A stretch of 32,320 bases of DNA, taken from Candidatus Poribacteria bacterium (GTDB lineage Bacteria; Poribacteria; WGA-4E; WGA-3G). The notes beneath the pieces were generated by a model. That model saw only the letters and a list, made by a program, of their open reading frames with translations, had not been told where the DNA came from and ran no database searches. Below, piece by piece: positions 1 through 32,320 of this stretch (position 1 is the stretch's first letter; each line of letters starts with the position of its first letter). The position numbers and the translations under genes are program-made. Location of the stretch: assembly GCA_022821965.1 (NCBI GenBank), contig JAJECN010000012.1, positions 1-32,320 on the forward strand, given 5' to 3'.

Positions 1-392
1 GCTCGTCACATCCTGGGGCAGAAGCATGTCCCAAGGGTTCGGCTGTCCGCCGATTAAAGTGGCACGCGAGCTGGGTTTAGAACGTCGTAAGACAGTTCGG
101 TCCCTATCTGGTATGGGCGTAGGATATTTGAGAGATGCTGCCCCTAGTATGAGAAGACCGGGGTGGACGTACCTCTAGTGCACCAGTTGTCACGCCAGTG
201 GCACCGCTGGGTAGCTATGTACGGAATGGAGAAACGCTGAATGCATCTAAGCGTGAAACCTCCCTCAAGATAAGATATCCCACAACGTTAAGTTGGTAAG
301 GCTCCTTCGAGATAAGAAGGTTGATAGGCCAGGTGTGTACGCCGCGTGAGCGGTTCAGCTAACTGGTACTAATAAGCCGAGGGCTTGATAAC
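1..392 (+). rRNA. 23S ribosomal RNA, 3' part
   Basis: The first 392 bases align by eye with the 3' end of bacterial 23S rRNA. Position 1 corresponds to about E. coli 2509, just after the peptidyl-transferase core. The A-loop (helix 92) lies at 41-51, helix 93 at about 70-115, the sarcin-ricin loop at 141-163, and the closing segment ending in GGTACTAATAAGCC near 375. The offset to E. coli numbering stays at 2508 from position 1 through the sarcin-ricin loop, so there is no net insertion or deletion there. Two positions differ from the usual sequence: the tetraloop-closing pair is T150/A155 instead of C/G, and the base equivalent to U2555 (position 47) is C. The 3' end is placed from the homology and is uncertain by a few bases. 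The gene continues beyond the left edge. Confidence 0.97.
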
Positions 393-469
393 TTTTTTCT
401 TCTACCGGCCCCTCACCTTCTATACAATTGTCAAATATTCTTCGTATGCCTCAAGCATACAAAAAACTT

Positions 470-585
470 TCCGGTGGCTATAGCGAAGGGGACCCACCCG
501 TACCCATCCCGAACACGGTAGTTAAGCCCTTCAGCGCTGATGATACTTCGGGGGCGACCCCGCGGGAAAGTAGGTCGCTGCCGGG
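470..585 (+). rRNA. rrf: 5S ribosomal RNA
   Basis: About 116 nt with the conserved 5S core (CCCATCCCGAACACGG near 506-521, followed by AGTTAAGC) and a closing helix I in which 471-477 pairs with 578-584. It lies 77 bp after the 23S gene with no tRNA between, and a strong terminator follows, so this is the end of an rRNA operon. Open reading frames overlapping it on either strand are not genes. Confidence 0.95.
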
Positions 586-595
586 AAACCTCTCT

Positions 596-625
596 AAGGG
601 CAGGTTCATCACCTGCCCTTTTTTC
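596..625 (+). terminator. Rho-independent terminator of the rRNA operon
   Basis: AAGGGCAGGT pairs with ACCTGCCCTT around a TCATC loop and is followed directly by a T tract. It sits just after the 5S gene. Confidence 0.93.
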
Positions 626-1154
626 AATTCTTTTTTCCCAAACGTGAGTTTGATAAATAATTGAAAGTTTTTGTATAAAGAGAACCGCTTTGGTATAACG
701 AAAATACCACATTTCTCTAACCAACCGCTTAGCCCCAAAGGTCTTTTCAAGCAAAATTAGTGATTTTTATGGATATAATTTGCTTTTTTCCTGAAAGTAT
801 CTTATAATTTATAGTTGGGTATAGGCTTTTCTGTTTTTTCTTTGAATAAAAATAAGATTTAACCTATTGTAACTGGATAAGTGTGTCAATTGCCTCGCTA
901 TGCGTTGCGAGGAGCAGTGCGAATCGGATATCAAACATTCGCTTCACAGGCATTCGCTTCACAGGTTAACGGTTGACTACGGTTTATTCTCAAACTCACG
1001 TTTCACAAAGGTTATCATATCTAAAAGGTGGTAGGAAGCTGCGCGATCCAGAGGATTTCGCACAGGCTGCTCAAAATCATCAGTTGTGTAAAACTTTCAA
1101 TGGTGCCGGTAGCCATTTCTCACACAGACCGTTTATATAAGGAAGGGTGAAATC
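626..1154. other. Intergenic region with inverted and tandem repeats
   Basis: No convincing gene is seen between the rRNA terminator and the lipoprotein at 1155. The stretch is AT-rich. It holds a perfect 14-bp inverted repeat (AAACGTGAGTTTGA at 640-653, its complement at 990-1003). It also holds a hairpin with CCTCGC/GCGAGG arms at 893-912 and a tandem duplication of the 15-mer CATTCGCTTCACAGG at 936-950 and 951-965. A weak promoter-like pair, TTGCTT at 780-785 and TATAAT at 803-808 with 17-bp spacing, could start a transcript reading into 1155. The inverted repeat could bound a decayed non-autonomous element. Confidence 0.55.
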
Positions 1155-1811
1155 ATGAAACGCTATCTGTCTTTTTTATCAGAAATTCATCAGACATTCC
1201 GCAGAGGTTCTTCCTATTCAACCGTTCGCGCTTGCGTTGCATTGCTTGTTTTCGCGCTTTTGGCAATCCATTGCACGCCGTCCCGTCAAGGGCAGTACCA
1301 GGTACCTGAACCCGCGATGCAGGCTGAGGAGAACCAAGCGGGTTTACCTGAAAGTGCTACTGTCCGTTTGCAGGAACAGCCTTATCTTAGAAATGCTTTC
1401 AAAGAACCTATACCTGCAAGCAGATCCGGGCTAAACGATTTCTTCGCAAGGACGCGTGGGACAGTTCAAAATGCTGCTGTCGTCTCCGGTGGATCGTTTG
1501 ATGTCCTGAAGGCATTTGTTGCCAAAGGGTGGGCCCCCATTGTAATGATCCAATTTCAAGGACGCACTCAGGAAATCCTGCCAGTATCTGACTACAACGA
1601 CCAACTCAGCGAAGTTTATCTTCAAAATCCTACTAATTTCTCCAAACGCCGATTGACCTACAAAGAATTTGAAGCGACTTGGCGCAAGAACTCGCAAAAC
1701 AAGTGTGTTTTGATCACACCGCAGAAACTCACAGAAACAGATATTCAGAATGTATTGGGGAGATATTTACCTGCGGAGGCGTTCCAGCAGGTTAGCATTA
1801 GAAGCCGCTAA
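1155..1811 (+). CDS. Probable lipoprotein with a C39 peptidase-like domain
   Basis: A 218-residue protein. An extended basic N-terminus precedes a hydrophobic segment at about residues 26-38 ending in a lipobox-like LAIHC, with Cys40 as candidate lipidated residue; His at -1 is unusual, so lipidation is uncertain. Residues 110-212 follow the layout of C39-like peptidase folds: a segment like those that bind a substrate loop (AFVAKGWAPIVMIQFQG), then a Tyr-containing strand, YLQNPTN, and TYKEFEATW, where C39-like proteins carry 'dp...ty.eF...W'. The usual catalytic Cys is absent and no clear catalytic His is seen, so this may be a non-catalytic binding domain. An AAGGAAGGG Shine-Dalgarno at about 1140-1148 supports the start. 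It stands alone after the rRNA operon. The domain call is inference from pattern. Confidence 0.75.
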   Translation: MKRYLSFLSEIHQTFRRGSSYSTVRACVALLVFALLAIHCTPSRQGQYQVPEPAMQAEENQAGLPESATVRLQEQPYLRNAFKEPIPASRSGLNDFFARTRGTVQNAAVVSGGSFDVLKAFVAKGWAPIVMIQFQGRTQEILPVSDYNDQLSEVYLQNPTNFSKRRLTYKEFEATWRKNSQNKCVLITPQKLTETDIQNVLGRYLPAEAFQQVSIRSR

Positions 1812-2012
1812 CGCCACATTTTACTAATCGAACTGATATTCTGGACGCATCGTGTGCTCCTGTTGCACGGTGCGTTGCCCTTCGCGGATGTGTTGGAGAG
1901 CGCGTACTACAACGGCGCACGCTGATATCACTCGCTGAATCAAACGAAGGCGTATGAGGAAACCTATACGTCGGCAACATTACAGAATATTTCAGTGAAA
2001 CTGACACAAGGG
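1812..2012. other. Intergenic stretch without a recognised gene
   Basis: About 200 bp between the C39-like lipoprotein gene and the 47-bp repeat array. Base composition is gene-like, but no reading frame with a ribosome binding site is seen on either strand. It may be a decayed coding remnant; nothing recognisable survives. Confidence 0.3.
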
Positions 2013-2214
2013 ACGGTTCATAAAAGCGGTGTAAACGAAATTTAGGAAGTTATCGTTAGGCGATTCATGAAAACGATGTAAACGAAATTTAGGAAGTTAT
2101 CGTTAGACGATTCATGAAAACGATGTAAACGAAATTTAGAAAGTCATCGTTAGACGATTCATAAAAGCGATGTAAACGAAATTTAGGAAGTCCTCGTTAA
2201 ACGATTCATATAGA
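2013..2214. repeat. 47-bp tandem repeat array (about 4.3 copies)
   Basis: Four consecutive near-identical 47-bp units start at 2027, 2074, 2121 and 2168, preceded by a partial unit from 2013. Each unit begins CGRTGTAAACGAAATTTAG and contains ATCGTT and AACGAT halves able to form a short hairpin. There are no spacers, 47 is not a multiple of three, and every frame is interrupted, so it is neither a CRISPR array nor a coding repeat. It lies about 150 bp upstream of the first of three paralogous lipoprotein genes. Confidence 0.93.
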
Positions 2215-2318
2215 CAATCCGTGAAAACCGCAATCTTAAGTTTTAGCACGTGATTGAAGCGTTCCCTAACGAACCGTTGGCAAGGGTCAAAATCTTGCCA
2301 GCAAATATGGAAAATTAG

Positions 2319-2352
2319 TTCATACCGATATATTATTCATACCAATATATTA
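2319..2352. repeat. 17-bp tandem repeat in a promoter region
   Basis: Two copies of TTCATACCRATATATTA lie at 2319-2335 and 2336-2352, just before the Shine-Dalgarno of the gene at 2367. A hairpin with TGGCAAG/CTTGCCA arms lies upstream at 2278-2300. The AT-rich repeats may form the promoter or an operator. The next paralogous gene also has tandem repeats at the equivalent place, but of different sequence. Confidence 0.85.
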
Positions 2353-2366
2353 AAAGGAGCACAACC

Positions 2367-2888
2367 ATGAAACACTATTTGGCAATTTTCACAATGATCG
2401 CTTTCGCACTGATCATCGGTATCACTGGATGTTCAAATGATCAAGAAAATCCCGTTACAGCAAATCCAATCGCTGGTGGCGGAAGTGACGAAGAATCGGC
2501 AAATCAACTCACCCTTGCCGAGACGTATGATCATACCCGAAAAGGGGCACGTCTCATTCTGGATTATGATAAAGCCACCAATACCTTTAAAGGGACTGTT
2601 GAAAATACGACAAATGCGGTTTTACAGCAAGTTCGCGTCGAAATTCACCTATTCAATAGCCAAGGTCCCAATCCACCGGATCCAGAACTCGGTCCAACAC
2701 CGCCCGTTGACCTTGCCCCCGGTCAAAAAATACCGGTTGAGCTGATAGCAGTGAACGAACCCTTTGACATGTGGGTAGCTCACCCTGAAGTCGGTCCCAG
2801 CTCCGGCGGTGGTGAAGGTGGCGGTGAGCATGCCGGTGAAGGCGGCGAGCATGCCGGCGGTGGTGCCGAAGGTGGCGGCGGTGGTTAA
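2367..2888 (+). CDS. FxLYD-like lipoprotein with His/Gly/Glu-rich tail (copy 1)
   Basis: 173 residues. A lipoprotein signal ends in ITGC (Cys22). An acidic linker (DEES) leads to a compact domain at about residues 48-142 with the pattern 'GARLILDYD...FKGTVENTT...LQQVRVEIHLFNS...LAPGQK'. This resembles the FxLYD-type beta-sandwich found in surface lipoproteins (inference from pattern). A low-complexity C-terminal tail of Gly, Glu, His and Ala follows, with two EHAG units; such tails can bind metals, but that is not shown here. AAAAGGAG gives a clear start. A 327-bp stretch (2487-2813) is about 98% identical to 3225-3551 in the next gene, whereas the signal peptides differ. It is the first of three tandem paralogs. 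Function unknown. Confidence 0.85.
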   Translation: MKHYLAIFTMIAFALIIGITGCSNDQENPVTANPIAGGGSDEESANQLTLAETYDHTRKGARLILDYDKATNTFKGTVENTTNAVLQQVRVEIHLFNSQGPNPPDPELGPTPPVDLAPGQKIPVELIAVNEPFDMWVAHPEVGPSSGGGEGGGEHAGEGGEHAGGGAEGGGGG

Positions 2889-2926
2889 TGACACTTTAGG
2901 TCGTTGAACCTCGCCGGAACATCTCA

Positions 2927-2956
2927 AGGGAAAAGCATATCACTCGGCTTTTCCCT
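2927..2956 (+). terminator. Hairpin after lipoprotein copy 1
   Basis: AGGGAAAAGC pairs perfectly with GCTTTTCCCT around a 10-nt loop, 39 bp after the stop codon. No T tract follows, so termination may be partial. Confidence 0.5.
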
Positions 2957-3010
2957 AAAAGCACCTATCAAACAATAATTGATGATAGATTATTTTTTCA
3001 TTCATTTCAT

Positions 3011-3064
3011 CATACATCATATAACTTTCATACATCATATAACTTTCATACATTTCATAACTTT
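3011..3064. repeat. 18-bp tandem repeat, three copies, upstream of copy 2
   Basis: CATACATCATATAACTTT occurs at 3011-3028 and 3029-3046, and a variant (CATACATTTCATAACTTT) at 3047-3064. The array ends about 8 bp before the AAAGGAG ribosome binding site of the gene at 3084. The first two units contain a TATAAC that could act as a -10 element. Copy-number change would alter promoter spacing. Confidence 0.9.
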
Positions 3065-3083
3065 ATCATAAAGGAGTACAATT

Positions 3084-3680
3084 ATGAAACGCAATTTTGG
3101 AACCTTCACTCTACTGGTTGCCGTATTGATGGCAACGGCTATTGGTTGTGATCGAGCAGACCGGCAAATAATACCCAGCGGGCCAGCAGTATCAGATGAA
3201 ATGATGCCCATGGGACCAGCAGATGACGAAGAATCGGCAAATCAACTCACCCTTGCCGAGACGTATGATCATACCCGAAAAGGGGCACGTCTCATTCTGG
3301 ATTATGATGCAGCCACCAATACCTTTAAAGGGACTGTTGAAAATACGACAAATGCGGTTTTACAGCGAGTTCGCGTCGAAATTCACCTATTCAACAGCCA
3401 AGGTCCCAATCCACCGGATCCAGAACTCGGTCCAACACCACCCGTTGACCTTACCCCCGGTCAAAAAATACCGATTGAACTGATAGCAGTGAACGAACCC
3501 TTTGACATGTGGGTAGCTCACCCTGAAGTCGGTCCCAGCTCCGGCGGTGGTGCTGAAGGTGGCGGTGAGCATGCCGGTGAAGGCGGTGGCGAAGGTGCCG
3601 AAGGCGGCGGTGAAACTCCCGAAGGTGCCCGCGAAGGCCGCGGTGAGCATGCCGGTGGTGCTGAAGGTGGCGGTAATTAA
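3084..3680 (+). CDS. FxLYD-like lipoprotein with His/Gly/Glu-rich tail (copy 2)
   Basis: 198 residues. A lipoprotein signal ends in AIGC (Cys22) and is followed by Asp at +2, which in enterobacteria holds lipoproteins in the inner membrane; the other two copies have Ser. A linker (residues 23-47) unlike that of copy 1 leads to an almost identical folded domain: 8 differences in 327 bp against copy 1. The tail is the longest of the three (about 45 residues) and is rich in Gly and Glu with EHAG units. AAAGGAG supports the start. The near identity of the core beside unrelated leader and upstream sequence suggests recent gene conversion or domain duplication. A strong terminator follows, so this gene ends a transcript. 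Function unknown. Confidence 0.85.
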   Translation: MKRNFGTFTLLVAVLMATAIGCDRADRQIIPSGPAVSDEMMPMGPADDEESANQLTLAETYDHTRKGARLILDYDAATNTFKGTVENTTNAVLQRVRVEIHLFNSQGPNPPDPELGPTPPVDLTPGQKIPIELIAVNEPFDMWVAHPEVGPSSGGGAEGGGEHAGEGGGEGAEGGGETPEGAREGRGEHAGGAEGGGN

Positions 3681-3718
3681 ACCTGGCACTTCAGGGCTTT
3701 TGTTACCATACTTCTTCA

Positions 3719-3748
3719 AGGGAGCAATACTCTAATTGCTCCCTTTTT
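3719..3748 (+). terminator. Rho-independent terminator after copy 2
   Basis: AGGGAGCAAT pairs perfectly with ATTGCTCCCT and is followed by TTTT. It lies 38 bp after the stop codon. Confidence 0.92.
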
Positions 3749-3833
3749 GATAAACAAATGTATCTGCTAATTCCTAATGTCTTGCTTAAAAAAATAACCT
3801 TACAGTCCCTATCTTTCAGAAAGAGGTACACTC

Positions 3834-4331
3834 ATGAATCCTATTTACAGCATTCTTGTCGCAAGTGCCATTGTGTTGTTCGTTAGTATAAACGGATGTT
3901 CAAAAACGGAAGAATTATCTGTTGATGATGGCGATGAAGAATCTAACGTTGAACTTACACTTACCGATACATACGATAAAGTTCGCAACGGAGCCCGACT
4001 GATTTTAAATTACGATGGGCAAAGCAATGCCTTCAAAGGCACTGTGGAAAACACCACAAATGAAACCTTGAAGCAGGTTCGCGTCGAAGTTCACTTGTCG
4101 AACGGAAGAGAACTCGGCCCAACAACCCCAGGCGACCTTGCCCCCGGTGAAAAAAGAGAAATTCTGCTGACCGCAACAAGCACGGATTTTGACAAATGGA
4201 CAGCCCATCCTGAAGTCGGAGAGGGCGAACATGGCAGCGGCGAGGAACGCGGTGAACATGAGGCAGAAGGTGGTGAACATGGTGGCGAAGGCGACAGAGA
4301 ACATGACGGTGAAGGGGATGAACATAATTAA
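3834..4331 (+). CDS. FxLYD-like lipoprotein with His/Glu-rich tail (copy 3)
   Basis: 165 residues. A lipoprotein signal ends in INGC (Cys22, Ser at +2). The domain at about residues 40-130 is the same type as in copies 1 and 2 but clearly diverged (GARLILNYD, FKGTVENTTNETLKQVRVEVHLSNG, LAPGEK) and lacks the PNPPDPE insertion. The tail has five to six EH dipeptides separated by Gly and Glu (EHGSGEERGEHEAEGGEHGG and on), a plausible divalent-metal or polyanionic surface segment. AGAGGT supports the start. The 3' end overlaps the carbohydrate-binding gene by 14 nt, so the two are probably translationally coupled and co-transcribed. Function unknown. Confidence 0.85.
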   Translation: MNPIYSILVASAIVLFVSINGCSKTEELSVDDGDEESNVELTLTDTYDKVRNGARLILNYDGQSNAFKGTVENTTNETLKQVRVEVHLSNGRELGPTTPGDLAPGEKREILLTATSTDFDKWTAHPEVGEGEHGSGEERGEHEAEGGEHGGEGDREHDGEGDEHN

Positions 4332-4956
4332 GAGATTTTTGATTTGTATCTATTTACTTGTATCCATAGAGCTTTTCGGATTCACACCCTTCGTGTCTGC
4401 CGAGAAACCTCCGGAAAGTATCCTTAAAAACGGCGATTTTGACCTCAACCTCGACGGGTGGCACCATTGGACGCATGCCGATGCGGCTGCGCTTTTCCAA
4501 ACCGAGGGCAAAAAGGCGGAACCGGTCGTTGGAAAGAAAGTTGCCTATGTCAAAATTAGCAAAGCGGGCGCGCTATGGCATATCCAATTCTATCAGCAAC
4601 CTTTCACGTTGGAGAAAGGTACGACCTATACTTACAACTTGTGGGCGAAAAGCGAAAAACCGAGAACTGTCGTAATGCGTATTCTGCATCAAGGTGCGCC
4701 GTGGAATGAATATGCGAGGCAGACAATTAATCTGTCTGAAACATGGAAGGAATTCTTCATCACCTTCAAAATGACGGCGGATGATGTAAATTCACGCGCT
4801 GGCATAATCATGGGCGCGGAAAAAGTGGATGTCTGGCTTGACCATATCCGTCTCTACGAAGGTGAACATGTAAGCGGCATCGAAGGTGCTGAACCACAAG
4901 CGGTTAGCCCTTCAGACAAATTAGCTACAACATGGGCAGTGCTCAAAAACTTATAG
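4318..4956 (+). CDS. Secreted carbohydrate-binding (CBM4/9-like) protein
   Basis: 212 residues from the ATG at 4318; earlier in-frame starts lie inside the preceding gene and give no signal peptide. The N-terminus (MNIIKRFLICIYLLVSI...FVSA) is a signal peptide, cleaved near residue 28. Residues 33-183 have the CBM4/9 pattern: ILKNGDFDLNLDGWHHWTH at the start, then AYVKIS, WHIQFYQQPFTLEKGTTYTYNLWAKSE, a strand with TWKEFFITFKM, and VWLDHIRLYEG at the end. No catalytic domain is attached. The C-terminus (DKLATTWAVLKNL) resembles that of the LamG protein at 5405 (GKLALTWGAIKMH). The start codon overlaps the end of the preceding lipoprotein gene, with GAAGGGG just before it, which indicates coupling. 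A sugar-binding role at the cell surface is inferred; the ligand is unknown. Confidence 0.85.
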   Translation: MNIIKRFLICIYLLVSIELFGFTPFVSAEKPPESILKNGDFDLNLDGWHHWTHADAAALFQTEGKKAEPVVGKKVAYVKISKAGALWHIQFYQQPFTLEKGTTYTYNLWAKSEKPRTVVMRILHQGAPWNEYARQTINLSETWKEFFITFKMTADDVNSRAGIIMGAEKVDVWLDHIRLYEGEHVSGIEGAEPQAVSPSDKLATTWAVLKNL

Positions 4957-5101
4957 GAGTGCTCTTCCGATCGCGACTCATCCCGTGAAATTGACAAGAA
5001 ACTGAGAGTTATAGGGCAATTTAAAAATGTGAGATGTCCGCCTAAAAAACAGTGCTTCCACCACTTAATCTACTGTTGAGATCAACCCTTTCTTCCTTGC
5101 T

Positions 5102-5128
5102 GGCGAGGTTTTTAACCTCGCCTCTTTT
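5102..5128 (+). terminator. GGCGAGG-type palindrome, possible terminator
   Basis: GGCGAGGTT pairs with AACCTCGCC around TTT and is followed by TCTTTT. It lies about 145 bp after the carbohydrate-binding gene. The same GGCGAGG/CCTCGCC core recurs at 14356-14376 and 26515-26542, so this is a member of a dispersed palindrome family that may also terminate transcription. Confidence 0.6.
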
Positions 5129-5188
5129 CATTCTCAATAATTGCGGTCCCGGGGTTCTCATCTGCGTAACACGATCTGTTAAATTGTA

Positions 5189-5224
5189 TTTGTGAGTGCG
5201 GAAACTGAAAGTTTGCACTACAAA
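5189..5224. repeat. Imperfect palindrome in intergenic region
   Basis: TTTGTGAGTGC ... GCACTACAAA can fold with AAACT/AGTTT inside, a roughly 35-nt hairpin without a T tract. It lies between the preceding palindrome and the promoter of the LamG gene. Apart from these two palindromes and that promoter, the 4957-5404 gap holds nothing recognisable. Confidence 0.5.
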
Positions 5225-5279
5225 TAGCAAGACTTTCTCAGCGTTGCTGTAAATTTGCAGTTACAACGGAGGGTTCTCC

Positions 5280-5308
5280 TTGCATATAAGCGCGAAACAG
5301 GATATAAT
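5280..5308 (+). promoter_or_regulatory. Sigma70-type promoter of the LamG gene
   Basis: TTGCAT (5280-5285), a 17-bp spacer, and a consensus TATAAT (5303-5308). The predicted start near 5315 leaves a 90-nt leader before the gene at 5405. Confidence 0.7.
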
Positions 5309-5404
5309 GTACATCGGTGTTAGCAATAAAAGTAGTGAGCATCTTATTTCTATTGGACGAATACATTGCACATCATGGGTTTATAAGACCCAGGAGGTGA
5401 ACAG

Positions 5405-6187
5405 ATGAAATTCGGTCTATACTTTACGCTCTTTTGCGCGGCGGTTGTTGTCTTGGCAACCGTGTATACAGAGATAGCACACGCACAATCTATTGAAGAC
5501 GGATTGGGAGGGCACTGGACTTTTGATAAGGGTGATACCGATGCCAAGGTAGCCAAAGATGCCCTCGGTGAAAACGATGGGGAGATTAAAGGTGCCCCCA
5601 AGATTGTAGAGGGCATTGTTGGAGATGCGCTCAGTTTCAACGGTAAAGAGGATTATGTCGTCATGGGACCAGCCACCACGGGACAGGATCTTACCTACGC
5701 AATGTGGATTAATCCCGTAGCCCTACCGGAAGGTCCTAAAGTTATTATCTGGGACGATGATCCACAGGGCGGTGGTGATTCATGGTTGGAACTTTTGGCG
5801 GACGGCACAATACAAACCCAGAGAGCTGGTGATGGGTTCGGTGTTTTCAAAACTAAGACGGCTGTCAAAGCTGGAGAATGGACGCATGTCACGTTTGTTG
5901 CTGCTGGCAAGGACGAGAAAAAGTTCCTCTACATCAACGGTGAACTCGATGCCGAGGCGGATGGAAAGATAAACAGTCGCGACACGCGGAGCCATGTTGT
6001 TGTCGCTGTTGGACATGACCGTAACGCTTTTATTAAGCCTCTTTACTTCGAGGGCGAGATTGATGATGTTGCTGTCTATCATCGTGTCTTAGATGACAAA
6101 GAGGTCATGGAAAATTATCAAATCGCCTTTGACGTTGAACCCGCCGGGAAACTTGCACTCACATGGGGTGCTATCAAAATGCATTAA
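5405..6187 (+). CDS. Secreted LamG (concanavalin A-like) domain protein
   Basis: 260 residues. A signal peptide with AHAQ cleavage site (about residue 27) precedes one LamG/concanavalin A-like jelly-roll at residues 32-245. The pattern is GHWTFDKGD, an NDGEIKGAPKIVEGIVGDALSF segment, YVVMG, LTYAMWI, a central WLELLADGTI, AGEWTHVTFVA, KFLYINGELD, and FEGEIDDVAVYHRVLDDKEV at the end, as in LamGL domains. Such domains bind glycans or proteins; no enzymatic domain is present. The C-terminus GKLALTWGAIKMH matches in form that of the carbohydrate-binding protein at 4318. AGGAGGTG nine bases before ATG is a very strong ribosome binding site, and a consensus promoter lies upstream. It is probably monocistronic. 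The ligand is unknown. Confidence 0.9.
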   Translation: MKFGLYFTLFCAAVVVLATVYTEIAHAQSIEDGLGGHWTFDKGDTDAKVAKDALGENDGEIKGAPKIVEGIVGDALSFNGKEDYVVMGPATTGQDLTYAMWINPVALPEGPKVIIWDDDPQGGGDSWLELLADGTIQTQRAGDGFGVFKTKTAVKAGEWTHVTFVAAGKDEKKFLYINGELDAEADGKINSRDTRSHVVVAVGHDRNAFIKPLYFEGEIDDVAVYHRVLDDKEVMENYQIAFDVEPAGKLALTWGAIKMH

Positions 6188-6199
6188 GGTTTTTTCTAT

Positions 6200-6237
6200 A
6201 AGCGGCTGGGTGGATTACATGTCCTATTCGGCCGCTT
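6200..6237 (+). terminator. Weak hairpin after the LamG gene
   Basis: AAGCGGC pairs with GCCGCTT around a 24-nt loop. No T tract follows, so it may not terminate efficiently. Confidence 0.3.
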
Positions 6238-6260
6238 CTTGAAATGGAGAAGTTGACAAG

Positions 6261-6800
6261 ATGTCAAAATTATACACGAAGATTCCTCAAAAACTACAGC
6301 AATTTATCAAGGACCAAAAAATCTTCTTCGTTGCGACTGCCACAGCCGACAGCAGGATCAACCTGTCTCCCAAGGGTATGGATTCTTTACGCGTGCTTGA
6401 TGCAAACCGCGTCGCTTGGTTAAACGTAACAGGGAGCGGGAATGAGACCGCCGCACACGTGCAAGAAAATCCGCGAATGACGCTTATGTTTACCGCTTTT
6501 CAAGATAATCCGATGATCCTCCGTCTCTATGGTACTGCCAGGGCTGTCCACAAAGACGATGCTGAATGGCAGCTGCTCTTTCCGTTGTTCCAACCACTGC
6601 CGGGGGCACGGCAGATTTTCGATCTCAATGTTGACCTCGTGCAAACCTCCTGTGGAATGGCGGTACCGGTTTATGACTATGTCGGTGAAAGAGAGCAGCT
6701 AAACGCATGGGCAGAAAAGAAGGGTGACGAAGGTGTAGAAACATATTGGAAGGAGACGAACCATACCAGTCTTGATGGAAAACCAACTCACTTCGCTTGA
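6261..6800 (+). CDS. Pyridoxamine 5'-phosphate oxidase-like flavoprotein
   Basis: 179 residues, the usual size for a single split-barrel FMN-binding protein of the PNPOx-like superfamily. The pattern fits: an N-terminal helix (LQQFIKDQKIFFVATA), a strand with INLSPKGMDSLRVLD, then VAWLNVTGSGNETAAHVQENPRMTLMFTAF, and LRLYGTARAVH, a typical PNPOx run. The C-terminus (SLDGKPTHFA) lacks the signature of true PdxH. No signal peptide, so it is cytoplasmic. Likely an FMN- or F420-dependent reductase or a heme-binding relative; the substrate cannot be read. GGAGA before ATG supports the start. The gene lies 73 bp after the LamG gene, and a heptamer-repeat element follows at once. Confidence 0.88.
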   Translation: MSKLYTKIPQKLQQFIKDQKIFFVATATADSRINLSPKGMDSLRVLDANRVAWLNVTGSGNETAAHVQENPRMTLMFTAFQDNPMILRLYGTARAVHKDDAEWQLLFPLFQPLPGARQIFDLNVDLVQTSCGMAVPVYDYVGEREQLNAWAEKKGDEGVETYWKETNHTSLDGKPTHFA

Positions 6801-6802
6801 GC

Positions 6803-6889
6803 AATTGTCAGTATTCAGTTAAAGAGGGTTTTGATGTGCGTCAAATCTCTCTTGTTAACCGAACTACTGACAACTGAAAACCGATAACT
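6803..6889. repeat. Heptamer-repeat (AACYGAY) element, copy E1
   Basis: Left arm GTCAGTATTCAGTTAAAGAGGG (from 6807) and right arm TCTCTCTTGTTAACCGAACTACTGACAAC... (6845-6889) form an imperfect palindrome made of AACYGAY heptamers. It contains AAAGAGG (6821-6827), a 6-nt spacer and ATG (6834), and ends directly before the ATG of the metalloprotease gene. Related copies lie at 9511, 10370, 10523, 14187, 16030, 23199 and 31804. Confidence 0.85.
6834..6887 (+). CDS. Possible 17-codon leader ORF inside the heptamer element
   Basis: ATG at 6834 follows AAAGAGG by exactly six bases and opens a 17-codon frame (MCVKSLLLTELLTTENR) ending in TAA at 6885-6887, two bases before the ATG of the metalloprotease gene, which has no Shine-Dalgarno of its own. 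The arrangement would allow translational coupling. The frame is built largely of repeat sequence and may be fortuitous. The peptide resembles the N-terminus of the lipoprotein at 9556 (MYIRSFLLKT), which begins in another copy of the element. Confidence 0.3.
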   Translation: MCVKSLLLTELLTTENR

Positions 6890-9505
6890 ATGAAAAATAT
6901 GAAATTGTTGTTTATTTTTGTCATCGTGCTCTCTATAGTATTCTCATCCGTTGCATACACGTTTCCACCGGATCCCGAACTCCAAAGTGCAATCCAAACG
7001 GCTCGACAGTTCGCCAATCTCAAACCGAGGTATACCGCAAGCGAAATCACAGAATGTGCGACCGATAGTTTTGTCACCCTCGCCAAGAATTGGCAAAACT
7101 TGCCCTCTGTGCACCGACAGCAGCTAAAAGGGCTTTTCCTGCGCCCCGGACTCCCCGGTAGTTTCTTCGGTGAGGTGGAGCTGCCAGAGAAATTCAATAC
7201 ACCACATTTCAGATTCCATTACACGCGTGTCGGTCCACATGCCCCACCCCTTGAGGATTTTCATCCACGAAATGGGGTTCCCGATTATGTTGATCTCTGT
7301 GCCGATGCGATGGAACGTGCCTATCACGTTCAAATTGATTTAATGGGATTCAAAATTCCCTACATCGATTTTTGGGCAGCGGAGAACGGTGGCAATCATA
7401 AATACGATGTCTACCTCTTTACCTTTCCTGCGCTCGGTATCACGACAGCGGACTGGTTTGAGGGACGCGTCTTATCCACTGTGCTAACTGTTGCGCCCTA
7501 TTTCATGATCAACTCTCGTATCTACGATTACGTCGGGAAAGCGGAGGGGATTCGCTATCTTGAAACGACTTGTACGCATGAGTTCCTGCACGGTGTCCAA
7601 TTCGGATATAACGCCTATATGCCGACGTGGTTCATGGAAGCGTCCGCAACTTGGATAGAGGTGATGACGTATGATGGCGGGATCATTGATGATGGCGATA
7701 CGCTCCCCGATCCTGATGAACCGAACGAAACTAATGCCTATAACTATTACATCCATCAGCTCCGTCGTTGGTTTCTCATTCCCGATATTTCGCTTGAGAG
7801 TCGCATCGGCGACCATGAGTACGGCTCTGTTATCTGGACCTTATATATGACGGAACGGTTCGGATATGATATCGTGCGACAGTTTTACAGAAACACTACC
7901 GATGGCAGTTATCGCGAGATGGGCAATTTCTATGATGTATTTACAGACAACGGCACCACGCTCGCAGAGGCATTCAAGACCTTCACGGTGTGGAATTATT
8001 TCACGCATACCCGCGCCAATACGGCAACTGGAATGTCAGGTTATAAGAACGCACATCGCTTTCCGCCGATTGCTATTCATCCCAACGATGTCCACACGAG
8101 TTATCCAGTCCATGCCGATTTCGATTCGGAGTCCATGCCTGAGCATTTCTCGTCCCGGTATATCGTCTTTCATCCAGCAGGTATTATGCCCGAATTCGCA
8201 ATTAAAATTGATGGTGCAGACCTCGCGCCGATAAATCTCGGTCGTCTCACGCTTGATGATCAGCAACGCATTCAGAGTGAACTGCAGCGGCACAGCGGCA
8301 CCGGTTTACGCGGGTGGGCTGCTAAATTTATCGTTAGGAAACGGGATGGGACGACTGACATCCGGGAGGCATTCACCTATCAACGTTCCCAAGAAGCGCA
8401 GATGACCTTCAAGGATTTCGGGGGAGACATTCAGGAGATTACCCTCATCTTAATTAATATGCACCCTGATGTCGAACGCGTCGTGATTCCGGGTGGCAGT
8501 TTTGGCGGATCTGTTAGTTATACAGCGGGTGCCCCCTCGGCTGGAACACTTTCAAACGCGCGGGTCTCTCAAGGCACTAACGGACCGGTCGTAACGTGGG
8601 ATGTTGAAAACGCGGTGGGTATTCGGGAAGTCGTAATCGTCAGAAAACGCTCTCTACTGCTGCGCGAAACAGATGTCCCTCAACCTTTTGAGAATCCTGA
8701 TGAGGTGCACGCCGCTACCGATAGCAATGGCGATGGCATCCCTGAAGACGATATAAACATCGTCGGACGTGTTGGTGTGACGCAAACTCGGTTTGAAGAC
8801 CCGACTATCTTTGAGGGGATTGATGTTGGTAGCGAGTTCTTTGATCCAAACAACCTCCATTATTACTATGCTGTTGTGCCTGTTGATGCGATAGGACTTA
8901 TGGGCACGCCAAGCATTGCGCCGGACGGTATTATTCCAAGCGTGGATACCACAAGCGCGGCACCTGCTTTCTTTATTGATACCCAACCGCACGGCACGGG
9001 TGAATGGCAGGTTGAAGTCCAAAGCACACGACCGCTACAAGCCGCACCCCACTTGATAGTGGAGAGTCCTGATAACAACGATTATACTGTCGTTTTAACA
9101 CAGGAAACCGAGACGAAATGGCTTGGAACACTCCGAACAAACGGATTTCCGCCGACGGGTATCTATCTCTATAAAATTCGTGGGCAATCCGCTGCGGGTG
9201 TAACGGGTACCCGAATCTGGCAGGGACGAACCTTCAACTATATTGCGAACAGCGCGCATCGGAATGTTATGGTGGCACCGAACCCGCTTTATGCAGGGCA
9301 GGGTAAACACCTCACCTTCTATCCGAAGGGATTGACTATTGAAATCTACGATAGTTTGGGAAATTTAATTAAGGTGCTGAATGGTGCCTCTGAATGGGAT
9401 TGCACGAACGCACGCGGCGAAATGGTCTGCACTGGACTATATTTCTTCCGGGCAACCGATGGAAATGGGTTCCAGAGTACCGGCAAATTTTGTATAGTGA
9501 AATAA
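6890..9505 (+). CDS. Secreted metalloprotease, MXAN_6640-like, with C-terminal FlgD/T9SS-like Ig domain
   Basis: 871 residues. Signal peptide at 1-23. The catalytic region has a zinc motif HEFLH (residues 230-234) and WFMEASATW, whose Glu250 stands where gluzincins carry their third ligand (WxxEGxA-like). The surrounding pattern (FHYTRVG...DYVDLCADAMERAYHVQIDLMGF before, ATWIEVMTYD after) is that of MXAN_6640-family putative metalloproteases. The middle carries beta-sandwich sequence. Residues about 795-871 are a FlgD-like/type IX-sorting-like domain: APNPLYAG, IEIYDSLGNLIKVL, W, TGLYFFRAT, GKFCIVK. It acts outside the cytoplasm; the substrate is unknown. The ATG directly follows a heptamer-repeat element and has no Shine-Dalgarno, so initiation may depend on coupling to the small frame at 6834. 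A second in-frame ATG lies at 6899. Confidence 0.87.
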   Translation: MKNMKLLFIFVIVLSIVFSSVAYTFPPDPELQSAIQTARQFANLKPRYTASEITECATDSFVTLAKNWQNLPSVHRQQLKGLFLRPGLPGSFFGEVELPEKFNTPHFRFHYTRVGPHAPPLEDFHPRNGVPDYVDLCADAMERAYHVQIDLMGFKIPYIDFWAAENGGNHKYDVYLFTFPALGITTADWFEGRVLSTVLTVAPYFMINSRIYDYVGKAEGIRYLETTCTHEFLHGVQFGYNAYMPTWFMEASATWIEVMTYDGGIIDDGDTLPDPDEPNETNAYNYYIHQLRRWFLIPDISLESRIGDHEYGSVIWTLYMTERFGYDIVRQFYRNTTDGSYREMGNFYDVFTDNGTTLAEAFKTFTVWNYFTHTRANTATGMSGYKNAHRFPPIAIHPNDVHTSYPVHADFDSESMPEHFSSRYIVFHPAGIMPEFAIKIDGADLAPINLGRLTLDDQQRIQSELQRHSGTGLRGWAAKFIVRKRDGTTDIREAFTYQRSQEAQMTFKDFGGDIQEITLILINMHPDVERVVIPGGSFGGSVSYTAGAPSAGTLSNARVSQGTNGPVVTWDVENAVGIREVVIVRKRSLLLRETDVPQPFENPDEVHAATDSNGDGIPEDDINIVGRVGVTQTRFEDPTIFEGIDVGSEFFDPNNLHYYYAVVPVDAIGLMGTPSIAPDGIIPSVDTTSAAPAFFIDTQPHGTGEWQVEVQSTRPLQAAPHLIVESPDNNDYTVVLTQETETKWLGTLRTNGFPPTGIYLYKIRGQSAAGVTGTRIWQGRTFNYIANSAHRNVMVAPNPLYAGQGKHLTFYPKGLTIEIYDSLGNLIKVLNGASEWDCTNARGEMVCTGLYFFRATDGNGFQSTGKFCIVK

Positions 9506-9510
9506 TGAAA

Positions 9511-9558
9511 AGTTGTCAGTTGTCAGTTATCAATTGTCAGTTAAAGAGGAATCTGATG
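9511..9558. repeat. Heptamer-repeat element, left-arm copy E2, forming a gene start
   Basis: AGTTGTCAGTTGTCAGTTATC... leads into AAAGAGG (9543-9549), AATCTG, and ATG (9556). The AAAGAGG-N6-ATG is the same as in copy E1 and in E7 on the other strand. Here the ATG opens the following lipoprotein gene. Confidence 0.85.
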
Positions 9559-10371
9559 TATATCAGGAGTTTCTTACTGAAAACCGTTGTATTCCTTTTA
9601 CTGTTACTCGTGGGTTGTGGGGATGAAGGTTTGGTTGATCCGCACGGTGAAACAACGCTCCCACCACCTGATACAACAGGTTTCCATGCTGTCGATTTCC
9701 CAACGGCTACAGGCTCCGCGTGGACCTATATTAATGTTGATACTAATCAGGAATTTACAGTCCGGGTTGAAGGCACGCGCGATATCGGTGGCACAACGCA
9801 TCGACAGATGACCATTAGTGCGCTTACGACTGAGAAACCGGACGAGTTCACCCTTGAGGCTGTTGATCACTTGTCAGCGAATGCCTATTATTTGCGGTTG
9901 GACACCGATTTTCATGAAGAATTCCCATATCCGCTTTTAGCCACCTACTTTTTCAAAACCCCGCAGGCATTGATAGAATCCGCTTTCGACATTGTGCTTC
10001 CTCTTGATAATCCGATATATCACCAAAAGCATTTCCCGCCGCGCCGTCTATGGGATTTTCCGCTGGAAATTGGGAAAGAGTGGGTCGTTTTTGAGAAGGC
10101 TGTTGGCATACCTGTCACGGTCACGCGCTATGTAGCAGGCAAAGATGAACGGGTCACCGTCCCCGCGGGTAGTTACACCACTTATGTTGTTCATGAAGAG
10201 GTGGTTTACGGAGATAGCCCGGAACCGTCGGCTTTCTTGATTAGTCCACCTGCCATTTATTGGATCGCGCCATCCGTTGGGGTTGTCCAATATCGTTACA
10301 GCCGTTACCGCGCCACCGCCGAACTCTTCTCACAGACCTTCGCTTTGAAGAGTGTTTATCTACCCGAATAG
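9556..10371 (+). CDS. Lipoprotein of unknown function
   Basis: 271 residues from the ATG at 9556. Earlier in-frame starts lie inside the metalloprotease gene and read through the repeat, so they are rejected. The signal MYIRSFLLKTVVFLLLLLVGC is a good lipoprotein signal (Cys21). The mature part has an acidic, Pro-rich linker, then a beta-rich domain with ATGSAWTYINVDTNQEFTVRVEGTRDIGGTTHRQMTI, a segment with WDFPLEIGKEW, and VPAGSYTTYVVHEEVVYG...YWIAPSVGVVQYRY near the end. This is the pattern of many uncharacterised outer-surface lipoproteins with 'G..W.y' motifs. The ribosome binding site and start codon lie inside heptamer-repeat copy E2. It probably shares a transcript with the metalloprotease upstream. 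No function assigned. Confidence 0.82.
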   Translation: MYIRSFLLKTVVFLLLLLVGCGDEGLVDPHGETTLPPPDTTGFHAVDFPTATGSAWTYINVDTNQEFTVRVEGTRDIGGTTHRQMTISALTTEKPDEFTLEAVDHLSANAYYLRLDTDFHEEFPYPLLATYFFKTPQALIESAFDIVLPLDNPIYHQKHFPPRRLWDFPLEIGKEWVVFEKAVGIPVTVTRYVAGKDERVTVPAGSYTTYVVHEEVVYGDSPEPSAFLISPPAIYWIAPSVGVVQYRYSRYRATAELFSQTFALKSVYLPE

Positions 10372-10453
10372 TTATCGGTCTTCAGTTTTCGGTTTTCAGT
10401 TACAAGAGATTTCAGATTTAACCACGTGCCTCTTACTGATGACTGATAACTAT
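10370..10453. repeat. Heptamer-repeat element, copy E3
   Basis: Left arm AGTTATCGGTCTTCAGTTTTC..., right arm CCTCTTACTGATGACTGATAAC. It begins at the stop codon of the lipoprotein gene. The internal ATG seen in E1 and E2 is ATT here. Confidence 0.8.
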
Positions 10454-10522
10454 TAAGAAGTGCTTTGCAACGATCTACCCAAATTTGGAGTCTTCCAAGG
10501 AGCGATGGATTGCTACAGAGTG

Positions 10523-10569
10523 CCTCTTTAACTGACAACCGATAACTGATAACCAATGACTGATAACCA
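10523..10569. repeat. Heptamer-repeat element, right-arm copy E4, overlapping a gene start
   Basis: CCTCTTTAACTGACAACCG... runs into ACCAATGACTGATAACC. The ATG at 10556 and the first four codons (MTDN) of the flavoprotein gene are repeat sequence. Confidence 0.82.
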
Positions 10570-11776
10570 TTTGGCACATCGGAACGTTCCAATTACCATC
10601 ATCGGTGGCGGGATACATGGTGTAGCTATTGCGATTCGGCTGCTCCGCGACCTGCCAACAGCGGCGAAGCACCTCGCCATTGTTGACCGCCATCCGCAAC
10701 CTCTCACCCAATGGCGGTGCAAAACAGAACGCCAAGGTATGACCTTTCTTCGTTCCCCTGTTGTTCATCATATTACGCCAGATGCGCTGGGTATCGTTGA
10801 ATACGCCGAACGCCACAACCGAACAAGCGAGTTGGCACCGCCGTATTCACAACCCTCTACACAACTCTTTTGGGATTTCTGCAAGGGGACGCTTGCCGAA
10901 TTGGAAGCGCGCAAGGTCTATTATCAGTTCGATGTGGCAGAATTGCGGTGGGACAAGGGCGCGGGGCGGTTTCCGTTCCGTCTAATCTCAACGAATAATC
11001 AAGGGTTTCGGAGTCGTTGTGTTATCCTTGCTATCGGGGCTGACGACTGTGCTTACGTGCCACCCGAGTTTGTCCAATGGCAGTGTCGATATCCAGACAG
11101 GATTTTACATGCGTCCCAATTTGAGGTAGGTTGTGAGGATGAACAAAATGGCACAGGCAAAATTGTTATCGTTGGTGGTGGATTGACGGCAGGAACGTTT
11201 GCAAAGAGTCTGAGCGAGCGCGGACATAATGTAACACTCATTGCTCGGAAGCAGTTAAAGACAGAACAATTTGATTTTCCGCCGGTGTGGTTAGGTCCTA
11301 AAGCACTCGCCGAGTTTGCGAGCGAAACCGATTTTCGGCGACGTTACGAGATAATTCAGCAAAATAGGGGTGAGGGGAGCATTACTCCCGATATTATGGA
11401 GGCGTTGATAGATGCTCCAAATATTGACCTGTATCCTGAAGTCTGTGTCCGTAACATTAGGAAAGAGCAAGCACAGCACTTACAGGTTGAAACGACACGA
11501 GGTCTCATTACGGGAGTATCTCGCGTCATCCTCGCAACGGGGTATCAGTTTGACCTTCGCCGTTACGGGTTTTTGAGGGAATTAATCACACAATATCCAG
11601 TTCCGCTTGTATGTGGATTCCCACGACTTGATACCGATTTACAACTCCATCCAATTGAGAATCTATTCGGGTCTGGCACCATTGCACAGCTTCAGATAGG
11701 TCCGGCTTCAGGTAACATCGCTGGTGCGAATCTCGCGTATGAACGCCTCCGCGAAAAACTGGTGACATATCTGTAG
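10556..11776 (+). CDS. FAD/NAD(P)-binding oxidoreductase, monooxygenase-like
   Basis: 406 residues. An N-terminal FAD-binding Rossmann motif (ITIIGGGIHG, about 13-22), a second dinucleotide-binding motif (IVIVGGGLTAG, 203-213) and an ATGY motif near residue 325 place it with flavin-dependent lysine/ornithine N-hydroxylase and related FAD/NAD(P) proteins. Length and order fit. No signal peptide; cytoplasmic. The substrate cannot be read; amine N-hydroxylation or an HI0933-like role are possible. The ATG lies inside heptamer copy E4 with no Shine-Dalgarno, so a TTG at 10571 is an alternative start that would keep the FAD motif. The gene ends 41 bp from the convergent DUF4159 gene. Confidence 0.82.
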   Translation: MTDNHLAHRNVPITIIGGGIHGVAIAIRLLRDLPTAAKHLAIVDRHPQPLTQWRCKTERQGMTFLRSPVVHHITPDALGIVEYAERHNRTSELAPPYSQPSTQLFWDFCKGTLAELEARKVYYQFDVAELRWDKGAGRFPFRLISTNNQGFRSRCVILAIGADDCAYVPPEFVQWQCRYPDRILHASQFEVGCEDEQNGTGKIVIVGGGLTAGTFAKSLSERGHNVTLIARKQLKTEQFDFPPVWLGPKALAEFASETDFRRRYEIIQQNRGEGSITPDIMEALIDAPNIDLYPEVCVRNIRKEQAQHLQVETTRGLITGVSRVILATGYQFDLRRYGFLRELITQYPVPLVCGFPRLDTDLQLHPIENLFGSGTIAQLQIGPASGNIAGANLAYERLREKLVTYL

Positions 11777-11817
11777 GAGAGATCTCTGAATCCCGACTCT
11801 TCACTGATTGCTGAACA

Positions 11818-12744
11818 CTATCTCGTGAGAGCGTACGCGACAACGTTCATTCCTTGTTCAAACGCCCATTTTTGTTGTTCTTTATGATCGGGTTCGCAAA
11901 TTCTACCTTCCCACGCACAGTTCAGGTCACTCGGACAGAAATAGACAATCACACGATCGTCGTCCATGATTGCCTCGTCGTAATCGGATACGTTGAGGAT
12001 ACGCTTGTCACCACCGAGGTACTCATCGTGTGGATAGAGTGTGTGATAAATCGGGTGACTCATCTCCAGGCGTTCAAATTTCTTTTCGGGATAGACTTGT
12101 CGCATCATCTGATAGACGTGCGGACGCAAACCGCCGCGATAATTATTGAGGCGTGCATCACAATCTTCGACATGGAGGAAGCCACCCCGTTCAAAATAAT
12201 CTCTCAACTTTCGTATCTGTTCGGAAGAGAACCGAATCCCGACATGCCCTGTCATAAAGAGGAACGGGTAGGCGAATAACCCTTCATCATCAATGTCAAC
12301 GTATTGTGGGTGCTCACGCACTTCAACATCAATCGTCGTCTTCTCGGCGAGTAGTTGGGAGAACTTCAAATCCGATTGCCAACGGTAATGGTTAACGATG
12401 TTCGTATACCAATCACCACCCGGATACTTGAGTCGCACAAACGTAAACTTTTCGCCTGTCGGATTCATCTCAGGATAGTGGTGTTCGATCTCCCCGTATC
12501 GCGTGCCGTAATGGACATCTCGCGCCGCGTCGTAAGGAATATATTCTCGGAAACCCCACTGTCCGTGGGCGGGCTGAATCAATCTACCTGCGGTGAGCGC
12601 GGAGGCAGCAAGTCCAACGGAGCCTTTGAAAAAAGAGCGTCGTGATAGTGATAAGGGTTTCGATTCCACTCTGGATATAGATTTCTTTTCTCCGTCGCCA
12701 GCATCCGATTTTTTCCGTGGTTCAGAATGTCTATTGTTTAACAT
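11818..12744 (-). CDS. Tat-exported DUF4159 domain protein
   Basis: 308 residues from the ATG at 12744, chosen because AGGAGG lies seven bases upstream; a longer frame exists but has no such site. Residues 34-40 (SRRSFFK) are a twin-arginine motif, followed by a hydrophobic stretch and AHGQ, so the protein is probably exported folded by Tat. Residues 75-305 match DUF4159: FTFVRLKYPGGDWYTN, a region with TIDVEVREHPQYVDIDDE, LFAYPFLFMTGH, IRKLRDYFERGGFLHVEDCDA, and HPIYHTLYP, with a class I glutamine-amidotransferase-like fold known for the family. Its biochemical role is unknown. It is the last gene of the minus-strand cluster, but an internal promoter (12829-12857) suggests separate transcription. 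Confidence 0.85.
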   Translation of the reverse strand: MLNNRHSEPRKKSDAGDGEKKSISRVESKPLSLSRRSFFKGSVGLAASALTAGRLIQPAHGQWGFREYIPYDAARDVHYGTRYGEIEHHYPEMNPTGEKFTFVRLKYPGGDWYTNIVNHYRWQSDLKFSQLLAEKTTIDVEVREHPQYVDIDDEGLFAYPFLFMTGHVGIRFSSEQIRKLRDYFERGGFLHVEDCDARLNNYRGGLRPHVYQMMRQVYPEKKFERLEMSHPIYHTLYPHDEYLGGDKRILNVSDYDEAIMDDDRVIVYFCPSDLNCAWEGRICEPDHKEQQKWAFEQGMNVVAYALTR

Positions 12745-12828
12745 GGCTCTCCCTCCTATTCCGATTTCTTTTGTCGTCGGATATGTCTTTTTTTCTCTAC
12801 TTGACGACATTAAAGATATTCTCACCCT

Positions 12829-12857
12829 ATTATAACCTAAAACCGAGAAAAAATCAA
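12829..12857 (-). promoter_or_regulatory. Sigma70-type promoter of the DUF4159 gene
   Basis: On the minus strand TTGATT (12857-12852), a 17-bp spacer, and consensus TATAAT (12834-12829). It lies at the very end of the upstream gene. A start near 12822 gives a leader of about 78 nt. Confidence 0.65.
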
Positions 12858-14183
12858 GATCGCATCCGAAATTGCGCGTCCCTGCTGTCTCGGCATCGGG
12901 CGAATCCGACGATTGCCGCGAGCCGTCTTTGCTTTCCTCTCTAATCGCATCTTTTTCGGCTGTTGTTTTGGTTTCAATATCTCCTTAGATTCGGACTTCG
13001 CAGAATCTTTCTGCTTAACACTTACGACCTCATCCCGAATGACTAACATTGATGAATTGCCGCCGTCAAGGTTAAGTGCGTCTGTTGCCCCCCATTCCAG
13101 AAAGAGTTCCGCCAACCGTGGTAGCATAACACCGCGTCGGACCCCTGCCTCTGTCGCCGTTATTGTTACAAAGAGAAGCGTCCCATCTGCCTTTTTACCG
13201 ATTGCTGTGCGTGGATGCCAAAAACTGTGAAAGGCTTGGTCAAACCCTTCACGCTCGTAAGATTTCGTTGAAGGTGCAAACCCATCCTGCAGTAGCAAAG
13301 GACCGCCGCCGATAATATGTCCGAAACTCGCCCATAAATCACTGTCCCCAACGCGTTCCGGGATGATTGTCTCACGAATCTGAACTGTCCCACCTTCTGC
13401 TATATGTGATAAGAGTTCACCGCGCTTCCTACCACTTGCAGAGAGTACATAACCATCTGGGGGGATACGCGAACTGCCCTGTCTATCGTTTATGTCGGTT
13501 ACCTCACCATTTCTCACAACAACTTCTGCGCCATCCGGCATTGTCAGGGTCACTACGTGAAAATGCGGACGATAAATCACTAATTCGTTTCTGCCACGGT
13601 TCCGATTCATGCCGTCAATTGGCAATGTGCTTCCGTCCTGTAAGACGAGTTCTTGTCGTAGGGCAATCCGGTCGATGTACGCTTCAATTTTCCCGTCAAC
13701 AGTTCGGAGTCCGATGACGGCTCTACCTTGTTCCGGTTCGCTCACCCATTCTCCATCAATTTTCAGCGCGCCGACAGACTCTCCACGGAACGTCCCTGAC
13801 ATCTCAAAGAAACCGCCATTTATCGCTGCGAGTGCCTTGTGCCGCCGCGCAAGCGATACCAACGATTCTGTCCCGATACCTGCACTCAGCGCACGGAACG
13901 GACGGACGTCCACAGCATCTGGTGACACGGCAAGGATGTTCGTTAGCACACCGTTGTCTTGTATCTGTCGGTGTACAATTCCTCGCGCAACGGATTTTGT
14001 CACATCCGTCCGTTCGGGATCTGCAAAGGAACGGAAATAGTCGGTTATTTTGCTGAACTGAACTGTCTGTCCTAACCGAATACCGATACCGAAGATCAGC
14101 AGAAAACCAACTATTGTCCACGTGCGCGGATAACGTTTGATGAAACGGAAACATCGCCGTCCTAAGTAAGTAATATCAAACAT
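12837..14183 (-). CDS. Phosphodiester glycosidase (NAGPA) family protein
   Basis: 448 residues. A single membrane anchor at 22-37 (TWTIVGFLLIFGIGIRLG) places the catalytic part outside the membrane. The domain shows the NAGPA (phosphodiester glycosidase/DUF2233) signatures: AAINGGFF (119-126), GGGPLLLQDG, HPRTAIGKKADGTLLFVTI, and DALNLDGGNSSMLVI (about 369-382). The family includes the lysosomal uncovering enzyme and bacterial exopolysaccharide-related proteins; the substrate here is unknown. Between VIRDEVV and the final strand RAISDAILIF is a basic insert of about 45 residues rich in Lys and Arg (KPKQQPKK, RGNRRIRPMPRQQG) where relatives have a short link. The start abuts heptamer copy E5 with no Shine-Dalgarno. 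It is the fourth gene in the minus-strand group. Confidence 0.87.
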   Translation of the reverse strand: MFDITYLGRRCFRFIKRYPRTWTIVGFLLIFGIGIRLGQTVQFSKITDYFRSFADPERTDVTKSVARGIVHRQIQDNGVLTNILAVSPDAVDVRPFRALSAGIGTESLVSLARRHKALAAINGGFFEMSGTFRGESVGALKIDGEWVSEPEQGRAVIGLRTVDGKIEAYIDRIALRQELVLQDGSTLPIDGMNRNRGRNELVIYRPHFHVVTLTMPDGAEVVVRNGEVTDINDRQGSSRIPPDGYVLSASGRKRGELLSHIAEGGTVQIRETIIPERVGDSDLWASFGHIIGGGPLLLQDGFAPSTKSYEREGFDQAFHSFWHPRTAIGKKADGTLLFVTITATEAGVRRGVMLPRLAELFLEWGATDALNLDGGNSSMLVIRDEVVSVKQKDSAKSESKEILKPKQQPKKMRLERKAKTARGNRRIRPMPRQQGRAISDAILIFSRF

Positions 14184-14186
14184 TGT

Positions 14187-14317
14187 TTAGTAGTTGTCGG
14201 TTGTTGGTTGTCAGTTATCGGTTAAGAGGTTTCTGGTGACAATCCACTCTCACTTGGAATATTCTGGTGTGTGGTGAATTGTTACGGTGTCCCTCTTTAA
14301 CTGAAACTGAAAACTAT
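14187..14317. repeat. Heptamer-repeat element, copy E5
   Basis: Left arm AGTTGTCGGTTGTTGGTTG... followed by AAGAGG (14224-14229), TTTCTG and GTG (14236). The right arm is CCCTCTTTAACTGAAACTGAAAAC. The most complete copy (131 bp). It lies directly upstream of the gene ending at 12837 and abuts the inverted-repeat element at 14319. Confidence 0.85.
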
Positions 14318-14318
14318 T

Positions 14319-14436
14319 TATAGTAAAACCTACAATTAATTAGACATTGTAGAAGGGCGAGGATACAATCCTCGCCAGCGGCGGTGAAGTGTTTTGTGTT
14401 TTCCAAAGTGCCGTCTTACTTTCAGGTTTTACTATA
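14319..14436. mobile_element. 118-bp MITE-like element with 13-bp terminal inverted repeats
   Basis: TATAGTAAAACCT (14319-14331) and AGGTTTTACTATA (14424-14436) are perfect inverted repeats. The outer TA could be a TA target duplication as for IS630/mariner-type elements (inference). It has no coding capacity. Inside is the palindrome GGCGAGGAT/ATCCTCGCC (14356-14376). The 10-mer AGTAAAACCT also occurs at 32194. Confidence 0.75.
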
Positions 14437-14458
14437 GGTTAGCGTATTAGAAAATCTT

Positions 14459-15889
14459 CTATACATCAACACGGAGGAATGAAAGAAACGCACCGGCGAA
14501 CAACACTACAAAAAATAGTAATAGTAACAGAATGTCCGTCGCTGCAGCGGTGTAGGCACCACTAAAACTAATGCGATCTTCAAATTTCGGGATTGACTCA
14601 AAACTCACAGGCTTTTGTGAAGTGCCTTCCTTGGGCCCAAGCGCATGTGGACTCTCTGGGTCGGCACGATCAGTTTCGATGAGGAACGTACTAAATTCAC
14701 CAGCATATCTGCGTACATGCGCTAAGAATTGTACGTGCCGTGAAAAACCTGTTCCGGCAAGGGATTCGATGGCGTATCGGACACTTGACGCTGGCGATAT
14801 ACGGGTTATTGATCTGGCAAGTTGAATCTGCGCAATCTGAGTGTTCAAGTGTTCCTCATTCAATTCTTCATTGCGTTTTGCGTCTTCTGTAAGGTATTTT
14901 GACCATAATAACGTTCCTTCTGTTGCTGGGATGTCCCGTGAGGCTGTTTTGGACCAACGGTTTTCGTATTGCTCGTCAAGGTTTTGGCGCAGATTCTCTC
15001 GACGTGCATTCAGTTCGTCGCCGGTCATTGTTGGTTGTAAGCCGCTGGTAAGCGCACCCAGTGTGGAAGGCAGTAAGGCTATCCAAACAACCCAAATGAG
15101 TAAGAGAATCGTGAGACTCGTTGACGAGTGGCTCATATAGGAAGAGATCAGCAGCCCCAGCGCGAGAAAGATTGACACATAAACAAAAGCGATAAGGACA
15201 ATGACTCCCAATCGTCCCCATTCACTTGGTCCCAACGGAGTGCTTCCTGAACTATAAAGTAGAAAAAGGTTAATCAACGCCGCAATCAGGAAAGGGATAC
15301 TGATCGTTATCAATGCTGCAAGAAATTTGCTTACCAATACGGTGCCGCGTGAGATGCTGTTGGAAAATGTCAGTCGTAATGTTCCGCGTTCTTGCTCCGA
15401 GGAGATCGTGTCGAAAGTAAATAGGATGGCAATTAAACTCAACACTATGGAGATTATATCCGCCCAATCAACGTTCCTGTAGTCTGGCATAATATCCCAT
15501 AGGTTCGGGTTGGATTGCGGATATTTCATCCGCCATAACCCTTTGGCTGAGAAACCGTTGAAACCTATGCTCCAACCGGCTCTACCCCCTTCGGCGGATT
15601 CGGGTATAAAGCCTTCACCACTGCTCGCGCAAAAGGAGAGTGAAAAAGGTTTCTTATAGAGATTACCCGGTCCTGTTATCAGTAGGTTATAGAGATTGTC
15701 TGTCTGTGAGCGCATCTTGTCTAAAGATGCTAAGACCTTTTTTTGATATGCCGTCGATTGTGTTTTGTACTCGTCCAGATACCCAACCGCGTTAATTAGC
15801 ATTAGTATGATGAGCAATACCGTTGTGAAGGCAAATCGCAGGCTATTCAAATGGTCGTAAAGCTCACGTTTTATAATATGCCAAATCAT
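14459..15889 (-). CDS. ABC-2 type transporter permease
   Basis: 476 residues from the ATG at 15889 (MIWHIIKRELYDHLNSLRF), which has AAGGA upstream. A longer frame starting with GTG at 16018 adds 43 residues of poor, repeat-like sequence and is not preferred. The first membrane segment (residues 19-36) is followed by a large extracytoplasmic loop. Five or more segments then follow, with the ABC-2 hallmark FDTISSEQERGTLRLTFSNSISRGTVLVSKF (cytoplasmic coupling region), a second loop, and a final segment (about 448-468). It is paralogous to the gene at 16056, so the two probably form a heterodimeric membrane channel. No ATPase gene is seen in the window. The substrate is unknown. Confidence 0.85.
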   Translation of the reverse strand: MIWHIIKRELYDHLNSLRFAFTTVLLIILMLINAVGYLDEYKTQSTAYQKKVLASLDKMRSQTDNLYNLLITGPGNLYKKPFSLSFCASSGEGFIPESAEGGRAGWSIGFNGFSAKGLWRMKYPQSNPNLWDIMPDYRNVDWADIISIVLSLIAILFTFDTISSEQERGTLRLTFSNSISRGTVLVSKFLAALITISIPFLIAALINLFLLYSSGSTPLGPSEWGRLGVIVLIAFVYVSIFLALGLLISSYMSHSSTSLTILLLIWVVWIALLPSTLGALTSGLQPTMTGDELNARRENLRQNLDEQYENRWSKTASRDIPATEGTLLWSKYLTEDAKRNEELNEEHLNTQIAQIQLARSITRISPASSVRYAIESLAGTGFSRHVQFLAHVRRYAGEFSTFLIETDRADPESPHALGPKEGTSQKPVSFESIPKFEDRISFSGAYTAAATDILLLLLFFVVLFAGAFLSFLRVDV

Positions 15890-16029
15890 TCTTTTAATTT
15901 TCCTTGCGGTTCGGTCAGGTGTGTCTTGGTAGGGACGTTCCTTTTCGTAACCCGCCCCGTCCGTTGGTTGGGGCTGCATGTTTTGGCTAAGTTTTCCAAC
16001 ACATCTTTTAGTTTTCACTACGAGGCAAG

Positions 16030-16054
16030 TCGATAACTGATGACTGAAAACTAT
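16030..16054. repeat. Heptamer-repeat fragment, copy E6
   Basis: CGATAACTGATGACTGAAAACTATT, a right-arm-only fragment in the gap between the two permease genes. Confidence 0.65.
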
Positions 16055-16055
16055 T

Positions 16056-17582
16056 CTACACTTCTTGCCGGACGAAGATTAAAACCGTCATCATGAATAG
16101 TACGACATTAATGAGTAACAGGCAGGCAATATCCCCGGTAGCGTGTTTTACGTCGGTCGATACATCTGCCCTGTGATAGGAAAACTGCGGTAAATCACTC
16201 CAATCAACTTCTCCTTGGTCACTGGCGAACCATTGCCGCGAAGAGAAAGCCGCCTTATCGTGGAAATAATTGATAACCGTTTGTCGGTACTGCTGGACTG
16301 ATATGATAAAATCCTCAATGCTATGAAAACCGGTGCCTGCCCACGCTTCGGTTGCAAGATCGTACATTGACACTGGTGAGAGTCGCATCAGGTTTTTTGC
16401 GAAATTTGCTTTGTGAACGTAGACCTGGTCCAAAGCCTGCTGACGAACCAATCCAGTTTTGTCTGCTGTGTCAATACGTAGCGGTTCTAAGAATTGAAAG
16501 AAAGCTTTCACATGAATCAGCTGCGGTTCTGATGCCTCGTTTATGCTTGTCCAATTGCGGAATTCTGCCTTAAAATACCTGAGTGTTGCTGAGTTAGAGT
16601 TATAACCCGTGCCCGAACTACCTGAACCTTTCACATTGAAGTTCGCATTCTCCCCCTCAACTTCATCGTTCTTCAAGAAATTTGTCCGCTCTCTTTCAAA
16701 TCCCTCCCATATCTGCTCAATTTCACCATAGGAGGCTTCCAATTGAGAAGGTGTCTGCCAAAGCCGATTGACCCCGAATACGATGAGGCTTGGATAGATG
16801 AGGACCAGGGTGCTCCATATCACCATTGACAGCATCAAAGCGGTCGCAGTTCGGCGAGTGAGTGCGGAAATTAACAATCCTATCAGGTAGAAAACGGACA
16901 GATAGATAATCGAGGTTAGCAGGATACCACAAATCCGGAGCCAACCATCACCACCCAGGGCAATTGACCCTGACACAGAAAATAAGATCAGTGCGAGTAG
17001 TAAACTCATAACTAAAGGGAGAATCAGACATGCCATCGCACTGATGTATTTTGCCAACAGAATAACCGGACGGCTGACAGGGTTGGTCATTGTTAAGCGG
17101 AGCGTGCCTGCTTCCCGTTCCCCAGCGATGGCATCGTGAGCGAAAAGCAGTGCCAGGAGACTGAGAATTACCTGAAAGATTAAGACCAAATCAACACTGG
17201 AAAATAGGTTGAGGAACGGGTTATCTGCGCTGTGTGAATGGGTATCCCAAAGGGTTGGAACAAGCGTATGTCTGACGGTGATAGAGTTGCCAAGTCGTCG
17301 ATCCAAACCTGCATTGAAAATACTCAGTGGATTGGGGGGACGGTCCACAAATAGTGTTCCATCTAACTCACAATAGACCTTCGCGTTTGACACCTTCTCA
17401 CGGTGTTGTTGGGCCGCCGTATTGTAACTTATCAGGCGACGTTCATAATCGGCAATCAGCACGACGGTATTCGCAACAACCAGCAACAGCGTAACAACCA
17501 TTGCAACGAGAAACCGAAATGTCATAAGATTGGCGAGCAATTCTCGCCGAAGGAGTATCAGGAACATCGCCTTATCGCTCAC
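16056..17582 (-). CDS. ABC-2 type transporter permease (paralog)
   Basis: 508 residues from a GTG at 17582; ATG at 17567 (MFLILLRRELLANLMTF) is an equally likely start and neither has a strong ribosome binding site. The layout is that of the neighbouring permease: first membrane segment at 22-43, a large loop, then FAHDAIAGEREAGTLRLTMTNPVSRPVILLAKYISA, the ABC-2 coupling motif, four further segments, a long extracytoplasmic loop (about 290-470) and a last segment (480-502). It lies 33 bp downstream of adenylosuccinate lyase and is probably co-transcribed with it. Pairs of such permeases usually accompany an ATP-binding subunit, but none is within the window, so the ATPase must be encoded elsewhere. 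Substrate unknown. Confidence 0.85.
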   Translation of the reverse strand: MSDKAMFLILLRRELLANLMTFRFLVAMVVTLLLVVANTVVLIADYERRLISYNTAAQQHREKVSNAKVYCELDGTLFVDRPPNPLSIFNAGLDRRLGNSITVRHTLVPTLWDTHSHSADNPFLNLFSSVDLVLIFQVILSLLALLFAHDAIAGEREAGTLRLTMTNPVSRPVILLAKYISAMACLILPLVMSLLLALILFSVSGSIALGGDGWLRICGILLTSIIYLSVFYLIGLLISALTRRTATALMLSMVIWSTLVLIYPSLIVFGVNRLWQTPSQLEASYGEIEQIWEGFERERTNFLKNDEVEGENANFNVKGSGSSGTGYNSNSATLRYFKAEFRNWTSINEASEPQLIHVKAFFQFLEPLRIDTADKTGLVRQQALDQVYVHKANFAKNLMRLSPVSMYDLATEAWAGTGFHSIEDFIISVQQYRQTVINYFHDKAAFSSRQWFASDQGEVDWSDLPQFSYHRADVSTDVKHATGDIACLLLINVVLFMMTVLIFVRQEV

Positions 17583-17615
17583 ATTTTAGTTTTCAAAATT
17601 TCAGATCACGAGTCG

Positions 17616-19010
17616 TTATAATTTGGAAATCCGTTTCTCCCATTCATCGCAGGTCGCGTGGGTTCGCCGTACCGAAGCACCGATATAATTTGTTGGATCT
17701 CGTAGTGCCTCACGCTGTGGTTCCGTTAGTTTGTCGAGGAACGGACGGAACGTTTCATCTTCCCACAGCAGTGTTGTCAGGCTTTTTCCTGTTTGATGTA
17801 CTTGTCCGATTAACTTCCGTGTGTGATCGTACGCATCAGGAAACCCGTAATATGCCATCAACAGATAAATCGGTTCTGCAATCGTGTCCTCTGCGCTCAG
17901 CGCGAGGTTACGCCGCATGTTATCTGCCTTCACATCCATCTCCTCCAATGCGCGGCGAAGTCGATAAATCGAATAATCAAATGCTGTAAACAATTCCGTC
18001 AGGAAACGACTTGATGCTGAATTCGTCAGATCACGTTGATGCTCTAAAATGCTGTCCATGAAAACGGTCTGCATGCGCGGCACGAACGCCTTCCACAGGC
18101 TTTTGATGTTCTCATACGCCTCTGGGTTCACTTTGTGCGGCATCGTTGATGAACCGACCAGTTGTGGGTTATATTTCCTGCCGACCTCAGCGATTTCGGT
18201 GCGGTAGAGGTGCCGCATGTCGTCTGCGAAGTTTGCAAGCACTGTATATGCCGCCGTAATCTGATATGCCAGATCAGAGATAAACTCCGGTTCCACACAC
18301 TGTGTTGAGGTATGCGTATCGGACGGTTTCAAGCCGAGCAGTGCGAGGAAATCCGCCTCAATTTGTTCGGGGTGTTCGTGAATCAGTGTGAGTCCGTTGA
18401 ATGCGCCGACTGCCCCTGAGAATTGCCCGCGGAGGTTTTGCCCTGCTTTATGAATCTCTTCAATTCGGGTGCCGAGGCGGCTGATGTAGAGTGCCAGCGA
18501 ATAACCGAAGGTTGTCGGTTCTGCGTGTTGACCGTGTGTCCTACCGATTTGTACCGTGTCCGCATGCTCGCGCGCCAGGGCAATGAGTTGCTGCTCCAAG
18601 GCAACCAGATCGGGAATGATGACGTTTTCTGTGAGTGCTTTGAACCGCAAAGCGGTGGCGGTATCTAAGATATCCGCAGAGGTGGCGAACAGATGGACAT
18701 AAGGACGCGCTTCGGGGCTAATCTTCCGTCGAATCACATTGACGAGCGAACGGATGTTATGTCGAATGCGAGACTGTTCTTCGTAGACCTCTTCTGCTGT
18801 TACGAGGTCTACTGCCTGCTCCACCTCATCAGCGATAGCGGAATCGCAGACACCATAGTTTGCCAAGGTGCGTACCAGTGCCGCCTCCACCTTCGCCTGA
18901 TATGTAACATATCCTGCCTCAGAGACATAAGGCAGCAACCGTTTCATAAAATCCGGATCACTGCCGTAGTATCTAAAGTCCAGTGGACTGACGGCTTCGT
19001 AAAGTTCCAT
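17616..19010 (-). CDS. purB: Adenylosuccinate lyase
   Basis: 464 residues, close to the usual 430-480. It belongs to the fumarase/aspartase superfamily. The signature GSSTMPHKVNP (286-296) contains the mobile-loop serines. The GRTHGQHAEPTTFG block (156-169) contains the acid/base His159, and RHNIRSLVNVIRRKI (83-97) fits the first conserved block. In PurB it cleaves SAICAR and adenylosuccinate to release fumarate in purine synthesis. The signature Lys-Val-Asn-Pro differs slightly from the common KRNP but lies within the family range. GGAGA before ATG supports the start and a near-consensus promoter lies upstream. The first gene of the minus-strand cluster; its link to the permeases appears to be operon position only. 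Confidence 0.85.
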   Translation of the reverse strand: MELYEAVSPLDFRYYGSDPDFMKRLLPYVSEAGYVTYQAKVEAALVRTLANYGVCDSAIADEVEQAVDLVTAEEVYEEQSRIRHNIRSLVNVIRRKISPEARPYVHLFATSADILDTATALRFKALTENVIIPDLVALEQQLIALAREHADTVQIGRTHGQHAEPTTFGYSLALYISRLGTRIEEIHKAGQNLRGQFSGAVGAFNGLTLIHEHPEQIEADFLALLGLKPSDTHTSTQCVEPEFISDLAYQITAAYTVLANFADDMRHLYRTEIAEVGRKYNPQLVGSSTMPHKVNPEAYENIKSLWKAFVPRMQTVFMDSILEHQRDLTNSASSRFLTELFTAFDYSIYRLRRALEEMDVKADNMRRNLALSAEDTIAEPIYLLMAYYGFPDAYDHTRKLIGQVHQTGKSLTTLLWEDETFRPFLDKLTEPQREALRDPTNYIGASVRRTHATCDEWEKRISKL

Positions 19011-19071
19011 AAAATATCTTCTCCGTTAGAATGAAGAGAGCTCCACTCCTTCATCGTTGTTTTTGTTTTCA

Positions 19072-19100
19072 ATTATACATGTGATTTAGGGGGATGTAAA
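19072..19100 (-). promoter_or_regulatory. Sigma70-type promoter of purB
   Basis: On the minus strand TTTACA (19100-19095), a 17-bp spacer, and consensus TATAAT (19077-19072). The start near 19065 leaves a leader of about 55 nt. Confidence 0.75.
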
Positions 19101-19222
19101 GCGTTTTGTTTTCTTGTAGTGGCGGTAAGTAAACTCTTAAGTCGAACTCACGTTAAATTACATACTTGGTTGGATTCAAACGACAAACCTTCTTCCTAAC
19201 GAACTTTAAATAGGAGCTACAA

Positions 19223-20086
19223 ATGGAGCACAACAAAACCCTTGGTGCGTTTTTTTACCTCGTCTGTCTTATAAGTCTGTCGTTCTTTCTCAGTTGCGGA
19301 GATACAGAGGACACAGAGGAGACAATAGACTCTATTTTCGATCCTTTCCTTGACGAACCCGATGAACAATGGCTGCAGTTGGAAGACGAAGATTGGGAGA
19401 AATTGAAAGATGAGAATTGGGTGAGGTTGACGGACGAAGAAGTTAAGGAGCTCATGAACCTTGATATTCCACAAGACTGGGGCTTTGAGACGGAAGCTAG
19501 CGTATCCCAAAAGTATCACCACGCCACTCTCTTCCAAAAGTTTGGAGACATTCCACAGGTACGCTTCATCGTTGAGTTTGAGCGGATGGGGAAAAGTGGG
19601 GTTGTAACACTTGAGTTTGCTAAGCAAATCGCTGCTCATGCTGAAGCAACATATTTTCTCTATCCAAATGCGGTCACTCGCCGTTCGCTTGAAGAAACCA
19701 GAAACCTGCTAAGGCTTACAGAAGAACAGGAAGAACTTCGTTTATTGGATCAGTTGAGAATAGAGGATTCTGAGGCTTGGGTAAAAGGCATGCGTGCTGT
19801 GCTCATTGAAAGGCATGGAGACATCCCGGATGTGGACACCAGTATTGATTTTTTTCGGAAATTGGAATTGGGGTTACCAAGAACAAACAGGGACTGCAAC
19901 ACTTATATTAAGGTATACGAAACTCTCTACACTCGTTCTGAGAATTTTTTGCATTATGCATTCTATGCTATGCTTGAAGCTGTGAATCAGATAGGACGTT
20001 TGGGGACGCTCCGCAGGCTTGAAAAATATCGAGAGGCAAGAGAAAAGGGCATTTCGTTCTATGATATAGACTGGGATGATGAGTAG
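19223..20086 (+). CDS. Lipoprotein of unknown function with internal duplication
   Basis: 287 residues. A signal ending in FFLSC (Cys25) makes it a probable lipoprotein. An acidic segment (26-85) rich in Asp, Glu and Trp has three similar units (EQWLQLEDEDWEKLKDENWVRLTDEE). The rest contains two related units: QKFGDIPQVRFIVEFERMG and ERHGDIPDVDTSIDFFRKLE, each followed by a helical stretch, suggesting an internal duplication of about 90-110 residues. No family recognised. AGGAG seven bases before ATG supports the start. It is divergent from purB and convergent with the protease fusion. Charged, surface-exposed and helical; a partner-binding role is conceivable but unsupported. Confidence 0.75.
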   Translation: MEHNKTLGAFFYLVCLISLSFFLSCGDTEDTEETIDSIFDPFLDEPDEQWLQLEDEDWEKLKDENWVRLTDEEVKELMNLDIPQDWGFETEASVSQKYHHATLFQKFGDIPQVRFIVEFERMGKSGVVTLEFAKQIAAHAEATYFLYPNAVTRRSLEETRNLLRLTEEQEELRLLDQLRIEDSEAWVKGMRAVLIERHGDIPDVDTSIDFFRKLELGLPRTNRDCNTYIKVYETLYTRSENFLHYAFYAMLEAVNQIGRLGTLRRLEKYREAREKGISFYDIDWDDE

Positions 20087-20173
20087 CACGCGATTTTTGA
20101 GTTGAAACAATTTAGAATCCAAAAAGGCACCTACCAGTTACTTATAATCAGGACGAATCCGAGAAGCGCGCCT

Positions 20174-20193
20174 ACTTGTAGATGTCTACAAGT
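20174..20193. terminator. Palindrome between convergent genes
   Basis: ACTTGTAGA and TCTACAAGT separated by two bases form a perfect hairpin in the 130-bp gap between convergent genes. No T tract, so a bidirectional terminator role is only possible. Confidence 0.4.
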
Positions 20194-20216
20194 CGTTATG
20201 TTCATCACAACCCATT

Positions 20217-22628
20217 TCACTCGGAAGTGCCAGCTGACGGGGCCGCTTCGGTATCCTGCTGGGATGGAGCACTTTTTGCGCAACGAAATCCGAGCCAACT
20301 GTTTGTGTTTGTAGGTGTATCATCGCCGCGACTTGCCGCATGCGCAGGTCCAGGCGTATTCCAAGAACCGCCGCGTGACACGCGCACCGTTTGAACGCTC
20401 GTGAAGTTCTCTATCAATGCCTCAATGTCCGGAACACCAGCGATTGGATTTTTCTTCGGAGAGTTTTTATAATAAGTCTTATCAAACTGGTCCAAGCAGT
20501 GTTCCCATACATTTCCACCCATGTCATGTAAACCGTATCCATTTGGTAAATAACTGCCGACGGGCGAGGTCTGGCGTCCGTAATAATACCCGTAGTTTGC
20601 TTTACCTGGGTCCCGAGAATCTCCCCATACATAGCGTTTACCTGCTACGCCACCGCGTGCCGCTTTCTCCCATTCTGCTTCCGTCGGAAGCCTCTTGCCT
20701 TTCCACTTAGCATAAGCCATCGCTGCGGACCAACTCACATAGACGACGGGGTGATTGGCTTTTCCATCAGGATAGTCGTTCCCATCCCAGAGTTTGAGGT
20801 AGTTCCCGTTATGGTATTTACTGGGAATATTTTCTTTGCGCCATTCTGGATTGGCATCAACGAACGCCTTGAATTGGGCATTTGTTACCTCATAAGGATC
20901 AATATAGAACGCGTCAAGATAGACGGTATGTATAGGTGTCGCGTACATGCACTCTTTGCTACCCATCTGAAATTCGCCTGCAGGAATCCGAACCATTTCG
21001 GTCGCTGCTTTTTCCAATTCCTGTGCTGGGACAGTGCCGTGCCCTAAAGATTGCATCGCTCGCGTAAAGTCTATTTCTGCTGCTTCATGTTGTCCAAGTC
21101 TCTCTTTTGTTTTCCCACGATTCTCATAGGCTTCGGTGAAATCAGATTTGTGTGCTATGGCTGTATTAAAATCTGCTATTGCGTTGTTATACTCCCCAAG
21201 CACCTTCTTTGTAACACCGCGGGTGTGATAAGCGAAAGCGTTATCTGGTTTTAGTTGAAGTGCTTTATCACTGTCCGCGATCGCTGCGTAATAGTGTTTC
21301 TGCGCTTCGGCGGCTTTTCGTTGTTCCATTTTTAGTTGTCCGAGAAGATACTTCGTCCATCCACGCCCATTGTAATTTGAGCTATTGTTCGGGTCTAACG
21401 TAATGGCTTTAATGTAGTCTTTTATCGCCGCTTGATACTGTTTTTCGGCTTTGCTAAATTCTCCTCGCTTCATGTTCAATTGTCCAAAAAGGTGCTTCAC
21501 CCGTCCGCGCCCCTTGTAATTCGTGTTATCGTCTGAATCTAACTTAATGGCTTTGGTGTAATCCTCTATCGCTGCTTGATACTGTTTTCGGGCTTCTGTT
21601 GTGTTCCCTTGCTCGGTTTCATATTCACCGTGGATGGATCGCGCATGCCCGCGCCCGTAGTAGTTTTCATCATCTTCAGAATCTAATTTGATGGCTTTGG
21701 TGTGGCTTTTTATCGCTGCTTGATGCTGTCTCCGGGCTTTGGTGATGTTTCTCTCGTATTTGCCTATAGCTTCAGCGTAGTGGGACATCATGTACCCACG
21801 CGCCCTATAGGTATAAGCAAACTCCGGGTCCAACTCAACAGATTTATTGAGTTCAAATATTGCTGCTCTGTCGTCATTGTTTTGATGTTTATTTTCTCCT
21901 CGCGCGTAGTAGGTATAGGCACGTATACGTTTTTGCTTATACCATTTCACCAACGGTTCAATTTGAGAAGATTGAGAAAGCAGTGCTTTAAGCGCGTCTG
22001 AAGGGACAGTGTAACTGTAGGAATCATCGCTGCGGGAACTGATGCCGATGACTTCGCCTCTATCGTTTAGAATGGGACCGCCGCTGTTCCCTTTAGTAGT
22101 GTCTGCTGTTGTTTGTATCCATTTATCTTTATATCGACTGTTCCATACAACCCCCTCCGTAAGTTTGTATTCTCCACCGCCCGGATAGCCTATGGCGTAA
22201 ACAGTCTCACCTTTTGTAATGGTACCACTATTGCCGAGAGGGAGCGGCACACCTTCACCCGCGATTTTTAAGATGACGAGATCGTTTTCTATATCAAATG
22301 CGGTAACCCCTTCAACAGCCCAAATTGTCTCATTGTCGCTGAGTTTTACAAAGATAACACCGGGATACGCAACAACGTGCATGTTCGTCACAATCTTATC
22401 AGGCTCCACAAAAAAACCGCTCCCTCCCCCGATGAGCCATCCCCTGTTTGTAGGCAAGCTACCGCTTGTAATACGGACTACGGACGCTTTTCCTTTCTCG
22501 GCTGCGGTGTCTGCTGTCAGCGTCGGAAGTTTTTCCGAAAGGTGCTGCGGTGTCCGCGCGCCTAAAAGGCAAATCACTAAAGCGAAGAGACTGAGTAAAC
22601 ATTTTTTGTTATGTTTCATGGGTAACAT
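20217..22628 (-). CDS. Trypsin-like protease / TPR / FGE-sulfatase-domain fusion
   Basis: 803 residues from the ATG at 22628, which follows GAGG by eight bases; a TTG 22 codons earlier is not preferred. Signal peptide at about 1-25. Residues 45-225 form an HtrA-like trypsin fold with all three catalytic residues: H84 (NMHVV), D116 (ENDLVILKI) and S182 (TTKGNSGGPI). Residues 235-530 are TPRs; the central ones have a long period of about 62 residues, each with an 'AAIxDYxKAIxLD' helix and GRG. Residues 543-785 are a formylglycine-generating-enzyme/SUMF1-like domain (MVRIPAGEFQMGSKE, YEVTNAQFKAFV, RLPTEAEWEKAARGG, YGLHDMGGNVWEH, SRGGSW, GFRCA). The two active-site Cys after RGGS in true FGE are absent, so it is probably not a formylglycine enzyme. 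Likely periplasmic. Protease and binding modules on one chain suggest quality control or signalling. Confidence 0.88.
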   Translation of the reverse strand: MLPMKHNKKCLLSLFALVICLLGARTPQHLSEKLPTLTADTAAEKGKASVVRITSGSLPTNRGWLIGGGSGFFVEPDKIVTNMHVVAYPGVIFVKLSDNETIWAVEGVTAFDIENDLVILKIAGEGVPLPLGNSGTITKGETVYAIGYPGGGEYKLTEGVVWNSRYKDKWIQTTADTTKGNSGGPILNDRGEVIGISSRSDDSYSYTVPSDALKALLSQSSQIEPLVKWYKQKRIRAYTYYARGENKHQNNDDRAAIFELNKSVELDPEFAYTYRARGYMMSHYAEAIGKYERNITKARRQHQAAIKSHTKAIKLDSEDDENYYGRGHARSIHGEYETEQGNTTEARKQYQAAIEDYTKAIKLDSDDNTNYKGRGRVKHLFGQLNMKRGEFSKAEKQYQAAIKDYIKAITLDPNNSSNYNGRGWTKYLLGQLKMEQRKAAEAQKHYYAAIADSDKALQLKPDNAFAYHTRGVTKKVLGEYNNAIADFNTAIAHKSDFTEAYENRGKTKERLGQHEAAEIDFTRAMQSLGHGTVPAQELEKAATEMVRIPAGEFQMGSKECMYATPIHTVYLDAFYIDPYEVTNAQFKAFVDANPEWRKENIPSKYHNGNYLKLWDGNDYPDGKANHPVVYVSWSAAMAYAKWKGKRLPTEAEWEKAARGGVAGKRYVWGDSRDPGKANYGYYYGRQTSPVGSYLPNGYGLHDMGGNVWEHCLDQFDKTYYKNSPKKNPIAGVPDIEALIENFTSVQTVRVSRGGSWNTPGPAHAASRGDDTPTNTNSWLGFRCAKSAPSQQDTEAAPSAGTSE

Positions 22629-22853
22629 ATCTCCGACCTCATTAGGAAATTTCAGCAGCCGCTGAAAAATTGGGTTTGTTTGAATACTTTTCAATATGCG
22701 AAATTTCTAAGTTCGCATGTCCATTTAGATGTTGCTGGTTTCTGTATCTCACCGTAAGTTATACCTCTTTTGTTTCGGTGGGATTCAGAAATCTTCGGTA
22801 AAAAATCTCTTATATCGGTTAGGCACTAAATCTCGCGCTTTGTGAAGAAATAT
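22629..22853. other. Divergent intergenic region between the protease gene and the ileS leader
   Basis: No gene is seen. The region holds a short TGCGAA/TTCGCA hairpin (22697-22717) and the longer hairpin at 22740-22790. No clear promoter for the minus-strand protease gene was found. Confidence 0.4.
22740..22790. promoter_or_regulatory. Stable hairpin between divergent transcripts
   Basis: TTCTG-TA-TCTCACCG pairs with CGGTGGGA-TT-CAGAA with a 2x2 internal loop and a 21-nt loop. It lies about 110 nt upstream of the protease start (minus strand) and before the ileS promoter. It could lie in the protease mRNA leader. Function unknown. Confidence 0.35.
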
Positions 22854-22882
22854 TTGACATCCTCCATGGAATATGGTATCAT
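22854..22882 (+). promoter_or_regulatory. Sigma70-type promoter of the ileS leader
   Basis: TTGACA (22854-22859, consensus), a 17-bp spacer, and TATCAT (22877-22882). A start near 22889 gives a leader of about 430 nt ahead of ileS, terminated early at 23193 when the attenuator is closed. Confidence 0.85.
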
Positions 22883-22969
22883 AATTAATAAGTACACGTT
22901 CTAAAACAAGTTTTCACCAAGCCTGACAAAGCTTACGGAGCATTTACGAAGACATCATTCAAACGAGAC

Positions 22970-23119
22970 ATGGACAGAGAAGTGCTTACGACACCGACAT
23001 CGCAAGATAAGGAATTTGTGCGCTACAACACCCCAAATCAAGACAACCTTCAGGCTGTCACGGGTTCGCGCGCCATATCCATTATTATTATTGCTATTCG
23101 TCGTGCTGTGGTGGGCTAA
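22970..23119 (+). CDS. ileS leader peptide (Ile-rich)
   Basis: A 49-codon frame, ATG at 22970 to TAA at 23117-23119. Six of eight consecutive codons (36-43: ATA TCC ATT ATT ATT ATT GCT ATT) encode isoleucine. It is followed by two Arg and a short tail ending at the stop. It lies between a consensus-like promoter and a terminator, directly upstream of ileS, as expected for an attenuation leader peptide (compare the ilv leaders of enterobacteria and pheM before pheST). The Shine-Dalgarno of the ATG is weak. GTG at 23018, preceded by AAGGA, is an alternative start giving 33 residues; both contain the Ile run. The frame is open upstream to 22892 without a standard start codon. Function is control, not the peptide itself (inference). 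Confidence 0.7.
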   Translation: MDREVLTTPTSQDKEFVRYNTPNQDNLQAVTGSRAISIIIIAIRRAVVG

Positions 23120-23193
23120 TCACGAACAGACAAGAAATTTCTATTACAACGCCCATCACTGAGCAGACGGTTTCAGTGAGGGTGTTTTTTTTT
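23068..23193 (+). promoter_or_regulatory. Isoleucine-responsive attenuator of ileS
   Basis: Three competing pairings can be read. Region 1 (23068-23077) can pair with region 2 (23107-23116), with one G-G mismatch and two G-U pairs. Region 2 (GTGGTGGGC, 23108-23116) can pair with region 3 (GCCCATCAC, 23151-23159), nine pairs including one G-U: the antiterminator. Region 3 also forms the 5' arm of the terminator (23149-23185). The Ile codons (23075-23098) lie between regions 1 and 2. A ribosome stalled there would leave region 2 free; one at the stop codon (23117) would cover it and allow the terminator. No fold was computed. Confidence 0.7.
23149..23193 (+). terminator. Attenuator terminator before ileS
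   Basis: ACGCCC(A)TCACTGA (23149-23162) pairs with TCAGTGAGGGTGT (23173-23185) as a 13-bp stem with one A bulge, and is followed by nine T (23185-23193). It is strong and lies 128 bp before the ileS start. Confidence 0.93.
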
Positions 23194-23198
23194 AAGAG

Positions 23199-23303
23199 TC
23201 TTCAGTTATCATCTCTCGGTTTTCGGTGTTTTTTCTCAAACCCCGTGCGGACGCATCAGAAACCTCTTTCACCGATAACTGACAACCGATAACCGAAAAC
23301 CAT
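23199..23303. repeat. Heptamer-repeat element, copy E7
   Basis: Left arm TCTTCAGTTATCATCTCTC, right arm AACCTCTTTCACCGATAACTGACAACCG (23261-23303). On the minus strand it has AAAGAGG (23269-23263), TTTCTG and ATG (23256-23254) at the same spacing as E1 and E2. It sits between the attenuator terminator and ileS. Confidence 0.82.
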
Positions 23304-23320
23304 TAAACGAGGAGTTTCCC

Positions 23321-26300
23321 ATGTTTGAAGAGGTATCACCGCAATTTACGTTTGCTGAAAAAGAAAAACAGGTCTTGGAGTTCTGGCGTGAAAACGACAT
23401 CTTTCAGAAGAGTATGGAGATGTATAAAGACGCACCTTCGTTTGTTTTTCTGGAAGGACCACCGTTTGCGAATGCACCTCCCGGTGTGCATCACGTCCTT
23501 GCACGCGTCATGAAAGATGCCGTCTGCCGCTACAAGACCATGACAGGACATTATGTCCTCCGTAAAGCAGGTTGGGACACCCACGGACTCCCTGTCGAAT
23601 ATCAGGTTGAGAAGCAACTCAATATTACAAATAAGGCGGAATTAGAGGCTTACGGCGTTCAGAACTTTATCGAAAAATGTAAGGAGAATGTGTTCCAATA
23701 CGAGCAGGATTGGCGACGAATGACAGAGCGCATCGGATTCTGGGTCAACTTAGATGATGCTTATATCACGTTGTCAAACGATTACATTGAAAGCGTCTGG
23801 TGGGTGCTCCGGCAAGCGTGGGAGAAGGAGCTGCTCTATCAAGGACATAAGGTACAACCGTATTGCTATCGGTGCGGTACAACCTTAGCAAGCCACGAAG
23901 TCGCGCTCGGTTACCAAGAGGTCGCCGATCCGTCTATCTTTGTCCGTTTCCGGCTGAAGAATAGGGAGAATACTTACCTGCTCGTCTGGACGACGACCCC
24001 GTGGACTTTACCTTCTAACGTCGCTGTTGCTGTCGGTGAAAATTACGATTACGTCGCTGTTGAAGAAGGTAACGGGCAGCACCTTATCCTCGCGAAGGAA
24101 TGTATACCGAGCCTATTCGGTGATGAATCTCCTCAGATCGTTGAAACCTATAAGGGAAGCGACCTCCAAGCGTGGGAATACGAACCTCTGTTTGATAGCG
24201 GGCAGCATCCAGAAAAATCACACTACATCGTCACCGGCGATTTTGTAACGACCACAGAGGGAAGTGGTTTGGTTCACATCGCTCCCGCCTTTGGACAAGA
24301 TGACTACGAGATTGGGCAGAAATACAACCTGCCACTCGTGCAGTTGGTGGGTCCTGATGGCAAATTTGTTTCGGCGGTGAAAGAGCCGTGGGCAGGCGAA
24401 TACGTCAAGGATGCCGATCCGCAAATCATCGAAAACTTGGATGGGCGTGGACTGTTGTTCAAGGCTTCTGAATATACGCACCAATATCCGTTCTGTTGGC
24501 GGTGTGATACCCCGTTGCTCTATTACGCACGCGAATCGTGGTTTATCCGGACGACGGCTATCCGAGAACAGATGCACCAAAATAACCAGCAGATCAATTG
24601 GTATCCAGAGCATATTAAGAATGGACGCTTCGGCAATTGGTTGGAAAATAATATTGACTGGGGATTGAGTCGTGAACGTTATTGGGGAACGCCCTTGCCG
24701 GTTTGGGTGTGTGACGACTGCGGGCATCAGCATTGTGTCGGTAGTATTGCTGAATTGAAAGAACTCGGTACCGATGTACCGGATGATATTGAACTGCACC
24801 GTCCTTATGTGGACGACGTTGCTCTCGTGTGTGGAGAATGCAGCGGCACGATGCATCGCGTGGAAGACGTAATTGATTGCTGGTTTGACTCTGGTTGTGC
24901 GCACACAGCGCAGTGGCATTATCCCTTTGAAAACAAGGAGATGTTAGACCAGGCGTATCCGGCAGATTTCATCTCCGAAGCTATTGATCAGACACGCGGG
25001 TGGTTCTATAGCCTCTTAGCAACCGGTACGCTTCTCTATGATAAACCTGCTTACAAAAACTGCCTCTGCCTTGAACTCATTATGGGACCCGATGGACAAA
25101 AAATGAGTAAGAGTCGGGGAAACACGGTGGACCCATGGACAATTCTCGACAAGCAAGGTGCAGATGCGATGCGCTGGTATATGTTCACCGCAACCACACC
25201 GTGGACATCGCGCGCTTTCAAACCGGAGGGCATTGACGAAGCCTTAAAGAAGTTCATGGGAACCCTCCAGAACGTTTATAGTTTCTTTGTCATGTATGCG
25301 AACTTAGAGCAGGTCGATGTCTTGCGAGATGCACCGCCTGTTTCCGAGCGCGCTGTCGTGGACAAATGGATCTTGTCGCGTCTCCAGACGCTCATTGATG
25401 AGGTGCGCGACAATATGGAGAATTACCATCTCACGAATGCACCGCGCGCGATTGAGGCGTTTGTGGATGACCTCAGCAACTGGTATGTCCGCCGTTCCCG
25501 GGATCGGTTCTGGGGGGCGGAAGCAGGACCCGACAAGCATGCTGCCTACGCCACGCTTTATGAAGTGCTTGTAACCGTTGCGAAACTCTCTGCACCCTTC
25601 GTTCCATTTTTGGCAGACGAACTCTATCTCAATTTGGTGTGTTCGCTGGATGCTGAGGCACCCCTGAGTGTTCATCTTGCGGAATATCCAGTTGCAGATG
25701 CCGCGCTCAGAGATGTTCAGTTAGAAACCGATATGGATTTCACCCGCGAAGTTATTAGCATGGGACACGCTGCACGCAACCGCTCCGGCATTAAAACCCG
25801 CCAACCGCTCGCGGAGATTACCCTTGGTGGACTCTCTGAGGCAGAGAAAGCGACTGTTGACCGTTTAGCCGACCTCGTCTACGATGAACTCAACGTCAAA
25901 GGGATTGCCTTTACAGAAGCGTTGGACGCTTTCGCACAGGTGACGCTCAAACCCAACTTCAAGGTATTGGGACCCAAGTACGGTAAGGGCGTGCAAGCCA
26001 TCGCTAAAACCCTCGCTGCCGGAGATGCAGTGGCATTGAAGGCGGCATTGGAAGCCGCTGGCAGTCTACAAATTGAAGCATCGGGAGAGACGTATACCCT
26101 TGAGCAATCTGACGTTGAGGTCCAGACGCGGAATCGGGAAGGGTTCTTTGTCGAGATGGATACAAAGAAATTCGTCGCTTTATCCACAGAATTGACGCAC
26201 GAGTTAACACTTGAAGGCTTGGCGCGCGAATTCGTCAATAAGATTCAGAATATGCGAAAGGAGGCTGATTTTAATGTCTCTGATCGGATTAAACTCAGCC

Positions 26301-26467
26301 TTGATACGACATCCGCACTTCTGGATGAGGCGTTTCAGGCGCATCGGGACTATATCCTCCGCGAGACACTCACGATGACAGTTGTAGATATTCCGAGTGA
26401 AAATGCCTTCACCCTTGCACAGAAACTGAACGGTGAACCTGCCACCTTGAGTGTTGAACAAGTCTGA
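23321..26467 (+). CDS. ileS: Isoleucyl-tRNA synthetase, type 2
   Basis: 1048 residues, as in full-length IleRS. It charges tRNA-Ile and edits valine. The HIGH element is GPPFANAPPGVHHVL (46-60): the PGxHH form of type 2 (eukaryote-like, typically mupirocin-tolerant) enzymes, followed by RKAGWDTHGLPVE. The CP1 editing domain has VWTTTPWTLPSNVAVAVG (about 223-240) and the KMSKS loop is KMSKS at 594-598. Zn-binding Cys motifs lie at CDDCGHQH and CGEC, and DCWFDSG is present. The C-terminal half (about 660 on) carries the anticodon-binding domain, with PISVH-like sequence. GAGGAG before ATG gives a strong ribosome binding site. An Ile leader peptide and attenuator lie upstream, so expression probably rises when charged tRNA-Ile is scarce. 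Confidence 0.97.
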   Translation: MFEEVSPQFTFAEKEKQVLEFWRENDIFQKSMEMYKDAPSFVFLEGPPFANAPPGVHHVLARVMKDAVCRYKTMTGHYVLRKAGWDTHGLPVEYQVEKQLNITNKAELEAYGVQNFIEKCKENVFQYEQDWRRMTERIGFWVNLDDAYITLSNDYIESVWWVLRQAWEKELLYQGHKVQPYCYRCGTTLASHEVALGYQEVADPSIFVRFRLKNRENTYLLVWTTTPWTLPSNVAVAVGENYDYVAVEEGNGQHLILAKECIPSLFGDESPQIVETYKGSDLQAWEYEPLFDSGQHPEKSHYIVTGDFVTTTEGSGLVHIAPAFGQDDYEIGQKYNLPLVQLVGPDGKFVSAVKEPWAGEYVKDADPQIIENLDGRGLLFKASEYTHQYPFCWRCDTPLLYYARESWFIRTTAIREQMHQNNQQINWYPEHIKNGRFGNWLENNIDWGLSRERYWGTPLPVWVCDDCGHQHCVGSIAELKELGTDVPDDIELHRPYVDDVALVCGECSGTMHRVEDVIDCWFDSGCAHTAQWHYPFENKEMLDQAYPADFISEAIDQTRGWFYSLLATGTLLYDKPAYKNCLCLELIMGPDGQKMSKSRGNTVDPWTILDKQGADAMRWYMFTATTPWTSRAFKPEGIDEALKKFMGTLQNVYSFFVMYANLEQVDVLRDAPPVSERAVVDKWILSRLQTLIDEVRDNMENYHLTNAPRAIEAFVDDLSNWYVRRSRDRFWGAEAGPDKHAAYATLYEVLVTVAKLSAPFVPFLADELYLNLVCSLDAEAPLSVHLAEYPVADAALRDVQLETDMDFTREVISMGHAARNRSGIKTRQPLAEITLGGLSEAEKATVDRLADLVYDELNVKGIAFTEALDAFAQVTLKPNFKVLGPKYGKGVQAIAKTLAAGDAVALKAALEAAGSLQIEASGETYTLEQSDVEVQTRNREGFFVEMDTKKFVALSTELTHELTLEGLAREFVNKIQNMRKEADFNVSDRIKLSLDTTSALLDEAFQAHRDYILRETLTMTVVDIPSENAFTLAQKLNGEPATLSVEQV

Positions 26468-26514
26468 ACTTTTGCAGGTATCAGTTTAGAGCGTTTCTCA
26501 CAAATACAATTTTG

Positions 26515-26542
26515 TTAGGCGAGGTACCCGTGCCTCGCCTAA
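26515..26542. repeat. GGCGAGG-type palindrome after ileS
   Basis: TTAGGCGAGGTA pairs with TGCCTCGCCTAA (one G-U) around CCCG, a 12-bp stem 48 bp after ileS. No T tract follows. Same core as the palindromes at 5102 and 14356. It may terminate or stabilise the ileS mRNA. Confidence 0.6.
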
Positions 26543-26616
26543 ACTATTTATGAATGCTATACCTGAATGTTACGGAATGGCTCTTAGAAATCCTATGTTT
26601 ACGCTGCATAGAAATG

Positions 26617-26696
26617 CTACTATATGCAAACAGATTGACATATAGTACTACTATATGCAAACAGACTTGACAAATAGTAGTACTATATGTTAATAT
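26617..26696 (+). promoter_or_regulatory. Promoter with 31-bp direct repeats and dyad operators
   Basis: CTACTATATGCAAACAG recurs at 26617 and 26648, and a partial third copy starts near 26680. The perfect 19-bp palindrome CATATAGTACTACTATATG (26639-26657) recurs with one mismatch at 26671-26689. TTGACA (26667-26672) and TAATAT (26691-26696, 18-bp spacing) form a promoter in which the second palindrome occupies the spacer. A start near 26703 coincides with the ATG of the next gene. An operator for an unknown, perhaps autogenous, regulator is inferred. Confidence 0.65.
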
Positions 26697-26702
26697 AAAT
26701 GT

Positions 26703-27851
26703 ATGATAGATAGACAATTTTGGCTCAACCGCATCGAAACTGCTTGGGAACGTCGTTCAATCGTATGGTTGTCCGGTGTCCGACGTATTGGCAAAACGTG
26801 CTTGTGCCAGACACTTCCCAATATTGAATATTTTGATTGTGAATTGCCGCGTGTTAGACGATTGATGGAGGATCCACAGGAATTTTTGGATAATATCGGT
26901 GATGGACGGATTGTGCTTGATGAAATCCATCGGTTGCCGAACCCATCAGAATTGTTAAAAATCGCAGCGGATCACTATCCGAAGGTTCAGATTGTCGCGA
27001 CAGGTTCATCAACGCTTGGGGCAAGTGCTAAGTTTAAAGATACACTCGTTGGACGCAAAACTGAATTGTGGTTAACGCCGCTTATAAAGTCGGATCTTAA
27101 CGATTTCAACCGAGTGGATATACATCATCGCCTTTTGCACGGTGGGTTACCGCCATTTTTCCTTGAGAATGCCCTTCCTGAACCTGATTTCCAAGAGTGG
27201 ACAGATGCTTATTGGGCAAAAGATATCCAAGAACTTTTTCGGCTTGAACGGCGCTACTCCTTCCAAAAATTCACCGAACTCCTCATGGCACAAAGCGGTG
27301 GGGTTTTTGAAGCATCCCGTTTCGCACACCCATGCGAAGTAAGTCGAGGAACCATATCGAACTATCTCTCTATTTTAGAGGCGACTTTCGTCGTGCATGT
27401 CATCCGTCCATTTAGTTCTCGCCGCGCAACAGAGATTGTCGCGGCACCGAAAGTCTACGGATTTGATACCGGATTTGTCTGTTATTATCGAGGTTGGTCA
27501 CAACTGCGACAGGACGACCTTGGCTCATTATGGGAACACTTTGTCCTCAACGAGATTATGGCGCATACACAATCCCGTGAGATTCACTACTGGCGTAACA
27601 AAAGGGATCAGGAAGTTGATTTTGTACTGACGCGTGCTCGTAATCTACCGGTTGCTATTGAGTGCAAGTGGTCTGCTTCAGGATTTTCGCCACGCGCACT
27701 ACTGGCGTTCCGCAGACAATATCCAGATGGTGAGAATTTCGTCATCGCGCACGATGTAGATCGCGCTTTCACAAGCGATTACAACGGTCTCCAAGTTAAG
27801 TTTGTGAATTTGGATACACTGATTGCTGAGATATCCCCTCCCAAAAGATAA
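26703..27851 (+). CDS. AAA ATPase with DUF4143 domain
   Basis: 382 residues. Walker A at 25-32 (GVRRIGKT), Walker B at about 69-75 (RIVLDEIH), then a sensor-like ATGSS (about 98-102). Residues about 160-260 are helical with a winged-helix-like SRGTISNYLSILEATFVVHVI. The C-terminus is a DUF4143 domain: SLWEHFVLNEI, IHYWRNKRDQEVDFVLTRARNLPVAIECKW, which carries the Asp...Glu-x-Lys pattern of restriction-endonuclease-like folds. Such proteins (AAA_14/DUF4143) are common, and their role is unsettled; DNA-related or mobile-element roles have been suggested. No Shine-Dalgarno precedes the ATG and the promoter places the transcription start at or near it, so the mRNA may be leaderless. It is flanked by its own promoter and that of the next operon; an accessory gene is likely. 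Confidence 0.85.
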   Translation: MIDRQFWLNRIETAWERRSIVWLSGVRRIGKTCLCQTLPNIEYFDCELPRVRRLMEDPQEFLDNIGDGRIVLDEIHRLPNPSELLKIAADHYPKVQIVATGSSTLGASAKFKDTLVGRKTELWLTPLIKSDLNDFNRVDIHHRLLHGGLPPFFLENALPEPDFQEWTDAYWAKDIQELFRLERRYSFQKFTELLMAQSGGVFEASRFAHPCEVSRGTISNYLSILEATFVVHVIRPFSSRRATEIVAAPKVYGFDTGFVCYYRGWSQLRQDDLGSLWEHFVLNEIMAHTQSREIHYWRNKRDQEVDFVLTRARNLPVAIECKWSASGFSPRALLAFRRQYPDGENFVIAHDVDRAFTSDYNGLQVKFVNLDTLIAEISPPKR

Positions 27852-27856
27852 AAAAC

Positions 27857-27885
27857 TTGCCTTAAAACCGAATTTTTGCTATAGT
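27857..27885 (+). promoter_or_regulatory. Sigma70-type promoter of the molybdenum hydroxylase operon
   Basis: TTGCCT (27857-27862), a 17-bp spacer, and TATAGT (27880-27885). The predicted start near 27892 leaves a leader of about 117 nt. Confidence 0.65.
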
Positions 27886-28008
27886 AAGGTTTAAAATAAA
27901 TAGCTCTAAAACTTATCTCATAAACTGATTTCTGTGGCGGGGTCTCCGCGCCTCAGCCCCTTCCAAATCCCAGTTATAGTGTTATAGTAATGAAAGGAGA
28001 TTCCGGTC

Positions 28009-28887
28009 ATGCAAGATTTTTCGTATGTTTCCGCGCAAACGGTACCGGAAGCCGTTGCCCTACTTGATGAAAAGGGCGAAAAAGCTCGCATTTTGGCGGG
28101 TGGGACTGACCTCATCGTTCAGGTCAGGGAAGCACGCCGAGACGTTGACTTGATGATTGATGTCAAATCCATTCCAGAGGTAAACGTCTTAAATTACGAT
28201 GCTAACGCCGGCTTGACGCTCGGTGCCGCAGTCGAGTGTTATAAAATTTACGCCGTTGATGCTATCTGCGATGCTTATCCCGGTTTAGTCGATGCGACCA
28301 AAATTATCGGTGGCACCGCGATCCAAGGACGCGCCGGTGTCGGCGGTAATTTGTGTAATGCTTCACCTGCTGCGGATTGCATACCACCACTGATTGTGCT
28401 AAATGCCACCTGTGTCATTGCTGGTCCAAACGGCGAACGCGAGTTGCCTGTTGAACAATTCTGTACGGCTCCGGGGCAGACCGCTCTCGAAAAAGGTGAG
28501 ATGCTCGTCTCTATGAAGATACCAGCACCTGCCAGCAACTCAAGTTCCTTCTATCTCCGGTTTATCCCGCGCAATGAGATGGATATCGCTGTTGTCGGTG
28601 CCGGGGCATCTGTGACGCTTGATGATGCGAAGCAAACAATTGTCTCTGCCCGCATTGGACTCGCTGCTGTTGCCCCTACGCCGCTCTTTGCTGAGGAAGC
28701 GAGCGCGCTGCTCGCCGGTCGCGAGGTTTCTGATGCTGCAATTGACGAAGCTGCACAAGCTGCACAAGCCATCGCACGCCCGATTAGCGACATGCGTGGT
28801 ACAGCGGAGCAACGGACACACCTTGTCGGTGTGTTGACTCGCCGCGCACTCAACGGCGCAATTCAGAGAGTTCGAGACACAGCATAA
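28009..28887 (+). CDS. Molybdenum hydroxylase FAD-binding subunit (CoxM/XdhB-like)
   Basis: 292 residues, the usual size for the medium, FAD-binding subunit of xanthine dehydrogenase-family enzymes. The FAD pyrophosphate loop is ILAGGTDLIVQV (28-39). The second conserved block is IQGRAGVGGNLCNASPAADCIPPL (about 104-127). The C-terminal CO_dh_flav_C domain covers about 180-285 (MDIAVVGAGASVTLD...). It passes electrons from the iron-sulfur subunit to NAD or another acceptor. AAAGGAG supports the start. The first of three genes in medium-small-large order. The substrate is not evident from the sequence. No signal peptide; cytoplasmic. Confidence 0.93.
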   Translation: MQDFSYVSAQTVPEAVALLDEKGEKARILAGGTDLIVQVREARRDVDLMIDVKSIPEVNVLNYDANAGLTLGAAVECYKIYAVDAICDAYPGLVDATKIIGGTAIQGRAGVGGNLCNASPAADCIPPLIVLNATCVIAGPNGERELPVEQFCTAPGQTALEKGEMLVSMKIPAPASNSSSFYLRFIPRNEMDIAVVGAGASVTLDDAKQTIVSARIGLAAVAPTPLFAEEASALLAGREVSDAAIDEAAQAAQAIARPISDMRGTAEQRTHLVGVLTRRALNGAIQRVRDTA

Positions 28888-28978
28888 ATTTTGTTGATTT
28901 TTTAAGGGCAATCCTTTTTGGAAAACGGACAAAACGGAACGAAACCCGAATCGTAAAAAGCGTGAAAGGAACTATACT

Positions 28979-29455
28979 ATGGCGAGAAAATCGCACGTTC
29001 AAACCACTATTAACGGTGAAACGGTGGAATTTCTCTGCGAATCCCGTCAAAGCCTACTCGAAGTCCTCAGAGATGAACTCCATCTTACGGGTGCTAAAGA
29101 GGGATGCAACAACGGAAATTGTGGGGCTTGCAGTGTCATCCTTGATGGCAGACTTGTCAATTCATGCCTGGTCCTCGGTGTGGAGACTGAAGGCAAATCT
29201 GTGGAAACCATAGAAGGTCTCGCGGAACCTGACAAGCTGCACCCGATCCAAGATGCCTTCTTGGAAAACGCCGCGCTTCAGTGTGGCATCTGCACACCCG
29301 GCTTTATTATGAGTGCTAAGGCACTGCTGGATAGCAATCCGAATCCAACTGAACATGAAATTCGGTACTGGTTGGCGGGTAACTTGTGCCGCTGTACCGG
29401 CTATGATAAAATTGTCAAAGCAGTGTTGGATGTTGCTAAAGAAACCTCTGCTTAA
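28979..29455 (+). CDS. Molybdenum hydroxylase [2Fe-2S] subunit (CoxS/XdhC-like)
   Basis: 158 residues, the standard length. All eight cluster ligands are present: C43, C48, C51 and C63 for the plant-type ferredoxin cluster (GCNNGNCGAC...SC), and C102, C105, C137 and C139 for the proximal all-helical cluster (CGIC...CRC). It carries electrons between the molybdenum site and the FAD subunit. AAAGGA before ATG supports the start. It lies 91 bp after the FAD subunit gene and 42 bp before the large subunit, so the three are co-transcribed. Confidence 0.95.
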
Positions 29456-29497
29456 CTTCACACAAACTGAGACTCATGAATCGGAGGTATATGCGTA

Positions 29498-31756
29498 ATG
29501 GAAACGGAAAAGAAAGAATATAAAGTCATCGGTACCCGGCCCATCCGCCACGACGGTGTTGACAAAGTCACTGGTCGCGCGCTTTACGGGGCTGACTTTC
29601 AAATGACTGGGCTTCTACATGGCAGAGTTCTGCGCAGTCCACACGCCCATGCGCGAATTGTATCCATTGACACCAGTCGTGCCGAAGCCTATCCCGGCGT
29701 TAAAGGCGTTGTTACTGCTAAAGACTTGCCTGAAGCTGAGGACAGAGTCGCAGACTTAGGCGAAGGAGCGGTCAATCTCAAGTATCTCTGCGACAACATC
29801 TTGGCAAGCGATAAAGTGCTCTACAAGGGACACGCTGTTGCTGCTGTTGCTGCGACAAGTCCGCATATCGCAGAAGAGGCTTGTACACTCATTGATGTTG
29901 AATACGAAGTGCTCCCACCTGTTTTGGAGGTGCGCCAAGCGATGGAAGCGGATGCCCCGCTTCTGCACGACACCCTAAAAACTACCTCAATGGGCGAAAC
30001 GGCTGACGAACCGAGCAATGTCGCAAGTCATATCCAGCATCAGTTGGGTGACCCTGACAAAGGGTTCGCCGAAGCGGATATCATTGTTGAACGTGATTTC
30101 GTTACAGGCACTGTCCATCAAGGCTATATTGAACCCCACAACGCCACGGCACATTTCAACCAAGATGGGCAACTGACCATTTGGTGTAGCACACAAGGGG
30201 CGTTTACGGTTCGCGAACAGGTCGCCGAAATCCTCCAATACCCCATTTCCAAAATTAAGGTTGTTCCGATGGAAATTGGCGGTGGTTTTGGCGGTAAGAT
30301 TAGCGTTTACATTAAACCCGTTGCCGCGATGCTGGCAAAGAAAACGGGCAAACCAGTCAAGGTGCTCATGAATCGTGCCGATGTATTTGAAGGCACAGGA
30401 CCGACACCTGCCTCCTATGTTCGGGTCAAGATGGGTGCGACTAAAGACGGTAAGATAACCGCCGCTGAGGCGTATCTCGCTTTTGAGGCGGGCGCGTACC
30501 CCGGTGCCCCCGTTGGACCTGGCGCGATGTGTATCTTTGCACCCTACAGCATTGAAAATGTTATCATCGATGGCTACGATGTCGTTGTCAATAAACCGAA
30601 AACTGCCCCTTACCGCGCCCCCGGTGCACCAAACGCTGCTTTCGGTTCTGAGACAGTTGTTGACGAGCTCGCGGAGAAACTGGACATTGATCCACTTGAA
30701 TTCCGGTTAATCAACGGTGCAAAAGAGGGCGACCGGCGCGCAGACGGACCCGTTCACCCGCGCATCGGCTGTATTGAGACAGTTGAAGCGGCGAAGGCGC
30801 ATCCGCACTATACCGCCCCGAATGGGAAGAAGCACCACGGGCGCGGGGTCGCTTCCGGTTACTGGTTCAATATCGGCTTGGAGTCGAGCGTGACGATTAA
30901 TGTCAACTCCGATGGCACAATTAACCTCATTGAAGGTTCCACAGACATCGGTGGTACTCGCGCTTCGATCGCTATGCAGGCGGCAGAAGTCCTCGGTATC
31001 CCTGCCGAATCGGTCAATCCAAGTGTTGTTGATACCAATTCTGTTGGTTACACCGCTGTGACTGGAGGTAGCCGTACAACTTACGCTACTGGTTACGCCG
31101 CTTATGAAGCCGCACAGGAAGTCAAGCAGAAAATGATTGCTCGCGCTGCGAAACTCTGGGAGGTTGACGAAGCCAACGTGCAGTTCGCAGATGGTGAATT
31201 TTCATCCATCAACGGCAAAGAGGAACAGATTAGTTTCCGCGACCTATGTGCCCAGCTCGGTCAAACCGGTGGTCCGGTTGTGGGCAGCGGGACCGTGAAT
31301 CCCGGTGGTGCTGGCGGTGCCTACGCAACCCACGTCGTAGATGTCGCAGTGGACGAGGAGACCGGCAAGGTCGAGGTCCTCCGCTATACCGCCGTCCAGG
31401 ATGCAGGAAGAGCCATTCATCCCAGTTACGTTGAAGGGCAAATACAGGGGGGTGCTGTTCAGGGTATCGGGTGGGCATTGAATGAGGAATATATCTACAA
31501 CGACGAAGGCACGATGACCAACGCCAGTTTCCTCGATTATCGGATGCCGACCTGTTTAGATTTACCTATGATTGATGCTGTCATTGTTGAAGTCCCGAAT
31601 CCGGGGCATCCGTATGGTGTGCGTGGGGTCGGTGAAGTGCCGATTGTGCCACCGATGGCTGCCATCGCCAATGCTATCTACGATGCAATTGGCATTCGGA
31701 TGACAGAACTCCCGATGTCGCCTGACCGACTTCTGAAGGCGATGGGCAAAATCTAA
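29498..31756 (+). CDS. Molybdenum hydroxylase molybdopterin-binding subunit (XdhA/CoxL-like)
   Basis: 752 residues, the usual length for a large subunit. N-terminal domain (GVDKVTGRALYGADF, LRSPHAHARI) at 20-140, then the cofactor-binding region: GGGFGGK at 261-267, APYRAPGAPNAAFG (about 368-381), the IEGSTDIGGTRASIAMQ block, and GVRGVGEVP with Glu713, the catalytic base of the family. The YRAPGAP loop is unlike the AYRCSFR loop of true CO dehydrogenase, so a carbon-monoxide role is unlikely; a hydroxylase for a purine or other N-heterocycle or aldehyde is possible. No Tat signal; cytoplasmic. GGAGG ten bases before ATG supports the start. The last gene of the operon, followed by a strong terminator. 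No XdhC/CoxF maturation gene is seen. Confidence 0.95.
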   Translation: METEKKEYKVIGTRPIRHDGVDKVTGRALYGADFQMTGLLHGRVLRSPHAHARIVSIDTSRAEAYPGVKGVVTAKDLPEAEDRVADLGEGAVNLKYLCDNILASDKVLYKGHAVAAVAATSPHIAEEACTLIDVEYEVLPPVLEVRQAMEADAPLLHDTLKTTSMGETADEPSNVASHIQHQLGDPDKGFAEADIIVERDFVTGTVHQGYIEPHNATAHFNQDGQLTIWCSTQGAFTVREQVAEILQYPISKIKVVPMEIGGGFGGKISVYIKPVAAMLAKKTGKPVKVLMNRADVFEGTGPTPASYVRVKMGATKDGKITAAEAYLAFEAGAYPGAPVGPGAMCIFAPYSIENVIIDGYDVVVNKPKTAPYRAPGAPNAAFGSETVVDELAEKLDIDPLEFRLINGAKEGDRRADGPVHPRIGCIETVEAAKAHPHYTAPNGKKHHGRGVASGYWFNIGLESSVTINVNSDGTINLIEGSTDIGGTRASIAMQAAEVLGIPAESVNPSVVDTNSVGYTAVTGGSRTTYATGYAAYEAAQEVKQKMIARAAKLWEVDEANVQFADGEFSSINGKEEQISFRDLCAQLGQTGGPVVGSGTVNPGGAGGAYATHVVDVAVDEETGKVEVLRYTAVQDAGRAIHPSYVEGQIQGGAVQGIGWALNEEYIYNDEGTMTNASFLDYRMPTCLDLPMIDAVIVEVPNPGHPYGVRGVGEVPIVPPMAAIANAIYDAIGIRMTELPMSPDRLLKAMGKI

Positions 31757-31771
31757 AACTCAAACACTGGT

Positions 31772-31799
31772 AGGCGCGCTTTGTAAGCGCGCCTTTTTC
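31772..31799 (+). terminator. Rho-independent terminator of the hydroxylase operon
   Basis: AGGCGCGCTT pairs perfectly with AAGCGCGCCT around TGT and is followed by TTTT, 16 bp after the stop codon. Confidence 0.93.
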
Positions 31800-31803
31800 T
31801 TCA

Positions 31804-31841
31804 CTTAACTGACAACCGACAACTGACAACTGATAGTCATT
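31804..31841. repeat. Heptamer-repeat fragment, copy E8
   Basis: ACTTAACTGACAACCGACAACTGACAACTGATAGTC, a right-arm-only fragment between the terminator and the sulfur-carrier gene. Confidence 0.78.
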
Positions 31842-31846
31842 AAAAA

Positions 31847-32128
31847 ATGCCAACCGTAGTCATCCCACCCCTCATGCGTAAACTCACAGGCGGCGAAGCG
31901 AACATTACGCTCTCTGGTACGACTGTCCGTGAAATTATTGATAATTTGGAAGATCGCTACCCCGGTATGAAAGAGCGGTTATGTGAAGAAGGTCGCCTTA
32001 AGCCCGGTATCGCTGTGTATATCAATGGTCTCCTCACCCGCGGATCCATCCTCGAACGCGTTGACACGGACGCAGAAATTCATTTCCTCCCTGCTATAGG
32101 TGGTGGTATGGCAGAACCTTCTAACTGA
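31847..32128 (+). CDS. MoaD/ThiS-like sulfur-carrier protein
   Basis: 93 residues with the ubiquitin-like MoaD/ThiS fold: VVIPPLMRKLTGGEANITLSG at the start, TVREIIDNLEDRYPGMKERL, then VYINGLLTRG and AEIHFLPAIGGG. The C-terminal Gly-Gly that is thiocarboxylated is at 85-87 but is followed by MAEPSN, so activation would need trimming by a JAMM-type or similar peptidase, as known for QbsE, unless the extra residues are tolerated. It may serve molybdopterin synthesis for the hydroxylase or a CysO-like sulfur pathway; neighbours favour the former weakly. The ATG directly follows heptamer copy E8 with no Shine-Dalgarno. It lies after a terminator, so it must have its own promoter or depend on readthrough. 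Confidence 0.82.
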   Translation: MPTVVIPPLMRKLTGGEANITLSGTTVREIIDNLEDRYPGMKERLCEEGRLKPGIAVYINGLLTRGSILERVDTDAEIHFLPAIGGGMAEPSN

Positions 32129-32190
32129 ACCTCTACGTTATTTTTCCAACATTTTCGCTTTGTGAGGGTGTTTTTGCTTATGAAGTCATA

Positions 32191-32219
32191 TTGAGTAAAA
32201 CCTAAGAATGTGGTAAAAT
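32191..32219 (+). promoter_or_regulatory. Sigma70-type promoter of the next gene
   Basis: TTGAGT (32191-32196), a 17-bp spacer, and TAAAAT (32214-32219). The 10-mer AGTAAAACCT at 32194 matches the end of the inverted-repeat element at 14319. Confidence 0.65.
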
Positions 32220-32220
32220 A

Positions 32221-32258
32221 GTGGAAACAGAGCAGATAGTTTATGTCTCTTTTTCCAC
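32221..32258 (+). promoter_or_regulatory. Hairpin at the 5' end of the next transcript
   Basis: GTGGAAA-C-AGAG pairs with CTCT-T-TTTCCAC, 11 pairs with one mismatch and a 14-nt loop. It would form at or near the predicted transcription start (about 32226), so it could be a 5' stabilising stem or an operator. Confidence 0.45.
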
Positions 32259-32292
32259 TTTACATCCCTATTAGGTTATGAAAGGTGCTCTT

Positions 32293-32320
32293 ATGGAAAC
32301 CAAGGAAACCCCTGAAAAGC
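32293..32320 (+). CDS. Start of an unidentified gene (runs off the window)
   Basis: ATG at 32293 follows AAAGGTG and opens METKETPEK, cut by the window edge. ATG at 32278, in the same frame, is an alternative start. A promoter lies upstream. Too short to identify. Confidence 0.5.

Follow-up and report, generated by a model that had tools for sequence, protein, structure and literature searches.

A predicted ribosome-mediated transcription attenuator with an isoleucine-codon leader upstream of ileS in Candidatus Poribacteria

Organization of the ileS upstream region

The window, the whole stretch of DNA that was analysed, comprises 32,320 nucleotides from a Candidatus Poribacteria bacterium, and the named ileS loci closest to the one that it contains all belong to Candidatus Poribacteria. 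The following features were assigned at and around ileS.

20217..22616, minus strand: HtrA-like gene upstream of the leader, on the opposite strand to ileS
22854..22882, plus strand: sigma-70-type promoter, TTGACA-17-TATCAT, with an extended TG before the -10 element
22970..23119, plus strand: leader ORF of 49 codons, ATG at 22970 and TAA at 23117-23119, encoding MDREVLTTPTSQDKEFVRYNTPNQDNLQAVTGSRAISIIIIAIRRAVVG
23068..23077, plus strand: proposed region 1, putative partner of region 2 with an internal G-G mismatch
23075..23098, plus strand: control codons ATA TCC ATT ATT ATT ATT GCT ATT, six Ile in eight codons
23107..23116, plus strand: region 2, overlapping the last leader codons (AVVG) and pairing with region 3
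23148..23193, plus strand: intrinsic terminator, stem 23148-23163/23172-23186, with nine T at 23185-23193
23151..23159, plus strand: region 3, partner of region 2 (antiterminator) or part of the 5' arm of the terminator
23307..23314, plus strand: Shine-Dalgarno-like acgaggag of ileS, seen in the sequence
23321..26467, plus strand: ileS, isoleucyl-tRNA synthetase, 1048 aa (TIGR00392, 962.9 bits)

The first-pass annotation had proposed an Ile-dependent attenuator of the classical type in front of ileS, and its parts lie where it placed them. The promoter that it described as consensus-like matches 11 of the 12 consensus bases with a spacing of 17 nt, and promoters of like type were found at 31 of 42 named poribacterial ileS loci. 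The 49-codon frame and its six Ile codons in eight positions are likewise both present, codons 36-43 reading Ile Ser Ile Ile Ile Ile Ala Ile. Among 366 short ATG frames of the window, the leader ORF alone has at least five Ile in eight codons, and none of 5000 dinucleotide shuffles of the leader reached its Ile cluster. On the other hand, the Shine-Dalgarno sequence of the leader ATG is weak, which we count against the attenuator reading. The product of the minus-strand gene at 20217-22616 is predicted to carry an HtrA-like protease domain, TPR-like repeats and an EgtB/GldK-like (FGE-type) domain.

Mutually exclusive helices in the leader RNA

Regions 2 and 3 can form a helix (23108-23116 with 23151-23159) in which all nine positions are paired, one of them as G-U, just as had been claimed; this pairing was equalled by 1 of 2000 shuffles. 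Region 3 was also rightly placed in the 5' arm of the terminator, 23151-23159 lying inside 23148-23163, and the parts, their conservation and the mutual exclusivity of the two helices are evident from the sequence itself. The terminator and its nine T were confirmed but not the 13 bp ascribed to it, the stem having 15 pairs with one bulged A (about −20 kcal/mol). The antiterminator is worth about −14 to −17 kcal/mol versus about −20 kcal/mol for the terminator, so the terminator wins at equilibrium and antitermination would have to be kinetic, during transcription, as is usual for known attenuators. The whole leader folded without a ribosome was unremarkable (z = −1.09).

The proposed pairing of region 1 with region 2 (23068-23077 with 23107-23116) was borne out only in part: 9 of 10 bases pair, but a G-G mismatch at the third position is fixed in all 38 aligned sequences, and 84.5% of alignment cells are paired with no covariation, a further point against the attenuator reading. 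In the core genus, this helix may serve as a hairpin for pausing or for protection.

Proposed mechanism of ileS attenuation

We propose that the leader senses the charging of tRNA-Ile and controls ileS by ribosome-mediated transcription attenuation, a reading to which we give a probability of about 0.93. The features of a classical attenuator found here are a promoter with a short leader ORF, a run of cognate codons, a terminator, a 2:3 helix sharing region 3 with it, and a suitable geometry; ribosome stalling, antitermination and the physiological signal are steps that we infer. Transcription would start near 22889, with the leader ribosome trailing RNA polymerase. When Ile-tRNA is charged, the ribosome would advance to the stop codon at 23117 and cover region 2, whereupon regions 3 and 4 would form the terminator and RNA polymerase would halt at about 23193. 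When charged Ile-tRNA is scarce, the ribosome would stall at the Ile codons (23075-23098) and leave region 2 free, which would pair with region 3 while region 4 is still to be transcribed, so that transcription would proceed into ileS. Such an attenuator would imply transcription-translation coupling in Poribacteria.

The geometry was evaluated with a footprint model, which assumes that the ribosome extends approximately 12 nt downstream, counted from the first base of the A-site codon to its leading edge. For each of the six Ile codons placed in the A site, with RNA polymerase at 23163-23175, the modelled probability of 2:3 pairing was about 1.0. Pairing was hindered once the second Arg codon occupied the A site, and it was impossible when the A site held any of the last four codons (codon 46 onwards) or the stop codon. 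The spacing therefore fits the classical model in the way first suggested, since in this footprint model a ribosome on the Ile codons frees region 2 and one at the stop codon blocks 2:3 pairing.

Conservation among poribacterial relatives

Four of the 42 named poribacterial ileS loci had too little upstream sequence, leaving 38 testable, of which 37 carry the leader before ileS, ending in IIIAIRRAVVG and the stop codon or a close variant; at least four Ile codons within the last 16 leader codons were likewise found in 37 of the 38. The Ile tract columns of alignment A1 are invariant or nearly so. Helix 2:3 is paired in 99.7% of alignment cells, although with so little variation at this depth the covariation is modest. 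Region 3 is nearly invariant and more conserved than region 4, which occurs in several forms, each closing the terminator, a pattern to be expected of a segment that has to pair with two different partners. An alignment of ileS upstream regions, advised in the first-pass annotation, has thus shown that close relatives keep both the Ile codons and the competing antiterminator.

Of 85 genomes of the phylum, 59 contain a match to a covariance model of the element (R1), built from the window and 37 relatives. The lone exception among the testable loci (L079, 76% identity) keeps the promoter, which is followed directly by ileS, with leader and terminator absent. This locus, probably from the same genome as G063 (genus g18), looks like a natural loss of the attenuator. 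Apparent absences within the genus are matters of assembly or distance: in G009 a long repeat-rich insertion separates the terminator from ileS, the leader being present in L090, and the G002 leader sits at a different contig end.

Three other families of the same order (f2, f3 and f4) and G061 of the same phylum again have an Ile-rich frame, region 2 and a terminator before ileS, which has itself diverged to about 45% identity. Region 2 is there of the type GATGGTGGGC, and the terminator begins with GCCCATCATC or nearly so. The leader peptides differ between families (GIISIIIIIPSCDGGLMETK, MLTITVIISSVLISIIILIDGGQKA and DDIIIIRLLQTMVGAEISS, each ending at the stop codon), and all three Ile codons, ATT, ATC and ATA, are used in the other families. 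In a gap-free alignment of 16 representatives picked by eye, helix 2:3 showed compensatory types at position 1 (C-G, U-G, U-A), position 6 (G-U, A-U, G-C), position 9 (G-C, A-U) and position 11 (C-G, G-C); position 10 is G-C or A-U, and unpaired in most of f1. These compensatory pairs between families, together with the conserved design, favour the Ile-dependent attenuator originally proposed.

Two features of some relatives count against it. First, an in-frame leader ATG is missing in G040, G041, G043 and G045, and the start codon is ambiguous in some order-level members. Second, more distant members of the class have a terminator before ileS with few Ile codons, namely two to four, or none clearly, in G050, G054, G057 and G051. 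No such element was found before ileS in G044. Among the outgroups, the ileS loci of Chloroflexi and Kiritimatiellae showed no Ile leader.

T-boxes in the same genome and alternative explanations

T-boxes (RF00230) read tRNA charging, control synthetase and amino acid genes and often precede ileS. The genome of the window has one before ilvB (L103:3244-3523, minus strand, 99.7 bits, above the Rfam cut-off) and a T-box-like leader before pheS (L109:967-1173, full length, 73.9 bits, E = 2.4e-15), which does not reach the Rfam cut-off of 93 and bears the GGGTGGTACCGCGG motif. The letters that follow the conserved GAA in the specifier loop suggest GUC (Val) as the specifier for ilvB and UUC (Phe) for pheS. 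With T-boxes before ilvB and pheS and the predicted attenuator before ileS, one genome would combine two tRNA-sensing strategies, a case relevant to the question of how bacteria come to use one or the other, and why. Further attenuators were sought with R1 and at selected genes; by eye, no Ile-, Val- or Leu-rich leader was seen at valS, leuS or the second ilvB-like gene of this genome.

Given these neighbours, and T-boxes upstream of ileS in two unclassified outgroup bacteria (L094 and L095, ileS about 45% identical), it might be asked whether the ileS leader itself is a T-box or another riboswitch with tRNA-Ile or a metabolite as its direct ligand, the Ile-rich frame being incidental. We regard this as highly improbable. 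No Rfam element was matched at the leader, the T-box in particular neither at the gathering score nor at E up to 5, the T-box motif GGTGGNACCGCG is absent from it, and between families the Ile codons stay while the surrounding RNA changes. The proposed attenuator and the T-box have in common the reading of tRNA charge, whereas the T-box binds tRNA directly without translation and its features are lacking in this leader.

The terminator could also be constitutive, ending an upstream transcript or a small RNA, with a leader frame of no regulatory role; many intergenic regions have terminators, and L079 shows that the promoter can stand without leader or terminator. This explanation is very unlikely, as the divergent upstream gene is separated from the terminator by the promoter, and the longest ORF upstream of ileS is on the opposite strand in most loci (27 versus 8), which makes it improbable that the terminator acts for a gene further upstream. 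Conservation of region 3 above region 4, the near-complete 2:3 pairing, its compensatory changes between families and the uniqueness of the Ile cluster in the window argue against it as well. No more credible is a functional small protein in which the hydrophobic Ile tract has a protein role. Indeed, 38 sequences keep the frame open and show strong conservation at its 3' end, but the codons conserved there are the ones that overlap region 2, and protein-level selection on the N-terminal part was not detected (pN/pS 0.76, not below the out-of-frame value), this part shortening or changing freely (L070, L072), as expected if the control codons alone matter. Ribosome-mediated attenuation thus remains, by a wide margin, our preferred reading of the leader.

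Relation to known attenuators

In E. coli, pheST is a classical case of ribosome-mediated attenuation of a synthetase operon. The poribacterial leader resembles it in having a peptide rich in cognate codons, alternative antiterminator and terminator, and an aminoacyl-tRNA synthetase as target, and differs in its Ile codons, its target ileS, its unrelated sequence, its 49 codons and its phylum. Judged by its design, the ileS attenuator should operate in the manner of the trp and pheST attenuators of E. coli; the mechanism is classical, not new, whereas the target gene and the phylum are probably new for leader-peptide attenuation. Earlier ileS predictions may be present in a 2010 comparative survey of synthetase-gene attenuation by Lopatovskaya et al. 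(doi 10.1134/S0026893310010164), which is cited in PMC4833913. PMC1262725 (Seliverstov et al. 2005) names pheST as a classical attenuator, predicts classical attenuators for Streptomyces trpS and leuS, and assigns T-boxes, not leader peptides, to actinobacterial ileS. The Streptomyces cases are like ours in being synthetase-gene attenuators predicted outside Proteobacteria and unlike it in the amino acids concerned.

The first-pass annotation had listed ilv, his, trp, leu and pheST operons, and not ileS, as well-known attenuator targets. This held insofar as no analysed, published ileS leader-peptide attenuator was found in the open-access papers searched, but an 'ileS leader CDS' had already been named in Caulobacter crescentus, where an overexpression assay included CCNA_03934 only as a negative control (PMC4117421, available text). 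Like our leader, it is a translated small frame upstream of ileS; unlike it, it is described in that text without Ile codons, helices or regulation. The open-access literature yielded no paper on RNA motifs or T-boxes in Poribacteria. With about 40 genomes lending comparative support, the ileS leader would bring leader-peptide attenuation to an uncultured phylum and to a synthetase gene usually associated with T-boxes.

A second copy of the leader and the sequence before ileS

In about 27 genomes of the genus, R1 had a second match, which in the genome of the window lies at G000:C39:60090-60266 (L146:1591-1767); further such loci are L147-L149, L151, L152 and L170-L189. In the 26 second copies inspected, the start of a related protein came next wherever the downstream sequence sufficed, and in the genome of the window this gene encodes DUF5916 and CBM9 domains. 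The leader peptide of the second copy is typically like MFYLSSITLIHKNCLCTFIGLGVVLIGISMCRAVVGE before the stop codon, the Ile run being lost and replaced by a mixed FIGLGVVLIGIS stretch, and region 2 and the terminator are generally retained. The second copy is probably a diverged duplicate of the ileS leader. A broader scheme is tentative and, in our estimate, rather unlikely to hold as a whole: Poribacteria would have two parallel tRNA-charge sensors, with ilvB and pheS under T-boxes and ileS under a leader-peptide attenuator that spans the phylum, and the copy duplicated in the genus would have been re-tuned so that branched-chain amino acids, or translation in general, control a surface protein (DUF5916/CBM9).

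Between the terminator and ileS, the DNA is variable and repeat-rich, from about 20 to more than 600 nt in length (L006/L090 of G009, L033 of G002, and 23200-23310 of the window), and includes repeats resembling TTATCGGTTATCAGT, which also occur upstream of valS. In L049 and L050 (G036 and G038, from two families), a similar stretch around GGATAAATACCGGTTCG lies between the terminator and ileS.
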